DNA from: Acidobacteriota bacterium
GTDB lineage: Bacteria; Acidobacteriota; Terriglobia; Bryobacterales; UBA6623
NCBI GenBank assembly: GCA_027592785.1
Contig: JAQCLD010000008.1
Span: forward strand, 1 to 64,000
Length of the DNA: 64,000 bases
Direction: 5' to 3'
Each line of letters opens with the position of its first letter. The first letter of the stretch is position 1. The notes under the pieces are model-generated. The model saw only the letters and a program-made list of their open reading frames with translations, made no database searches and was not told where the DNA came from. Positions 1 to 64,000 of the stretch are shown piece by piece. Made by a program: the position numbers and the translations under genes.

Positions 1-198
1 TGGAAGAACCAAGCCTTCGCCGGCGCCCTCGTCTTCCAAGAGATCAAGCGCCTCAAACTCGCCGGCGACACCGTCGAGGAAGAAGAGATCTTCATGAAGG
101 GCTATGGCCGCGTCCGCGACATCAAGACCGGCCCCGAAGGCGCGATCTACATCCTGCTCAACGAACCGGATCAGGTGCTGCGACTAACGCCGCAGTAG
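1..198 (+). CDS. C-terminal fragment of PQQ-dependent sugar dehydrogenase (glucose/sorbosone dehydrogenase-like), truncated by window edge
   Basis: Frame 1 reads WKNQAFAGALVFQEIKRLKL...GYGRVRDIKTGPEGAIYILLNEPDQVLRLTPQ*; typical GSDH C-terminus. Confidence 0.75.
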   Translation, partial: WKNQAFAGALVFQEIKRLKLAGDTVEEEEIFMKGYGRVRDIKTGPEGAIYILLNEPDQVLRLTPQ

Positions 199-221
199 GC
201 GCCGCGACAACCGTGTTGAGG

Positions 222-249
222 GGCCCCTCACTTGCGTTCAGGGTTCGGA
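222..249 (-). repeat. REP family 1 copy (left inverted repeat of RAYT1 unit)
   Basis: ggcccctcacttgcgttcagggttcgga; reverse complement matches 810-837 at 26/28; also overlaps perfect 14-bp palindrome TGAGGGGCCCCTCA at 217-230. Confidence 0.85.
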
Positions 250-831
250 TGGGCCTGCCAACGACAAGTTTCGAGGGCTCTTGCTACGCTGCAGGAGTTG
301 ATCGTTCCTGAAGCGCCAACGCGGCCCGCTGACGGCCCTGCGGCGTATTTCATCACCTTCGTCTGTTATGGCGCATGGCTACATGGCGCCCAAAATGGTT
401 CGGTCGATCGCTACCATAACGTCCCTAACACTTCATTGCTTGGATCAAATCCTCGCCGACTGCGATTTGAGCAAAGGCTCATGCCCGGCGATGCTGTCCA
501 TCTAGACGCCGGCCAGCGAAGCCTCGTCCTCGCAGCGATCGAACAGCACTGCCTCCACCGTCAATGGATTCTCTACGCAGCGCATGTGCGCACGAATCAC
601 GCTCACGCCGCACTCTGGGCGGACGTCGCGCCGGAAAGGGCAATGGTGCAGCTAAAGCTCCGTGCGTCTCGAGCGCTCAACGCCTCTGGCGGTAGCGCCC
701 CACGATGGTGGGCGCGCCACGGCAGCACGCGATACCTCTGGCGCCTCGAGCAGATCCCCGCTGCGGTCGACTATGTCATCAACGGTCAGGGCGAACCGAT
801 GTCGCTTTATCCGAACCCCAAACGCAAGTGA
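232..831 (+). CDS. REP-associated tyrosine transposase (RAYT, Y1/HUH superfamily)
   Basis: YFITFVCYGAWLHG, HVRTNHAHAAL (HUH-type HxH), RWWARHGSTRYLW, AVDYVINGQGEPM (candidate catalytic Tyr); first codon in track is TTG inside the repeat, true start may be further in. Confidence 0.8.
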   Translation: MRSGFGWACQRQVSRALATLQELIVPEAPTRPADGPAAYFITFVCYGAWLHGAQNGSVDRYHNVPNTSLLGSNPRRLRFEQRLMPGDAVHLDAGQRSLVLAAIEQHCLHRQWILYAAHVRTNHAHAALWADVAPERAMVQLKLRASRALNASGGSAPRWWARHGSTRYLWRLEQIPAAVDYVINGQGEPMSLYPNPKRK

Positions 832-837
832 GGGGCC
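810..837 (+). repeat. REP family 1 copy (right inverted repeat of RAYT1 unit)
   Basis: tccgaaccccaaacgcaagtgaggggcc; overlaps RAYT1 stop codon (829-831). Confidence 0.85.
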
Positions 838-849
838 GCAGTGTGTCAG

Positions 850-2205
850 TTACGGTGAAGCGATCGACCCATCATCATTTGTCGGCAACAACATGAACGG
901 CTTCGTTCCCTGGAACGGGTACTTCTTGAAATCTTCTTCGTTTAGTTCAAACCCCAAGCCAGGTTTGTCGTTGAGCGGGTAGTAGCCATCGACCATGCGC
1001 ATGGCCGGGAAGCCCATCCACTCTTCCCACATCTTTTCTTTCTCTTCGGGCTCGACGCTGCTGCAGATTTCTTGCACCAAGAAGTTCGGCATTGCCGCGT
1101 CCACATGCATCGACGCGATAGCGCCGACAGGACCTTCACAGGCATGCGGAGCCATTTGAATGCCCGACGCCTCGGCCATCGCGGCGACCTTCCATAGCGC
1201 GCTGATGCCGCCCACGTGGTTCACGTCCGGCTGCAGGATATCGGCGACCTTCTGCTCGATGATTTCGCGGCAGCCGTAGTGCGTAATCAGCCGTTCGCCC
1301 GTGGCGATGGGCACGGTCGTGCGGTCCGAGACGCGTTTCATCGCCTTGACGTTTTCGGGCGGGCAAACCTCCTCCATGAACATCAGGTTCAGCGACTCGA
1401 CTTCCTTGCAGATCATCGCCGCCACCGTCGGGCCGGCCTTGGCGTGGAAGTCGATAGCGATATCGATCTTGTCGCCCATCTCCTCGCGCAAGATGAACAA
1501 GTGGTCGACAGCTTCTTTGATGCGTTCGTGCGTGTCGAGAAACTCGTAGAAGTCCGGCACGCCCGTCTTGAAAGCAGTGACGCCGTACTGCTCGGCAAGC
1601 TGGCGAATAAAGCGCAACTGCTCACGGAAAGTGGCGTTGGCCGGCATGCGCTCGCGGATACTCCCAGACAGCAGGTGATAGTAGCCGCGCACGCCGCGCT
1701 CGTCGACTGGGCCGCCTAACAACTCATAAACGGGCTTGCCCAGCACCTTGCCGCGAATATCCCACAGCGCTTGGTCGATGCCCGAGATCGCCGAGCCCAG
1801 CACCGGTCCGGCGCGGTAGAAACCGTGGATGTACATCGACTGCCAGTGATGCTCCACCTGCATCGGGTCCTGGCCGATGATCGCGTAGCTCATGTCGCGG
1901 ACAGCTTGCATGGCGGACTCCGCCTTGCCTTCGAGCGTGGCCTCGCCCCAGCCGACGACGCCGGCGTCCGTTTCGATCTTGACGAACACGTAGGGCCGGT
2001 CCCGCGGCACGGACGCGGGACTCACGCCGAAAACCTTCATGTCCGTTACCTTGAGGCGTGGCGCGGAAGGCAACGCCAGGGCGGCGGCCGCCATCGGCGC
2101 ACAGCCGCAGGAGGAAAGCATCTGCAGCGTGCTTTGCGGCGACGCAAACGCGGGCAGCGCGGCCGCGCCGAGCAGGGACGTCTTGAGTAGTTGTCTGCGA
2201 TTCAT
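850..2205 (-). CDS. Enolase superfamily protein (mandelate racemase/muconate lactonizing enzyme, galactonate/mannonate dehydratase-like) with Tat-like leader
   Basis: MNRRQLLKTSLLGAAALPAFA leader; TDAGVVGWGEATLEGK, GIDQALWDIRGK, MFMEEVCPPENV, VPIATGERL, DILQPDVNHVGGIS. Confidence 0.85.
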   Translation of the reverse strand: MNRRQLLKTSLLGAAALPAFASPQSTLQMLSSCGCAPMAAAALALPSAPRLKVTDMKVFGVSPASVPRDRPYVFVKIETDAGVVGWGEATLEGKAESAMQAVRDMSYAIIGQDPMQVEHHWQSMYIHGFYRAGPVLGSAISGIDQALWDIRGKVLGKPVYELLGGPVDERGVRGYYHLLSGSIRERMPANATFREQLRFIRQLAEQYGVTAFKTGVPDFYEFLDTHERIKEAVDHLFILREEMGDKIDIAIDFHAKAGPTVAAMICKEVESLNLMFMEEVCPPENVKAMKRVSDRTTVPIATGERLITHYGCREIIEQKVADILQPDVNHVGGISALWKVAAMAEASGIQMAPHACEGPVGAIASMHVDAAMPNFLVQEICSSVEPEEKEKMWEEWMGFPAMRMVDGYYPLNDKPGLGFELNEEDFKKYPFQGTKPFMLLPTNDDGSIASP

Positions 2206-2215
2206 GAACGTCTCC

Positions 2216-3337
2216 TTAGCTGGCGATAGTGAACTCGGCTAACGCGGCATCGTTCACCCGCAAGCCCAAGCCGGGGCCTTCGAGCAGCGGGAAGAAACCC
2301 TCGACCGGCTTCTCATCCCAGCCCGAGATGCGCTGCCGCATACGCTGATCGGCGGCATTCGTCGAGAACGGTGTTTCTTGAATGAACGAGTTGGGCAAAC
2401 AGGCCGAGATGTGCGTGCCCGCGGCGGCGGCGATCGGGCCTCCGCGATGATAAGGACAAATAGCGATGTAATAAGTCTCGGCAAGCGCCGCTGCCTTGCG
2501 AATATTCGTCACCGTCGTGGTTGTCAACCCAGGACGTAGGACGTCGATGCCGTCTTCGCGCAGAATGTCTTGGAACCTTGAGTTCTCTTCGAAGTTGCGC
2601 CCGAAACCGATAGGCGTCACGCTGCGTTTCGATATGGAGGCTTGCGCTTCGGCGTTGATGTCCGCCGTCGGTTCGTCCAGCCAAAGCAGGTGGAAATCTT
2701 CCATGCGGTCGGCGATGGAAGTGGCCTCGCTAGTCGTGGTCTTGCCGGCGCAATCGAGTACGAAGTCGCAGTTGCTTCCCGCGGCAGCGCGCAGCGAATC
2801 CATCATCGAGCGGATGTCGACGTAGAACGCACGTCCGCGCACCTCGGACATCTCTAGCGGGATCGAAAACGCCCGGTGCCCCACGGCCTTCGCCGCTAAG
2901 ACGGCAGACTGCATCTGGTCGGCCGATCCCGGCGCAATGACAGCCATCGAGCGCGCCTTGTTGCGCGTCGGCCCGCCGAGAAACTCGTAGATTGGCGCCT
3001 TCGCCGACTTGCCCGCGATATCGAGCATGGCCATACACAGCGCAGCGCGCGCGCCCGCTGAGGCGTCGGCGCGCTGCAAGCGTATGTCGGCCAGCAGCGT
3101 GCGGTCCGGGTTCGCGCCAATCTCGCCGGCGAGTTCACGCTTCAGACGATCGACGGTGACCTGTGCATCGGAGTCGACCGGCGCTTCGCCATAGCCGAAG
3201 ATTCCTGCGTCGGTCGAGACCTTGAGCACAACGTAGCGGCGTCCGCCGGGTTCGGCAATCGCTCGAGGCTCGATGGCGGTGATTTTCAAAGCAGTTCCCC
3301 CGCGGATATCGCAACAAAAAGGCAAAGCCGGCCGCAA
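2216..3337 (-). CDS. Second enolase superfamily (MR/MLE-like) protein
   Basis: LKITAIEPRAIAEPGGRRYVVLKVSTDAGIFGYGEAPV, AMLDIAGKSAKAPIYEFLGGP, DVLRPGLTTTTVTNIRK; start likely at LKITAI (TTG) rather than at 3337. Confidence 0.75.
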   Translation of the reverse strand: MRPALPFCCDIRGGTALKITAIEPRAIAEPGGRRYVVLKVSTDAGIFGYGEAPVDSDAQVTVDRLKRELAGEIGANPDRTLLADIRLQRADASAGARAALCMAMLDIAGKSAKAPIYEFLGGPTRNKARSMAVIAPGSADQMQSAVLAAKAVGHRAFSIPLEMSEVRGRAFYVDIRSMMDSLRAAAGSNCDFVLDCAGKTTTSEATSIADRMEDFHLLWLDEPTADINAEAQASISKRSVTPIGFGRNFEENSRFQDILREDGIDVLRPGLTTTTVTNIRKAAALAETYYIAICPYHRGGPIAAAAGTHISACLPNSFIQETPFSTNAADQRMRQRISGWDEKPVEGFFPLLEGPGLGLRVNDAALAEFTIAS

Positions 3338-3354
3338 GCGATGCGGCGGCCTTT
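3324..3354 (-). terminator. Putative Rho-independent terminator downstream of the VOC gene
   Basis: Minus strand aaaggccgccgcatcgcttgcggccggctttgccttttt: GC hairpin followed by T-rich run. Confidence 0.5.
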
Positions 3355-3370
3355 CGGCGGAAATTATCTC

Positions 3371-4318
3371 TTAGTCGGTGTACGGATCGGTCAGCTCCGA
3401 GCAACACGGCGTCTCGACCGGTTTGCGGATCATCATTTCCGTCCTCGTGTTGTGCTGGTCGAACATGTGCAACAGCCAGCGACCGTCTCGCGCGATGCTT
3501 GGCATTCTTTCGCCTTGGTAGCCACGGGCAACAACGTCATCGTAGACCTTCTGCACGTCATCCGTTCCCAGGCAGACGTGGTGCCAGTTGCCCAGCCGCC
3601 GCGCATCGGGAGGATTCTCGTGATCCGCGAGCATGTACTCGATCCAGCTGCTGCCGTCCGGCAACAACAGCGAGATCCACTCCGCTTTCTCGTCGGTCAT
3701 GCCGCCTCTCCAAAGCGGACGAAAGCCGAGCAAGCCCTTGTAGAGCGTGTCGACCAGAGCTTCGTCGTAGAAGTGAATGCCCACATGCAGAATATGGTCC
3801 GAGACACGGTTTTCGCCAAGGAACTGACCGGCAGTCTTGCCTTGCACCGAGTCAGGCAAATATTCGACGAACTCGACGTCGTGTCCTTCCGGGTCGGCGA
3901 TGTGGAAGCTCATGTTGCCGTCCGCGTCTTTGTCCACCGTCGCCGGAACTTCGTAGCCCTCTTGCGCGAGATAGTCGCGCAGCTGTTGCGCGTTGGTCGT
4001 CTCCAGGCCAATCTGGATCAGCTTGTCGTCGTCTTCGTTGTTGAGCGTCGGGCTCAACTCGATGAACTGCGTGTCGTTGACCTTGAAGGCCAACATGTCG
4101 CCTGCGACTCCAGGTCGCGTGTGCTGGAAGGCTTCCTCGTACCCGAGGTACGTGCCGTAGAAAGTTCTCGCCTCTTCCACGCTGCCGGTCGTCACCACAA
4201 AATTGGCGATGCCGACGATGGCGGGACGCTCGACGCGCGCGGCAGGTTCTTCAGCCGGAGGGGCCGAGCACTGCCAGGACAGGCCAACGACGAAGACGGT
4301 CAACAGGGCTTTCTTCAC
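3371..4318 (-). CDS. VOC (glyoxalase/bleomycin-resistance) family protein, two domains, secretion/lipoprotein-like leader
   Basis: IVGIANFVVTTGSVEEARTFYGTYLGYEEAF, DPEGHDVEFVEYLPDS, second domain ILHVGIHFYDEALVDTLYKGLLGF. Confidence 0.75.
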   Translation of the reverse strand: MKKALLTVFVVGLSWQCSAPPAEEPAARVERPAIVGIANFVVTTGSVEEARTFYGTYLGYEEAFQHTRPGVAGDMLAFKVNDTQFIELSPTLNNEDDDKLIQIGLETTNAQQLRDYLAQEGYEVPATVDKDADGNMSFHIADPEGHDVEFVEYLPDSVQGKTAGQFLGENRVSDHILHVGIHFYDEALVDTLYKGLLGFRPLWRGGMTDEKAEWISLLLPDGSSWIEYMLADHENPPDARRLGNWHHVCLGTDDVQKVYDDVVARGYQGERMPSIARDGRWLLHMFDQHNTRTEMMIRKPVETPCCSELTDPYTD

Positions 4319-5724
4319 GCAATAATCTCCTTGAGTACGCGAGCGGGGTTGACCCCGATCAGCGTTTCCACACGGCCGTCGTAATCATAAGTCAGCTTGC
4401 GCACGTCGATGCCCATCAGGTGCAAGATCGTGGCGTGCATGTCGCTGTGCGACACGGGATTCTCGACCGCCTCATATCCGATATCGTCCGTGGCGCCGTA
4501 AATCGTGCCGCCCTTGATGCCGCCGCCGGCCATCCACACGCTAAATCCTTTGGGATTGTGGTCACGTCCCGTGCCGCCTTCCGTCGTCGGCAGACGGCCG
4601 AACTCGCCGCCCCATACGATGAGCGTTGAATCCAGCAGGCCGCGCTGCTTCAAGTCCTTGATCAGACCAGCAATTGGGATATCCGTTTGCGCCATGCTCT
4701 TGGTGATCAGCGGCACGATGTTTGAGTGGTGATCCCAACCTTGTTTGGTGATCTGTACGAAGCGCACGCCGCCTTCCACCAGGCGCCGCGCCAGCAGGCA
4801 ACGCCGGCCGAACTTTTCGGTCACCTCGTTGTCCATGCCGTAGAGCTTCTTGGTGTCTTCGCTCTCTTGCGAAAAGTCGACCAGATCCATCGCCGCAACC
4901 TGCATGCGCGCGGCGAGTTCGTAGTTAGCGATACGCGTATCCAGTTCCAGCAGTTCCGGGTGCTGGTCGCGGCTGAGTTGATTCAGGCCCTTGACCATAT
5001 CAATGACGCTGCGCTCGTCCATCTCCGAGAGCGACTCGGGGCGTTGCAAGTCCGGTATCGGAACCCGTTCGAGTTCCATCAACGTTCCGGCGTATGTCGG
5101 CGGCAGCCAGCCTGAAGTCCACGCCCGTGCGCCGATCAGCGCATCGCCGTCCTTCAACGCGACATAGCCCGGCATGTTGCTGTTTTCCGTGCCTAGTCCG
5201 TAGGCCACCCAGGAACCGATCGAGGGAAAGCTGCTGGCATTGCGTCCGGTTGTGTAGTGGTACTGCGCCGTATCGTGATCGATTCGCTCGGTAACGCCCG
5301 AGCGGATCACCGCCAGTTCGTCAACAACAGTCGATAGCCCCGGAAGCAAGTCCGAGACTGGAATGCCGGACTGCCCATGCTGCTTGAACTTGAACGGGCT
5401 GGCCATCAACTTGGGTTTGTCGACGTCTCGTCTCGAAACCACCGCGGTCGGCGGCGCCTGGCCGTCATGCGAATCTAGATACGGCTTGGGGTCGAGCAGA
5501 TCCATCTGGCTCGGCCCGCCGGGCATGAACAAAAAGATGACCGATTTCGCTTTGGGCGCGAAGTGCGGCTGCCGCGGCAATAAATCGAACGGCGTCCTTC
5601 CGTCCGAGGCCAGCAGCGGATTCTCGTGCAGCATGTGACCCAGCAGCACACTGCCTAAACCGCCCATGCTGCGGGCGATGATCTCGCGCCGCGTCGGAGG
5701 AATGCTGAAGTTCGGTCTACGCAT
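4315..5724 (-). CDS. DUF1501 domain-containing protein
   Basis: RREIIARSMGGLGSVLLGHML leader; KAKSVIFLFMPGGPSQMDLLDPKP, TLIVWGGEFGRLPTTEGGTGRDHNPKGFSVWMAGGGIKGG, DMHATILHLMGID. Confidence 0.92.
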   Translation of the reverse strand: MRRPNFSIPPTRREIIARSMGGLGSVLLGHMLHENPLLASDGRTPFDLLPRQPHFAPKAKSVIFLFMPGGPSQMDLLDPKPYLDSHDGQAPPTAVVSRRDVDKPKLMASPFKFKQHGQSGIPVSDLLPGLSTVVDELAVIRSGVTERIDHDTAQYHYTTGRNASSFPSIGSWVAYGLGTENSNMPGYVALKDGDALIGARAWTSGWLPPTYAGTLMELERVPIPDLQRPESLSEMDERSVIDMVKGLNQLSRDQHPELLELDTRIANYELAARMQVAAMDLVDFSQESEDTKKLYGMDNEVTEKFGRRCLLARRLVEGGVRFVQITKQGWDHHSNIVPLITKSMAQTDIPIAGLIKDLKQRGLLDSTLIVWGGEFGRLPTTEGGTGRDHNPKGFSVWMAGGGIKGGTIYGATDDIGYEAVENPVSHSDMHATILHLMGIDVRKLTYDYDGRVETLIGVNPARVLKEIIA

Positions 5725-5739
5725 CTTGGGTGCTCGCGT

Positions 5740-8379
5740 CTAATCGATGTAAAGGAAGTCGCTGGAGCCGAGCAAAGCCTGGCAGAACAGTCGGAATCCT
5801 TTGTCTTTGTCTTCTTGTTTCTCGATCTGGCCGAATCCGAAGGCGATCTCTGCCTCCGTAGCCGGCCGTGCATAGACCAGTTCAATCGCTCTGCGGATCT
5901 TCCCTACGGAATCGTTTCCCGTCTCGACGCTGGCGCGCTCCGCTAAGTTCTGCGAGGCCATCATCATCAACGGATTGTGCAGCGACGACAGCGCCTGCTT
6001 GGGTACCGCCGAACGGAAGCGTACCGAGACATTGGTATCCATCAGCGGCTGATCGAAAGCTTCTAGGAAGCCCGCCGCCGCAAGTCGCCGGATCTGCAAA
6101 TAGATACTGCGCCGATTCGGATCGCGTTGCGCATCCAACTCGCCCTCGGGCTCCTCGCACGGCGGCGGAGTGAAGTCGAAGCCGCGCAGGTTCTTGCCGT
6201 CGATGCGGCCCGAAGTATCCGGCAGATAGTTGCCGTCCGGGGCCGAGCATAGCGCGATCGGCTCGCCGTACATTGTTGTGTTGAGCAGGCCGCTCACCTG
6301 CAACACCGAGTCACGAACAGCCTCCGCCTCCAACCGCCGCGGCTGCCAACGACTGTGCAACTTGTTCGGCTCGTCCAGCAGATACTTGGCGTGGTCGGTC
6401 TTGGAAGTCTGCCGATACACGTTCGACAACATGATCTGGCGGTGCAGCCACTTCAGGCTCCAATCGTGCTCGATCAAACCTACCGCCAACCAATCGAGCA
6501 ACTCAGGATGCGTCGGCGCGGCGCCCTGTGAGCCGAAATCGTCCGGCGTGGCGACGATGCCTTCGCCAAAGTGATACTGCCACACGCGATTGGCGATCAC
6601 CCGCGCCGTCAGCGGATGCTCCGGCCTGGTCAACCATTTCGCGAAAGCCAACCTGCGGCCAGTCGTCTGCGAACCATCGGGCTGTGCGGGAATCGTGAAC
6701 GGGTTGTCCGGATCATCCAGAATCACAGGCACACCAGGTTCGACCACTTCTCCCGGTGCCTCGTAGCTGCCGCGGATGAGCACACGCGTCAGATTCGGCT
6801 CCGTCGTGACGTCCCAGGCGGCCCAAACCAGCTCCGGCTTAGCCGCGGCGGCTTTCGCGGCGTTCTCTTCGGCCTGCTTCTGCAACTCCGCTAATTCCGG
6901 CGAGTATTCGGAGAGCTCGTCGTTGGAAATCTCAAACTTGCCGGATTCCTGGCTGAAAAGCTCTGCCTGCTCTTCGGTCCGATCTCCAGCGGCGATATCG
7001 GCGATCTCTAACATCTGCGACCGCAGCGGCTCAGCCAAAGTCTGGAGCTGTTCCTTCAGCCAGTTGCCCTTGACCTCGTTGCGTTTCCTGAAGACGTCGC
7101 GGAAGCTTGGACCCGCCTCTTGCAGCTCCAGATACCGGTCCATCTCCGCCTGCGTCGCGTTGGGCACAAAGCGCGCCGGCCAGGCGCCGGAGCCGATGTT
7201 CGCGGGCAACCAGTGCGAGTCCTTCGGCGGGAATGTCGGGTCCGGATCGTAGACCGACTGATAGATGCCCATGATCCGGTAGTAGTCCTTTTGCAGGAAT
7301 GGGTCGAACTTATGATCGTGGCAGCGGAAGCAGTTGATGTTGATGCCCATCAGCGCCTTCGTCGTAACTTCCGTCATGCCCAAGAAGGCGTCCCACTGCT
7401 TGTCGATCTAGTAAATCGTCTGGTTGTCGGTTCCATCCGCCGGCAGACGCAAAAAGCCCGTAGCCTGCAGGTTCTCGATGGCTTCAGCAGACAGCCGCTC
7501 GCCCATCTTCCAGTCCACGATCTGATCGCCCGCGATCTGGTGCACCAAGAACTCGTCATAGGGCATGTCCTTGTTCAACGCCTTGATGACCCAATCGCGG
7601 TATTGCCAAGAATGCGTGCGCGGCTCGTCGCCCAAGAAACCGTTGCCGTCGGCATAGCCGGCGACGTCCATCCAATGCCGCGCCCAGCGCTCGCCGTACG
7701 CGGACGAGTCAAGCAGCCGGTCGACCAAGTCCTCGTAAGCGCGGGCCGAGCCGTCTTTCACGAAGGCTTGCACCTGTTCCGGCGTCGGCGGCAGACCAGT
7801 TAGATCCAAGTAGGCACGGCGGATCAGCGTCTCGCGGTCCGCCTCTGGATTGAGACTCGTTCCAATCGCTTCCAGCTTCTTGAGAATGAAGGCGTCAATC
7901 GGCGTGCGCAACTGAGCGATGTGCGCGACCTGCGGTGCGGCGCGTTTCACCGGACGCTGGAACGACCAATAGCTCTTGGCCCGCTCGCGGACCTGCTGCG
8001 CCTTGGCAGCGTCATCCGCAATCGAGTCAGTCGTTGGGAATTGGCCGTTTGTAATCCACTCGCGGATCAGGCTCTTTTCAACGTCAGTCAGCGGATCGCC
8101 GCTCATCGGCATGGCGTCCGAAGCAATCTTTTCCCACAACACGCTGCTCTCAGGATGCCCGGGCGAGATCGCCGGACCGTTGCTGCTGCCCTTCATCACC
8201 GCTTCGAGCGTGCGCAGGTCCAGGCCCCCAGACGCTTGTGCTCCGTGGCAAGCGATGCAGCGCTGCTCCATGACTGGCAGCACATCGTGTTGAAATGTCG
8301 GAGTGGCAGCGGTGAGCGTGCCGTACGAAACGGCAAGTAGGACGAAACTCAACGAGGCCGCGCGTAGCGGTCGCTTCAT
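5740..8379 (-). pseudogene. PSCyt1/DUF1549/DUF1553 protein interrupted by a single in-frame TAG (7408-7410)
   Basis: ORFs 7408-8379 and 5740-7383 are in the same frame; sequence reads ...DNQTIY*IDKQWDAFLGMTEVTTKALMGININCFRCHDHKFDP...; N-terminal CIACH heme-type motif. Confidence 0.8.
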
Positions 8380-8470
8380 GGTGTGGCTATTATAGTGCGG
8401 GGTGGTAATAAAATCAGTAACTTGGCCGAATCGTCACCCGTTGGTAAGTCCGTTTTGACACGCTAAAGAA

Positions 8471-9475
8471 ATGCGCAACCGCAGGACATGGATTGCTCGA
8501 ACCGCGATAGCCACGGCTTTCCTCGCGGCGCTGGCCTGGATGGCCACAGCCCAGACCGGCGTCCCGGCCGGCCATTGGTATAAGGGCAACCTACACACCC
8601 ACACCATCAATAGCGACGGCGACACTTCTCCCGACGACGTGGTGCGCTGGTACAAAGAGCACCGCTACGACTTCTTATCGCTTACCGCTCACAACTTCCT
8701 TACCGAAACCGGCGGACTCAGCGGCGTGTTTGGCGCCAAAGGCAAATTCCTACTCCTGCCCGGCGAGGAGGTTACTTCCCGCTACTCCGGCAAGCCCATC
8801 CACATCAACGCTTTGGACGTGCGCTCGCTCATCGAGCCTGCTACGGGAACCTCGGTCGTCGATACGATCCAGCAAAACGTCGACCGCATTCACGCCGCCA
8901 ACTCCCTGGCCTCGCTCAACCATCCGAACTTCGGCTGGGCCATCACCACCGACGAACTACGCCAAGTCAACGGACTCAAACTGTTCGAGGTCTACAACGG
9001 ACATCCCACCGTTAACAACCAAGGCGGCGGCGGCCAGCCAGGCCTAGAAGAAATGTGGGATTCGCTGCTCACCGCCGGCCGGCGTATCCACGGCATCGCC
9101 GTGGACGACGCACACCACTTCAAGACACTTGGCCAGGGCTACTCCAACCCGGGCCGCGGCTGGGTCATGGTCAAGGCCGCGGAGCTCTCCGTCGCTACCG
9201 TGCGGGCTGCGCTCGAAAACGGCGACTTCTACGCCTCAACCGGCGTTGTACTTGAAGACGCCGAGCGGCTGCCCAACGGACTGCGCCTGCGCTTGCCCCA
9301 AACTGGAACGACGCGCTTCACAACACAGTTCATCGGCGCCAACGGGGAAGTGCTGGCGACATCCATCGACGCCGCCCCCGAATACCGCCTCAAGGCCGGC
9401 CAGCCCTACGTCCGCGCCGTCGTCACCGACTCCAATGGCTGGCAAGCCTGGGTCCAGCCTGTCTTCGCCGACTAA
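8471..9475 (+). CDS. PHP-domain metal-dependent hydrolase, secreted
   Basis: GHWYKGNLHTHTINSDGDTSPDDVVRWYKEHRYDFLSLTAHN; SLNHPNFGWAI; N-terminal signal peptide. Confidence 0.85.
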   Translation: MRNRRTWIARTAIATAFLAALAWMATAQTGVPAGHWYKGNLHTHTINSDGDTSPDDVVRWYKEHRYDFLSLTAHNFLTETGGLSGVFGAKGKFLLLPGEEVTSRYSGKPIHINALDVRSLIEPATGTSVVDTIQQNVDRIHAANSLASLNHPNFGWAITTDELRQVNGLKLFEVYNGHPTVNNQGGGGQPGLEEMWDSLLTAGRRIHGIAVDDAHHFKTLGQGYSNPGRGWVMVKAAELSVATVRAALENGDFYASTGVVLEDAERLPNGLRLRLPQTGTTRFTTQFIGANGEVLATSIDAAPEYRLKAGQPYVRAVVTDSNGWQAWVQPVFAD

Positions 9476-9569
9476 TCCGAGAACGTTTGAACCTCTTCGT
9501 GCCGCGCCGTGACTCACTTGTTGAGGAAATACGAGCAGGTCGACCCTCTGGCATTAACATAGGTGGCGA

Positions 9570-9790
9570 ATGGCCGCCTCTGATGTCGCTGGGCCGGACC
9601 AAGAAACGCTCTGGGTCCAACAGATCGCGGCAGGGGGCCGCTCTGCCTTCGAGAGCCTCTACCGCGTTTATCAACCCCGGTTGTATGCGTATACCTACCG
9701 CATGCTGACGGATGAAGGAGCGGCTGCAGAGATAACCAACGACGTGATGGTGACGGTTTGGAAGCAGGCGGCCCAATTCGAAGGTGCGCG
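9570..9790 (+). pseudogene. Truncated ECF-type RNA polymerase sigma factor (region 2 only)
   Basis: QQIAAGGRSAFESLYRVYQPRLYAYTYRMLTDEGAAAEITNDVMVTVWKQAAQFEGA, then homology lost; no region 4 seen in any frame. Confidence 0.7.
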
Positions 9791-9873
9791 GAGCGAATCC
9801 GGGTGCGCTCCGCATCGCCGCCCAGATCGGCGAGCCGCTCGCTCAATGCACACCAACATCCGGCACACGCCAG

Positions 9874-9900
9874 GCCCCTTGGACGGAATGTTCAAGGGGC
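9874..9900. other. Stem-loop GCCCCTTG-N11-CAAGGGGC
   Basis: Perfect 8-bp inverted repeat between the sigma remnant and the 9940 gene; no strong T-tract. Confidence 0.4.
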
Positions 9901-9939
9901 TTTGCCGCGTTTGCGCCTCGGCCTGGCGAGCGTGGTTCT

Positions 9940-11685
9940 CTACTGCGCCGGATCCGTCGGAGCCTCAGTCCCGCCATCGTCGTCGGCGGGCGGCTCGGTG
10001 GGGGTCTCTTTCTCCTTGACAGTAAAAGTTGCGGAGCCGCTCGTCTGTAAATCTCCCACTTTGACGCGGATTCGATAACCTTTTGCCGCTGTGTCGTCGC
10101 CGACGGTTAGAGTGGCGGTGATTTGCGTATCGCTGTCGACCTTGTCGACTTTTCCGGCGAGCCCGCTATCGACATCCAGAGTGGCCCCTTCTTTGAAGCC
10201 CGTGCCCTTGATCTTGACCGCCACGTCGCCGGCTCCTTGCACAGCATCTGCCGGGGTCAATTCCGCAGCGATGGTGGGCGGCGTGCGATTGTAGCTGACC
10301 GTCGTCGTATGTTTCGTCTCGTTTGCATCTCGCGTGACCGTAAAGGTCAAGTCCGTGTTGGGAGGAATCGGCGAAGTGGATTTGAGGGTAAAGTTGATCC
10401 GCGTATTCGTTGTTTCGCCGACGGCCTCGACGGTCACCCCGTCCGGCCCTGAAACAGTTAGTTCAGAGCCTTCGAGGAACCGTCCAACAACCCAGCCGTC
10501 GACTTGCGGCGCCGGCTTCTCCCAGTCGGCGGCAGTCGCCTTCAGGACGACTTCGCTAATCATGGGCGGAACGTCATCCAACTCGGTAATGAAGTGGCCG
10601 CTAACCTTTGCATGCATAGGCAAAAAATTTTGCATGCCTCTGTAAGGATCAGTCCGAAACGCTTTCGCCCGGTACTTGCTCATCAGCATCGATTGCGGCA
10701 CAAAACCGACCATCACCCGTGCATACTCGTCCGGGATAATGGTGTTCGCTGCATAAGCGTTGTCATTCAGGCGATTGAGTTGGTTGAGAGTGTGGTCCGG
10801 TATGGCGCCCTTAAGGGCCGTGACGATCGGTCCGTTAAATGCGGCGACGCCGATGCCCCACGAAGTGCTCACCGGGTTGGCTACTCCGACAACCGCCCCG
10901 GCGATTGCGCCCGTGGCCTCAAGAGCGCGCATGAATACGTTCCGTGGGTGCTGGCTCTGACCTTGCTCCGCAACGCCGCGCAGCAGCGCCAAGTCGATGG
11001 AATGGTACTCGAGGCAAGTGCCGTTATTAGTTATCCCACAATTCTGGAGAGCAATTATCCGCTCTTGCAGTTCGTCCGCTGTCGCCTGAGCGTCCAGCTC
11101 CTCACCGTCCCGCAACGGCCCTGGGATTCGAGGTATCCGCAGATTGAGGCTATGGATCAGAAAGTCAAAATCTTCGCTGTTGTTGCCTACCGTGACCTGA
11201 AACGCGACAAAGCGGCGCGAGATCCGGCGCCCAAACGTATCTTTGACGGTTTCCGGGTCAATGACGGCAACGTTCACCTCGATATTTTTGAGGTCCTTGT
11301 CGCCCATTGAGGCGGAGCCGCCGAGCAGCATTCTCAGCACGTCGTAGCGCGCCCGCCCCGCACACCCTGCTTGCGGAGCCTTTCCTCCCAGAACCAAACT
11401 GTCGAAACACACCTCAATCTCCGTGGGGTTGGCGGCTAATGGCTCGGCATAGTACAGGCGAAGTTGCTGGAGGCTCCCGAACGGAGCCTCCACGCTGCCT
11501 ATTGCAATAGGAGTCCCGGAACTCTTGATATGAACCGCGCTAGCCGCCGGAGGTGTGACGTTTTCGTCGAACACAACCTCCAAGTATTCCCTATTCGCAG
11601 TCGGGAGAATCTCCCCCAGGGTGGCGCTCCAACCGATCGCTGACAGCGAAACAAGAAGACCGAGAATCGCTAGTAGCCGATTCAT
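9940..11685 (-). CDS. Secreted protein of unknown function with Ig/IPT-like C-terminal domains
   Basis: Signal peptide MNRLLAILGLLVSLSAIGWS; repeated beta-sandwich-like segments (PPTIAAELTPADAVQGAGDVAVKIKGTGFKEGATLDV...); ATGA overlap with upstream ORF. Confidence 0.65.
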   Translation of the reverse strand: MNRLLAILGLLVSLSAIGWSATLGEILPTANREYLEVVFDENVTPPAASAVHIKSSGTPIAIGSVEAPFGSLQQLRLYYAEPLAANPTEIEVCFDSLVLGGKAPQAGCAGRARYDVLRMLLGGSASMGDKDLKNIEVNVAVIDPETVKDTFGRRISRRFVAFQVTVGNNSEDFDFLIHSLNLRIPRIPGPLRDGEELDAQATADELQERIIALQNCGITNNGTCLEYHSIDLALLRGVAEQGQSQHPRNVFMRALEATGAIAGAVVGVANPVSTSWGIGVAAFNGPIVTALKGAIPDHTLNQLNRLNDNAYAANTIIPDEYARVMVGFVPQSMLMSKYRAKAFRTDPYRGMQNFLPMHAKVSGHFITELDDVPPMISEVVLKATAADWEKPAPQVDGWVVGRFLEGSELTVSGPDGVTVEAVGETTNTRINFTLKSTSPIPPNTDLTFTVTRDANETKHTTTVSYNRTPPTIAAELTPADAVQGAGDVAVKIKGTGFKEGATLDVDSGLAGKVDKVDSDTQITATLTVGDDTAAKGYRIRVKVGDLQTSGSATFTVKEKETPTEPPADDDGGTEAPTDPAQ

Positions 11686-11924
11686 CGTTGTGCTTCCCGC
11701 TGCGCGAGCAGCGCGACGTGGACCAACGTGGCGACCAGGCGGATCTTGACGTTGGCGTCGACGGGAATACCGTTCTGAATCTGCGTTGCAATTTGAGGCA
11801 GAAGGAACGCCAGCAGATTCTTGAATGCCGGGATCAGGTCATTCGTGATGCCGACTTGTGTGTCGTCGAAGGTTAGGTCGAATAGATTCGGCGGCGTGAC
11901 CGAAGGAGCCGGCGTCAAATGCAC
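11682..11924 (-). CDS. Hypothetical protein, 80 aa
   Basis: GTG start; overlaps upstream ORF by 10 nt and downstream gene by ATGA. Confidence 0.5.
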   Translation of the reverse strand: MHLTPAPSVTPPNLFDLTFDDTQVGITNDLIPAFKNLLAFLLPQIATQIQNGIPVDANVKIRLVATLVHVALLAQREAQR

Positions 11925-12064
11925 CGTGATTGGGTGCTAATCGTCGCGATGGCCGTAGCCACCTCCAAGCGGCCGTCCTGAGCCACCCGTTTTTGCTCCA
12001 AAGCCTGAATGCTCGCTTCGAGTAAGCGATCTCCGGGGCTGGGTTTGGCGCTCGATTTTGCCAT
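11915..12064 (-). CDS. Hypothetical protein, 49 aa
   Basis: MAKSSAKPSPGDRLLEASIQALEQKRVAQDGRLEVATAIATISTQSRCI; gaggag Shine-Dalgarno upstream of ATG. Confidence 0.5.
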   Translation of the reverse strand: MAKSSAKPSPGDRLLEASIQALEQKRVAQDGRLEVATAIATISTQSRCI

Positions 12065-12288
12065 AATTATCTCCTCGGGGTGAAATCCCAACCAACATGG
12101 GAAAGCATACAGCATGCGATTTTGAAATCAAGCGATTTATTTCAGAAGTGTCTTTTAAGTGGAACAGAAGCCCCGCTTGGATGTGGTGCAGCCGAGCAAC
12201 CGCCATCCATGCTGGAGGCCCATAACGTCGATAACGCATGCCTTTGCGGCAGCGAAGAAAAGGGACTCGATTACGATCAGTTCAGCGA

Positions 12289-13599
12289 TTACGGGCTGCT
12301 GCGCAAGCCTACGCCGTAGTACTGAAAACCTGCCTTGGCCATGGTCTTTGGGTCGTAGAGGTTCCGTCCATCGAAAACGACGGCGTTCTTGAGTTTGCGC
12401 TTGAGGTAGTCCAGGTCCGGCGTGCGGAACTCATTCCATTCAGTGAGGATGGCTAGCGCGTCAGCGCCGTCCGCGGCTTCATAGCGGTCCGGGCAATAAA
12501 CGATACGGTCTTCGTAGATGGCCCTGACATTCTCTTCGGCAACCGGGTCGTTCACCCGGATCATGCCGCCGGCCGCCAGAATCTGGTTGACGAAAACTAA
12601 GGCCGGCGCCTCGCGGATATCGTCCGTCTTGGGCTTGAACGACAAGCCCCAAACTCCGATCGTCTTCCCTTCGAGCTTGCCGTCGAAGTAGCTGTGCACC
12701 TTGCGAAACAAAGTCTCTTTCTGTGCGTCGTTGACCGCGTCGACGCTGCGCAGAATGCGCGGCTCCATGCCGTAGGCTTCGGCCAACGAGGCCAGGGCCC
12801 GAACGTCTTTCGGGAAGCAGGACCCCCCATAACCGACTCCCGGAAACAGAAACTGGAAACCGATGCGAGCGTCGAATCCAATGCCCCGGCGGACTTCGTT
12901 GATGTCTGCGCCTACCAACTCGGAAAGGTTCGCCATCTCGTTGATGAAACTAATTTTGGTCGCCAGCATGCAGTTGGCAACGTACTTGGTCATCTCCGCG
13001 CTCTCGGTATCCATCGCCAAGAAAGGATGTTCGGTCCGCAGGAACGGCCGATAGAGTTCGCGCAATACGTCGATTACGTCTTCGCTGTCGGCGCCGACCA
13101 CGATGCGGTCCGGCTTGGTGAAGTCGTCGATCGCCGCCCCTTCTTTCAAAAACTCCGGGTTCGACGCCGTGGGCACGTCGCGGCCGGCGGCCTCCTTGAG
13201 CCAGGCGGCGACTTTCCGATTGGTGCCGACCGGAACGGTGCTCTTGACGACGACGATGGCGTCCTTCGGCAGATGCGGCCCCATGGTCAGGCAGCAGTCC
13301 CGCACGTAGTCCAGATTTGCCGATCCGTCTTCACGCTGCGGCGTACCGACGCAGATGAATACGCAGTCGGCATTGGAGACGGCCTTCGCCGGATCGTCAA
13401 TGAAGCGCAAACGTCCAGCGCGAGTATTGTTCTTGATTAACTCGCTCAGACCCGGCTCATAAATCGGAACATCGCCGTTCCGCAGCCGAGCGACTTTGTT
13501 CGGGTCGTTATCCAGGCAAGTGACGTCGTTTCCTGAGTCCGCCAGGCAGGCGCCGGTGACCAGACCGACATAACCCGCGCCGATGATGCTGATATTCAC
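12289..13599 (-). CDS. ugd: UDP-glucose 6-dehydrogenase
   Basis: [79 protein letters not shown]. Confidence 0.95.
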
Positions 13600-13707
13600 G
13601 CTCTATCTATCTCCAAATCTTCACTCTGGCCCTAATCGTCGCCCGCCGGGGAGGCCCTCGGGCATCGGGCAAGCACCGCGCCGAGCGGTTCGATTCACCC
13701 TAGGCTC

Positions 13708-14154
13708 ATGGTACGATACGCCTTTGTTTCCACACCGATCCCCGTGAAACGCGCAAGCGACATTCTAGCTACCGTCTACCGCCAGGGCGGCGACCCGAAA
13801 GAAGCCGATCGGGACCTGATTTTCTGCTATTGGAAACAAGCTGCGGGCGGCCGTTTGGCGCAAGTGAGCCGCCCGATTCACTTCACTGGCAGTTTGCTCG
13901 TCGTCGAAGTCGATTCGCCCGAATGGATTGTCGCGCTGGAAGCCGTCAGGAAGCGAATCCATGCGAAGTTGAATGCGGCGATCGGCTCGAAAGCCGTAGG
14001 CCGTATCATGTTTCGCGCCGCATCGACGCTGCGCAAGCCCGCGGCGAGGGCCGAGACGGCGGACCCATCCTTGCAGATGGCTGACGGGGTTCGCGACCCT
14101 CAACTCAGGCGCCTATATTTGGCTTCGAAACGCACAGCCGAGAAGGGCCGCTGA
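13708..14154 (+). CDS. DUF721 domain protein (DciA-like)
   Basis: VKRASDILATVYRQ...IFCYWKQAAGGRLAQVSRPIHFTGSLLVVEVDSPEWIVALEAVRKRIHAKLNAAIG. Confidence 0.7.
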   Translation: MVRYAFVSTPIPVKRASDILATVYRQGGDPKEADRDLIFCYWKQAAGGRLAQVSRPIHFTGSLLVVEVDSPEWIVALEAVRKRIHAKLNAAIGSKAVGRIMFRAASTLRKPAARAETADPSLQMADGVRDPQLRRLYLASKRTAEKGR

Positions 14155-14161
14155 ATTCACC

Positions 14162-14461
14162 GTGAAAATTACCGAGAAAGAAGTTCGCAACATCGCCGAA
14201 TTGGCGCATCTGAACCTAAGCGACGAGGAGATCGTCGCCTACCAGGCAAATCTCGAAGAGATCCTCAGCTACGTCGACAAGCTCAACGAACTGCCCACGG
14301 ACGACATCGAGCCTATGGCCCAGGTGCTGTTCGAAGGGGCCGAGCAAGAAGGGCTCCGCGACGACGTTCTGGAGACGAGCATACCCGTCGATAAAGCCCT
14401 CTCAAACGCGCCGCTCTCGGGGGCAGGGCAGTTCAAAGTGCCGCGGGTCTTGGAGCGTTAG
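14162..14461 (+). CDS. gatC: Asp-tRNA(Asn)/Glu-tRNA(Gln) amidotransferase subunit C
   Basis: MKITEKEVRNIAELAHLNLSDEEIVAYQANLEEILSYVDKLNELPTDDIEPMAQVL; GTG start. Confidence 0.92.
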   Translation: MKITEKEVRNIAELAHLNLSDEEIVAYQANLEEILSYVDKLNELPTDDIEPMAQVLFEGAEQEGLRDDVLETSIPVDKALSNAPLSGAGQFKVPRVLER

Positions 14462-14463
14462 CC

Positions 14464-15903
14464 ATGGCCGTCGACAACTACAGCTCGCTGACCGTTGATG
14501 CGATTCAGCAAGGCCTGCGCTCTAAGGCTTTCTCCGCCGTGGAGATCGCCCAAGAGGCGCAGCGTTTCTGCGAAGCCGAGAATCCCACGTACGGCGCCTT
14601 TTTGAGCTTCTGTGCCGCCCGCGCCCTCAACGCCGCGGAAGCGGTCGATAAGAAACTCGCCGACGGCGAAGATCCAGGCGCGCTGGCTGGCGTTCCGATC
14701 GCGATCAAGGACGTCATCTTGGTCGAGGGCGAGAAGAACACTTGCGCCTCCAAGATCCTCGAAAACTTCGTCGCGCCTTACACTGCGACGGCGGTGCAGA
14801 GAATCGAACAGGCCGGCGCGCTGGTCATCGGCAAGGCCAACTGCGACGAGTTCGCCATGGGTTCGTCGAATGAGAACTCGGCCTACTACCCGGTCAAGAA
14901 CCCCGCTGCGCCCGATCGGGTGCCCGGCGGTTCGTCGGGCGGCTCGGCGGCGGCAGTCGCGGCGGGCATGGCCCCGCTGGCGTTGGGTTCCGAGACCGGC
15001 GGATCGATCCGCCAGCCAGCCTCGTTTTGCGGCGTGGTCGGCGTGCTGCCGACTTACGGACGCGTCTCCCGCTACGGGCTGTCGGCGTTCGCCAGCTCGC
15101 TCGATCACATCGGGCCGTTCTCGAGGAACGTCAAAGATTCGGCTCGCCTGTTGGGCGTGATGGCCGGCAAGGATCCGCGAGACTCGACATCGGCGGGCGC
15201 TGCGGTAGCCGATTACGTCGCTGGCCTCGACGGCAACGTGAAGGGCATGAAGCTCGGCGTGCCCAAAGAATACTTTGCCGCCGGTCTCGACCCTGAAGTG
15301 AAGACCCGCGTCGAGGAAGCGATCGCGGCGCTCGAAAAACTCGGCTGCGAGATGGTCGACATCAGCCTGCCGCACACCGAGTACGCGGTGGCTACCTACT
15401 ATCTGATCTGCACGGCGGAAGCGAGCGCTAACCTGGCGCGCTACGACGGCGTGCGCTACACGATGCGCTCGAAGAACGCCGAGACGCTGAGCGAAATGTA
15501 CCGCAACACGCGCCACGAAGGCTTCGGCAAAGAAGTCACCCGGCGCATCATCCTCGGCACCTACGTATTGAGCTCGGGCTACTACGAGGCCTACTACCGC
15601 AAGGCCCAAAAAGTCCGGCGGTTGATCTATCAAGACTTCAAGAACGCCTTCGCCAAGGTCGATGCCATCGTAACGCCGGTGTCGCCCTCGCCGGCTTTTC
15701 CGCTGGGCGCCAAAACCTCCGATCCATTGGAGATGTACCTGTCCGACATCTACACCATCACCTCCTGCCTCGCCGGCAACTGCGGCATCAGCGTACCCTG
15801 CGGCGCGACCTCCGAAGGCCTGCCCGTCGGTCTGCAAATTCTCGCTGATCACTTCGCCGAAGACAAAATGTTCCGCCTCGCCGACGCCTACGAGAACCGC
15901 TAG
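14464..15903 (+). CDS. gatA: Asp-tRNA(Asn)/Glu-tRNA(Gln) amidotransferase subunit A
   Basis: Amidase signature [53 protein letters not shown]. Confidence 0.95.
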
Positions 15904-16256
15904 CGCGGCGCCTGGCCGGCCTTCGCCGGGTGTGGCCCTGCGGGGGAGCGAGGTTCGGTATTGGGGCGGACAAGACTCGCCAAACATTCGGCCATTGCTG
16001 GCCGTGTGCGTCCTGTAGGCGGTCGTGCGGCGGTACGTTTTGGCCGCCGGTGTCCGCGAGAGGGCCGCGAATGTCCGCTGATGTCCGCTTGGGTCCGGAG
16101 TGCGATGGGGCTATGTTGTTGAGGACATGGGGCGTACTGGTATTCGACGTGTTGTCGGCGGACATTTTGCGGTTGGTCCGGCGTTAGGGCCCGACGCTTA
16201 CGTGTCTGGGCTCAAGTCGCTGGGCGGCGCGAGGGCGGCTGATCTGAAGGCCAACG

Positions 16257-16290
16257 CCCAAAGGGCTCCTCAGATGAGGAGCCCTTTGGG
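16257..16290. terminator. Perfect 15-bp stem / 4-nt loop hairpin
   Basis: CCCAAAGGGCTCCTC-AGAT-GAGGAGCCCTTTGGG; terminator or structured RNA; second hairpin gattccc...gggaatc at 16301-16323. Confidence 0.6.
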
Positions 16291-16507
16291 ACGAAGGTTG
16301 GATTCCCATCCAAGCGGGGAATCGGAGATGTCTTGGGGTCGACCCTAGTGTCTGTATCGCTCTTACGCTGCGGCTCGTCTGGCCCTGACCGCGTGCCCGA
16401 GACCCTGCTCCCACTGCAGTGGAGCCCCTGGCCGTATCTCGCCTAGCCAGGGATCTTCTGCATTTATGTATAGCACCCCGTGTCAAGCGCGCCGCCCTGG
16501 CGGGCGG

Positions 16508-16536
16508 GATCGCTCCCTCACAGTCGCGGCTCAGAA
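16508..16536 (+). repeat. REP family 2 copy A
   Basis: gatcgctccctcacagtcgcggctcagaa. Confidence 0.8.
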
Positions 16537-16751
16537 GCGCTTGGTGGTGCGGATTGAGGTTGGGGGAGGCTACACCTGGCTTGCTACCTTCATGGCCGTT
16601 TCCGCTGTTTTCACGAGAAGTGTTGACGCGAACAGTTGAGGCTGACCTGGGTTCCTCCGAGAATGAGCTACTTTGCCCGGCACGTCGTGCGTGGAGGCGG
16701 AAGTTTCTTGAACGAGGAGAGACATGAAGATTCTTGCGAAACGGTTGATGA

Positions 16752-16826
16752 GCGCTGGTAGACGACGGCAAGCTCGCTGGCGTCACGACGCTGGTCGCAC
16801 GGCACGGCAAGGTTGATTCGCAATTC
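16752..16826 (+). pseudogene. Remnant of serine hydrolase (beta-lactamase-like) N-terminal region
   Basis: ALVDDGKLAGVTTLVARHGKVDSQ in one frame, cut off at REP copy B; no start or remainder. Confidence 0.45.
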
Positions 16827-16855
16827 TTCCGAGCCGCGACCGTGAGGGAGCGGTC
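16827..16855 (-). repeat. REP family 2 copy B (inverted)
   Basis: ttccgagccgcgaccgtgagggagcggtc. Confidence 0.85.
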
Positions 16856-16937
16856 TAGGACGTCGACACCAAGCGACATTCGTAGGCGTTTGGAACGCGC
16901 AGCGAGGGCGGAGAGGGGAGCGGCCGAAAGCGGTGAG

Positions 16938-16966
16938 GACCGCTCCCTCACGGTCGCGGCTCAGAA
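16938..16966 (+). repeat. REP family 2 copy C
   Basis: gaccgctccctcacggtcgcggctcagaa; forms a REPIN-like inverted pair with copy B. Confidence 0.85.
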
Positions 16967-16991
16967 GGGTCGTGGTTGTCCGTTCGGAAGT

Positions 16992-17502
16992 TTAGGGGCG
17001 GTCGCGGTCGGGGAAGGCGTCGTAGCAGGCCATGGGCTTGCCTTGGCCGTGAAGGACGTAGGAGACGGCTTGGGCTGACCTGCTCGGGGTTCCAGAGCCA
17101 GCGGGTGGTTCCGTGGCGGGACCAGCGCTTGGTTCGGGACGGGGGCTCGGTGTGCTTGAGCGCCCGCGTGGCGTAGGCCTTGAATGTGGTCATCATGACT
17201 TCGGGCTGCTGCTTGGCGGCGACGACGATGTGCACGTGATTGCTGCGGACGTGGACGGCGTACAGGGGCCAGCTTCTGCAGGTGCAGACCTCTTGCATGG
17301 CGCGAAGAGTTCGCGCACGTGCCTCTGGGTTGAGGCGATAAGGCGGCTCGCTCATCAGGCGGGATTCGGCTCTTGCACGGCGCATGTCCTCGGGAACGTG
17401 TCGCCCTTTGGGCACGTTGTGGTCGCGATCGACGGTAGCTTTGTCCTCGCCGTGTAGACGAGCCCCATAGCAGGAGAACGTGATTAGGTAGGCCAACGGC
17501 AT
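16992..17502 (-). pseudogene. REP-associated tyrosine transposase RAYT2, frameshifted
   Basis: MPLAYLITFSCYGARLHG, HVRSNHVHIVV, RWSRHGTTRWLWNPEQVS then +1 nt in a CCC run (plus-strand ggg 17072-17074); the other frame gives AVSYVLHGQGKPMACYDAFPDRDRP*. Confidence 0.8.
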
Positions 17503-17533
17503 GGCGACCCATGCATTGTAGGTTGGCCGTGAG

Positions 17534-17562
17534 GACCGCTCCCTCACGGTCGCGGCTCGGAA
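17534..17562 (+). repeat. REP family 2 copy D
   Basis: gaccgctccctcacggtcgcggctcggaa, between RAYT2 start and cbiX-like start. Confidence 0.85.
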
Positions 17563-17571
17563 GCTAGACTG

Positions 17572-17946
17572 GTGGTTGTGGATGCGCTGATCGTTTTTGC
17601 CCATGGTTCGCGGCGCGCTGAGGCCAATGAGGCCGTCGAGCGCGTGGCTGCGATTGCTGCTGAGAAGGGCGGGTTTGCGGTGTGGCGGGCGGCTTTTTTG
17701 GAGCTGGCGGAGCCGACGCTGACAACCACAGTGAAGGCCCTGGCTACTGAGGGTGTGACGCGCATCGTCGTCGCGCCCTACTTCCTGGTGATGGGCATTC
17801 ATTTGACGCAAGACTTGCCTCGGCTAATGGCAGAAGCGCAGAAGGAAACTCCTGGCGTCGAGCTGGTTTCCACGCCGCCGCTAGACGGCCATCCAGCGCT
17901 GGCGGACATACTGTCCGAGCGGGCGCGAACGGCAATCGCCGAGTGA
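17572..17946 (+). CDS. CbiX/SirB-like sirohydrochlorin chelatase family protein
   Basis: DALIVFAHGSRRAEANEAVERVA...RIVVAPYFLVMGIHLTQDLPRLM. Confidence 0.8.
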   Translation: MVVDALIVFAHGSRRAEANEAVERVAAIAAEKGGFAVWRAAFLELAEPTLTTTVKALATEGVTRIVVAPYFLVMGIHLTQDLPRLMAEAQKETPGVELVSTPPLDGHPALADILSERARTAIAE

Positions 17947-17994
17947 TCCTCGACGCGAGGGCTCGATTTTTCCAACAATAGGCGTAGAGGTCTC

Positions 17995-19929
17995 ATGGTC
18001 CACGTAACTCTGCCTGACGGCAGCGTCAAAGAAGTCGAAGCGGGCGCGACCCCGTTTCAAATTGCCGAGTCGATCAGCCCCCGTCTAGCGAGTGCCGCGT
18101 TGGTCGCTGAACTCGACGGCAAGCTGGTCGATCTGACCGAGCCGATTACGGCCGACGCGAAGCTGCGTTTGCTGACGGATCGTGATGAGGAGGCCTTGCA
18201 GGTCTACCGCCACACGAGCGCGCATCTGCTGGCTGCCGCGGTGCTGGAACTGTATCCCGAGACCAAGCTGGGCGTCGGTCCGCCGACGGACACCGGCTTC
18301 TTCTACGACATGCAGCGCGATCAGCCGTTCACTCCCGAAGACCTGGAGAAGATCGAGCAACAGATGCAGAGGATCGTCGACCGCGACGAGCCCAACCGCC
18401 GCGTCTGGATGGATCGCGACGAAGCGCTGAAGCTCTACCAAGAGCAAGGCGACACGATGAAGTGTGAGTTGATCACCGAGAAGACCGACGACCCGAAGGT
18501 GTCGATCTATAAGACCGGCGATAAATTCAACGACTTCTGCCGCGGGCCGCACGTCCCCTCGATGGGCCGCATCAAGGCTTTCAAGCTGCTGTCTGTTGCG
18601 GGCTCCTACTGGAAGGGCGACGAACGTAACGCGCGGCTGCAGCGGGTTTACGGCACATCGTTTTTCTCGAAGAAGGATCTCGCAAAATACCTCAATCAGA
18701 TTGAGGAAGCCAAGAAGCGCGACCACCGCAAGCTCGGCAAAGAACTCGACCTGTTCTCGGTGCAAGAGACCGCCGGGCCCGGCTTGATTTTTTGGCATCC
18801 GAAGGGCGGCTTGGTCCGCAAGTTGATCGAAGACTGGTTGCGCGATCAATACCTGGCACGCGGCTACGGGTTGGTGTTTACGCCGCATGTGGCCAAGCGC
18901 GAGTTGTGGAAGATATCCGGCCACGCGGACTTCTATTCGGATGACATGTTCAAGCCGATGGAGCTGGACGACATCGAGTACCAGCTCAGGCCGATGAACT
19001 GCCCGTTCCACATCTTGATCTACAAAGACACGCTGCGCAGCTATCGCGACCTGCCGGTGCGCCTGGGCGAGTTGGGCACGGTGTATCGCTACGAGCGCTC
19101 GGGCGTGATGCACGGACTGTTGCGCGTGCGCGGCTTTACGCAAGACGACGCGCATATTTTCTGCACGCCCGAGCAAGTGACCGACGAAGTGGTCGGTTGC
19201 GTCGACTTCGCGCTGGATGTGCTGAAGACGTTCGGCTTTGAAGACTACACGGTGGAGCTCTCCACCTGGGACGGCGGCGCCAGCGGCAAATATGCGGGCG
19301 ACCCGGAAGAATGGGAGCGCGCCGAGAAGGGCCTGAAAGACGCTTTGGCGCAGCGCGGCATTGAAGCGAAAGTGATGCCGGACGAAGCGGCCTTCTACGG
19401 CCCGAAGATCGACGTCAAGATGGTCGACGCGATTGGCCGTTCGTGGCAGCTGTCGACTGTGCAGTTCGACTTCAACCTGCCGCGCCGGTTTGAGTTGGAG
19501 TACGTCGCTGAAGACGGCGCCAAGCATCGCCCCTTCATGGTGCACCGCGCCTTGTTGGGGTCTGTTGAGCGTTTCATGGGCGTGCTGATCGAGCACTACG
19601 CCGGAGCCTTCCCGACGTGGCTGGCGCCGTTGCAGGTGAAGGTGCTGCCGATCACCGACGCTCAGTTGGACTACGCTCGATCCGTTGCGGCGAAGCTCAT
19701 CGCTGCAGGCGTACGCGCCGACGTCGACGAACGCAACGAGAAGGTCGGCTTCAAGATTCGCGAAGCGACGATCGAGAAAGTTCCCTACATGCTTGTTGTC
19801 GGAGCCAAAGAAGCCGAGGCAGGCAAGGTCGCTGTGCGCGAACGCAAGGCGGGCGACAAGGGCCAATTGACTGTCGAAGAATTCCTGGGGCCGCTGCTCG
19901 AAGAGATCGCTGAGAAGCGCGTTTCCTAA
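17995..19929 (+). CDS. thrS: Threonyl-tRNA synthetase
   Basis: TGS domain start VHVTLPDGSVKEVEAG; HTSAHLLAAAVLELYP; RPMNCPFHILIYK; ERSGVMHGLLRVRGFTQDDAHIFC. Confidence 0.97.
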   Translation: MVHVTLPDGSVKEVEAGATPFQIAESISPRLASAALVAELDGKLVDLTEPITADAKLRLLTDRDEEALQVYRHTSAHLLAAAVLELYPETKLGVGPPTDTGFFYDMQRDQPFTPEDLEKIEQQMQRIVDRDEPNRRVWMDRDEALKLYQEQGDTMKCELITEKTDDPKVSIYKTGDKFNDFCRGPHVPSMGRIKAFKLLSVAGSYWKGDERNARLQRVYGTSFFSKKDLAKYLNQIEEAKKRDHRKLGKELDLFSVQETAGPGLIFWHPKGGLVRKLIEDWLRDQYLARGYGLVFTPHVAKRELWKISGHADFYSDDMFKPMELDDIEYQLRPMNCPFHILIYKDTLRSYRDLPVRLGELGTVYRYERSGVMHGLLRVRGFTQDDAHIFCTPEQVTDEVVGCVDFALDVLKTFGFEDYTVELSTWDGGASGKYAGDPEEWERAEKGLKDALAQRGIEAKVMPDEAAFYGPKIDVKMVDAIGRSWQLSTVQFDFNLPRRFELEYVAEDGAKHRPFMVHRALLGSVERFMGVLIEHYAGAFPTWLAPLQVKVLPITDAQLDYARSVAAKLIAAGVRADVDERNEKVGFKIREATIEKVPYMLVVGAKEAEAGKVAVRERKAGDKGQLTVEEFLGPLLEEIAEKRVS

Positions 19930-19946
19930 CTAGCCGAGCGAGCCCA

Positions 19947-20918
19947 TCAGATGTCGCGGACGCAACGGAAGCCGATGTTGCCGGCAGCGCTGTCGGGCGT
20001 GTTGCCCGTGCGTGCGCCGAGGCGATAGCGGTTGCAGTAGGACTCGTGGCACAGATAGGAGCCGCCCTTCATCACTCGCCTCGTGCCGCTGGTTGGACCG
20101 ACGGGGTTAAATGGATTGGCATCGACGTGATAGTCGGCGCTGAACCAGTCCGCGGTCCATTCCCAGACGTTGCCGATGGAGGAGAGCATGCCGTAGGGGT
20201 TGGCGGGGAAAGCGTCCACTGGAGCGACGCCTGAGTAGCCGTCGGCAGCGGTGTCTTGGTCGGGGAAGCGGCCCTGGAAGACGTTGCACAGGTGCTTGCC
20301 GTCGGGTTCGAGGTCGTCGCCCCACCAGAAGAGTTGTTGTTCGGTGCCGCCGCGTTGGGCGTATTCGAACTCGGCCTCGGTGGCGATTCTCTTGCCGGCC
20401 CAGTCGGCGTAGGCGGCGGCGTCGTCCCAGGAGACGTGCGTGACGGGATAGTTTTCGAGGCCCTCGATGGAGGAGTCCGGGCCTTCGGGATGCGCCCAGT
20501 CGGAACCAGGAACCTTGCACCACCATTGGGCGGCCAGCACGGTGTCTTCGACTAGTTGCTTGTAGCGCTCGCCTGCAAGGTGGCCCTGGAACACGAACGA
20601 CCAGCCGAAGCGCTCGGAGTCGGTCTGGTAGCCGGTTGCTTTAACGAAGCGGGCGAACTCCTCCGTGGTGACCGGATGGGCGTCGATCCAGAAAGGGTCG
20701 ATGCGTATCTGGCGCACCGGGCCTTCGCCGTCGGCGGGGAACCCTTTGTCGTGGTCCGTGCCCATGAGGAACTTGCCGCCGTCGAGGCGTAGCATGCCGG
20801 CGGTTTCGCCGATGGTCGTGCGGCGACGCGTCCGCGATGCCGCGCGGGATTCTTCGAGGTGCGCGGCGTGCTCCATGGTGGGCGCGCAGCAGGCCTTCTT
20901 GTGCGCAGGTAAGCTCAT
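19947..20918 (-). CDS. Formylglycine-generating enzyme (SUMF1/FGE family)
   Basis: GGKFLMGTD, NVWEWTADWF, MKGGSYLCHESYCNRYRLGARTGNTPDSAAGNIGFRCVRD with both FGE-type active-site Cys. Confidence 0.92.
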   Translation of the reverse strand: MSLPAHKKACCAPTMEHAAHLEESRAASRTRRRTTIGETAGMLRLDGGKFLMGTDHDKGFPADGEGPVRQIRIDPFWIDAHPVTTEEFARFVKATGYQTDSERFGWSFVFQGHLAGERYKQLVEDTVLAAQWWCKVPGSDWAHPEGPDSSIEGLENYPVTHVSWDDAAAYADWAGKRIATEAEFEYAQRGGTEQQLFWWGDDLEPDGKHLCNVFQGRFPDQDTAADGYSGVAPVDAFPANPYGMLSSIGNVWEWTADWFSADYHVDANPFNPVGPTSGTRRVMKGGSYLCHESYCNRYRLGARTGNTPDSAAGNIGFRCVRDI

Positions 20919-21802
20919 GCGTCGGCTGTTGCGGAGAAGTCCACAGTGGCGGCGGCGCGAGCCTTGTCGATAAAGGCTTCGAGCACTTCGTTCCGCCGCA
21001 GTGTCATGATCTCGCCCGCGACCAGGTCGCGAACTTCGCTAAGCGGCCGTTGGCTTTCGGGACGGCTGTCGAGGACCTTGACGATGTGGAACCCGAAAGT
21101 GGTTTTGAAGGGGGCGCTGACTTGTCCTACTTGAAGACCGAAGGCGACTTCGTCGAAGCGGGGCACCATTCGTCCGCGCGGGAACCAGCCAAGTTCGGCG
21201 GGGGCGTCGGAGTGCTTTTCGGCGACCTCGATGAAATCGGCGCCGGCGTTGAGCTCGGCTTTGGCTTCTTCAACGGCCTTCTTGGCGTCCACGGCGGTGA
21301 CTTCTTCGTTGACGCTCTTGAGGATGTGGGCGGCGTTGACGCTTTCGGGTACGCGGAATTGGCTGCGGCGCTTGCGGTAGAACTCGGCGATGTCTTTTTG
21401 CTTCGGGGGCTTGAGGTGAGCGGTAAGGGCGTTGACCAGCTTCTCGATCTTCGCTTCGGCTTCGGCGTCTTCGCGGGCTTGTTCTTCGGTCAACCCGGCT
21501 TCGTCGAATTTCTCTCTACCGCCGAAGCGCTCAACGGTTTCCGCGACGGCCTTTTCCAGCACGTCGTCGGGGACAGGTTCGGGGTTCTTGCAGGCTTCCT
21601 GGCGCAACAACATGCGCTCGACAACGTTCTCTTGAGCCCACTCGGCGGCCTTCGCGCGCATGGCCTCAGGGGTGGAGAAGCCGTAGCGCTCCAGTTGTTC
21701 GGGCGGGAGTTGCTGGAAGCGCCCCATGAGCGCGTTCATTTCGGCTTCTAGCGCGCCCTCGGGAGCCGCTTCGCCGTTTACTTTCAGAGTCACGATGACC
21801 AT
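20915..21802 (-). CDS. PpiC/SurA-type peptidylprolyl isomerase
   Basis: VNAAHILKSVNEEVTAVDAKKAVEEAKAELNAGADFIEVAEKHSDAPAELGWFPRGRMVPRFDEVAFGLQVGQVSAPFKTTFGFHIVKV. Confidence 0.88.
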   Translation of the reverse strand: MVIVTLKVNGEAAPEGALEAEMNALMGRFQQLPPEQLERYGFSTPEAMRAKAAEWAQENVVERMLLRQEACKNPEPVPDDVLEKAVAETVERFGGREKFDEAGLTEEQAREDAEAEAKIEKLVNALTAHLKPPKQKDIAEFYRKRRSQFRVPESVNAAHILKSVNEEVTAVDAKKAVEEAKAELNAGADFIEVAEKHSDAPAELGWFPRGRMVPRFDEVAFGLQVGQVSAPFKTTFGFHIVKVLDSRPESQRPLSEVRDLVAGEIMTLRRNEVLEAFIDKARAAATVDFSATADA

Positions 21803-21823
21803 TTTACGCTGCTGGGGGTGAGG

Positions 21824-21942
21824 GGCTAAAGCCGTGGCCTGCGGGTAAGCCCGCTGAAGCGGGCTGGGAGGAGGGACAGGAGCCGGGCTCGTGTAACCAG
21901 GCCTAAAGTCCTGGCCTAACCATGAGCCCCCTGAAGGGGGCT
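21824..21942. repeat. Cluster of four short hairpins with xGAA/AA-type loops
   Basis: ggct-aa-agcc (21824-21833), agcccgc-tgaa-gcgggct (21848-21865), ccagg..cctgg (21897-21914), agccccc-tgaa-gggggct (21925-21942). Confidence 0.7.
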
Positions 21943-22011
21943 GAAAGCGCGGGGGCGAGGTTCCTATCGTGCGTTGTCGGCTACAGTGGACCCTGAGGAC
22001 GATGGAGACCT

Positions 22012-22332
22012 ATGTTGCACCGAGGGCCGCTGGCGCTAAAGGCATTAGGTTGGGGCGTGCTTGGAGGTTTGGCGTGCTTCGCCTTCCAGGCGATATTGAC
22101 GATGGCTGTGGTCCTCGCCATCCAAGTAGTGGTGTCTGGAGACGCGTTAGCGGACCGGGCGGCTGGCCTGGGTCGATACTATGCGCCGTTGTTTTCTGCG
22201 GTCTTGTTGGTCTTGGCCTTGGCCGTGGGTGTAGCGATTAGAAAGCGTCGGAAGGCCTTTGTGGTTGGTTGGTTCATTTTAGTAGGCCTCCGTGCGATTC
22301 AAGTCTGTTACTCCTGGCTTGACGCTGCGTAG
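22012..22332 (+). CDS. Small hypothetical membrane protein
   Basis: Several hydrophobic segments (ACFAFQAILTMAVVLAIQVVV; LFSAVLLVLALAVGVAI; VGWFILVGL). Confidence 0.5.
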   Translation: MLHRGPLALKALGWGVLGGLACFAFQAILTMAVVLAIQVVVSGDALADRAAGLGRYYAPLFSAVLLVLALAVGVAIRKRRKAFVVGWFILVGLRAIQVCYSWLDAA

Positions 22333-22453
22333 CCTCCGAATATTTCTGGCTCTTGGCTCCCAAACGAAGCGTCACCTGCCGGATCAACAGCTTGGTGCGG
22401 GCGGCGACAGGCAAGCTTGACTGGCCCCTGCTGCTGTTATCATATTCGGCGGC

Positions 22454-24310
22454 ATGAAAACTCTGACTAGTTTGCTCTTGTTCGCCGCGACGCTTGCGGC
22501 TCAGCCCGGCCTTAAGGTCGATACGCCGATGGCGCCGCCGGATTGGGCGCTGATGGAGAGGGCCTTGCTCGATGCCAACTCCGAGGCAGTCGAGGAGTTT
22601 GCCGACAAATACATCGATGAGCGCGGATATCTGGCGCACACGCCGCGTTGGGGCACGCTGGACGGTCCCGATGACGCCATCGAGACCTATTACAACTGGA
22701 CGCTGCTGCACGCGTTGGGCGGATCCGACGGCGTGCTGGAGGCGTTCAAGAAGGGCTACGAAGGACACCTGCGGCAGTACGGCGAGTTGCGCACCAAGGA
22801 TACCGAGTTGGCCGCGAACGGGGCCTATCACAAGGACTTCATCACCTCTTCTGACTGGTTTCATACGGCTGAGGGTATGCGCGCGTTCTTTCTGTGGGGA
22901 CTGTCGGAGCCGAACAATCCGGCGTTGGTGAACCGCATGAAGCGTTTCGCCGCCATGTATATCGGCGAGGACCCGGAGGCCCCGAATTACGATCCCGAGA
23001 AGAAGATCATCAAGAGCTTCTGGAACGGTTCGATGGGGCCGATGATGCGTCAGGCGACGCTCTATGACTGGGTGGGCGACGCGATACCGGGTACCTTCCA
23101 CCTGCTGCATAACCCCGCGAGGTCTTCTCAGATGTTGAATCTGATGGAGTGGTATCCGCGTATGTTGGCGCACTGCACGGAGTATCTGGATACGCTCGGC
23201 GATACATTTTTGAATATGGCGTCAACCTTGCTGACCGTGAACGCTTACGCGCTTACTGGGGACGAGAAGTATCGAGACTGGACGCTTGAATACATGGATG
23301 CCTGGAAGGAGCGCGCCGCGGCCGCGGGCGGCATGATCCCCTCGAACATCGGGCTCGACGGATCGCTCGGCGGCGAGCACAACGGCCAGTGGTGGAAGGG
23401 CACTTACGGCTGGAACTTCACAATTTTCGACGGCGAACTGGAGCAGATCGCGGACCGCAACTATTGGCACGTGTCAATTTTTGCCGGTTTCGCGAACGCC
23501 TTGCTGTTTACCGGCGATCAGTCGTACATCGACGTGCTGCGGCGCCAGATGGATCTGTTCTACGAGAACAAGAGGGTCGAGAACGGCAAGACGCTGTTGC
23601 CGCAGATGTACGGCGATCCGCGCGGCTACAAATACGATGGCGAGCCGGAGTGGTACCGCTACACGGGCAATATGCATACGGATCGACTGACGGAGATCTA
23701 TCTGTGGTCGATGAAGCGCAGCGACTTGGAGCGCATCCCGACCGACACAGGTTGGGTCGGCTTTTTAGAAGGCAATAACCCGAGCTATCCGGTGCAGGCG
23801 ATGCAGCGGGACATGGAGTACATTCGCAGGCGAATGGAGAGAGTGCGCACCGATCAGACTACCGCCGACACGCGGCTTGCGGACTACTTGCTCAACTTGG
23901 TTCCGGCGACCACCGATACTCTCACCGAGCTGACGACGGGCGGCTTTTTCGCGAATGGAAGGGTGTGGGTGTTGCATAGCCGCTTGCGCTACTTTGACCC
24001 AGTGAATCAGCGCAGCGGGCTGCCCCAGGATGTGGCGGCGCTGGTCGAGAAACTGACGGATGACTCGGTTGTGGTGACTCTGGTGAATACAAATCAGGTT
24101 ACGGCGCGAACAGTCGACGTGCAGGCGGGCGGCTATGGCGAGCATCAGTTCACAGGCGTCTCGTGGGACGGCGGCGAAAAGGAACTCGATTCGCAGACGC
24201 TCTCTGTGCGGCTCGAACCGGGCAGCGGCACCAAGCTGACCTTGAGCATGAAGCGCTATGTGAACCAGCCGAGTTTGGCGCAGCCCTGGAACCCGGCTTG
24301 GGTGAACTAA
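22454..24310 (+). CDS. Secreted hypothetical protein, probable alpha/alpha-toroid (glycoside hydrolase/lyase-like)
   Basis: Signal peptide MKTLTSLLLFAATLAA; Trp/Tyr-rich helical repeats; full-length 618 aa ORF. Confidence 0.65.
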   Translation: MKTLTSLLLFAATLAAQPGLKVDTPMAPPDWALMERALLDANSEAVEEFADKYIDERGYLAHTPRWGTLDGPDDAIETYYNWTLLHALGGSDGVLEAFKKGYEGHLRQYGELRTKDTELAANGAYHKDFITSSDWFHTAEGMRAFFLWGLSEPNNPALVNRMKRFAAMYIGEDPEAPNYDPEKKIIKSFWNGSMGPMMRQATLYDWVGDAIPGTFHLLHNPARSSQMLNLMEWYPRMLAHCTEYLDTLGDTFLNMASTLLTVNAYALTGDEKYRDWTLEYMDAWKERAAAAGGMIPSNIGLDGSLGGEHNGQWWKGTYGWNFTIFDGELEQIADRNYWHVSIFAGFANALLFTGDQSYIDVLRRQMDLFYENKRVENGKTLLPQMYGDPRGYKYDGEPEWYRYTGNMHTDRLTEIYLWSMKRSDLERIPTDTGWVGFLEGNNPSYPVQAMQRDMEYIRRRMERVRTDQTTADTRLADYLLNLVPATTDTLTELTTGGFFANGRVWVLHSRLRYFDPVNQRSGLPQDVAALVEKLTDDSVVVTLVNTNQVTARTVDVQAGGYGEHQFTGVSWDGGEKELDSQTLSVRLEPGSGTKLTLSMKRYVNQPSLAQPWNPAWVN

Positions 24311-24318
24311 CCGTTGCG

Positions 24319-24395
24319 ACTAGCGAAGGAGCATGGACTCGCGTCCATGGCTCGGGTTGAGCGAGGGCACGTCACGGGGCGTAAGGTTCGCTAGT
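24319..24395. other. 77-nt structured intergenic element
   Basis: Terminal perfect 9-bp IR ACTAGCGAA/TTCGCTAGT (24319-24327, 24387-24395) enclosing hairpin CATGGAC-TCGC-GTCCATG (24332-24349). Confidence 0.5.
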
Positions 24396-25186
24396 TAGTT
24401 GCGTCGGCAGATGCCTCGAGAGGAACTGCGTACGAAGGCGAGCAAGTTTTCAATGTGTTCGCCCCTGCATGCGGATTCGATCTGAGTGAGCGCCTCGTCG
24501 AGCGGGCCCGGCGAAAGGAATAACAGGCGGAAGGCCTTCTTGAGCGGCGCCAGTTCGCTTTGCGTGAATCCGGCGCGGCGCAGCCCAACTGCATTGACGC
24601 CTATCGGGGTGACGTCGAAGCCGCTGTAGAGGAAGTAGGGCGGCACGTCTTTGTTGACGCGCGTGTTTCCGCCGATCATGGCCAGATCGCCGATCTTCGA
24701 GAACTGGTGCACGACAACGCCGCCGGAGAGGAAAGCGCGATTGCCGATCTCGACAAAGCCCGCGATCAGCGCGCAACTGGCGACGACGTTATCGTCGCCG
24801 ATGACGCAGTTGTGAGCGATGTGGCCGGACGTCATGATGTAGTTGCGGTTGCCGATGACGGTCGTTGACTCGGGCTGGGTGCCGCGGCTGATGGTGTAGT
24901 GTTCGCGAATGACGTTGTCGTCGCCGATCACGAGAAAGCTGCGCTCGCCGCTGAAGTTCTTGTCGAGCGGATCGGTTCCGAGTACGGTTCCCGCTGAGAT
25001 CGAGTTGTTCTTGCCTAGCGTCGTCCAGCGCTTGATGTAGACGTGCGGCTCGATACGGCAGCCCTCGCCGATGACCACGTCGTCTTCGATGACGCAAAAG
25101 TCCGCGATCCGAACGCCGGGGCCGATGACGGCTCCGGGCGCGACGCGAGCGGTGGCGGCGACCTGTGCCGAGGGATCAATAGGCAT
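24395..25186 (-). CDS. lpxA: Acyl-ACP--UDP-N-acetylglucosamine O-acyltransferase
   Basis: Hexapeptide repeats; VYIKRWTTLGKNNSISAGTVLGTDPLDKNFSGERSFLVIGDDNVIREHYTISRGT; HIAHNCVIGDDNVVASCALIAG. Confidence 0.92.
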   Translation of the reverse strand: MPIDPSAQVAATARVAPGAVIGPGVRIADFCVIEDDVVIGEGCRIEPHVYIKRWTTLGKNNSISAGTVLGTDPLDKNFSGERSFLVIGDDNVIREHYTISRGTQPESTTVIGNRNYIMTSGHIAHNCVIGDDNVVASCALIAGFVEIGNRAFLSGGVVVHQFSKIGDLAMIGGNTRVNKDVPPYFLYSGFDVTPIGVNAVGLRRAGFTQSELAPLKKAFRLLFLSPGPLDEALTQIESACRGEHIENLLAFVRSSSRGICRRN

Positions 25187-25194
25187 GCCGCGGG

Positions 25195-26673
25195 TTACTC
25201 GAAGACGTGATCCGCCGGTACGATCTCGATCGCTCCGAGGTCCAGCTTATAGTTCCTGATCAACAAGTCTTCGGCTCGCACGGCTTCAGCCGGGGGCGAA
25301 GCGTAGGCGGGCCTGGCATCGTTGGCTAGTATCCGCCGCCGGAATCCCTGGGCGTCCTGCGTAGTGACGATGACGTCCAGATCCGTCGCGCGCAAATGAT
25401 CTTTGATCGCTTTGTTCACAGCCTCGCGGGTCAGCCCATCGAGCTGCCCTTTGAACCACGAATTAAATTCGCCCGTGCCGTAGTACTGACTGTCTAGCGA
25501 GTAACCTAGTTGGTCGTCCTGAGTTTGTGTAAGCAGATTGACGTTCTTGGAGAGGAACAACTTGGTGGCTTGAAAGTCTTCTTCACTGATGCCTTCGCGA
25601 ATCAGCTTATCGAGTTCGTACAGGGCAATCTTCAGTGCGAAGGGGCCGTTCTCGGGCTGAACCGGGCGAATCCAGATCTGGAAGATTTGCTGTCGCCGCG
25701 CCAGATTCGCGTCGGGTTGAAATTGGTACATGCCGCGCGGGAAGTACTCGATGTAGGCGTAGTTGCCGTAGTTCATGCCCCGGATTTCGCGGATCTGTTG
25801 GAAGAGCAAACTCTTCGACGAGCGGTGTTGGCCAAAGTACGATTGCATCAGCTTTAAGGCTGGCCAATCTGGATGGGAGCGCGTCACGTCGATAGGGAAC
25901 CCAATCGAGAGCAATGTGGAGCGCGTGTCTTTCTGCAAGATGTGGACAGCGGTCTTCTTGGCTGCCGTCGGCGCAGGCAACTCGACCGGTCCTGGCGCGT
26001 CGGCGGCGAGCGTTTCGAAGTCAGCCTTGACGCGGGCGGGGAAGTCGGCAGGGTAGCCGCCGGAGATGGCGATGATGACGTTGTCGCTGCGGTAGTTCGA
26101 GCCGTAGAAGTCCTTCAAGTCGCCGATGGTCATGGCCTCAAGCGCGGAGACGTTGCCGCTGTTGTGGTGGCCGTAAGGGTGCTCGGGGCCGTAGATCGTC
26201 AGGTAGAGCGTCTCTTTGCCGAGTTCCTCTTCGTTGTTGCCGCGCAGGCCGATGCGCAGGAAGTTAATCGCATCGTCCTTGAGGCGCCGGAAATCGTCTT
26301 CGCGCCAGCCGGGTTCGAGCAGCATCTCTTTGAGCGTCGAGTAGTAGGCTTCGAGATTCTCGACGTGGGTCGTACCGGAAAAAACGGTCATCTCCTTGTC
26401 GACTTGCGAGCCCACTGAGGCGGCCATGGGGAACATCTGCTCGACGATCTGGTCGTAGGTGCGTTTGGCCGTGCCTCCTTGAGAGAGCATTGAGGCGGCG
26501 AGTGACGCGGCGCCTTCTTTGCCCTTGGGGTCAGCGGCGGCCCCGGTGCGGAACAAGATGCGAAACGAGACGAGCGGCGACTCGCTGGGCTGCAGCAGCG
26601 TCTCGGCAGCCGGCGCTACGTGCGACAGCGAAAGAGCCAGTGCCGAAGTTAGAAGAAAGTTGCGGAAACTCAT
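25195..26673 (-). CDS. M16 family peptidase-like protein, probably non-catalytic subunit
   Basis: M16 fold, LVSFRILFRTGAAADPKGKEGAASLAASMLSQGGT but no HxxEH motif. Confidence 0.8.
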   Translation of the reverse strand: MSFRNFLLTSALALSLSHVAPAAETLLQPSESPLVSFRILFRTGAAADPKGKEGAASLAASMLSQGGTAKRTYDQIVEQMFPMAASVGSQVDKEMTVFSGTTHVENLEAYYSTLKEMLLEPGWREDDFRRLKDDAINFLRIGLRGNNEEELGKETLYLTIYGPEHPYGHHNSGNVSALEAMTIGDLKDFYGSNYRSDNVIIAISGGYPADFPARVKADFETLAADAPGPVELPAPTAAKKTAVHILQKDTRSTLLSIGFPIDVTRSHPDWPALKLMQSYFGQHRSSKSLLFQQIREIRGMNYGNYAYIEYFPRGMYQFQPDANLARRQQIFQIWIRPVQPENGPFALKIALYELDKLIREGISEEDFQATKLFLSKNVNLLTQTQDDQLGYSLDSQYYGTGEFNSWFKGQLDGLTREAVNKAIKDHLRATDLDVIVTTQDAQGFRRRILANDARPAYASPPAEAVRAEDLLIRNYKLDLGAIEIVPADHVFE

Positions 26674-28028
26674 TGTTCCTCCGCCGGCATGCCGTCCATC
26701 ACCGGGCCGAGCCGTACGATGGTCTGCGCTTCGGGTTTGAAGTATTTTTGCGCCACTGTTTGGATGTCTTCGGGCGTCACCGCATCGTAGAGGCGATAGC
26801 GCTTGTTGACAGTCTCGGGCGTGCGCCGCAGGCCAAGGTAGTGAGCTAGCGTGCCGGCGATGGCCCCCGTCGAGTTCATCGACAAGGCGAATTGATAGCG
26901 CAGGTGCGACTTCACCGCCGCCAATTCTTCAGCCGGAATCGGCGTAGTCTTGAGCGACTCGATCTCAGCCAAGATCTGTGCCTCGACGTAATCGAGATCG
27001 TTAGGATCCTTGACGCGAGCGACGATGCCGAACGGGTAAGGATCGACGTGGTCGGGGTAGTCGGTGAAGAAGGCGTCGACCTTCTGCTCTTCGATGACTA
27101 GCTTCTTGTAGATCGGAGAATTCTCGCCAAAGGCTTGAAAGGAGATGACGTCGAGGACGGCGGAATCGATGATCTCGTCGTCGTAGGCCGGGCCGCGGTA
27201 GGCGATCTCCGTAAACGGCAGCGTGGGCGCGTGGAACTCTACGTTGGCGCGCCTGGGTCCCTCTTGCGCCGGCTCGGCGGGAATATCGGCTTGGTAAGAA
27301 CCGTGCTCCCATCCGCCCCAGTATTTTTCGATGAGCGCCTTGGACTGAGCGAAATCGACGTCGCCGATGATGCTGACCGTCGTGTACTCGGGGCGATAGT
27401 AGCGATCGAAAAATTGCAGTCCGTAATCATACATTTCGGGCATCGCTTCGACGTCGGCGATGTAGCCCATCGTCGTGTGCTTGTAAGTGTGCTCTGAGTA
27501 GATTGTGTCGCGAAGCGCTTCGTCGAGCTTGCGGAAGGGGTCGGCAAAACTCTTGTTGTATTCACTCAAGACAGCGCGCGTTTCGGTACGGAACTGCTCT
27601 TCGGAGTACTTAAGATTCTGAAAGCGGTCGGCCTCCAGCTCAAGGATTTGTTCCAAGTCTTCTTTGGCTAAAATCGCGTGATAAACGGTGCGGTCATCGG
27701 TCGTGTAGGCATTGGTTGCAGCCCCGGCGGCCTGCATGATCTCTTCCCATTTCTCGGAAGGGAATCGCTCGGTTCCGCGGAACATCATGTGCTCGAACAG
27801 ATGCGCGAAGCCAGAGCGTCCCGGCTCGACTTCGTTTCGCGATCCCACTTGCACGACGATATAAAGCGCAATCAAGTTGGGATAGCTGCTGTCCACGACC
27901 ACGCCGCGCAAGCCGTTTGGGAAGTCGTAGACCTCGGATTGATAAGGGAAAATTTGCTGCTCGACGTTCGACATCTGACTGCAAGAAAGCAGCAGAACCG
28001 TCATCGCCAGGGCCAGAAACTTGGACAT
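26670..28028 (-). CDS. M16 family zinc metallopeptidase (catalytic)
   Basis: GRSGFAHLFEHMMFRGTERFPSEKWEE (HxxEH); 4-nt overlap with downstream M16 gene. Confidence 0.92.
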   Translation of the reverse strand: MSKFLALAMTVLLLSCSQMSNVEQQIFPYQSEVYDFPNGLRGVVVDSSYPNLIALYIVVQVGSRNEVEPGRSGFAHLFEHMMFRGTERFPSEKWEEIMQAAGAATNAYTTDDRTVYHAILAKEDLEQILELEADRFQNLKYSEEQFRTETRAVLSEYNKSFADPFRKLDEALRDTIYSEHTYKHTTMGYIADVEAMPEMYDYGLQFFDRYYRPEYTTVSIIGDVDFAQSKALIEKYWGGWEHGSYQADIPAEPAQEGPRRANVEFHAPTLPFTEIAYRGPAYDDEIIDSAVLDVISFQAFGENSPIYKKLVIEEQKVDAFFTDYPDHVDPYPFGIVARVKDPNDLDYVEAQILAEIESLKTTPIPAEELAAVKSHLRYQFALSMNSTGAIAGTLAHYLGLRRTPETVNKRYRLYDAVTPEDIQTVAQKYFKPEAQTIVRLGPVMDGMPAEEQ

Positions 28029-28161
28029 GGAGAGGCGTCCTCCGATTCGCTCATCTTAGCGAAAGTCACTCGTGCGAAAGACTTTCGCCGACCAGACCCA
28101 GCACAGGCGCCAGGCGCACGGCGGGCTTGCTGATACAATTGGGTTCGCTTTTGGCTTCCCG

Positions 28162-28917
28162 ATGAGTGGTTCGACGCCCCCTAGTACAGACGTTTCCGTT
28201 AAGTCGTTCGCTGCCGCTGCGAACGCGCAAATGATTCCGGTAACCGGTTCGCTGAGCTATTGTTCCGTGACGCCGCTCGAGGACGTGGACCTGCAAAGGC
28301 TTATCCACGATCCGGCGTTGGCGACGCCTCCGGTTATCTCGTCGATTCTGCCCCGGCTGCATATTGTCCTCGCCCCTTATTTGGTGAAGCCTCACGGCAA
28401 GGCCGCCGGAGGCCCTGTGCTTGCCTTCAAGCCGCCGGTCGAATCCAGGAAAGTCTTCTCGGCGCACGTCCAGGAGGACGGTGAGGACTTCATCTTCCTG
28501 GCTGCGAAAGATGAGGATGTGGCGGATTATCACGACGCGCTCTATTACGAGTTAGCGACGCTGGTTGTCGACCGCGCGGAAGATTCCACTGGGCAGTTTT
28601 ACGCGCTGCTTCGCGACGAACTGCGCAACGAGGTTCGCGGCGAAGTAGATGACAAAAGCTGGAAATTGAAGGATCAGCTGTTGAGCCGCCAGGCGGACCC
28701 GGCCAGGAACACCAAAGCCTTTCGAGCCTACGCCCGCGACGCGATGATCGACACCTTGACGCTCTATTTGCATGGGTTGTGCTGCGATTTGGACGTGGAA
28801 GCCGGACCGCGGCAGTTGCCGAGCCGCTTCTTGCGGCGGCGGCTAGAGTTGTTGCAGGGCCTTTTCCCGCCGCCCTCTGGGATCGCCGTCTTTCCAGAAG
28901 ATCTCCCGCGGGGCTAG
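28162..28917 (+). CDS. Conserved hypothetical protein
   Basis: ORF 28072-28917; likely start at MSGSTPPSTDVSV; product unknown. Confidence 0.6.
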   Translation: MSGSTPPSTDVSVKSFAAAANAQMIPVTGSLSYCSVTPLEDVDLQRLIHDPALATPPVISSILPRLHIVLAPYLVKPHGKAAGGPVLAFKPPVESRKVFSAHVQEDGEDFIFLAAKDEDVADYHDALYYELATLVVDRAEDSTGQFYALLRDELRNEVRGEVDDKSWKLKDQLLSRQADPARNTKAFRAYARDAMIDTLTLYLHGLCCDLDVEAGPRQLPSRFLRRRLELLQGLFPPPSGIAVFPEDLPRG

Positions 28918-29963
28918 ATAATCAACATGCAGTCGCCGTAAGAGAAGAACCGGTAGCGTTCTTTGACGGCGTGGCGGTAGGCGTCGAGCATCAGTTCGGT
29001 CCCGGCGAAAGCACAGACCAGCATCAAGAGGGTCGATTCCGGCAGGTGGAAGTTCGTTAACAGGGCCTGGACGACCTGGAACCGGTACCCAGGGTAGATG
29101 AAAATATCCGTCTCGCCTGAGCAGGCGCGGACGGCTCCGTCGTGGCGTTGCGCGGCAGTTTCTAACGTCCGAACCGCCGTCGTCCCGGCGGCGATTATCC
29201 GTCCGCCGGGGGGGCCAAGCGTTTCGGCTGCTGCGGCGGAGAGTTCGAAGCGCTCCGAGTGCATGCGGTGTTCGCTGAGCTGCTGCACACGCACTGGCTG
29301 GAACGTCCCGAGGCCAACATGGAGGGTGACTTCGACGACTTCGGCGCCGCGCTCGCGGCAGCTGGCGAGCACTTGTTCGGTGAAGTGCAGGCCGGCGGTT
29401 GGAGCAGCGGCGGCTCCGGGCGTTGAGGCGTAGACCGTCTGATAGCGTTGGCGGTCTGACGCTGTGTCTTCGCGGCGGATGTAGGGCGGCAGCGGCATGT
29501 GGCCGATGCGTTCTATCTTTTCGTAGAAGCCGGCGGCGTCGTTGAATTCCAAGGTGCGCAGGCCGTATTCGCCCTTGGCCGTTACACGAGCTTCGAGCCC
29601 TTCAGGGAAGACGATGAGCTGCCCGACGTCGAGTTTTTTGCTCGGACGCACGAGGGCTTCCCAGCGCGGGGGCGTGGCGGACAGCGGCTTCGAAAGCAAT
29701 ACTTCGACGACGCCCGTGGGCTGTTGCAGCGCTCCCGGCACGTCCGCGCGGCGGCCGAAGAGCCGGGCCGGAATGACGCGGGTGTTGTTGACGACGAGTC
29801 GATCGGCGGGAAGGACGTACGACGGAAAGTCCCGAAAAGCGCGGTCTTGCCAGACTCCGGCCTGGCGGTCGACGACCAACATACGGGCGCCGTCGCGCTC
29901 GGTCGGCGGCGCTTGAGCAATCAACTCCTCGGGCAGTTCGAAGCTGAAATCGGCGACGTCCAC
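28914..29963 (-). CDS. queA: tRNA preQ1(34) S-adenosylmethionine ribosyltransferase-isomerase
   Basis: MDVADFSFELPEELIAQAPPTERDGARMLVVDR; AAPTAGLHFTEQVL; LLTNFHLPESTLLMLVCAFAG. Confidence 0.96.
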   Translation of the reverse strand: MDVADFSFELPEELIAQAPPTERDGARMLVVDRQAGVWQDRAFRDFPSYVLPADRLVVNNTRVIPARLFGRRADVPGALQQPTGVVEVLLSKPLSATPPRWEALVRPSKKLDVGQLIVFPEGLEARVTAKGEYGLRTLEFNDAAGFYEKIERIGHMPLPPYIRREDTASDRQRYQTVYASTPGAAAAPTAGLHFTEQVLASCRERGAEVVEVTLHVGLGTFQPVRVQQLSEHRMHSERFELSAAAAETLGPPGGRIIAAGTTAVRTLETAAQRHDGAVRACSGETDIFIYPGYRFQVVQALLTNFHLPESTLLMLVCAFAGTELMLDAYRHAVKERYRFFSYGDCMLII

Positions 29964-29969
29964 CTGAAG

Positions 29970-31562
29970 CTAAATCATGCCCAGGCGCTGCAGCCGTTCG
30001 ATATGCGCGGCAATCTGGCGCTCCGCCATCGGATACTCTTGGAGGCCGATATCGGTGTAAACGGCCGGCAATATCTCAACCGGATCGCGCAACCCCTGGC
30101 GCCAAGCTTCGAGCACTTGCTGTTCGCGTCGCAAGCGATGAGCGTAAAGCGCGTTCAAACGCTCGACGCCGTTGGCGATCATCGTGCCGTGGGCGGGCAA
30201 CAGGACCTTCGGCTCCAGTGCGGCGAGCTTTTGCAACGACTCCATGTAGGCCGTCATGTCGCCTTCAGGCGGATCGATGATGATCGTCGAATGACCGGCG
30301 ACCATATCGCCGGTGATGATGGACTTGGTCTCTTCGACGTAAAACGACAGGTGTCCGCGGGCGTGCCCTGGCGTGTGGATCACGCGGATGGTCACCGGGG
30401 GATCGCCGGCCAGCACGACGACCTGACCGTCGTGCAACGGTTGGTCGACCTCGATGCCGCGCGCTTCTAAGTGCTGGGCCGTCAGCGGGTGTGCGCAGAT
30501 CGGCGAGCCAACGGCCTGCTTCATCGCCAACGCTCCGCCAACGTGATCTGGGTGATGGTGCGTCAGCCAAATGGCTTTGACCAAGCCGCCGTCCTGCAGC
30601 GCAATGGAACGCACGGCGCGCTTGAGCCGGTCCAGCTCGTCGGCCTTTCCCGAGCCGGGGTCGACGATGATCACTTCCCGGCGGCCAATTAAGTAGGCGC
30701 TGGTATGAGTCGCGGGCGGCAGCGTGGCTGTTCTTTGCGGGACCGCGCTAATCTCCCTGCGGAACTCGACGCGATGCGGCGAGGGGCCGTGCTCGTCGCC
30801 GGGCAGCAATCGGGCGAGGCCTTTGAGCGGGCCGTCTTCGTGCAGCACGCGAAGGATGTGCAGCACCGGTTGTGGCACAAGCGCTTCGGCGCGCCGCCAG
30901 CGCTGCAGGGCTTCCGCCGCGGTAATCCACTCGCCCTGGTCCAGTTCGCCGGTCCAGACTTCTGGTTGCACGGGTCGTTCTTGGGGGTACTCCAGCAGAA
31001 AAAAGCGCGCATCGAATCGAATCGTCGAAAAAGGCGGCGTCACCCAACGGCCCGCGTAGGTCAGCTCGGAGGCGTCGAGTTGGACGCCGAGGCCGCTGAG
31101 GGTCTTATCGAAGGTACTCTTGCGGTCTAGGAGTTGGCGGCGCGCTTCCCCCAGAGCTTCATTCGAAGGAGTTGTTGCGCCGCTGTGGATGAGCACGCCG
31201 GTTTCCTCGAAAAGCTCGCGGATCGTGCAACTGAGCAAGCCGTCGATGAGCGTCGGGCGCAACTCGATTCCGTCGGTGCCGGGAACGTCGACGTAGTTAT
31301 AGGCCGCATCGATGCCGATCGGCGAACCTTCGACGGGCGTTGATAAGTCGATCGCGCTGATTCCACCGCCGGGGAAGGCGTGCCAGCCGCCCATAAATCG
31401 AAGGATGGAGGAACGCCGCACCCAGAAAACTTCGATCTGGTTTTTCGCGTTGCGGCGCCACATAGCGACCGCTGCTGAGGGTCGTACACGTGCCGCGGGG
31501 GGCGCGGCAAAGGTCTGCCCGCTACCGGAAAGGACCTGCTCGTAGATGCTTTGGCCACTCAC
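29970..31562 (-). CDS. Nudix hydrolase - metallo-beta-lactamase (LACTB2-like) fusion protein
   Basis: Nudix-like RELFEETGV; MBL motif LTHHHPDHVGGA, HTPGHARGHLSFYVEE; GTG start at 31562 likely. Confidence 0.8.
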   Translation of the reverse strand: MSGQSIYEQVLSGSGQTFAAPPAARVRPSAAVAMWRRNAKNQIEVFWVRRSSILRFMGGWHAFPGGGISAIDLSTPVEGSPIGIDAAYNYVDVPGTDGIELRPTLIDGLLSCTIRELFEETGVLIHSGATTPSNEALGEARRQLLDRKSTFDKTLSGLGVQLDASELTYAGRWVTPPFSTIRFDARFFLLEYPQERPVQPEVWTGELDQGEWITAAEALQRWRRAEALVPQPVLHILRVLHEDGPLKGLARLLPGDEHGPSPHRVEFRREISAVPQRTATLPPATHTSAYLIGRREVIIVDPGSGKADELDRLKRAVRSIALQDGGLVKAIWLTHHHPDHVGGALAMKQAVGSPICAHPLTAQHLEARGIEVDQPLHDGQVVVLAGDPPVTIRVIHTPGHARGHLSFYVEETKSIITGDMVAGHSTIIIDPPEGDMTAYMESLQKLAALEPKVLLPAHGTMIANGVERLNALYAHRLRREQQVLEAWRQGLRDPVEILPAVYTDIGLQEYPMAERQIAAHIERLQRLGMI

Positions 31563-31566
31563 CTCT

Positions 31567-31815
31567 CTACTGTAGCCCAGTAGTCGGAGGCGTCGAATCG
31601 GGACCGTTGCGGCGGCGCCAGAGCGCCCTGCCGATGCCGGCGAGGATGAAGGCAGGAGGAGCGCCGAGCACCAAGATCGCCTGATTGAAGGCCTCAGCAG
31701 ACTCCTGGCGCTGAGCGGCGGCGGCTTCCCGGCACATGGCGCACTGCGCCGCCAAGGATCCGGTCGAGACCAGCGCGGCAAAAGCCACAAACAGGACTGC
31801 CAGCGGCCGCTTCAT
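31567..31815 (-). CDS. Small membrane protein with CxxC, in cox operon
   Basis: MKRPLAVLFVAFAALVSTGSLAAQCAMCREAAAAQ...; ATGA-type overlap with upstream cox gene. Confidence 0.55.
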   Translation of the reverse strand: MKRPLAVLFVAFAALVSTGSLAAQCAMCREAAAAQRQESAEAFNQAILVLGAPPAFILAGIGRALWRRRNGPDSTPPTTGLQ

Positions 31816-32111
31816 GGTCTGAGACTCAAGGCGCGCATGCTGTCAGGTAATAGATAGGCAATCATCACAACGATACAAGCGATCAGCGGCGGTACGAGCA
31901 TCCAAGTCAGCGCCGGCTTATCGAACTTCAGATGCATGAAATAGCCCATGATCATCGCCGCCTTGGCCACGGAGAAGGCCATCAGCAGAGTCAGCATCAG
32001 CCCCGGCGCGAGCTGGATATAGGCCAGCAGCACCTCGATCAAGGTCAGCGCGAGAAGGCCCGCCCAGACTTTGAGCATCAAACGTTGCGATGAACTAGCG
32101 TTTGCGGCCAA
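31812..32111 (-). CDS. Cytochrome c oxidase subunit IV family protein
   Basis: LMLKVWAGLLALTLIEVLLAYIQLAPGLMLTLLMAFSVAKAAMIMGYFMHLKFDKPAL. Confidence 0.85.
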   Translation of the reverse strand: MAANASSSQRLMLKVWAGLLALTLIEVLLAYIQLAPGLMLTLLMAFSVAKAAMIMGYFMHLKFDKPALTWMLVPPLIACIVVMIAYLLPDSMRALSLRP

Positions 32112-32124
32112 GACTCATTCTCCC

Positions 32125-32730
32125 CTAGCCGCTCGGTGCGACCGACAACAAATAGATAAGCGGAAAGACGAACATCCACACCAGGTCCACGAAATGCCAA
32201 TAGAGGCCAGCGACTTCAACGTCTTCGCTGTCGAACTTACCGCGCCGAAAGCCAAAGGCAATCACGCTGAGATAGACGACGCCGATGATCACGTGGGTCA
32301 TGTGCAGGCCGGTGATCAAGTAAAACGTCCCGCCAAATAAGGGCGCGCCCCAGGGATTGGCGAATGGCGTGACCCCCTCATCGATCAGGTGCCGCCACTC
32401 CATCAAATGCAGGACCACAAATACGACTCCGCCGAGCGCTGTCAGCAGAATATGCTTCATGGCCCGCGATCTGTCTCCCGCGTGGGCCGCCGCGACACCG
32501 AAGACCATGGTGAGGCTGCTCGAAAGCAAGACGAAGGTCATGGCCGAGGAGAAGACGATGGCCGGCGAAAAATCGAAAGGATGCGGCCAATCGTTAGCCA
32601 GCCGCAGATAACTGTAGGTGACGAGTAGAGCCGCGAAGGTCAGGGCATCGGAGACGAGGAACAGCCACATCCCCAGCTTCTTGCGACCGAGGTCCAACAG
32701 GGCGTTTTCTTGTGCAGCTGCGTGCGCCAT
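32125..32730 (-). CDS. Cytochrome c oxidase subunit III family protein
   Basis: KLGMWLFLVSDALTFAALLVTYSYLRL...FYLITGLHMTHVIIGVVYL...VAGLYWHFVDLVWMFVFPLIYLL. Confidence 0.9.
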   Translation of the reverse strand: MAHAAAQENALLDLGRKKLGMWLFLVSDALTFAALLVTYSYLRLANDWPHPFDFSPAIVFSSAMTFVLLSSSLTMVFGVAAAHAGDRSRAMKHILLTALGGVVFVVLHLMEWRHLIDEGVTPFANPWGAPLFGGTFYLITGLHMTHVIIGVVYLSVIAFGFRRGKFDSEDVEVAGLYWHFVDLVWMFVFPLIYLLSVAPSG

Positions 32731-32737
32731 TCGTCTA

Positions 32738-33418
32738 CTACCCGAGATACAACAACAGAACCACGATATAGAGCCAAAGCACGCCAATGAAATGCCAGTA
32801 AAGCGCCGCCGCCTCGACCACCGCCTTCGGGCGTGGCCATGGACGGCGAATCGATACACGCATCACGACGTAGCCGAGCACGCCCAGTCCGCCCAATACG
32901 TGCAGACCATGGGCCGCCGTCAGCAGGTAGAAGAACGCCCCGCTTGGCTGGCCGCGCAGCACGACGCCCTGGGAGAGCATCTGGGACCAACCGGAAAACT
33001 GCCCGATGAGAAACCCGACGCCCAGCAGCGCCGTGAACAGCATCCACTTGCGAACGTCCTTGGCTCCGCGCCTGCGGACAGCCCGCTTAGCCGCTTCGAA
33101 CGTCAAACTGCTGAGCAACAATGCGCCGGAGCTGAGCCAAAGGACCGGCGGCAGGGTGATGTGGCGCCAGTCTTCGCGCACGCTGCTGACGACCATGGCG
33201 CTTGAGATCGCGGCGAAGAACATCACGATTCCCGCAATGCCGACCCAGACGGCCAGCTTGTACCGCTGCTCTGAATGGAAGCCGTCTCCGCCCGAGTCGC
33301 CGCCGCCCCAACCGCGGGTATCCGGCGGAGGAGAACCGAAGCCGCCGCTGCCGGCGCTGCGAACGTCAACGCGCGTGGGGCGCTTGGCGTCCGCTGGAGG
33401 CTGCAGCGTCACGGCCAT
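32738..33418 (-). CDS. Cytochrome c oxidase subunit III-like protein (second copy)
   Basis: KLAVWVGIAGIVMFFAAISSAM...FFYLLTAAHGLHVLGGL...AAALYWHFIGVLWLYIVVLLLYLG. Confidence 0.88.
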   Translation of the reverse strand: MAVTLQPPADAKRPTRVDVRSAGSGGFGSPPPDTRGWGGGDSGGDGFHSEQRYKLAVWVGIAGIVMFFAAISSAMVVSSVREDWRHITLPPVLWLSSGALLLSSLTFEAAKRAVRRRGAKDVRKWMLFTALLGVGFLIGQFSGWSQMLSQGVVLRGQPSGAFFYLLTAAHGLHVLGGLGVLGYVVMRVSIRRPWPRPKAVVEAAALYWHFIGVLWLYIVVLLLYLG

Positions 33419-33420
33419 CG

Positions 33421-35244
33421 CTATTCAGCCGCTCCCGCGCCGTCAGGCTCGTGCTGCATCAAGAAATCCTTCGCGCTGCCAGGGACGCTGTAATCGTAAG
33501 GGCCGCGGCGAACGACTGGAATCCGGCCGGCGAAATTGTCGTGGGGCGGGGGCGACGGCAGTGTCCACTCCAGGCTGGTCGATTCCCAAGGGTTATCGCT
33601 CTGGGGCTTCTTTCCCGCGAACAGACTCCACAGGAAGTTCACCAAGAACAGTAGCTGCGCGGTCACTAGAATCATGGACGCGATGGTGATGAAGTAATGC
33701 AGTTCAGCGGAGCCCCGTTCGGCCAGATAGTCGACTCCGCTAATCTCCGCGTAGCGCCGCGGGTGCCCCAGCGTGCCGAGGAAGTGCATCGGACCGAACA
33801 CGCCGTAGACTCCGAACATCGTCAGCCAAAAGTGCAGCTTGTTGAGCGGCTCGTTCATCATTCGCCCAAACATCTTGGGGAACCAATAAACCAGCCCGGC
33901 AAACATCGCCATGACCGCTGCCACGCCCATGATCAGGTGAAAATGCGCCACTACGAAGTATGTGTCGTGGAAGTACATATCGAGCGCCGGTTGGCCCAAG
34001 AACAGGCCCGTGATGCCGCCCGCCACGAAAATCGACACAAAGCCGATGGCGTAAAGCATCGGCGAATCGAGCCGCAAGCGGCCGCCCCACATCGTTCCGA
34101 TCCAGTTGAACGTCTTGATGGCCGACGGCACGCCGATGGCCATCGTCAGGATCGAGAACGTCATCGCTGAGTAGGGGCTCATGCCGCTAACGAACATGTG
34201 ATGACCCCAGACCACAAAGCCAAGCCCGGCGATCGCACCCATGGCGTAGATCATGGCGCGGTAACCGAATACCGGCTTGCGCGAGAACGTCGCGAGCACG
34301 TGCGAAATGATTCCCATGCCGGGCAAGATCGCGATGTAGACCTCCGGATGTCCGAAGAACCAGAACAGGTGCTGCCAAAGAATGGGAGATCCGCCCGCGC
34401 GGTCAATGAGCCGATCGCTGACGACTAGCCCGGCGGGAATGAAAAAACTCGTATCGAGGTTGCGGTCCATCAGCAGCAGAATGCCGCCGGCCAGCAAAAC
34501 GCCGAAAGCCAAAAGGCCAATGACGGCGGTTGTAAACCAGCCCCACACGGTCAACGGCATACGCATCAGAGTCATGCCCTGGGTACGCATCTCGAGCGTG
34601 GTGACGATGAAGTTGATCGCGCTGAGCACCGACGCGAGGCAGAAGATCGCGATTGAGGCGATCCACAAATCCTGGCCATTACCCGCCGAAGTCGCCTCAC
34701 GCAGAGCGCTCAACGGCGGATAGGCCGTCCAGCCGGAGCCAGGGGCTCCGCCGGTGACGAAGAACGCAGCCATCAGCGTCATGAACGACAGAAACGTCAG
34801 CCAGAAGGCCAGCATGTTCAGTCTCGGAAAGGCCATGTCCGCCGCGCCGATCTGTATCGGCAAAAAGTAGTTGCCGAAGCCGCCTTGGGGCGCAGTGGTC
34901 AGCACCATGAAGACCATGATGGTGCCGTGCATGGTGAGGAGCGCGAGATAGAACTCCGGCGTCATCACGCCGTCCGGCGCGCCAGTGGGGAAAAGCGTCT
35001 CAAGAAAAGCGTAGGGCCGGTCAGGCCACACCAGCCGGATGCGCATGAGCATCGACAGCGCCATGCCGACGAAGGCCGCCACGATCGCCAGCAGCAAGTA
35101 CTGGATGCCGATGACCTTGTGGTCCGTCGAGAATATCCAGCGGCCCACGAAGCTTTTTGGCTCTGCGTGGCGCTCGACTTCGGTGTAGGTAATTGCTTCG
35201 GGCATCGTTCCTACTGCACGTACTGCGCTTGCTCGCTGAGCCAA
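33421..35244 (-). CDS. ctaD: Cytochrome c oxidase subunit I
   Basis: HGTIMVFMVLTTAPQGGFGNYFLPIQIGAADMAFPRLNMLAFW; WQHLFWFFGHPEVYIAILPGMGIISHVL; HDTYFVVAHFHLIMG. Confidence 0.97.
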   Translation of the reverse strand: MAQRASAVRAVGTMPEAITYTEVERHAEPKSFVGRWIFSTDHKVIGIQYLLLAIVAAFVGMALSMLMRIRLVWPDRPYAFLETLFPTGAPDGVMTPEFYLALLTMHGTIMVFMVLTTAPQGGFGNYFLPIQIGAADMAFPRLNMLAFWLTFLSFMTLMAAFFVTGGAPGSGWTAYPPLSALREATSAGNGQDLWIASIAIFCLASVLSAINFIVTTLEMRTQGMTLMRMPLTVWGWFTTAVIGLLAFGVLLAGGILLLMDRNLDTSFFIPAGLVVSDRLIDRAGGSPILWQHLFWFFGHPEVYIAILPGMGIISHVLATFSRKPVFGYRAMIYAMGAIAGLGFVVWGHHMFVSGMSPYSAMTFSILTMAIGVPSAIKTFNWIGTMWGGRLRLDSPMLYAIGFVSIFVAGGITGLFLGQPALDMYFHDTYFVVAHFHLIMGVAAVMAMFAGLVYWFPKMFGRMMNEPLNKLHFWLTMFGVYGVFGPMHFLGTLGHPRRYAEISGVDYLAERGSAELHYFITIASMILVTAQLLFLVNFLWSLFAGKKPQSDNPWESTSLEWTLPSPPPHDNFAGRIPVVRRGPYDYSVPGSAKDFLMQHEPDGAGAAE

Positions 35245-36023
35245 GTCTCAAACGCCGCCGGCTCCATCACTTCCATGAAAGCTCGCATGCGGTAGTGACC
35301 CAGCCCGCATAACTCCGAGCAAGCGATCTCGTATGTCCCCTTCTTGTCGGGCGTAAATCGCAAGCGGCCTTCCAAACCGGGCACTGCGTCCAACTTGATG
35401 CGCAACTCGGGCACGAAGAAGTTATGCAAGACGTCCTTGGACTTCAACACGATCTCGACTTCGCGTCCCACCGGCAAGGCCAGGCGCGGCACGATCAGAT
35501 CGTCCTCGCCCATTGGGTGCGTACGGTCGACCCCCAAGGCGTTTCCCATGGAGTCGTCGATCAACTTCGGATCCGTGGGCCCGAAATCGCCGTCTGGACC
35601 CGTGTAACGGATGTTCCAAACGAATTGCTGCCCAACGACCTCGACAATGAGTCGGTCAGCGTCGCCTGCACTATGGCGCTCAGCGTCAAAGCGGGCCTCG
35701 GCCCAGGCTGAATAGCTGGCCAGTGAGAGTCCGATAAAGATCGCCGCGCCGCCAGCGGTCCAAAGCATTTCCCAGCGAGCCGAACCCTCGATGTAGGTTG
35801 CTGCCTCTTTGCGCTTGCGTCCGAAACGCAACACGGCGTATCCCAGGGCGAATTGCGAAAGCAAGAAGATCGCGCCGCTCAGCACGAAAGTCAACGTCAT
35901 ACGGCTATCGATCTGCCGCGCTAAAGGCGTGATTGCCTCGGGGAATCCCCACGGCCCGAACCACGCCGGCAAGAGCAGCGCCAGGGCGAGCAACCAAATT
36001 GCGACTGCAACGATAAACGCCAT
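35211..36023 (-). CDS. ctaC: Cytochrome c oxidase subunit II
   Basis: QFVWNIRYTGPDG; DVLHNFFVPELRIKLDAVPGLEGRLRFTPDKKGTYEIACSELCGLGHYRMRAFMEV (CuA ligands). Confidence 0.95.
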   Translation of the reverse strand: MAFIVAVAIWLLALALLLPAWFGPWGFPEAITPLARQIDSRMTLTFVLSGAIFLLSQFALGYAVLRFGRKRKEAATYIEGSARWEMLWTAGGAAIFIGLSLASYSAWAEARFDAERHSAGDADRLIVEVVGQQFVWNIRYTGPDGDFGPTDPKLIDDSMGNALGVDRTHPMGEDDLIVPRLALPVGREVEIVLKSKDVLHNFFVPELRIKLDAVPGLEGRLRFTPDKKGTYEIACSELCGLGHYRMRAFMEVMEPAAFETWLSEQAQYVQ

Positions 36024-36043
36024 AAGGATGGTCGATTAGTGTA

Positions 36044-36799
36044 TCAATCCCCTGGTCCGTATCCGAATTCGTCCAGGATGGCACGAGCGCGCGGATCGTC
36101 CATGTAGTCGGCGAAGCGGTATGACGAGTCTTTGTGCAGGGCTGTTACCAGAACCGCTAACGCTTGCTCGATCGGATCGTACAACGCCGCCTCCAATTCG
36201 TAGATCTTGCCGTCCGACTCCCTCGCCAGCGACAGCGCCGTAACGGCGATGTCGGCGTTGCCGGATGCGGCGTACTGCTGGGTCATGCTGATGTTTTGGG
36301 CGTAGACAATCTTGCCCTTGAGTTGATTGCTGTAGCCCAACCGATCCAACGCTTGCTCTGCAGCGATCCCGTAGGGGGCGAACGCTGGATTGGCCATGGA
36401 CACGTACTTCACGCTGGGATCGAGCAGTGCCTCGGGGCCGCTTAGCTCGAGGGGACCATCCTTGCGCGCCCACAACGCCAACCGGCCGCGGGCGTATACG
36501 TACTTGGAATCCGGCTCGGCAAAGCCGCCGGCAACTAGCTCGTCGACGTGGGCCACGTCAGCCGACAAAAAGATGTCGAACGGGGCGCCGTTCTCGATCT
36601 GCTGAGTGAGGTTGGACGTCGACCCCACGCTAACGACCGCCTTGAGTCCCGACGACGCCTCGAAGTCTTCCACTAATCGCGGAATTGCGCGGTCCAAGTT
36701 GGAGGCCGCAGCGACGATCACCGCCTCTGTTGCATCGCTCGCTCCGCCGCAGCCATAGGCGGCCAGAACGAACAGCCCAGCAAAGTAGATGCGGCGCAT
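36044..36799 (-). CDS. modA: Molybdate ABC transporter substrate-binding protein
   Basis: VIVAAASNLDRAIPRLVEDFEASSGLKAVVSVGSTSNLTQQIENGAPFDIFLSADVAHVDELVAGG; lipoprotein-like N-terminus. Confidence 0.9.
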   Translation of the reverse strand: MRRIYFAGLFVLAAYGCGGASDATEAVIVAAASNLDRAIPRLVEDFEASSGLKAVVSVGSTSNLTQQIENGAPFDIFLSADVAHVDELVAGGFAEPDSKYVYARGRLALWARKDGPLELSGPEALLDPSVKYVSMANPAFAPYGIAAEQALDRLGYSNQLKGKIVYAQNISMTQQYAASGNADIAVTALSLARESDGKIYELEAALYDPIEQALAVLVTALHKDSSYRFADYMDDPRARAILDEFGYGPGD

Positions 36800-36840
36800 G
36801 GGCCCAGGATAGCGAACCCAGCGGGGTGATCTCGTGCGGT

Positions 36841-39078
36841 ATGATACCGGCGAAAATGTCCCGTCGCCGATCACGAGCCGAACTCGCCTACAGTCCCATC
36901 CCATTCGGCCTCGGCGAGACGAAGCCGCATCATTTTCGCGATATGGCCCGCATCGCCTGGACCAATCGCGACAACCTCGGATACGCCTGGCGTGTGCTGA
37001 CTCAGGGCGTCTGCGACGGCTGCGCGCTGGGCACCACGGGGCTCCACGACTGGACCATCGAGGGAACACATCTGTGCATGGTTCGCTTGGAATTGTTGCG
37101 TCTGAACACCATGGGGGCGCTTGATCACGACCTGTTGGGCGACGCGGAGGCGCTCGCGGCCAGCAGTTCCAAGGACCTGCGGGCCATGGGGCGGCTGGCC
37201 TACCCGATGCGCCGCCGGCGCGGCGAGAAGGGCTTCGCACGCGTTTCGTGGCAGGAATTGTGGGCCGATGTCGGCGAACGTTGGCGCGGCTTCGACCCGC
37301 AGCGTACGTTTCTCTATTTGACTAGCCGCGGCATCACCAACGAGGTTTACTACGTCGCCCAAAAAGTGATGCGCTATCTCGGCTCGCCGAACGTCGATAA
37401 CTCGGCCCGCCTGTGCCACTCGCCCTCGACCGCCGGCCTCAAGGCGACGATCGGCGTTGCCGCGACCACCTGCTCTTACCGCGACTGGTTCGACTCCGAC
37501 CTGATTGTCTTCTTCGGGTCGAACCCGGCCAACGATCAGCCGGTCGCGCTGAAGTACCTGGCTGACGCACGGCGGCGCGGCGCCCGTGTGCTGATGGTCA
37601 ACGCCTATCGCGAGCCCGGGATGCAGCGCTACTGGATCCCCTCCAACCCAGACTCAGCGGTGTTTGGAACGAAGATCGCCGACCGCAACTTTTTGGTGAA
37701 AGTCGGCGGCGATCTGGCCTTCGTCAACGCCGTGCAGAAAGTGCTGATTGAGCGCGGCTGGGTCAAACGTGAGTTCCTGGATGCTGCCGTGGAGGGCTAC
37801 GAAGAACTCAAGACGTCCCTCGACGCCCAATCGATGGACGACTTGCTGGCACAGTGCGGACTGCCTTTGTCTGAAGTCGAGGCCTTCGCCAAAGAGCTGT
37901 CCGAGGCCGATCTCGGCGTCTTCGTGTGGTCCATGGGCATTACCCAGCACGCCCACGGCGCCGACACCGTCACCGGCATCGTCAATCTGGGCCTGCTCAG
38001 GGAATACGTGGGGCGACCCGGTACGGGCATGATGCCGATTCGCGGCCACTCCGGCGTCCAAGGCGGCGCCGAAATGGGCGCCTACGCTACGGCGCTGCCG
38101 GGGGGCCTGGAAGTCAACGCGGAGTCGGCGGCGAGGTTCTCCGCGCAGTGGGGCTTCGACGTCCCCAATCAGCCCGGTCTGGCCACGGTCGACGCGCTCG
38201 AAGCCGCCGGGCAGGGAGGTCTCGACGCGCTTTACGCCATCGGCGGCAACTTCCTGGAAACGATGCCCGAGCCGGACCGTATCCGCGCCGGCCTAGAGCA
38301 GATCCCCCTGCGTGTGCACTCTGACATCGTCGTCACCTCGCAAATGCTCGTCGAACCCGCCGACACGGTCTACCTGCTGCCGGCGAGAACGCGCTACGAG
38401 CAGCAGGGCGGCGGCACCGAGACGACCACCGAGCGGCGGGTGATCTTCTCCCCGCACATCCCCGGACACGATGTCGGCGAGGCGCATTCAGAGTGGCAGT
38501 CCTTGCTCGATTTGGCTAGATCCGCCAAGCCAGAGGAATACTCGCGCGTGCACTTCGAAGACGCCGCAGCCATTCGCCGCGACATTGCTCAGGCGGTCCC
38601 CGTGTACGCCGGGATCGAGAAGTTTTCGAGCCAAGGCGATCAGTTCCAGTGGGGCGGGCCGCGTCTTTGCGAGAACCGCTCCTTCCCAACCGTAGACGGC
38701 AAGGCGCACCTGACGCCGGTCGTACCGCCTTCGCTGGGGGTGCCAACGGACGCCGACACGTTCGTCCTGGCCACGCGACGGGGCAAGCAGTTCAATTCGA
38801 TGATCCAGCAAGACCGCGACCCGCTCACCGGCGCCGAACGAGATCACATCTTCGTCGCCCCTGCGGACGCGCAACGGCTGGAACTGCAGATGAACTCGCC
38901 AATCGAAGTCAGCAATCAGCAAGGCTCCTATCGCGGCCGCGCCTTCATCGCCGACGTGGCGCCCGGCACGCTCCAGGGCCATTGGCCCGAGATGCTTTGT
39001 TTGATTCCTCATGGCCGCGTCGACCCGCAAGGCGGCGTGCCCGACTACAACGCCAACGTGCGCGTCTCGAAGCTCTAG
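36841..39078 (+). CDS. Molybdopterin-dependent oxidoreductase (FdhF/YdeP-like)
   Basis: VLTQGVCDGCALGTTGLHDW; LIVFFGSNPANDQPVALKYLADARRRGARVLMVN; GRPGTGMMPIRGHSGVQGGAEMG; C-terminal molybdopterin dinucleotide-binding domain. Confidence 0.88.
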   Translation: MIPAKMSRRRSRAELAYSPIPFGLGETKPHHFRDMARIAWTNRDNLGYAWRVLTQGVCDGCALGTTGLHDWTIEGTHLCMVRLELLRLNTMGALDHDLLGDAEALAASSSKDLRAMGRLAYPMRRRRGEKGFARVSWQELWADVGERWRGFDPQRTFLYLTSRGITNEVYYVAQKVMRYLGSPNVDNSARLCHSPSTAGLKATIGVAATTCSYRDWFDSDLIVFFGSNPANDQPVALKYLADARRRGARVLMVNAYREPGMQRYWIPSNPDSAVFGTKIADRNFLVKVGGDLAFVNAVQKVLIERGWVKREFLDAAVEGYEELKTSLDAQSMDDLLAQCGLPLSEVEAFAKELSEADLGVFVWSMGITQHAHGADTVTGIVNLGLLREYVGRPGTGMMPIRGHSGVQGGAEMGAYATALPGGLEVNAESAARFSAQWGFDVPNQPGLATVDALEAAGQGGLDALYAIGGNFLETMPEPDRIRAGLEQIPLRVHSDIVVTSQMLVEPADTVYLLPARTRYEQQGGGTETTTERRVIFSPHIPGHDVGEAHSEWQSLLDLARSAKPEEYSRVHFEDAAAIRRDIAQAVPVYAGIEKFSSQGDQFQWGGPRLCENRSFPTVDGKAHLTPVVPPSLGVPTDADTFVLATRRGKQFNSMIQQDRDPLTGAERDHIFVAPADAQRLELQMNSPIEVSNQQGSYRGRAFIADVAPGTLQGHWPEMLCLIPHGRVDPQGGVPDYNANVRVSKL

Positions 39079-39097
39079 AGACGGGTTAACCTGAGGC

Positions 39098-40768
39098 ATG
39101 CGCGTACGACTCGGTTCGCTGCTGCTCGTTGTAGCCCTCCTCGCTCCCGCCGCAAGCAGGGAGCCCGTCCATGCCCGCAAGGCGATGGTCGTTTCCGCTG
39201 AGCCCCATGCGACCCGCGTGGGCGTGGCTGTGCTCAAGTCCGGCGGCAACGCGGTGGATGCTGCCGTCGCGGTCGGATTGACGCTGGCTGTCACCCATCC
39301 GCTGGCCGGCAACATCGGTGGCGGTGGGTTTATGCTCATCCGCTTCGCCGATGGACGCGCGACATTTATCGACTTTCGCGAGCGTGCGCCCCAATCGGCA
39401 ACGCGCGACATGTACCTCGATGCTGCAGGCAAACCCACCGACCAAAGCGTCGTCGGCTATCGTGCCTCCGGCGTTCCGGGGACGGTACGCGGGCTGGGTA
39501 TGGCTCTTGAAAAGTACGGGTCCAAAAAGTGGCGCGACTTGGTCAAACCGGCCCAGAGACTTGCCGACAGCGGATTCCCGGTGACCTTCTCCTTGGCCAA
39601 AGAGATCGCAGGCAGCAGCCGTCTGCCGCTCTTTGAAGAGTCCCAGCGCATCTTTCTGAAGGGCAGCAAAGCGCCTGCCTACGGTGACATTCTGCGCCAG
39701 CGCGACCTTGCCAAGACTCTCGCCCGGCTGGCCGAACAAGGTCCTGACGAGTTCTACACGGGTCGCACGGCAGAACTCATCGCCCGCGATATGGAACGCC
39801 ATGGCGGCCTCATTACCCTCGCGGATCTGCGCGACTACAAGCCTGTCGAGCGTGAGCCCCTGCGCGGCGCCTACCGCGGCTACGGGATTCTGAGCGCGCC
39901 GCCTCCCAGCTCAGGCGGCGTCGGCGTCATCCAGATGCTAAACATGCTCGAGCCGACCAACTTTGCCGCTGCCGGACCTGGCTCCGCGGCTGTCATCCAC
40001 CAGGTCGCCGAGGCGATGCGTCGCTATTTCGCCGACCGCGCCGCATATTTCGGCGATACCGACTTCATCCAGATGCCGACCGCCAAGCTGCTCGACAAGG
40101 AGTACGCCCGCTCACGCTACGCCGACTACGACCCAGCCCAGGCCTCGACCAGCACCGCCGTCGGCCCTGGACTGGGCCCCTGGAGGGAGAGCTACGAGAC
40201 CACCCACTTTTCGGTCGTTGACGAACACGGCAACGCCGTCGCGGTCACCTACACCCTCAACGGCCTCTTCGGCTCGGGCGTCACCATCGCCGGGACCGGC
40301 ATTGTGATGAACAACGAGATGGACGACTTCACGGCGAAGGTTGGCGAGCCGAACATGTACGGCGTGCTGCAGAGCCCGGCGAACGGCGTCGAGCCGGGCA
40401 AACGTCCGCTGTCGGCAATGACCCCGACCATCGTTGTTCGCGACGGCAAGCCTTTCTTGGTGACCGGCGCTCCCGGCGGGCCGACGATCATCTCAACCGT
40501 GCTGCAGAACATCATCAACGTGATCGACTTCGGCATGGATGCTCAGGCCGCAGCTGACGCTCCACGCTTCCACCATCAGTGGATGCCAGACGAGCTGCGC
40601 ATGGAGTCCGAGGGCTTTTCGCCCGATACGGTTCGAATCCTCGAAGCGATGGGACACCGAGTCCGCCTAGGCTCGCTTATGGGCAAGGCAATGAATATAC
40701 TGGCGACCGAAGATGGCTGGAGCGGCGCAGCGGACTCGCGCTCCGCTGGGCTCGCGGCAGGCTACTAG
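39098..40768 (+). CDS. ggt: Gamma-glutamyltransferase
   Basis: GGNAVDAAVAVGLTLAVTHPLAGNIGGGGFML; TTHFSVVDEHGNAVAVTYTLNG; GKRPLSAMTPTIV. Confidence 0.96.
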   Translation: MRVRLGSLLLVVALLAPAASREPVHARKAMVVSAEPHATRVGVAVLKSGGNAVDAAVAVGLTLAVTHPLAGNIGGGGFMLIRFADGRATFIDFRERAPQSATRDMYLDAAGKPTDQSVVGYRASGVPGTVRGLGMALEKYGSKKWRDLVKPAQRLADSGFPVTFSLAKEIAGSSRLPLFEESQRIFLKGSKAPAYGDILRQRDLAKTLARLAEQGPDEFYTGRTAELIARDMERHGGLITLADLRDYKPVEREPLRGAYRGYGILSAPPPSSGGVGVIQMLNMLEPTNFAAAGPGSAAVIHQVAEAMRRYFADRAAYFGDTDFIQMPTAKLLDKEYARSRYADYDPAQASTSTAVGPGLGPWRESYETTHFSVVDEHGNAVAVTYTLNGLFGSGVTIAGTGIVMNNEMDDFTAKVGEPNMYGVLQSPANGVEPGKRPLSAMTPTIVVRDGKPFLVTGAPGGPTIISTVLQNIINVIDFGMDAQAAADAPRFHHQWMPDELRMESEGFSPDTVRILEAMGHRVRLGSLMGKAMNILATEDGWSGAADSRSAGLAAGY

Positions 40769-41643
40769 CGGCGGACGGGCGAAGGCTTGCCGCCGCCGGA
40801 GGCGATTTCGTCCAACATACCTTGCGCGTTCGGGGCCACGCTGGAGTTCGGGAAGCGCTCGATGACGGCCTGGAACTCGTTCGTCGCCTCTTGCGTCCGG
40901 TCGAGCTTTTGCAGCGACATGGCCTTCTTGAATAGCGCGTCAGCCGAGATCAATCCGACCGGATAGCGCTCCAATACGCGGTCAAACTGGTTCGCGGCCT
41001 CTTCGAAATTCCCTTGGTTGTAGGCAATCGCGCCCAAGTAGTACTGCGCTTCGGGAGCTCGTCCGCTGCCGGCGGAGAGCCGCAGGAAGTCGTCGAATTG
41101 AGCCTTGGCCAGGTCGTAGTTGCCGCGATTGAAGTCAGCCTGCGCCTGGCTAAAGAAATCCTCGCCCAGCGACCCGCCCGTCTCGCCGGCAGGAGCGCCG
41201 TATGACCCTGGGGGAGGCAGCGTCGTCAGCGTTGTCTTGATGTCTTCGACCTCGCGCTGCAGGCGCGTGATCATCGAGTTCGATTCTTCAACCGCGTCGC
41301 GCAGGCCGCCGAACTGGGCCGACATCGCGTCGACCTTGGCTGCCGTATTGACGACCGGCCCGACCACTTGGTCGCCCTGCCGGTTGACCGCACTCTCGAT
41401 CACGGCCAGCGCCTGGTTGAGTTTGGTGATAGCGTCGAGGTTTTGCTTCATCAACGCCTCAAGCGCGGCGATCTTCTGTCCGGTCCCGCGGTCGCTATCC
41501 ATGAGCGCGCCTTGCAGCAACGCCACGTCTCGCTGGATCTCCAGCAAGCGATCCTTGGTGGACTGGCCGGGCATCATGGACGGCACGGCCAGAGCCAGTA
41601 CAAGCGCCAAAACGGAAGTAGGGGTTCTCAGTACAGAATTCAC
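40765..41643 (-). CDS. cpoB: Tol-Pal system protein CpoB/YbgF-like
   Basis: Coiled-coil N-terminus plus TPR: FNRGNYDLAKAQFDDFLRLSAGSGRAPEAQYYLGAIAYNQGNFEEAANQFDRVL. Confidence 0.88.
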   Translation of the reverse strand: MNSVLRTPTSVLALVLALAVPSMMPGQSTKDRLLEIQRDVALLQGALMDSDRGTGQKIAALEALMKQNLDAITKLNQALAVIESAVNRQGDQVVGPVVNTAAKVDAMSAQFGGLRDAVEESNSMITRLQREVEDIKTTLTTLPPPGSYGAPAGETGGSLGEDFFSQAQADFNRGNYDLAKAQFDDFLRLSAGSGRAPEAQYYLGAIAYNQGNFEEAANQFDRVLERYPVGLISADALFKKAMSLQKLDRTQEATNEFQAVIERFPNSSVAPNAQGMLDEIASGGGKPSPVRR

Positions 41644-41799
41644 AGTCGCATCTCCCTCTTAACGAGAGCCATAAATGGTCAACTTTGAGACGGCTCACAC
41701 GACCGGCAGGTTGCGGGAGAGTACCGCAGATCGTTCAAAAATCTGAATCTAGCTTACCAAGGATGACCCCTGCGCGGCCCGCCGGGCGGGTCCACGCAA

Positions 41800-41833
41800 A
41801 AATCGGGGAAGCCCGATTGGGCTCCCCCGATTT
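41800..41833 (-). terminator. Rho-independent terminator downstream of pal
   Basis: Minus strand AAATCGGGG-G-AGCCC-AATC-GGGCT-T-CCCCGATTT followed by T-run. Confidence 0.85.
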
Positions 41834-41857
41834 GGGTCCTAACAGTTGTGCGCCTTT

Positions 41858-42646
41858 CTACGGTGCGACCGCGAAATGCGCACGGCGATTGCGCTGCCAG
41901 CACGACTCGTCTGCCGTCGTGCACTGCGGCCGCTCTTCGCCGTAGCTGACGGTCGACAGTTTGCCCGCCGAGACGCCCAGGGTAACCAGGAAATCGCGAG
42001 CAGCCGAAGCCCTGCGATCGCCCAGCGCCAAGTTGTACTCATTGGACCCGCGCTCGTCGCAGTGACCTTCCACCAGCACTCTGCCGTTCGCATAGGAAGC
42101 GAACAGGTCTTTCAGGGCGCTTGCGTTGGCCCGCAGGACGGGCTCGGCGTCAGGTCGTACATCGTACTTGTCGTAGTCGTAATACGTGTCGTTCACCGAG
42201 CGCCGCAAGGCGGTCGAGAAATCGTCTCGCGCCGGAGGCGGAGGAGGCGGCGGCGGTGGCGCGCGCACTACAACCTCGACTGAAGCGGTGGCGTTGCCGC
42301 CGGCTCCGGTCACTTCAATCGTATACGAGGTGGTATTGGTCGGGAAAATCTCACGAGAACCGCTTGCGGGTACGGTTCCAATGCCTTGGTTCAACGACGC
42401 ACTGGTCGCATTGCTCGAACTCCAGCGCAGGGTCGCGGACTTGCCTCTTTCGATCGAACTCGGCTCGGCCGAGATCGTCACGGTCGGACGCGCCGGAGCT
42501 GGAGCTTGTACTGGCGCCGGCGGCGGGGGTGGGGGCTGCGGCGGCACTTCTTTCTTACACCCTGCCGCGAATAGCGCCAGGCTGATGTTGAGTGTCGCCA
42601 GCGCGATTTTTCTCTTGCTAATCATGGAACTTATTGGCCTCCTCAC
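41858..42646 (-). CDS. pal: Peptidoglycan-associated lipoprotein (OmpA family)
   Basis: LFAAGCKKE lipobox; YANGRVLVEGHCDERGSNEYNLALGDRRASAARDFLVTLGVSAGKLSTVSYGEERP. Confidence 0.94.
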   Translation of the reverse strand: MRRPISSMISKRKIALATLNISLALFAAGCKKEVPPQPPPPPPAPVQAPAPARPTVTISAEPSSIERGKSATLRWSSSNATSASLNQGIGTVPASGSREIFPTNTTSYTIEVTGAGGNATASVEVVVRAPPPPPPPPPARDDFSTALRRSVNDTYYDYDKYDVRPDAEPVLRANASALKDLFASYANGRVLVEGHCDERGSNEYNLALGDRRASAARDFLVTLGVSAGKLSTVSYGEERPQCTTADESCWQRNRRAHFAVAP

Positions 42647-42712
42647 TTTCTATCTGCGATTCTAGGACCCATCTGCTGGCCCACAGGTTAACCCAAAAGC
42701 CTCATATTCACA

Positions 42713-44077
42713 TCACCGTATTGCCCATATCGGCTCAGTGTTCTTCCCTTGGGTTGTCAGTCTACGCGGTTGTCCGCCGTCTGCTCTCATCGTCCATAAC
42801 TGTGTTCCGCCAGAACGATTCGAATCGAATACGATGTGCGTACCGCTCGGCGAGAACACCGGGTGCTCGTTGCGGCCAGCCCCGTGCGTCAGTTGCACGA
42901 GCTGTTGCGAGGCGACGTTCATGACAAAGATATTGTAGTTCCCCGGCTCGAACCCGCGGGTCCACGAAAACGCTATTTGTTCGCCTTTCGGATCCCAGGC
43001 TGCCTGCACCGCGTCTCCTTCTCCGCCGGACAGCTTGCGCACGTTCGCTCCGTCGATGTCCATCAGGTAAATCTGCGGTATTCCCGATCGGCCGCTGGTG
43101 AAAGCGATCTGCGAACCGGTTTTAGGATTCACAACAGGATCAACATCGATTGTTCGTGAATACGATATCCTGCGCAGATTTCTACCGTCAAGGTCGGCCA
43201 TGTACAATTGCGTCGGTCCTGCCATCGAAGAAGCGTAGACCAGCGACTTTCCATCGGCTAGGAAATCCGGCGTCGTATTCAGCGAAGCGTCCTGATTATA
43301 GAAGGTTAGCTTCCTTCCGGTTTCGAGCGAGTGGATATAAATCTTCGGCTGACCCTCCACAAAAGTCGTAAACGCCAGGCGCGTTCCATCCGGCGAAACC
43401 GCCGGGGTCATCACGATGTTCTTGTAATTCGTGTGCTGCTTCAAGTTCTGCCCGTCGTAGTCCATCGACCAGATTTCGGGGAATCCCGAGCGGTCGGAGC
43501 GAAAGTAGATCCGTGAGCCGGCCAACCCCGTACCGAGTCCCAGGCTCTGCAAGATGTCGCGCGAAAAGTCGTGGGCGATCGTTTGAGCGCCCTTCTCATC
43601 TAGAGTGCCGTAGTAGCGCTTGCCGAAGACATACGCCGCCTGGACCGGCTCAAGAGTCGCGTCATAGACAAAGCCGTTGAGGACGAGCCTGTCGCTTGAC
43701 TGCTCAAGAGCACCGAAGACCAAGTAACGCGCCGACACCGGCGGGTCTGACCAGCCGACCAGCCAGAGTCCGCGGTCGCCCGGATCGACCGGCAAATTGT
43801 CGCCGGTCGGTTGGATGTCCTCCGCCCGGCGCGGAGCTGTACGTGGATAGAAACTCTTCGACACCATCCTGAGCTGGCCCGACGCGTCCAGGTCGTTCCA
43901 TAGAGTGGTGTTGAACGTCGACTCGTTCTCCGTGCCCACCAGCCCGCGAATATCGGGCACGGCAATCGACGGCATCTGGCCGCCGCTGCGCACAATGCCG
44001 CGGAAGTCCGGCTCCTGTGCGGAGGCGACGGCAGCAAGGGCGAAGAGGAGCGTGAATAGGGTTTTTTGAAGTTTCAT
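42713..44077 (-). CDS. tolB: Tol-Pal system beta-propeller protein TolB
   Basis: SDRSGFPEIWSMDYDGQNLKQHTNYKNIVMTPAVSPDGTRLAFTTF; FTSGRSGIPQIYLMDIDGANVRKLSGG. Confidence 0.93.
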   Translation of the reverse strand: MKLQKTLFTLLFALAAVASAQEPDFRGIVRSGGQMPSIAVPDIRGLVGTENESTFNTTLWNDLDASGQLRMVSKSFYPRTAPRRAEDIQPTGDNLPVDPGDRGLWLVGWSDPPVSARYLVFGALEQSSDRLVLNGFVYDATLEPVQAAYVFGKRYYGTLDEKGAQTIAHDFSRDILQSLGLGTGLAGSRIYFRSDRSGFPEIWSMDYDGQNLKQHTNYKNIVMTPAVSPDGTRLAFTTFVEGQPKIYIHSLETGRKLTFYNQDASLNTTPDFLADGKSLVYASSMAGPTQLYMADLDGRNLRRISYSRTIDVDPVVNPKTGSQIAFTSGRSGIPQIYLMDIDGANVRKLSGGEGDAVQAAWDPKGEQIAFSWTRGFEPGNYNIFVMNVASQQLVQLTHGAGRNEHPVFSPSGTHIVFDSNRSGGTQLWTMRADGGQPRRLTTQGKNTEPIWAIR

Positions 44078-44865
44078 CACTGCAACTGAAAGAACATTTC
44101 TACAACGATAGACGATCGTCCGAGTCCCGGCGGTAGCGGCCGAAACGGCGATATTCCCAGCACCGCGCGCTGCGCCGTATAGTCCACGCTGCGATTGCCG
44201 CTGGAACCGGCCAGCTTGATGTCGCGGATGGACCCATCGCGCAGGATCGTGAAGCGCACGACGGCCGGATTCGTCGCGTCTCCCGAGGCCTGCCCCAGGG
44301 TTCGCCGCCATGACTCGCCTAGCGCCCTCTGCAACGCCTCGGAGTACCAAGCGAAACCTTGGCCGAAGGGGTTCGACCCGGTCAGGCCGACGCCAGAACC
44401 TGCCTCCGGTTGCGTGCCGCTGAAGATGGGGCTGGCCGCCTGTGCGCCGGTCGTCGAACGAATCTCGTTCGGTTTCTGCACCGGGGCCGACTTCTGCACC
44501 GCCGTCGCCGGGGGCCTCTTGGGCGGAGCTGGCTGGGCGATGGCCACCGCGTTGGGCGGCTCGACCTCAATCTCTGGTGCCGGAGGAGCCGGCTTATCCG
44601 GCGCGGCAGGCACCTGATGCTCCACCGGATTTGCCACCGGGTTCCGCGGCGCCGTCGGCACGTTCAGCGGGATGCCGTCCACCACGTTGACCGTCAGCGC
44701 GCCGCCCATCGTTCCGTCGACGTCGCCAAACTGAAACGGCGGCGGCGAAAAGAAGCCCCAGGCCAGGATCACAACCGCCAAGGCCGCGTGGCACGACGCC
44801 GAGACAACCACAGGCTGCTTCAGCCGCTCGCGTCCTTCATCCGCTGCTTCGATGTGAATCCTCAT
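44077..44865 (-). CDS. tolA: TolA/TonB-like energy transducer
   Basis: TM with S-x3-H (SASCHAALAVVILAWGFF); C-terminal TonB/TolA domain AVVRFTILRDGSIRDIKLAGSSG. Confidence 0.8.
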   Translation of the reverse strand: MRIHIEAADEGRERLKQPVVVSASCHAALAVVILAWGFFSPPPFQFGDVDGTMGGALTVNVVDGIPLNVPTAPRNPVANPVEHQVPAAPDKPAPPAPEIEVEPPNAVAIAQPAPPKRPPATAVQKSAPVQKPNEIRSTTGAQAASPIFSGTQPEAGSGVGLTGSNPFGQGFAWYSEALQRALGESWRRTLGQASGDATNPAVVRFTILRDGSIRDIKLAGSSGNRSVDYTAQRAVLGISPFRPLPPGLGRSSIVVEMFFQLQ

Positions 44866-45299
44866 TGCGGAGCGTTCTTCTCCAGCGGTTTGGTCACCAT
44901 CGCCACTTCAATCTTTTCGCGACCGCAGGCCTGCACAATCGGCGCAATCACTTCCCAAGGCACGCTCTTGTGCGCGCGCAGATAGATTCCCGGCTTGTGC
45001 GCTTCGCTCCAAGTGAAGTTACTGTCCGCCAGTACTCGCGCGGCGAGTTCGTTCGGAGCGATCGCCTCGGTGTTGTAAAAGACGCCGCCCTCGGCCGTAA
45101 CGTTCACAAACGGAAAATCTTCGGGCGTAGTCGCCACTTCGCGCGTGTTCGGAACTTCGATCGCCAGGCCAAAATCGAACATGCCCGCCGTAATCATGAA
45201 AATGATCAACAGCACCAGCACCACATCGACGAAGGGCGTGACGTTGATCGCCGCCATGGGCTCGTCGTCGCGCCTGCCGTTGTTGATCGAAAAAGCCAT
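44862..45299 (-). CDS. tolR: ExbD/TolR family biopolymer transport protein
   Basis: MAAINVTPFVDVVLVLLIIFMITAGMFDFGLAIEVPN. Confidence 0.93.
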   Translation of the reverse strand: MAFSINNGRRDDEPMAAINVTPFVDVVLVLLIIFMITAGMFDFGLAIEVPNTREVATTPEDFPFVNVTAEGGVFYNTEAIAPNELAARVLADSNFTWSEAHKPGIYLRAHKSVPWEVIAPIVQACGREKIEVAMVTKPLEKNAPQ

Positions 45300-45305
45300 C
45301 GCTGC

Positions 45306-45728
45306 CTAGCTCGGATTCCTCGTCAGCGGTCTCGACACCAAATTCACTTCGACGCCTTGCGCACGGCATTCGGCCAGTACCTGCGCCACGATCTCGTAGG
45401 AAGCCAGCTTGTGGATCTGCAAGTAAATCTCCGGCGCCGTCGAGTTCGAACTCTTGGCCTGCTCGGGAATCGCGTAGATATTCACCTCGCGGCCGTCGTA
45501 AAACAGTCGTCCCGTCGAGGCGATCTGCACCACGTTCGGCTTCGACGGCCTCGTCGCCGTCGCCGTCGTCGTTGGCGGGACGCCCACCCGCATGCCGAAC
45601 TCCACAACCGCCGCCGTGATCATAAAAATGATCAGCAAGACCAACACCACGTCGACAAACGGCGTGACGTTAATCTCCGCTAACGGTTCGTCCTCAGCGG
45701 GCCTGCCGCGTCTTTTCATGAACGACAT
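45306..45728 (-). CDS. ExbD/TolR family biopolymer transport protein (second)
   Basis: LAEINVTPFVDVVLVLLIIFMITAAVVEFGMRVGVP. Confidence 0.93.
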   Translation of the reverse strand: MSFMKRRGRPAEDEPLAEINVTPFVDVVLVLLIIFMITAAVVEFGMRVGVPPTTTATATRPSKPNVVQIASTGRLFYDGREVNIYAIPEQAKSSNSTAPEIYLQIHKLASYEIVAQVLAECRAQGVEVNLVSRPLTRNPS

Positions 45729-46539
45729 CGTCTTCCCCGTAGTCGCGTTCGGCCAGGTTGTAAAACTCCAGCCCGAAGTCTTCCATGCGCGTGCGGATCT
45801 CCCGGATGCGCTGCGAAAACACGTTGTAGAAAACCAGCGCAGGTATGGCTGCAAACAGGCCGAACGCCGTGGCGATCAACGCTTCGGCAATTCCCGGCGC
45901 GACTGCTCGCAGCGTCGCCCCGCCCGCTTCGCCCAGTCCGCGGAAAGCGTCCAGGACGCCCCAGACGGTGCCGAACAGGCCGATGAACGGCGTCGCCGAA
46001 GCCGTCGTCGCCAGCCAGCCCATGTTCTGTTGTAAGCGCGAGGTCTCCTCGCTGGCCGCCAGCGTCATCACTCGCTCCAGCATGTCGCTGTTGCGCAGCG
46101 CGCCGTACTTGTTCACCTGGCGGGCGAGTTCCTCGTAGCCGAACTCAAACACCGACACCAACGGCGCTGGACGGTACTGCTCAGCTGCAGCGTTCATCTC
46201 ACTCATCTTGGCGACCCGCCGGAAAGCCTTCAAGAAGGAAGAATCCTTGCGGTTGGCGTCGCGCAATAGACCGTACTTGGAGAACGCGATCGCCCACGAA
46301 AGGACCGAGAAACCTAACAGGATCAGCAAAACCAGCTGGGCGAACGGTCCGGCCATCCAGACCATGTCAAACAGGCCGGAGCCGATGGGACTGGCGATCT
46401 CCTCGCCGTCAACTGGTATTTCGGTTTCCGCAACTTCTTGCGCGGCTTGCAGCAAGAGGGCAAAAAGAGTCGTTGTATACAAGGCTCTCCTCTCGTCCGA
46501 GTACGCCGTTGCGGGGGGGCGGCGCGTTCTACTTGTCAC
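45694..46539 (-). CDS. tolQ: MotA/TolQ/ExbB proton channel family protein
   Basis: NMGWLATTASATPFIGLFGTVWGVLDAFRGLGEAGGATLRAVAPGIAEALIATAFGLFAAIPALVFYN. Confidence 0.94.
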   Translation of the reverse strand: MTSRTRRPPATAYSDERRALYTTTLFALLLQAAQEVAETEIPVDGEEIASPIGSGLFDMVWMAGPFAQLVLLILLGFSVLSWAIAFSKYGLLRDANRKDSSFLKAFRRVAKMSEMNAAAEQYRPAPLVSVFEFGYEELARQVNKYGALRNSDMLERVMTLAASEETSRLQQNMGWLATTASATPFIGLFGTVWGVLDAFRGLGEAGGATLRAVAPGIAEALIATAFGLFAAIPALVFYNVFSQRIREIRTRMEDFGLEFYNLAERDYGEDDVVHEKTRQAR

Positions 46540-46711
46540 TGGCGGCGTCGGTTGCGGGGCACGACGCCTACTGCCCTCATAAAGGGCTTTCAGAACGAAT
46601 CGGTACTGTTGAATCTAACACATATAATGGAGCGGACGTCTTGTCCATGGACGCTCGGCTGATTCACATCGTTTCGCCGCTAGCCATCTTTTTCGCAGGG
46701 CGATCGCGTCG

Positions 46712-48400
46712 ATGCTTCACGAACTTCAAATCGACAACTTCGCCGTCGTCGACCGGCTGAAGGTTAACTTCCGCAAAGGTCTCAACCTGCTCACCGGCGA
46801 GACCGGCAGCGGCAAATCGATCGTCGTCGGCGCTCTCTCGCTGCTGATGGGCGGACGCGGCGGCGCGGATGTTGTCCGCGAAGGGGCCGAGCGAGCTCGC
46901 ATTTGCGGCGTCTTTGAACCCCAGCCGACCGTGGAACTCATCGATCTGCTCGACCAGGCCGGCTTCGAATTGGAGGACGGCGAACTCATTGTCGAGCGCC
47001 AGGTGGCCGCTTCAGGCAAGAGCCGTTGCTATATCAACGGACGCCCGGCGACGCAGACCTTCCTACGCGAACTAGCCCTGCATCTGTGCGACATCCACGG
47101 CCAGTTCGATCAGCAAAAGCTCTTTTCCGCCGCCGAGCAGATGGCCCTGCTCGATCAGTTCGCCGGTCTCGACGAAGCCGTCCGCGCGGTCGGGGCCTTC
47201 TACACGGTCTGGCGCGACCTGCGCAAGAAGCTCGACTCGCTGCGCGGCGACGAGCAGGAGCGCCTACGACAGCTCGATCTTTACCGCTATCAGCACCAAG
47301 AAATCGAAGGCGCCCGCCTCGATCCCGACGAAGAAGACCGCCTGCGAGCTGACCGCAAGAAGCTGCAAAACCTCACCCGGCTGCGCGAAGACGCCTCAAC
47401 CGCCTACAACGCGCTCTATGAGTCGGCCGAATCAGTCGCCGCACAACTCAAGACCGCCATCAAGGCCGTCGAGTCCCTCGCCGCGGTCGACCCAACTTTC
47501 TCGGCGCTCCCCAAAGCCCTCACAGACGCCCAGGCGACGGTCCAGGACGCCGGCTTCGAACTGCAAAGCTATCTCGACGCCCTCGAGGACGAGCCCGGCC
47601 GTCTCGAGACGATCGAAGACCGACTCGCGGACATCGAAAAGCTCAAGCGCAAGTACGGCCCCACCCTTGCCGACGTCATCGCCTACGGCGCCGAGGTCGC
47701 CGCCAAAGTCGAAGAGTTGTCCTCCAGCGAAAAGACCGCCGAGCAGGTCGAGAAGCGTCTCGCTCAGGCCGGCAGCGACTACCTGGCCGCTGCGACCAAA
47801 TTATCGAGCGCCCGGCGCAAGGCAGCCGATGGCCTCGAAACGCAGGTCGAGACGGAGCTGAATCAACTGGCCATGCCCAAGGCCCGCTTCGCCGTTGCCC
47901 AAGAGCCGTCGCAGGACGCAAGCGGTTGGACGTCTGCGGGCATCGATCGCATCCGCTATGACTTCTCCGCGAACCCCGGTCAGCAGCTCAAACCGCTTGC
48001 CCAGGTCGCTTCCGGCGGAGAACTCTCGCGCGTCACGCTGGCCATCAAGACTTGCCTCAAGCCCGAAACCGGCGCCCACATGCCCAGAACACTCGTCTTC
48101 GATGAGATCGACACAGGAGTCGGCGGACGCGTCGCCGAAGCCATTGGCCGCCGCCTCAGACGCCTCGCGGCCTCCGACCAGGTGCTCTGCGTCACCCACT
48201 TGCCGCAAATCGCCGGCTTCGCTGACGCCCACTATGTCGTTGAGAAGACAGCCCACAAAGGCGCTACTTTCGCCACCGTCGTCGAACTCGCCGACAAGCA
48301 GCGGGTAACCGAACTGGCCCGCATGCTCTCAGGCGAAGAAGTCACCCCCGCCGCCCTCGCCAACGCCCGCCAACTACTCAAATCCACCGCCAAAGCCTAG
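46712..48400 (+). CDS. recN: DNA repair protein RecN
   Basis: MLHELQIDNFAVVDRLKVNFRKGLNLLTGETGSGKSIVVGALSLLMGGRGG; DEIDTGVGGRVAEAIGRRLRRLA; QVLCVTHLPQIA. Confidence 0.97.
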   Translation: MLHELQIDNFAVVDRLKVNFRKGLNLLTGETGSGKSIVVGALSLLMGGRGGADVVREGAERARICGVFEPQPTVELIDLLDQAGFELEDGELIVERQVAASGKSRCYINGRPATQTFLRELALHLCDIHGQFDQQKLFSAAEQMALLDQFAGLDEAVRAVGAFYTVWRDLRKKLDSLRGDEQERLRQLDLYRYQHQEIEGARLDPDEEDRLRADRKKLQNLTRLREDASTAYNALYESAESVAAQLKTAIKAVESLAAVDPTFSALPKALTDAQATVQDAGFELQSYLDALEDEPGRLETIEDRLADIEKLKRKYGPTLADVIAYGAEVAAKVEELSSSEKTAEQVEKRLAQAGSDYLAAATKLSSARRKAADGLETQVETELNQLAMPKARFAVAQEPSQDASGWTSAGIDRIRYDFSANPGQQLKPLAQVASGGELSRVTLAIKTCLKPETGAHMPRTLVFDEIDTGVGGRVAEAIGRRLRRLAASDQVLCVTHLPQIAGFADAHYVVEKTAHKGATFATVVELADKQRVTELARMLSGEEVTPAALANARQLLKSTAKA

Positions 48401-48407
48401 CATCCGA

Positions 48408-48435
48408 TCCGAACCCCAAACGCCAGTGAGGGGCC
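48408..48435 (+). repeat. Solo REP family 1 copy
   Basis: tccgaaccccaaacgccagtgaggggcc; 27/28 match to 810-837, 8 nt after recN stop. Confidence 0.88.
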
Positions 48436-48533
48436 TCTTCGCGCCATTCCTGCTGAGGGTTTCGACGTAGAGCCGCCCCTTTTTTCCCAGCGGCGCCCTT
48501 CCGGGATCGCGGAACGGCCCTGATAATGGTTTT

Positions 48534-50651
48534 ATGGGCAACTCGGCCCAAGGATTTGAGTTCAGCGATTGGAGTCTCCAGCGTCCCGGCGCCGGCAGGT
48601 CCTTCCTCGTCTCGCTGTGCGTCCATATCGTTGTTGTCGCAACAGCTTGGACCATCAACCCGCGCCCTGTCGGCCGCTCTTTCCCGGAACCTCGCCTCGC
48701 CGATTTCCTCGACCCGTCTGAGCGAAAGATCGTTTGGTACCAGCCGCGGCAACAAATGCCCGCTATTGCGCCCGCCGAGCAATCAACGCCGCAGACCTCC
48801 GAGCCTGAGCAGGCGCGTTTCGAGATGCCCCAGAGGGTCACCGCCAGCGACCCGAATCCTGACAGCCTGCAGAGTATGGTTCGCAGCGATCGTCCAGACA
48901 TCGAGTTGCCGCCGGACGTCAAGCTTCCCAACCTCGTTTCCTGGAAGGCGCCGGAGGTCGAGCGACCCCGCTTCGAGCCGACTGAGCCGCAGCTTGTCGC
49001 ACCTTCGACCGAAGGGCTACCGGTTCTCGAACCGCCCAAGATCGAAGCCTCCGTGCCGACCGACTTGAGCGTCGCCGAACTCCAGCAGCTTGCCCGATTG
49101 CGTTATCAACAACAGCAAGAGCAGCGTCAAACTCCTCAGCAGCAGGCGTTGCAGGCCGAGATCCTCGCCCTCGAAGTTCAAGCGCAGACCTCGCCGCTTG
49201 ACGCCTCGCAGTTTCAACAGCTCGCCCGTCTGCGCTATCAAGCCGAGCAGCAGGCCCGCGCTAATCCGGCGAGGGAAGCGCTGCCCAGTGAATCCGCCCC
49301 TGACATTCGTGCGCAAGGGACCGTTGCGGTCGACGTCGCCGAACTGCAGCAGCTCTCCCGCCTGCGCTATCAGGGCGGCAACGAGCGACCCCAAGCCGCG
49401 CCGCAACGAACGGCCCTCGACGCCAACGCCCCCGTGCTCTCGACGGCCCCCGTCGCCCCCGGCGTCGCGGTCGACGTCTCACAATTCCAGGAACTCGCCC
49501 GGCTGCGTTATCAGGCGGGTCGTGGGGGTGAAGCGAGAAGCGCTCCAGAGAGGCAAGCGCTGGCCGACGCCGTTGGCGGACAGGCCGCCCAAATCGAGCA
49601 ATTGGCGACGGCATCAGGCGGCTCGGGCATCGATGTTTCTGAACTTCAACAGCTTTCGCGCCTTCGCTATCAACAGGCACAGGGAGGGGCCGGCTCACAG
49701 CGGGCTTCCGCTCCCTCCGCGCCTGCCTTGGGCGAAGTTGTCGGCGGCGCTGCACCGGCCATTGGCGGCGTAGCCCCACCCGCTGGGGGCGTGCCCTTCG
49801 GAGCGCCCTCCATTGACCTGCCTTCCGCGCCCCCCGCGAGCCTAGGAGCGGCCGGCGGCGACCAGTCCGGCGGCACCGGCGGCGATATCAATCTGGTCGC
49901 CGTCGGGGTCAAACCCGCTGATCGCCTGCCTGAGGATCTGCCTGCCGGTTCCCGGCGCGGCGCGTTTACAGCCGGCCCCGATGCGGGCGAAGGGCGCGGT
50001 GCAACCTGAAACGGAGCCCCTGTCCGCGTGCCGAACCTAGCTATTGACGGTCCTACGCGAGCCAACTCCCAGCCGGCTGGAGCAGGCGGGGACGGCAACG
50101 ATCTGCTGTCCATGCTGACGCGCCACGGTTCCATACGAGACGGACAGGCTCCACCGCCCGACATCGATATCGTTTACAACGAAAAGCCCATCGATATCGA
50201 CAATCCGTTCGTCGGCCGTCCCGTGTACACCATGGCCGTCAACATGCCCAACGTCACCAGCTACCGCGGCGACTGGGTCCTGCAATTTGCGGAGCTCAGC
50301 GAACCGGTCGAGGGCGAGTCGAACGACGAGATCGAGCAACGTCTTTCCTCAACTGACCACGAGCTGACGCCGCCGTTCCCGCTCGTCAAGGTCGATCCCA
50401 AATACGTCGCCAGCGCGATCCGCGAGCAAGTACAAGGTATCGTCGTCTTCCACGGCTTCATTTCCGAAGACGGCGTCCTCTCCAAGCTGCGCTTGGTCCG
50501 CGGCGTCGACGAACGGCTCGACGACGCCGCCAGCGAAGCGTTGGCCAAGTGGGTATTTCGCGCGGCTATGAAGAACGGCGAGGCCGTCGCCGTCGAAAGC
50601 CTCATCCGCATCCCCTTCCGTCTCGACCCATCCGTCAAGATGCGCTATTGA
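48534..50651 (+). pseudogene. TonB-like energy transducer split by an in-frame TGA (50007-50009)
   Basis: ORF 48534-50009 (TM SLCVHIVVVATAW, Gln-rich repeat linker) and ORF 50028-50651 (TonB_C-like IREQVQGIVVFHGFISEDGVLSKLRLVRG) are in the same frame: ...GRGAT*NGAPVRVPNLAIDG... Confidence 0.75.
49068..49673 (+). repeat. Five in-gene repeats of a 42-bp / 14-aa motif
   Basis: [DS]V[AS][EQ][LF]Q[QE]L[AS]RLRYQ-like at 49068, 49200, 49332, 49473, 49632. Confidence 0.9.
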
Positions 50652-50684
50652 TAGTCGGAGCGCCGTACTCCCGGTGCGACTCCG

Positions 50685-51371
50685 ATGGAAACGCAATACC
50701 TGCTCATCGATGCCGACGACACGTTGTGGGAAAACAACGTCTACTTCGAGCGCGCATTCGACGAATTCGTCGATTTCCTCGGCCATTCCCGACTAGCGCC
50801 CGATGAAGTGCGCGAGATCCTCGACGAAATCGAACTCGACAACGTTGCCCAGCACGGCTACGGCTCAAAGAGCTTCGGGCGCAATCTGTTGCAGTGCTTC
50901 GAGCGGCTCGCCGAGCGGACCTACGCCGACCACGATCTAGAGAACGTCATCCAGATCGCCGACCGCATCATGCACCATCCGATCGATGTCATCGTGGGCG
51001 TCCGCGACACGCTCGAGTATCTAACCGCAAGGCACCATCTGACCTTATTCACCAAAGGTCATTCCGAGGAACAGCTGCTCAAGTTCGAGCGCTCCTCTCT
51101 AGGCCCCTACTTTCACGGCGTTGAAGTCGTTCGCGAGAAAGACGCCGCCGCCTATCGCGAGATCGTCGAGCGCGCCCAGATGACTCCTGAGCGCACCTGG
51201 ATGGTAGGCAACAGTCCCAAGTCCGACATTCACCCCGCGCTCGAAGCCGGGCTGCGCGCGGTTTTCGTTCCCCACCAGCACACCTGGTCGCTGGAGATCG
51301 TCGACCTCCCCGCGCCGTCGGAGCGCTTCCATATGGTCGATTGTTTCGCCGACCTCAGCCGCATGTTCTAG
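50685..51371 (+). CDS. HAD superfamily hydrolase
   Basis: YLLIDADDTLWENN; LTLFTKGHSEEQLLKFE; RTWMVGNSPKSDIHPALEAGLRAVFVPH. Confidence 0.9.
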   Translation: METQYLLIDADDTLWENNVYFERAFDEFVDFLGHSRLAPDEVREILDEIELDNVAQHGYGSKSFGRNLLQCFERLAERTYADHDLENVIQIADRIMHHPIDVIVGVRDTLEYLTARHHLTLFTKGHSEEQLLKFERSSLGPYFHGVEVVREKDAAAYREIVERAQMTPERTWMVGNSPKSDIHPALEAGLRAVFVPHQHTWSLEIVDLPAPSERFHMVDCFADLSRMF

Positions 51372-51922
51372 GCTGCTTGCTCGGGCTTGATGAATTTCCC
51401 CAGGATCGCCCCAGCGATACAGAAAGAGATGAATCCGTACAGCGCCTGAGAGAACTTCCAACTCCAGGGGTAGCGCCACCAGACAGCATCGCCGAAATTG
51501 ATCATCACCACCGCCGTGAGGCCCAGCAATGCCGCGAACACGACGCGATCGCTGTAATTCGGCAAAGCCGGCAAGGCCTTCTTCATCACCACAGAGAGCA
51601 AGAAGACCACCACAAGGTTCAGCACAAACCCTTGGCCCATCATCGCTGGGTCCTCCATCGGGTGACCCTCGCGAACGAAATTCACCATGGCGATCGGGCC
51701 TTCCGCGAACATCCGGGCCACGTCCTCCGGATCGTTATATGCGCCCGGTATCAAATACATGCCTGTCGATGGGAAAAGTTCCAGCAGCGCTTGCCCCGCC
51801 GCTGCGTCCCCGTTAGTGGCCTTCAACGGCGCATACGGCGCCGACATCAGACCCCAATACACGAATCCCCACATGAAGATCGCGACAGTCGCGATTGCAG
51901 TTCCGATCAGTTGCTTCGTCAT
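51368..51922 (-). CDS. Hypothetical membrane protein
   Basis: Four hydrophobic segments; MTKQLIGTAIATVAIFMWGFVYWGLMSAPYAPL. Confidence 0.65.
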   Translation of the reverse strand: MTKQLIGTAIATVAIFMWGFVYWGLMSAPYAPLKATNGDAAAGQALLELFPSTGMYLIPGAYNDPEDVARMFAEGPIAMVNFVREGHPMEDPAMMGQGFVLNLVVVFLLSVVMKKALPALPNYSDRVVFAALLGLTAVVMINFGDAVWWRYPWSWKFSQALYGFISFCIAGAILGKFIKPEQAA

Positions 51923-52132
51923 CGGCCAGTCCTCCCCAAGTTATCGTCAAATGATAGGCAGGACCGACGCCAAGGTCAATCCCAGTCCAATCCGAGAGGT
52001 CTTCGGCGTCCTTCAGCACTGCAATCGCAGACGCAATGGTCAAGGCCATCCCATCCTTACCTTGCGGATGTCGAGCTGCATGGCGTACGTGTCGGCATGG
52101 CAGAATAGGATGCTCAGCCGAGAGATTCCCTC

Positions 52133-53245
52133 ATGGCCGAAGCACTCAAGACCTTCTACGGCCCCCGCGTCATTGCCGAACTTGGACGCGACCTGGCAGC
52201 CGCCTATCCGCGCCTCGCCCGCCTTCGTTTTGAGGCCGACTGTCTGGCCGGCCTCGACCAACTCGAACTCATTGCCCGCGCCTGGCACATCGCCGAAACC
52301 ATGCGTGCCCATCTGCCGCAGTCTTTCGAGAAAGCCGCCAAAGTTCTGCTCCGCAGCCTCGGCCCCGAATACGGCGGCGATCCCGAACTCAGCGGTATGG
52401 AAGCGTTCCGTTACATGCCTCACGTATGCTATGTCGGCAAGTACGGGCTCGATCATTTTGAGCCTGCCATGCAACTGCAATACGAGCTGACTAAACGCTT
52501 CACCGCCGAGTTCAGCATTCGCGCCTACCTGGTCCGCCATCCGCAGCGAACCTACGAGCGCCTGCGCAAATGGGCCCATGACCCCAACCACCACGTCCGC
52601 CGTCTCGTTAGTGAAGGGACCCGCCCGCGCCTGCCCTGGGCGCCGCGCCTGCGCGCCTTCCAAGAAGACCCCAAACCGGTCATCGCCCTCCTGCAGCTGC
52701 TCAAGGACGACCCGGAACTTTACGTCCGCCGCAGCGTCGCCAACAACCTCAACGATATCGCCAAAGACCACCCCGATCTCGCCGTCCAAGTCTGCCGCGA
52801 GTGGAGTCGTGGCGCCGGCCCCGAGCGCAAGTGGATCGTTCGCCACGCCCTGCGCAGTCTAACCAAACAGGGCCACCCCCGCGCATTGGAGTTACAAGGA
52901 TTCGGCGGCAAACCCAAAGTGGAAATCGCGAAGATCCGTTTTCAGCCCCAACGCCCGAAAATCGGCGAGTCCCTGAAGTTCCATTGCGAACTGGCAAGCA
53001 CTGCGCGGAAGCAACAAACCCTGCTGATCGACTTCGCCGTGCATTTCGTCAAAGCCAACGGCGCCGCCTCACCGAAGGTCTTCAAACTCAAACAGTTAAC
53101 GCTGCAGCCCGGCGAACGCACGCTGCTCAAGGGTTCCGTCTCCTTCAAGATTCTGACAACCCGCAAGCCGTATCCGGGCAGTCACAAGATAGAGCTGCTC
53201 GTAAACGGTGTTGCCTTTCCGCTTGGTCGCATACAAGTCGCCTAG
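52133..53245 (+). CDS. DNA alkylation repair protein (HEAT-like AlkC/AlkD family) with C-terminal Ig-like domain
   Basis: HPQRTYERLRKWAHDPNHHVRRLVSEGTRPRLPWAPRLRAFQEDPKPVIALLQLLKDDPELYVRRSVANNLNDIAKDHPDL; C-terminal beta-rich ~100 aa. Confidence 0.88.
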   Translation: MAEALKTFYGPRVIAELGRDLAAAYPRLARLRFEADCLAGLDQLELIARAWHIAETMRAHLPQSFEKAAKVLLRSLGPEYGGDPELSGMEAFRYMPHVCYVGKYGLDHFEPAMQLQYELTKRFTAEFSIRAYLVRHPQRTYERLRKWAHDPNHHVRRLVSEGTRPRLPWAPRLRAFQEDPKPVIALLQLLKDDPELYVRRSVANNLNDIAKDHPDLAVQVCREWSRGAGPERKWIVRHALRSLTKQGHPRALELQGFGGKPKVEIAKIRFQPQRPKIGESLKFHCELASTARKQQTLLIDFAVHFVKANGAASPKVFKLKQLTLQPGERTLLKGSVSFKILTTRKPYPGSHKIELLVNGVAFPLGRIQVA

Positions 53246-53302
53246 CAGGCTGAAACAGCGACCGCCCTCCTGGCTTGGTCCGTGCGGGCGTTCTCTTGTG
53301 AA

Positions 53303-53632
53303 CTATTTCGGCGGCAGGGACTTGGCGAAGCCGACCGCCGCCTTCACCCACTTCTCTAAGTCCGCGTCGCTCACGTAGCCCTCGGGTCGCACATAAACCA
53401 TGCTCTTGATCGGTTTCCCGGTGAAGTCCATTGGTGCGGTGTGCGGCTCTTTCAGCGCCGCCTCCGCCCCCTCGGGTCCGAGCCGCACCATGATGCGGCC
53501 CTGCATCACCCCGCAACACATGTTGCCATCGAGCATGAAGGCGAGGCCCCCGAACATGCGCTTCTCCGTCACGCCGCGGTGCTTGCCGATCAGCGCTTGA
53601 ACGCGCTCGGCCAGCGCTTCGTCGTAGGGCAT
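53303..53632 (-). CDS. TfoX/Sxy N-terminal domain family protein
   Basis: VTEKRMFGGLAFMLDGNMCCGVMQGRIMVRLGPE...MDFTGKPIKSMVYV. Confidence 0.88.
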   Translation of the reverse strand: MPYDEALAERVQALIGKHRGVTEKRMFGGLAFMLDGNMCCGVMQGRIMVRLGPEGAEAALKEPHTAPMDFTGKPIKSMVYVRPEGYVSDADLEKWVKAAVGFAKSLPPK

Positions 53633-53636
53633 GGCG

Positions 53637-55700
53637 CTACCTCCCGGCCGCGGTCAACTCGCTCACCAGCGTTCGCGCACGGTAGGCGTCGCGCAGCATC
53701 TCCAGCATGCCGCGGACATCCACACTCACCGCTCGCGCTTGCGTTTCAGAATACTGAAAGTCATTCGACAGCGACTGAATGTTGCCGTCGAATATCAGCC
53801 CGACAACGCGGCCTTCGCGGTCCAACAGCGGACTGCCCGAGTTGCCGCCGGTGATGTCATTGGTCGAGACCAGATTGTAAGGCGTGTCCTCGGCGAGACG
53901 CCGGCGGGCTGTCGTGAACCGTTTCGGCAATTCGTAAGGGTCCTCCCCCGTCGCCTTCTCGAACAGGCCGCCGATCGTCGTGAACGGGGCCACTCTCTTG
54001 CGCCCATCGTTGAGATAAGCCTTCACCATGCCAAATGCGAGCCGCAGCGTGAACGTCGCATCGGGATATACGTTTGCGCCCATCGCCGCGAATCTTGCCT
54101 GGGCGATACGCGTGCCGTTGGCCTGCTCAACCGCGTCTACTTCGTTCTCGTAACGCTCGCGGATTTCCCGTGCCCGCTCATCGACTAGCCGATAGAAAAC
54201 CATCATCGGATCATCCGAATCCTTGGCGCTCGCGGCATCGTTGGCCCCGAGCTGCTTGCGAAACTCCGCATCCCCAAGTTTCGTCGCTGTAATCACCTCG
54301 CGCGCGACCTGCTCCGGAGTTCTATTACCCAACAGCCGCTTCACCGTGGGGTCGTTGGGACTCAAACGGTCGCGCAGGAACTCCAAGCTTTCGGCCAGCT
54401 TGACGACCTCCACATTCGGATCAACCGGAGCCGTCGAATAGAGTTGCTGATAGAGCGACTCCAATCCGGCGCTCTGATACTCCTCCAGCCTCTCGCCATC
54501 AGGCTTGCCGAGTTCCGCCGAGAGCCGCGTCAGGTGCCGAGCGAAAGTGATGTAGCGCGAGTAGAGGCCCAGACTTGCCAGCAGCCGGTACTCCTCGTAG
54601 ATATCGTTCTTCACGCTTTGCGCGGCTGCGATCTTCTGCCACGCATCGCCGTATTTCGCTTGTTGCTCCGCATCGGCGGCGACCGCCGCACGCAGCGCTT
54701 TCTCCTCCGCCGACTGCGCGGCAAAAAGCTCGCGGTTGCGCAGTCCGGCCAGCATCCCTGTGTAGGCCTTGATGCTGTTGTTGATGCGGAACAATTCGTC
54801 GCGCGACAGCCGCGCCGCATCTCCGCCGCTTGCTCCGTAACCCTCCAACGCCGTGCCGATACGCGTCAGAAAGTCCAACATGAAGGGCATCCGCCGATCC
54901 CGTTCGTACTGCAGTTGAGCCTCGGTCAGCAATCGTTGCGTGCTCCCCGGGTGTCCCGAGACGATCACAAACTCCTGCTCATCCGCGCCCGTCGTATCCC
55001 AGGGCAAGACCGCCGGCGATGTGATCGGGCGCCCCTTGTCATAGACCCGCAAGAACGATACGTCCAAGCAGTACCGCGGGAAAGTGAAGTTGTCCGGATC
55101 GCCCCCAAAGAAGGCTGCCTGGAACTCGGGCGCGAAGACCAATCGGATGTCCGTGTAACGTTTGTATTTGTAGAGATCGAAAATGCCGCCGGCATAGAGG
55201 CTGACGACATCGCAACGCATCAGCGTCGAGTCGCGGCAGTCCTTTTGGATGCGCGCGATTTCGGCTTGCTGCGCCTCGCGCTTCGCCGCATCGTCCATGT
55301 CGTCCTCGACGCCGCGGTTGACTTGATCGGTGACCGTCTCGATCTCCATCAACACGTTCAATTCAAGATCAGGACACTTCAGCTCACGGGCCCGCGTCGT
55401 CGCGTAAAAGCCGTCCGCAACGTAATCCTTTTCTTCCGAACTCACCTTGCGTATGCAGTCCGACGCCACATGATGGTTGGTCATCACCAGGCCGCTCGGA
55501 GACACGAACGATCCCGATCCGCCGTTGTTGAGCCGCACCGAACCTTTTTGCAGGCGGGTCAGCAACTCGGCCGAAGGCTCGAAATCATGATCGGCCTTCA
55601 GCTGTTCTAGCGGCAGCCGGTTGTAGGTCCACATGCCCTCGTCCGCCATCAGCGAGGGAACGATCAAAAACGGAATGAGTAGGAAGGTTTTGAGTTGCAT
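53637..55700 (-). CDS. S46 family dipeptidyl-peptidase
   Basis: VRLNNGGSGSFVSPSGLVMTNHHVASDCI; STNDITGGNSGSPLLDREGRVVGLIFDGNIQS. Confidence 0.94.
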   Translation of the reverse strand: MQLKTFLLIPFLIVPSLMADEGMWTYNRLPLEQLKADHDFEPSAELLTRLQKGSVRLNNGGSGSFVSPSGLVMTNHHVASDCIRKVSSEEKDYVADGFYATTRARELKCPDLELNVLMEIETVTDQVNRGVEDDMDDAAKREAQQAEIARIQKDCRDSTLMRCDVVSLYAGGIFDLYKYKRYTDIRLVFAPEFQAAFFGGDPDNFTFPRYCLDVSFLRVYDKGRPITSPAVLPWDTTGADEQEFVIVSGHPGSTQRLLTEAQLQYERDRRMPFMLDFLTRIGTALEGYGASGGDAARLSRDELFRINNSIKAYTGMLAGLRNRELFAAQSAEEKALRAAVAADAEQQAKYGDAWQKIAAAQSVKNDIYEEYRLLASLGLYSRYITFARHLTRLSAELGKPDGERLEEYQSAGLESLYQQLYSTAPVDPNVEVVKLAESLEFLRDRLSPNDPTVKRLLGNRTPEQVAREVITATKLGDAEFRKQLGANDAASAKDSDDPMMVFYRLVDERAREIRERYENEVDAVEQANGTRIAQARFAAMGANVYPDATFTLRLAFGMVKAYLNDGRKRVAPFTTIGGLFEKATGEDPYELPKRFTTARRRLAEDTPYNLVSTNDITGGNSGSPLLDREGRVVGLIFDGNIQSLSNDFQYSETQARAVSVDVRGMLEMLRDAYRARTLVSELTAAGR

Positions 55701-55761
55701 GAGCGAATTTCGGCGCTGAGGAGCGCCCTTCGCCGAAATTCTAGCAGTGAACCAGCCGTGT

Positions 55762-56952
55762 TCAGGTCGATTCGACTAGATCTTCTACCTTCATGCGATA
55801 CACGGCGGGCTGCCCCTCGCGGTCGCTGCTGTAGTAAACCCACTGGCTATCGCGCGAAAACACCGTTTCAGGCACAGCGCAGAAGTAGTCCAGCCTGTCG
55901 GTACCCGCAATCGGGTACGGCTTGCGGGTCGCTCCGTGTTCGCAAAGGGTGATCTCACGATCGAGACTAGGGAATAGCACGTAAATGTTCGGTCCCGACG
56001 GCCGCTTACTAGCCCCCACATAGGCCGATCCGTCCACGTTTTCTTGCAGCCAGCCAAACGCCGAGCATCTCGCGATCCGTCTTTCCGCCCCCGTCTCCGG
56101 CACGATGCTACGGATCGTTGCTCCGCGCAAGCTCTCATCCGGGAAGTGAACGAAGCGTGCCTCGCCTCCGCCCAGCGCCCAATAGGCCCGGTCGATGCGG
56201 CTGCCATCGTCTGGGCGCAGCGGCTTGGCGTTCTTCTCGTCGATGTTTGACCAATAGACTTGAGCGCCAAGGCCCGCCCCAGCCTCTTGCGTATACAGCA
56301 ACTCTCTGCGTCCCGGCCTGAATTGCGGATACGTCAGCCAAGCCCTCTGGGTGACCGCAATCCGGTCCCTCCCGCTGGCCAGGTCGACCACGCGAATCCG
56401 GCACTGTGGGCTTACCGCGATTTGTTCGGTTGGGTTGTCGCGGTAGTCGTCTTCACGGATCTCTACCAACGCCGCCGTCCGGGCGCCCTCGGAGATGCTC
56501 ATGTGTCCCGTAAATCGCCAGCCTCCTGGCAAGCGAAATACTTGGCGATGACCGCGTCCGTTCAGCGATGTCCTATTCAGCCCGTCGCTTTGCAGGTAGA
56601 ACACCTCTTTCTCGGCATCGTCCATCGTCGCCGAATATGGGAATGTTCCTTCGCCGCCGGTCAACTGCGTAATCCGATTCCGCCGCAGATCGTAGTAGTG
56701 AATCTGCCGTGTGCCGTCCGCCTCCCCTCCCAATATGAGAGAGCGATTATTCGACGCGAGAAAGTGATGATGATAGTGCGGGAAGTGGAATAGGATCTTC
56801 AAGTCCGTCAGCCGGTCTAGGGCCCGGCCCGTTAGCTCATCCGTCAGCTCGACGGCCTCTTGCTCGAAGCGCGAACCTTGTGCCCCCTTCAACGAAGGGC
56901 CATTCAGCAAGAGGCTCGCTGCCAGAACCCTTCTGCGAGACCACAAGCTCAT
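55762..56952 (-). CDS. Beta-propeller protein, oligogalacturonate lyase-like
   Basis: LTDLKILFHFPHYHHHFLASNNRSLILGGEADGTRQIHYYDLRRNRITQLTGGEGTFPYSATMDDAEKEVFYLQ. Confidence 0.65.
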   Translation of the reverse strand: MSLWSRRRVLAASLLLNGPSLKGAQGSRFEQEAVELTDELTGRALDRLTDLKILFHFPHYHHHFLASNNRSLILGGEADGTRQIHYYDLRRNRITQLTGGEGTFPYSATMDDAEKEVFYLQSDGLNRTSLNGRGHRQVFRLPGGWRFTGHMSISEGARTAALVEIREDDYRDNPTEQIAVSPQCRIRVVDLASGRDRIAVTQRAWLTYPQFRPGRRELLYTQEAGAGLGAQVYWSNIDEKNAKPLRPDDGSRIDRAYWALGGGEARFVHFPDESLRGATIRSIVPETGAERRIARCSAFGWLQENVDGSAYVGASKRPSGPNIYVLFPSLDREITLCEHGATRKPYPIAGTDRLDYFCAVPETVFSRDSQWVYYSSDREGQPAVYRMKVEDLVEST

Positions 56953-57005
56953 CAGGGCTCATCCTATCAAGAGTCAGTGTTCTTTCAGCCGTTCAGATCC
57001 CGTCC

Positions 57006-58100
57006 ATGCGAAAATTGACGGCAATGCAAAAAGCCGACGGAATGAACTACGCCCCCAAGGGCAAAGCCGCGCCCGTGGTCGGTCCGGGAGACTTCCCCAT
57101 CGCCGCGGTCGGTCTCGATCACGGCCACGTCTACGGCATGTCCAACGGTCTCATTGAGTCCGGCGCAGAAATCCGTTGGGCTTACGACCCCGATCCCGAC
57201 AAGGTCAAACGTTTCCTCGACACCTACCCGCAAGCCAAGGCCGCCCGCTCCAAACAAGAAGTCTTGGACGACCCGGCCATCAAACTGGTCGTCTCTTCCT
57301 GCGTCCCTTACGACCGCGGCCCGCTGGGCGTTGAGGTGATGTCGCACGGCAAGGACTATTTCGTCGACAAGGCCCCCCTCATCACCCTCGAACAACTGGC
57401 TGCCGCTCGCGCCAAAGCCGCCGAGACCGGGCAAAAATACTTCGTCTACTACGGTGAACGGCTGCACAGCGAGTGTTCGATTTACGCCGGCAATCTCATC
57501 GCCGAAGGCGCCATCGGACGCGTTCTGCAGGTCATCGGCCTCGGCCCGCATCGGCTCGCCGCCGCCACCCGGCCCGCCTGGTTTTTTGAGCGCAAGTCCT
57601 ACGGCGGCATCCTCATCGACATCGGCAGCCACCAAATCGAGCAGTTCATGCATTTTGCCGACGCCCAAGATGCCCAAGTCGTCTCGTCCCGTGTCGCCAA
57701 CTACGCTAACAAGCAATACCCGGAACTCGAAGATTTCGGCGACGCCACGCTCACCGCCGACAACGGCGCAACCAACTACTTCCGCGTGGACTGGTTCACC
57801 CCCGACGGCCTGGGCGCCTGGGGCGACGGACGCGCCACGATCATGGGCACGGATGGCTACATCGAACTGCGCAAGTACCTCGACATCGCCCGCGATTCGG
57901 AGTCCGATCAGCTCTATCTGGTCAACGGCAAGGAAGAGAAGCGTATCTCGACGCACAACACGGTGGGATTTCCGTTCTTTGGCCAACTCATTCTCGACTG
58001 CGTGAATAGGACCGAAAACGCGATGACCCAGGAGCGCGCCTTCCGCGTCGCCGAGCTGTCGCTGATTGCTCAGCAGCAGGCGATCCGAATAGAAGCATGA
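57006..58100 (+). CDS. Gfo/Idh/MocA family oxidoreductase
   Basis: AAVGLDHGHVYGMSNGLIESGAEIRWAYDPDPDKVKRFLDTYP; YGGILIDIGSHQIEQFMHF. Confidence 0.88.
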   Translation: MRKLTAMQKADGMNYAPKGKAAPVVGPGDFPIAAVGLDHGHVYGMSNGLIESGAEIRWAYDPDPDKVKRFLDTYPQAKAARSKQEVLDDPAIKLVVSSCVPYDRGPLGVEVMSHGKDYFVDKAPLITLEQLAAARAKAAETGQKYFVYYGERLHSECSIYAGNLIAEGAIGRVLQVIGLGPHRLAAATRPAWFFERKSYGGILIDIGSHQIEQFMHFADAQDAQVVSSRVANYANKQYPELEDFGDATLTADNGATNYFRVDWFTPDGLGAWGDGRATIMGTDGYIELRKYLDIARDSESDQLYLVNGKEEKRISTHNTVGFPFFGQLILDCVNRTENAMTQERAFRVAELSLIAQQQAIRIEA

Positions 58101-58726
58101 CCCTGCAAGGAGTCATTTACAAAGGTCCGCCGCTAGAAAATCCAGCCGTACTCCAGGGGCTGCCGGGCGAACTGTTTGAGGTCCTCTGGCAAGTCAACGG
58201 ATTCATCGCCTATGCCGGCGGCTTACACGTCCGTGGCTTCCTCGACACCCCCGAGTGGCACTCTTTCTCCCGTTATCACTCCGGCGAAATGGCGCTCCGC
58301 AATCTCTACCCGCAGCTGAAGAAATATGACTTCCCCTTCGGCCAGGACTTCCTCGGCAACCAGTTCCTACTGCGCGACTCGGAAGTGTTCAAGTTGCGCG
58401 CCGATACCGGAGAAGTCAGCAGCCTACACGTCGACCTTTCCGAGTTCTTCGAGGCCGCCAAGAAGGACCCGGTCAGCTACTTGTCGCTGGAGCTTCTGGC
58501 TCTATTCCACGAACAGAATGGCGCGCTCGACCCGGGCCAGCTGATCCACACCATGCCGCCCCTGTGTCTCAAAAGGGAGGATAAGAAGCTGGCCATGAAA
58601 GCCGTCCCCGCCGACAACGCCATTGCCTTCCTCGCCCACTTCGCTCGTCAGATCAACGAAGTGCCCGAAGGGACGGAAATCAACCTCAAGCTCTTCAAGC
58701 CCCCCGACGGCGATCCGCTGCAGTAG
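58097..58726 (+). CDS. SMI1/KNR4 (SUKH)-like protein
   Basis: ELFEVLWQVNGFIAYAGGLHVRG; PFGQDFLGNQFLLRDSEVFKLRADTGEVSSL; ATGA overlap with upstream gene. Confidence 0.6.
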   Translation: MTLQGVIYKGPPLENPAVLQGLPGELFEVLWQVNGFIAYAGGLHVRGFLDTPEWHSFSRYHSGEMALRNLYPQLKKYDFPFGQDFLGNQFLLRDSEVFKLRADTGEVSSLHVDLSEFFEAAKKDPVSYLSLELLALFHEQNGALDPGQLIHTMPPLCLKREDKKLAMKAVPADNAIAFLAHFARQINEVPEGTEINLKLFKPPDGDPLQ

Positions 58727-58728
58727 CC

Positions 58729-60210
58729 CTAGCGCACGCCGCCCATTTGCTTTTTCACCAGCGGTGCTAGAGCAATTACGAGAACCGCGACCCCGATATT
58801 GATCGCCGCCACCGTTCCAAACAATTGCGGCAGCGGCAGCGATTCAAACAAGCCGGCGATCTCGCCCCCTATGTAGTTGCCGATCGACGCCGCCAAGAAC
58901 CACACGCCCATGATCTGGCCGACGATCTTCTGCGGCGCCAGCTTCGTCATCACGCTCAGCCCAACCGGGCTCAGGCAGAGTTCGCCCAGCGTATGCAGCA
59001 GATAGGTCGCGAACAGCCATCCAGGGCTTACCAGCGAGTCGTCGCCCGTGACTAGGCGCGCAGCGAACATCATCACGATGAAGCCCAGCCCGACGCCTAC
59101 CAAGCCCAAGGAGAACTTCATCGGGCTCGACGGCTGTTTGGAGCCCATCCTGATCCATAGCCAAGAGAAGACCGGCGCCAGCAGAACAATGAAGACTGGA
59201 TTCAGCGACTGAAACCACGTCGACGGGAAGGGCATTCCCAACAAAGCGTTGTCCGTCATGCGGTCCGCGAACAGCGTCAGACTCGATCCTGCTTGTTCGA
59301 AGCCGGCCCAGAACAGCGCGGCCACCAAAAAGAGGACAAATATGCTGATGCCGCGCTTCTTTTCCGTCGCATCGAAGTTGCCGCCCACGTAAAGCGCAAC
59401 CATGAACACTGTCGACCCTGCCAACAGAATCACAAAGCGCTGTAGCTGGCTCAATTCCAGGCCAAAGACCAGGTCTCCCGCCATCGCGATCAAGATCAAT
59501 CCCACTCCCAAGAACCAAAGTACTCCGCTGAATGAGAATTCGGTCTTCTGCCCCGGCGCTGGAGCCTTGCCCGCCTGCCCCAGCCGATTCGCCGTCAGCG
59601 TGTATTGGATGAGGCCGAAGAGCATGCCCACGCCTGCCGCGCCGAAGCCCCAGTGCCAACCGACTTTCTGCGCCAGCGTTCCGCAAATCAGCGGCGCCAA
59701 GAAGGCCCCCAAATTGATGCCCATGTAGTAGAGCGAGAAGCCGCTATCCTTGCGTGGATCGTTGCGCTCGTAGAGCTCTCCGACCAGCGCGCTGATGTTG
59801 GGCTTCAATAAGCCCGTTCCGATCACGATCAAAATGAGACCAATGTAAACAGCAGTTTCCGACTGGTTCACCAGCGTGAAGTGACCAGCCATGATGGCGA
59901 TGCCGCCCCACAACACGGCCTTCCGCAATCCAATCAGCCGGTCCGCGACCCAGCCCCCCGGCAGACACGCCAAATAGACCGAAGCGGTATAGAGACCATA
60001 GACTCGCGTTGCCACCGCGGTCGTCAATCCCAACCCTCCCGTGGCCGCCGATGCCGTCAGAAACAGCACCAAAAAAGACCGCATGCCGTAATAACTAAGC
60101 CGTTCCCACATCTCCGTGAAGAACAGCGTCGTCAGGCCCCGCGGATGTCCGCCGATGCCCCCCGTGTCTCTCTGCACGCCGCCGGCGGAAGTTTCACTTT
60201 CGTTCATCAA
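58729..60210 (-). CDS. POT family oligopeptide:H+ symporter
   Basis: GHPRGLTTLFFTEMWERLSYYGMRSFLVLFLTA; GTGLLKPNISALVGELYERNDPRKDSGFSLYYMGINLGAF. Confidence 0.95.
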   Translation of the reverse strand: MMNESETSAGGVQRDTGGIGGHPRGLTTLFFTEMWERLSYYGMRSFLVLFLTASAATGGLGLTTAVATRVYGLYTASVYLACLPGGWVADRLIGLRKAVLWGGIAIMAGHFTLVNQSETAVYIGLILIVIGTGLLKPNISALVGELYERNDPRKDSGFSLYYMGINLGAFLAPLICGTLAQKVGWHWGFGAAGVGMLFGLIQYTLTANRLGQAGKAPAPGQKTEFSFSGVLWFLGVGLILIAMAGDLVFGLELSQLQRFVILLAGSTVFMVALYVGGNFDATEKKRGISIFVLFLVAALFWAGFEQAGSSLTLFADRMTDNALLGMPFPSTWFQSLNPVFIVLLAPVFSWLWIRMGSKQPSSPMKFSLGLVGVGLGFIVMMFAARLVTGDDSLVSPGWLFATYLLHTLGELCLSPVGLSVMTKLAPQKIVGQIMGVWFLAASIGNYIGGEIAGLFESLPLPQLFGTVAAINIGVAVLVIALAPLVKKQMGGVR

Positions 60211-60405
60211 ATGCCCCTAGCGCGTATCCAGCCGTAGGACGTATTCTGACGTCGAGCTGCCATACGGAAGTGTCTGATTATATACAGTTAGCCCGCCGGA
60301 CCATGCGATCCTGCCTTGTGAGAAGATAAGGCTTCTTGTGGCCGGTAGGAGCGTTCGCCCGCGTCCCCCAACCCACTACGCCGACAGCAAACTTCTCCCG
60401 GTCGG

Positions 60406-61668
60406 ATGAGCGTCGCACCCCAGCAGCCAGAAGCATCCGTTGCGCCCCAAGAAGGGAAAGGCTTCCTGCGACGAACTTTTCAGGCTTTCCACTACAGGAA
60501 CTTCCGCCTCATGTGGTCGGGCGCCTTCGCGTCCACCACTGGCTCTTTCGTTCAAGAAGTCGCCCAAAGCTGGCTCGTTTATCAGCTGACCAACGACCCC
60601 TTCTTGCTCGGTCTCACCGTATTTCTCAACAACGCCCCGATCCTCCTGTTTTCCTTGCTCGGAGGCGTCGCCGCCGACCGCATGGACCGGCGCAAATTAT
60701 TAATCGGCTCGCAGATCGTTCAGATGCTTGCGGCGCTCACGCTCGCGGTGCTGATCTTCACCGGATACATCGAAATCTGGCACATTCTCGTTGCCGCTTT
60801 CTGCACAGGTATCGGTCAAGCCTTCGGCGGTCCGGCCTACCAAGCGATCATTCCGTCACTCATCGACAAGAAAGATCTGCCCAACGCCATCGCCCTGATG
60901 TCGATCCAGTTCAACTTGGCGCAAGTCGTTGGACGCGCAATCGGCGGAGTCGCCTACGCCGCCGTCGGTCCGGCGCTCTGCTTCGCCATTAACGGCTTTT
61001 CGTTTTTGGCCGTCATCGGCTCCCTGCTGCTGTTGCCGTGTACTTACGTTCCCAGCAAGACTCAAACCCGCGTCATGCTCAGCCTCAAAGAAGGCCTCAA
61101 CTTTGTTTTCAGTAACAAATCAATGTTTTCGCTGGTCTTGCTCGCTGTCGCCACAGCTTTCCTCGGCGTGCCGATCATGACCCTCCTGCCGGTGTTCGCC
61201 CGTGACGTATATGGTCTGGGTCCGGAAGGCTACGCCACCCTTGCCGCCACCTTCGGAGCCGGAGCCGTCTGCGGAGCCCTAGCCGTAGCCTGGCTCGGCA
61301 ATCATCCCCGCAAAGGCCTGCGCGCGCTGTTCATGCAAATCAGCCTCGGCCTGGCAACGCTCGCGTTTGGCTTCGCCGGCAACATCTACGTCGCCGCCGT
61401 GCTCTTGTTCATCACCGGCGCCTCAGTGCTCTCCGTCTTCACCTCCGTCAACTCGCTGGTGCAATTGCTCGCTCCCGAGAATATGCGCGGCCGCATCATG
61501 AGCGTCTACAACACCTCCTTCCGCGGCTCCATGGCTCTTGGTCCGCTCGCCGCCGGCGCCCTCGCCAAAAACTATGGCGCCTCGATGACCGTGTCTCTCT
61601 ACGGCGCCGCGCTGGTCACCGTCGCCGTCTTGTTCCTGATCAAAAACAAGCACGTCCGCGAACTCTAA
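60406..61668 (+). CDS. MFS transporter (EntS-like)
   Basis: TFQAFHYRNFRLMWSGAFASTTGSFVQEVAQSWLVYQLTNDPFLLGLTVFLNNAPILLFSLLGGVAADRMDRRKLL. Confidence 0.93.
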   Translation: MSVAPQQPEASVAPQEGKGFLRRTFQAFHYRNFRLMWSGAFASTTGSFVQEVAQSWLVYQLTNDPFLLGLTVFLNNAPILLFSLLGGVAADRMDRRKLLIGSQIVQMLAALTLAVLIFTGYIEIWHILVAAFCTGIGQAFGGPAYQAIIPSLIDKKDLPNAIALMSIQFNLAQVVGRAIGGVAYAAVGPALCFAINGFSFLAVIGSLLLLPCTYVPSKTQTRVMLSLKEGLNFVFSNKSMFSLVLLAVATAFLGVPIMTLLPVFARDVYGLGPEGYATLAATFGAGAVCGALAVAWLGNHPRKGLRALFMQISLGLATLAFGFAGNIYVAAVLLFITGASVLSVFTSVNSLVQLLAPENMRGRIMSVYNTSFRGSMALGPLAAGALAKNYGASMTVSLYGAALVTVAVLFLIKNKHVREL

Positions 61669-61737
61669 TTTTTTCAACGAATTTACGCCTTACCCTAAGG
61701 CAGGCCGCACTACACGTCGATGTAGTCTGGCATCGAG

Positions 61738-63123
61738 ATGCGCTACGCACTCAGCTTGATCCTGCTTGTTTGCTCGCCGTTGGCGGCGGCGGAGTTCTGG
61801 ATCTCCCCTAGCGGCAGTCACCGCGGCCCAGGAACCCTCAGCGACCCCTGGAGCCTATCCGCCGCCCTCGCACAGCCGTCCCAAGTTGCTCCCGGCGATA
61901 CGCTCTGGCTGCTGCCCGGCGTGTACAACCTCCAACAGCCGCTCGTCAGCCGTCTCTCCGGAACACGGAATCGACCCATCAAACTCCGCGCGCAACCAGG
62001 CGCCAGCGTCACGCTCGACTGCGCCACGCCCTCCGCACTTGCCGGCGACGCAACGTGTCTGCTCATCGAAGGGTCCCACGCTTGGTACGAGGGCTTCGAG
62101 ATCTTAAACTCGCGCGAGATTCGCAGCGTCGCTACTCCCGGCGCGCCAGCTAATCCCCGCGGCACCGGCATCCAAGCCCGCTCCGGCCCCGGCGTCAAAC
62201 TCATCAATCTCGTGATCCACGACGTCGGCCTGGCCATCTTCGAATCACAGCCCTCCCGCATCGAGATCTATGGCCTGATCGCTTACAACAACGGCTGGGA
62301 TGGCCCCGACCGCAGTCACGGCCCCGGCATCTACAGCCGCAACAAGACCGCCTGGGCGCGCAAGTTCATTGCAGACTCCATCGTCTTCCAGAACTACCGC
62401 CAAGGCCTGCAGGGTTACGGTACCGGCCCCAACGTCTTTAGCCAGATGCAACTCACCGGCAACATCTTCTTCAACAACGGCATCGGACGCGACGGTCTGC
62501 ACCGCAATCTCATGTTCGGCAACGAGAGCGGCGACCATGTCGGCAACGTCTTCTGGGAAAACTTCACCTACTTCCCCCACGACGCACATTCCAATGGAAA
62601 CCTTTTCGGCGGCGACGGCGGCTGCCGCGACTTGCGTCTGATCGGCAACATCTTCGCCTCCGCCTCGCAGCTCAATTGCCTCCAGGGCATCGAAGCCGCA
62701 GGCAATACCTTCTACGGCAAGGTCTCCTGGGTCGCCGGCACGCAGCCTTTCCAATCCGCTTTTCCAGCTAACGAGTATCCAGAGAATCCGTCTGGCGTCC
62801 AGATACGCATTCGCCGCAACCGCTACCAGTCCCAGCGCCTGCACGCCGTCGTCTACAACTGGGACCGCTTAGACGCCGTCCGGCTCGACTTGTCGCGCTA
62901 CGGCGTCCCGGCGGGCACACTAATCTCGGTGCGCTCCGCCCAAGACCACTTCGGCGAGCCGCTCCGTCTTCCCTACAATGGCGCCGCGCTCGCAGTTCCC
63001 ATGAAGGGTTGGCACGCAGCTCTGCCAATCGGCTGGCCCGTCGGAAAATCTCTTCCGCCAACCTTCCCCGAGTTCGGCGCGTTTGTCTTAACTTGGGAAC
63101 GCCCTAACTTGGCGAGCTACTGA
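61738..63123 (+). CDS. Right-handed parallel beta-helix secreted protein
   Basis: Signal peptide; FWISPSGSHRGPGTLSDPWSLSAALAQPSQVAPGDTLWLLPGVYNLQQPL. Confidence 0.85.
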   Translation: MRYALSLILLVCSPLAAAEFWISPSGSHRGPGTLSDPWSLSAALAQPSQVAPGDTLWLLPGVYNLQQPLVSRLSGTRNRPIKLRAQPGASVTLDCATPSALAGDATCLLIEGSHAWYEGFEILNSREIRSVATPGAPANPRGTGIQARSGPGVKLINLVIHDVGLAIFESQPSRIEIYGLIAYNNGWDGPDRSHGPGIYSRNKTAWARKFIADSIVFQNYRQGLQGYGTGPNVFSQMQLTGNIFFNNGIGRDGLHRNLMFGNESGDHVGNVFWENFTYFPHDAHSNGNLFGGDGGCRDLRLIGNIFASASQLNCLQGIEAAGNTFYGKVSWVAGTQPFQSAFPANEYPENPSGVQIRIRRNRYQSQRLHAVVYNWDRLDAVRLDLSRYGVPAGTLISVRSAQDHFGEPLRLPYNGAALAVPMKGWHAALPIGWPVGKSLPPTFPEFGAFVLTWERPNLASY

Positions 63124-63716
63124 ATGGTGCTGGCGTCTTCCACGCCCATCGGCCCCGTCGTGATGTTGCGATTCACGTGGCGGTCCAGATTGATCACGTA
63201 AGTATCTGGCGATGCCAGCAGATGCGGCGAGTGCGTCGCGGCAATAATCCGGAAATTCTTCTGATCCACCAGTTCCTTGAGCATCTTCAAGATCCGCCGT
63301 TGGTTCGACTGCGACAGCGCCATCTCCGGCTCATCCAGCAACAGCACCGACCCATCCGGCAGCGACGGGAACGTTTCGCGGAACAGCGACAGCATCACTT
63401 GGCCGTGGCTTGCGGAGGTAATGAACTCTTTCATCCGCGGATCGTCGTCGAACAACTCCGGGTTGTTGCGCGGGTTGTGCTGCTCGGCATCGAACAGCAA
63501 TACCTTGCCTAACTCCACGTCCTTCTTGTCCAGCTTGTAGGCGTAGCTCTCCACCTGTTCCTCGCGCATCGCTAGATAGATCGAGTGCAACAGCGTGGAC
63601 TTCCCCGAGCCGTTCTCTCCTTCCAACATGACCAATGGATGTGAGAGATCCACAATCATCGGCATATGGAAGTTCAGGTTGACGAAGATCGGGTGCGAAA
63701 GAATCTTGAGGTACAT
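63117..63716 (-). CDS. AAA/ABC-type ATPase
   Basis: Walker A LEGENGSGKSTLLHS; SHGQVMLSLFRE; Walker B SVLLLDEPEMALSQ; ATHSPHLLAS. Confidence 0.88.
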   Translation of the reverse strand: MYLKILSHPIFVNLNFHMPMIVDLSHPLVMLEGENGSGKSTLLHSIYLAMREEQVESYAYKLDKKDVELGKVLLFDAEQHNPRNNPELFDDDPRMKEFITSASHGQVMLSLFRETFPSLPDGSVLLLDEPEMALSQSNQRRILKMLKELVDQKNFRIIAATHSPHLLASPDTYVINLDRHVNRNITTGPMGVEDASTIQ

Positions 63717-63755
63717 ACGGTATGTCCAAGCATACCAACGGCAGGGACGTCTTCG

Positions 63756-63890
63756 ATGCGCCATGCTAGTTACATGGGCCGTCGCATCACCAGCCGTAAA
63801 CTCCTAGGCATAGCCGCGATCGTGTTTTTCCTGATCGTGCTCTTGTCTTGGTTGGGCAGCCGCATCAGCGCCCTGTTCAGCCTCGTCTAA
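63756..63890 (+). CDS. Small single-TM hypothetical protein
   Basis: MRHASYMGRRITSRKLLGIAAIVFFLIVLLSWLGSRISALFSLV. Confidence 0.4.
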   Translation: MRHASYMGRRITSRKLLGIAAIVFFLIVLLSWLGSRISALFSLV

Positions 63891-64000
63891 TTCATCCGCT
63901 CGCCCGTCACCGCATCGAACGCCAGCGTCCGTCCATCTGTCGTATGCACCTCAAACACATACTCATTGCTGCGCAACCAGCGGAACCCCAACACTTCTTC
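63887..64000 (-). CDS. PepSY-like domain protein C-terminus (truncated by window edge)
   Basis: Reads EEVLGFRWLRSNEYVFEVHTTDGRTLAFDAVTGERMN*. Confidence 0.5.
   Translation of the reverse strand, partial: EEVLGFRWLRSNEYVFEVHTTDGRTLAFDAVTGERMN

Follow-up and report, generated by a model that had tools for sequence, protein, structure and literature searches.

A putative class-3 REPtron and its eight homologues in an Acidobacteriota genome

Described systems and layout of the unit

TnpA_Y1 class 3 is the least studied Y1/HUH branch and has been proposed to bridge mobile insertion sequences and domesticated REP systems. Its hosts are Planctomycetes, Acidobacteria and Proteobacteria, its proteins measure about 178 aa and carry W[TA] and Y----Q motifs, and its hairpins are atypical and weak, with a 5' foot CnGA; the repeat reaches about 600 copies in Solibacter usitatus, and the class has been said to 'resemble both IS and REPtrons' (Quentin et al. 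2018, PMC6006769). No experimental work on class 3 was found in the literature searched. RAYTs were originally defined as always flanked by inverted REPs (Nunvar 2010, PMC2817692). Additionally, repeats overlapping the ends of tyrosine transposase genes (5'ov/3'ov), REP termini that supply stop codons, and convergent intergenic sites as the typical location of REPs are all on record (Di Nocera 2013, PMC3733652).

The unit described here lies at positions 217-837 of the window, the whole stretch of 64,000 nucleotides that was analysed. Its features, together with a related repeat elsewhere in the window, are as follows.

217-230, no strand: 14-bp palindrome TGAGGGGCCCCTCA that covers the left REP's outer edge, read from the sequence
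222-250, minus strand: left REP, reverse complement ATCCGAACCCTGAACGCAAGTGAGGGGCC, with a CCGA foot and in inverted orientation to the right REP (repeat comparison and genome search)
232-831, plus strand: predicted class-3 TnpA_Y1 (RAYT-like) open reading frame, 199 aa (ORF list, alignment, Pfam and fold)
598-606, plus strand: HUH motif His123-Ala124-His125 (alignment)
772-789, plus strand: Y----Q motif from predicted catalytic Tyr181 to Gln186 (alignment; both invariant in 13 sequences)
809-837, plus strand: right REP ATCCGAACCCCAAACGCAAGTGAGGGGCC, which encodes the final residues and the stop codon (repeat comparison and genome search)
48408-48433, plus strand: solo REP of the REP-A family (genome search)

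An earlier note on this DNA had described a Y1/HUH-type open reading frame between near-perfect inverted repeats, in a gap between two convergent genes, and this layout was borne out. The frame at 232-831 (+) appears in the ORF list of the window with a TTG start, a TGA stop and 199 codons for amino acids. The repeats at 222-250 and 809-837 are inverted and match at 27 of 29 nt (93%), which is the 26/28 originally counted over 28 bp plus one added base. The neighbouring genes converge on the unit, one at 1-198 (+), 18-23 nt away, and an enolase-superfamily gene at 850-2205 (-), 12 nt away. The right repeat does contain the stop codon and the C-terminal residues, as had been claimed, reading ...TAT CCG AAC CCC AAA CGC AAG TGA GGGG... 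across the gene end.

The corresponding claim for the left repeat, that it overlaps both a perfect palindrome and the gene start, held only for the palindrome. This is made up of GGGGCC, from the REP's outer edge, together with mirrored bases, and most other REP copies lack it. TTG 232 is merely the first start in frame, and in the 13-sequence alignment it precedes the conserved region, the relatives aligning from about residue 37 onward; the overlap of the left REP with the gene start is therefore doubtful. The next start is TTG 298, directly abutted by AGGAG, and translation may begin at TTG 232, at TTG 298 or at another codon.

The protein and its class

The Pfam Y1_Tnp match to the protein itself is weak (E 0.035, below the Pfam cut-off); all 13 aligned members match the same family, the best with E 9.2e-9. 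The AlphaFold model of the 199-aa protein has a mean pLDDT of 75, and the top PDB matches in a fold search were 2f4f, structures of IS608 and 4er8, in which TnpA_REP is bound to a REP hairpin. Model and fold search together show the Y1/HUH catalytic fold of IS200/IS605. A profile search of PDB sequences returned nothing useful. The HUH, W-A and Y----Q motifs are conserved in the alignment; here they read N-His123-Ala-His125, with an Ala spacer where Val is usual, Trp160-Ala161 and YVINGQ. His123-Ala-His125, Trp160-Ala, Tyr181 and Gln186 are the predicted catalytic and diagnostic residues.

The motifs, the foot, the size and the host phyla were the basis for assigning the unit to class 3. It shares with that class an HUH-Y1 protein of about 180 aa with Y----Q, W[TA], an NHVH-type motif with a variant spacer and a conserved N-terminal region; a gene placed between weak hairpins with a 5' CnGA foot, which is CCGA at both unit ends; and repeats dispersed in the genome. 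It departs from the class in the Ala rather than Val HUH spacer, in the stop codon within the right REP and in the nine genes, from three lineages, that one genome contains. Classical RAYT/TnpA_REP systems (GTAG REPs, PMC2817692; 4er8) resemble it in having two inverted REPs beside the gene, dispersed REPs and a related fold, but the class-2 foot GT[AG]G is replaced by CCGA, the class-2 Y motif by Y----Q, and the hairpin is weaker. The TnpA elements of IS200/IS605 (IS608, ISDra2) agree with it in Y1/HUH fold and catalytic residues and likewise have subterminal hairpins with a 5' guide tetranucleotide; unlike IS608 and ISDra2, this unit ends in mirror-image REPs of one sequence, has dispersed solo repeats and is not a multi-copy family. 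In the TIRYT genes (PMC3733652), also found in Acidobacteria (Koribacter), a tyrosine transposase gene is likewise accompanied by inverted repeats, which can extend into the gene at the 5' or the 3' side, but these repeats are long TIRs with GGGGWSAS, whereas those here form a hairpin with a CNGA foot.

Judged from these sequence characters, 217-837 is to be classed as an ordinary class-3 REPtron, another member of a described class. The fusion of gene and REP ends is not a new arrangement; it has been described in Acidobacteria and other phyla. The earlier note had considered the fusion unusual and had set it against domesticated genes next to REPs. That view does not stand, since inverted REPs define RAYTs (PMC2817692) and overlaps with gene ends are documented (PMC3733652). 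A REP-like hairpin overlaps the stop codon in 7 of 64 relatives under a permissive pattern, and the REP-stop overlap is therefore recurrent. The simple foot-plus-stem pattern was confined to this count because it proved too permissive (control 19/57).

The comparison drew on 80 named relative loci, mostly from Acidobacteriota (Bryobacterales and others), with further hosts in Legionella, other Gammaproteobacteria, Planctomycetota and Chloroflexota. Where full flanks were available, inverted repeats with a score of at least 17 were found at the gene ends in 32 of 48 relatives, and in none of 48 control windows placed 0.6 or 1.5 kb away. The displaced windows took the place of a first control, drawn from right flanks at other loci, which common REP sequence had contaminated. 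Among the untruncated REP arms, 41 of 49 carry a CNGA foot, its N free, ahead of [AG]CC.

REP copies and nine class-3 genes in one genome

The 26-nt core TCCGAACCCCAAACGCMAGTGAGGGG of the REP-A family has 22 sites at up to three mismatches in the whole genome (4.55 Mb, 203 contigs), and its reversed control has none under the same conditions, so the REP repeats beyond chance. This confirmed the proposal that the REPs form a dispersed family; the end sequence is not confined to the unit and the site at 48408, an outcome that the earlier note had named as counting against its reading. The copy number is elevated, as in class 3, though far below the roughly 600 of Solibacter. Two sites are the unit ends, two lie beside the paralogue on C46, four are in tandem on C36 and five are near kinase genes; about nine dispersed sites are left after these are subtracted. 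The five kinase-upstream copies were not counted as independent insertions because they were copied along with paralogous kinase genes. The REP-A hairpin folds no better than shuffled sequences (z -0.7 and -0.04), whereas those of sister REP families fold strongly (z -3.3 and -3.8). Two other REP families were counted in the genome, at 14 and 15 copies against 0 for the control.

Two local arrangements of REP-A copies were also recorded. On C36:24431-24575 (locus L011, 1450-1610), four REPs are repeated in tandem with a 39-nt period, two variants alternating. Composites of REP-B and REP-A occur at C21:6232-6309, C121:8593-8670, C124:26235-26308, C124:26624-26701 and C183:64498-64839. These composites were considered as mobile dimers and rejected, since they sit ahead of Ser/Thr kinase paralogues and were duplicated along with those genes.

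What is new here is the presence of nine class-3 genes in one genome, most with a repeat family of their own. A protein search of the genome recovered, besides ORF 232-831, eight homologues that are 43-57% identical to it, and seven of the nine genes lie between REP copies, in most cases inverted ones. The REP families have in common a C-N-G-A foot and a stem that opens with [AG]CC, and differ in their stems, which are CCCC/GGGG at unit 217-837, CCGCCA/TGGCGG on C74, CCAGGGGC/GCCCCTGG on C41, and CCGC/GCGG on C22 and at C183:17 kb. The paralogue on C46 has both the closest protein (57% aa) and the closest REP (3 mismatches in 26), which suggests that a gene and its repeat change in step. When placed in a tree with named relatives, the nine genes fall at three places: a group of five (97/89), a group of three (100/99) and a single gene. 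These nine diverged gene-repeat pairs provide material on the joint divergence of a transposase and its target repeat.

Not all of these genes are intact. At least one of the nine is frameshifted, the gene on C182 has lost the first His of its HUH motif in the alignment, and two lack a canonical start near the conserved N-terminus. The latter are on C52 and C133 (L034 and L036), where the conserved frame is open with no ATG, GTG or TTG near that N-terminus; they may be decayed or have an unusual start.

The REPs of the C46 paralogue (L032) are direct, not inverted, and lie within repeats of about 49 bp on either side of the gene. The window itself holds a second class-3 gene at 17074-17505 (-), frameshifted before the Tyr motif, with a separate REP family TCCGAGCCGCGACCGTGAGGGAGCGG of 14 genome sites; REPs around it are at 16510-16535, 16828-16853, 16940-16965 and 17536-17561.

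Mobility of the unit and competing explanations

The family motifs, the fold, the flanking REPs, their foot and the dispersed copies are all observed at this locus or in its genome, and 217-837 is very probably a TnpA_Y1 class-3 REPtron, a gene for a predicted ssDNA Y1/HUH endonuclease set between inverted REPs of its own. By analogy with its family, the protein probably acts on its CCGA-footed REPs through single-strand cleavage and rejoining. As a dimer with an HUH-bound metal and Tyr181, it would recognise the REP as a single-stranded hairpin that carries a 5' CCGA foot, cut beside the hairpin with formation of a 5'-phosphotyrosine link, and then rejoin the strands. We infer from this scheme that cleavage, strand transfer and REP mobilisation are activities of this protein, so that REPs, solo and paired, would be copied or moved through the genome and the whole gene-plus-ends unit would be moved only rarely. 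The right REP, with its in-frame TGA, would simply happen to end the gene, an overlap attributable to tight packing.

Whether gene and ends also travel together was approached through copies and flanks. The unit occurs once in its genome, with paralogues at most 57% identical, and multiple near-identical copies of the kind left by whole-unit transposition in IS200/IS605 were not found there. Relatives of the right-hand gene at 60-68% identity exist in many genomes, and 11 loci were retrieved; the left gene stood beside the orthologue in none of these 11. No empty site can be defined because no retrieved locus holds both flanking genes together. Orthologues of the right-hand gene do occur in relatives without the unit, although next to a different gene on the other side.

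Other genomes lend limited support to unit mobility. In the MAG JAICIH01, two 90%-identical class-3 units (L163/L167) lie on different contigs with unrelated flanks, homology being limited to about 597 bp; such a relative offers material on the question of continued whole-unit movement. Between genomes, many pairs are likewise homologous over the unit alone, with unrelated flanks, and in one pair (L177/L182, 86%) the homology stops about 5-10 bp beyond the REPs. Together with the grouping of five of the nine genes in one lineage, which indicates that the gene multiplied in the past, these pairs are what an autonomous IS200/IS605-like insertion sequence, transposing whole between its REP ends, would be expected to leave. 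Such an element is nonetheless an unlikely account of 217-837. The unit is single here; the homology of L167 begins within the left REP and its gene carries indels; and when one unit was searched in six related genomes, five gave a single full-length match and the sixth one full-length match plus a weak 127-bp fragment. At least 18 matches, mostly solo ends, were present in three of the six. Furthermore, according to PMC8266576 there is no evidence that tnpA_REP is mobile. Tentative, and less likely than not, is the idea that class-3 units are true IS-REPtron intermediates in which, unlike in classical tnpA_REP, gene and REP ends occasionally transpose as one unit and diverged gene-repeat sets, such as the nine pairs here, accumulate in one genome. 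For the class-3 REPtron at 217-837 itself, movement of the whole unit is possible as a rare event.

A host-domesticated gene, with REPs serving only to terminate transcription or stabilise the mRNA of the convergent genes and with no mobilisation of repeats, would suit the single copy and the convergent intergenic location typical of REPs (PMC3733652). This is improbable given that the catalytic residues are kept, that REPs diverge in step with their cognate gene and that the same REP is present in many unrelated contexts.

Spread as a passenger in another transposon, for which a class-3 unit carried by a TIR element in another genome (G034) gives a precedent, is very improbable for 217-837, where no such TIRs or target duplications were seen on inspection and where the unit, 12-23 nt from two genes, leaves no room for outer ends. 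In G034, the class-3 unit and its REPs are amplified within an element bounded by TIRs GGGYGTGCGACA...TGTCGCACACCC and by apparent target duplications of 9 bp. Its multi-copy fragments were rejected as signs of self-mobility, the copies lying within the TIR element with its apparent target duplications, and this amplification was left out of the mobility evidence as hitch-hiking. The G034 element is MITE-like (loci L049, L054-L060 and L214-L222), with internally deleted copies at several sites.
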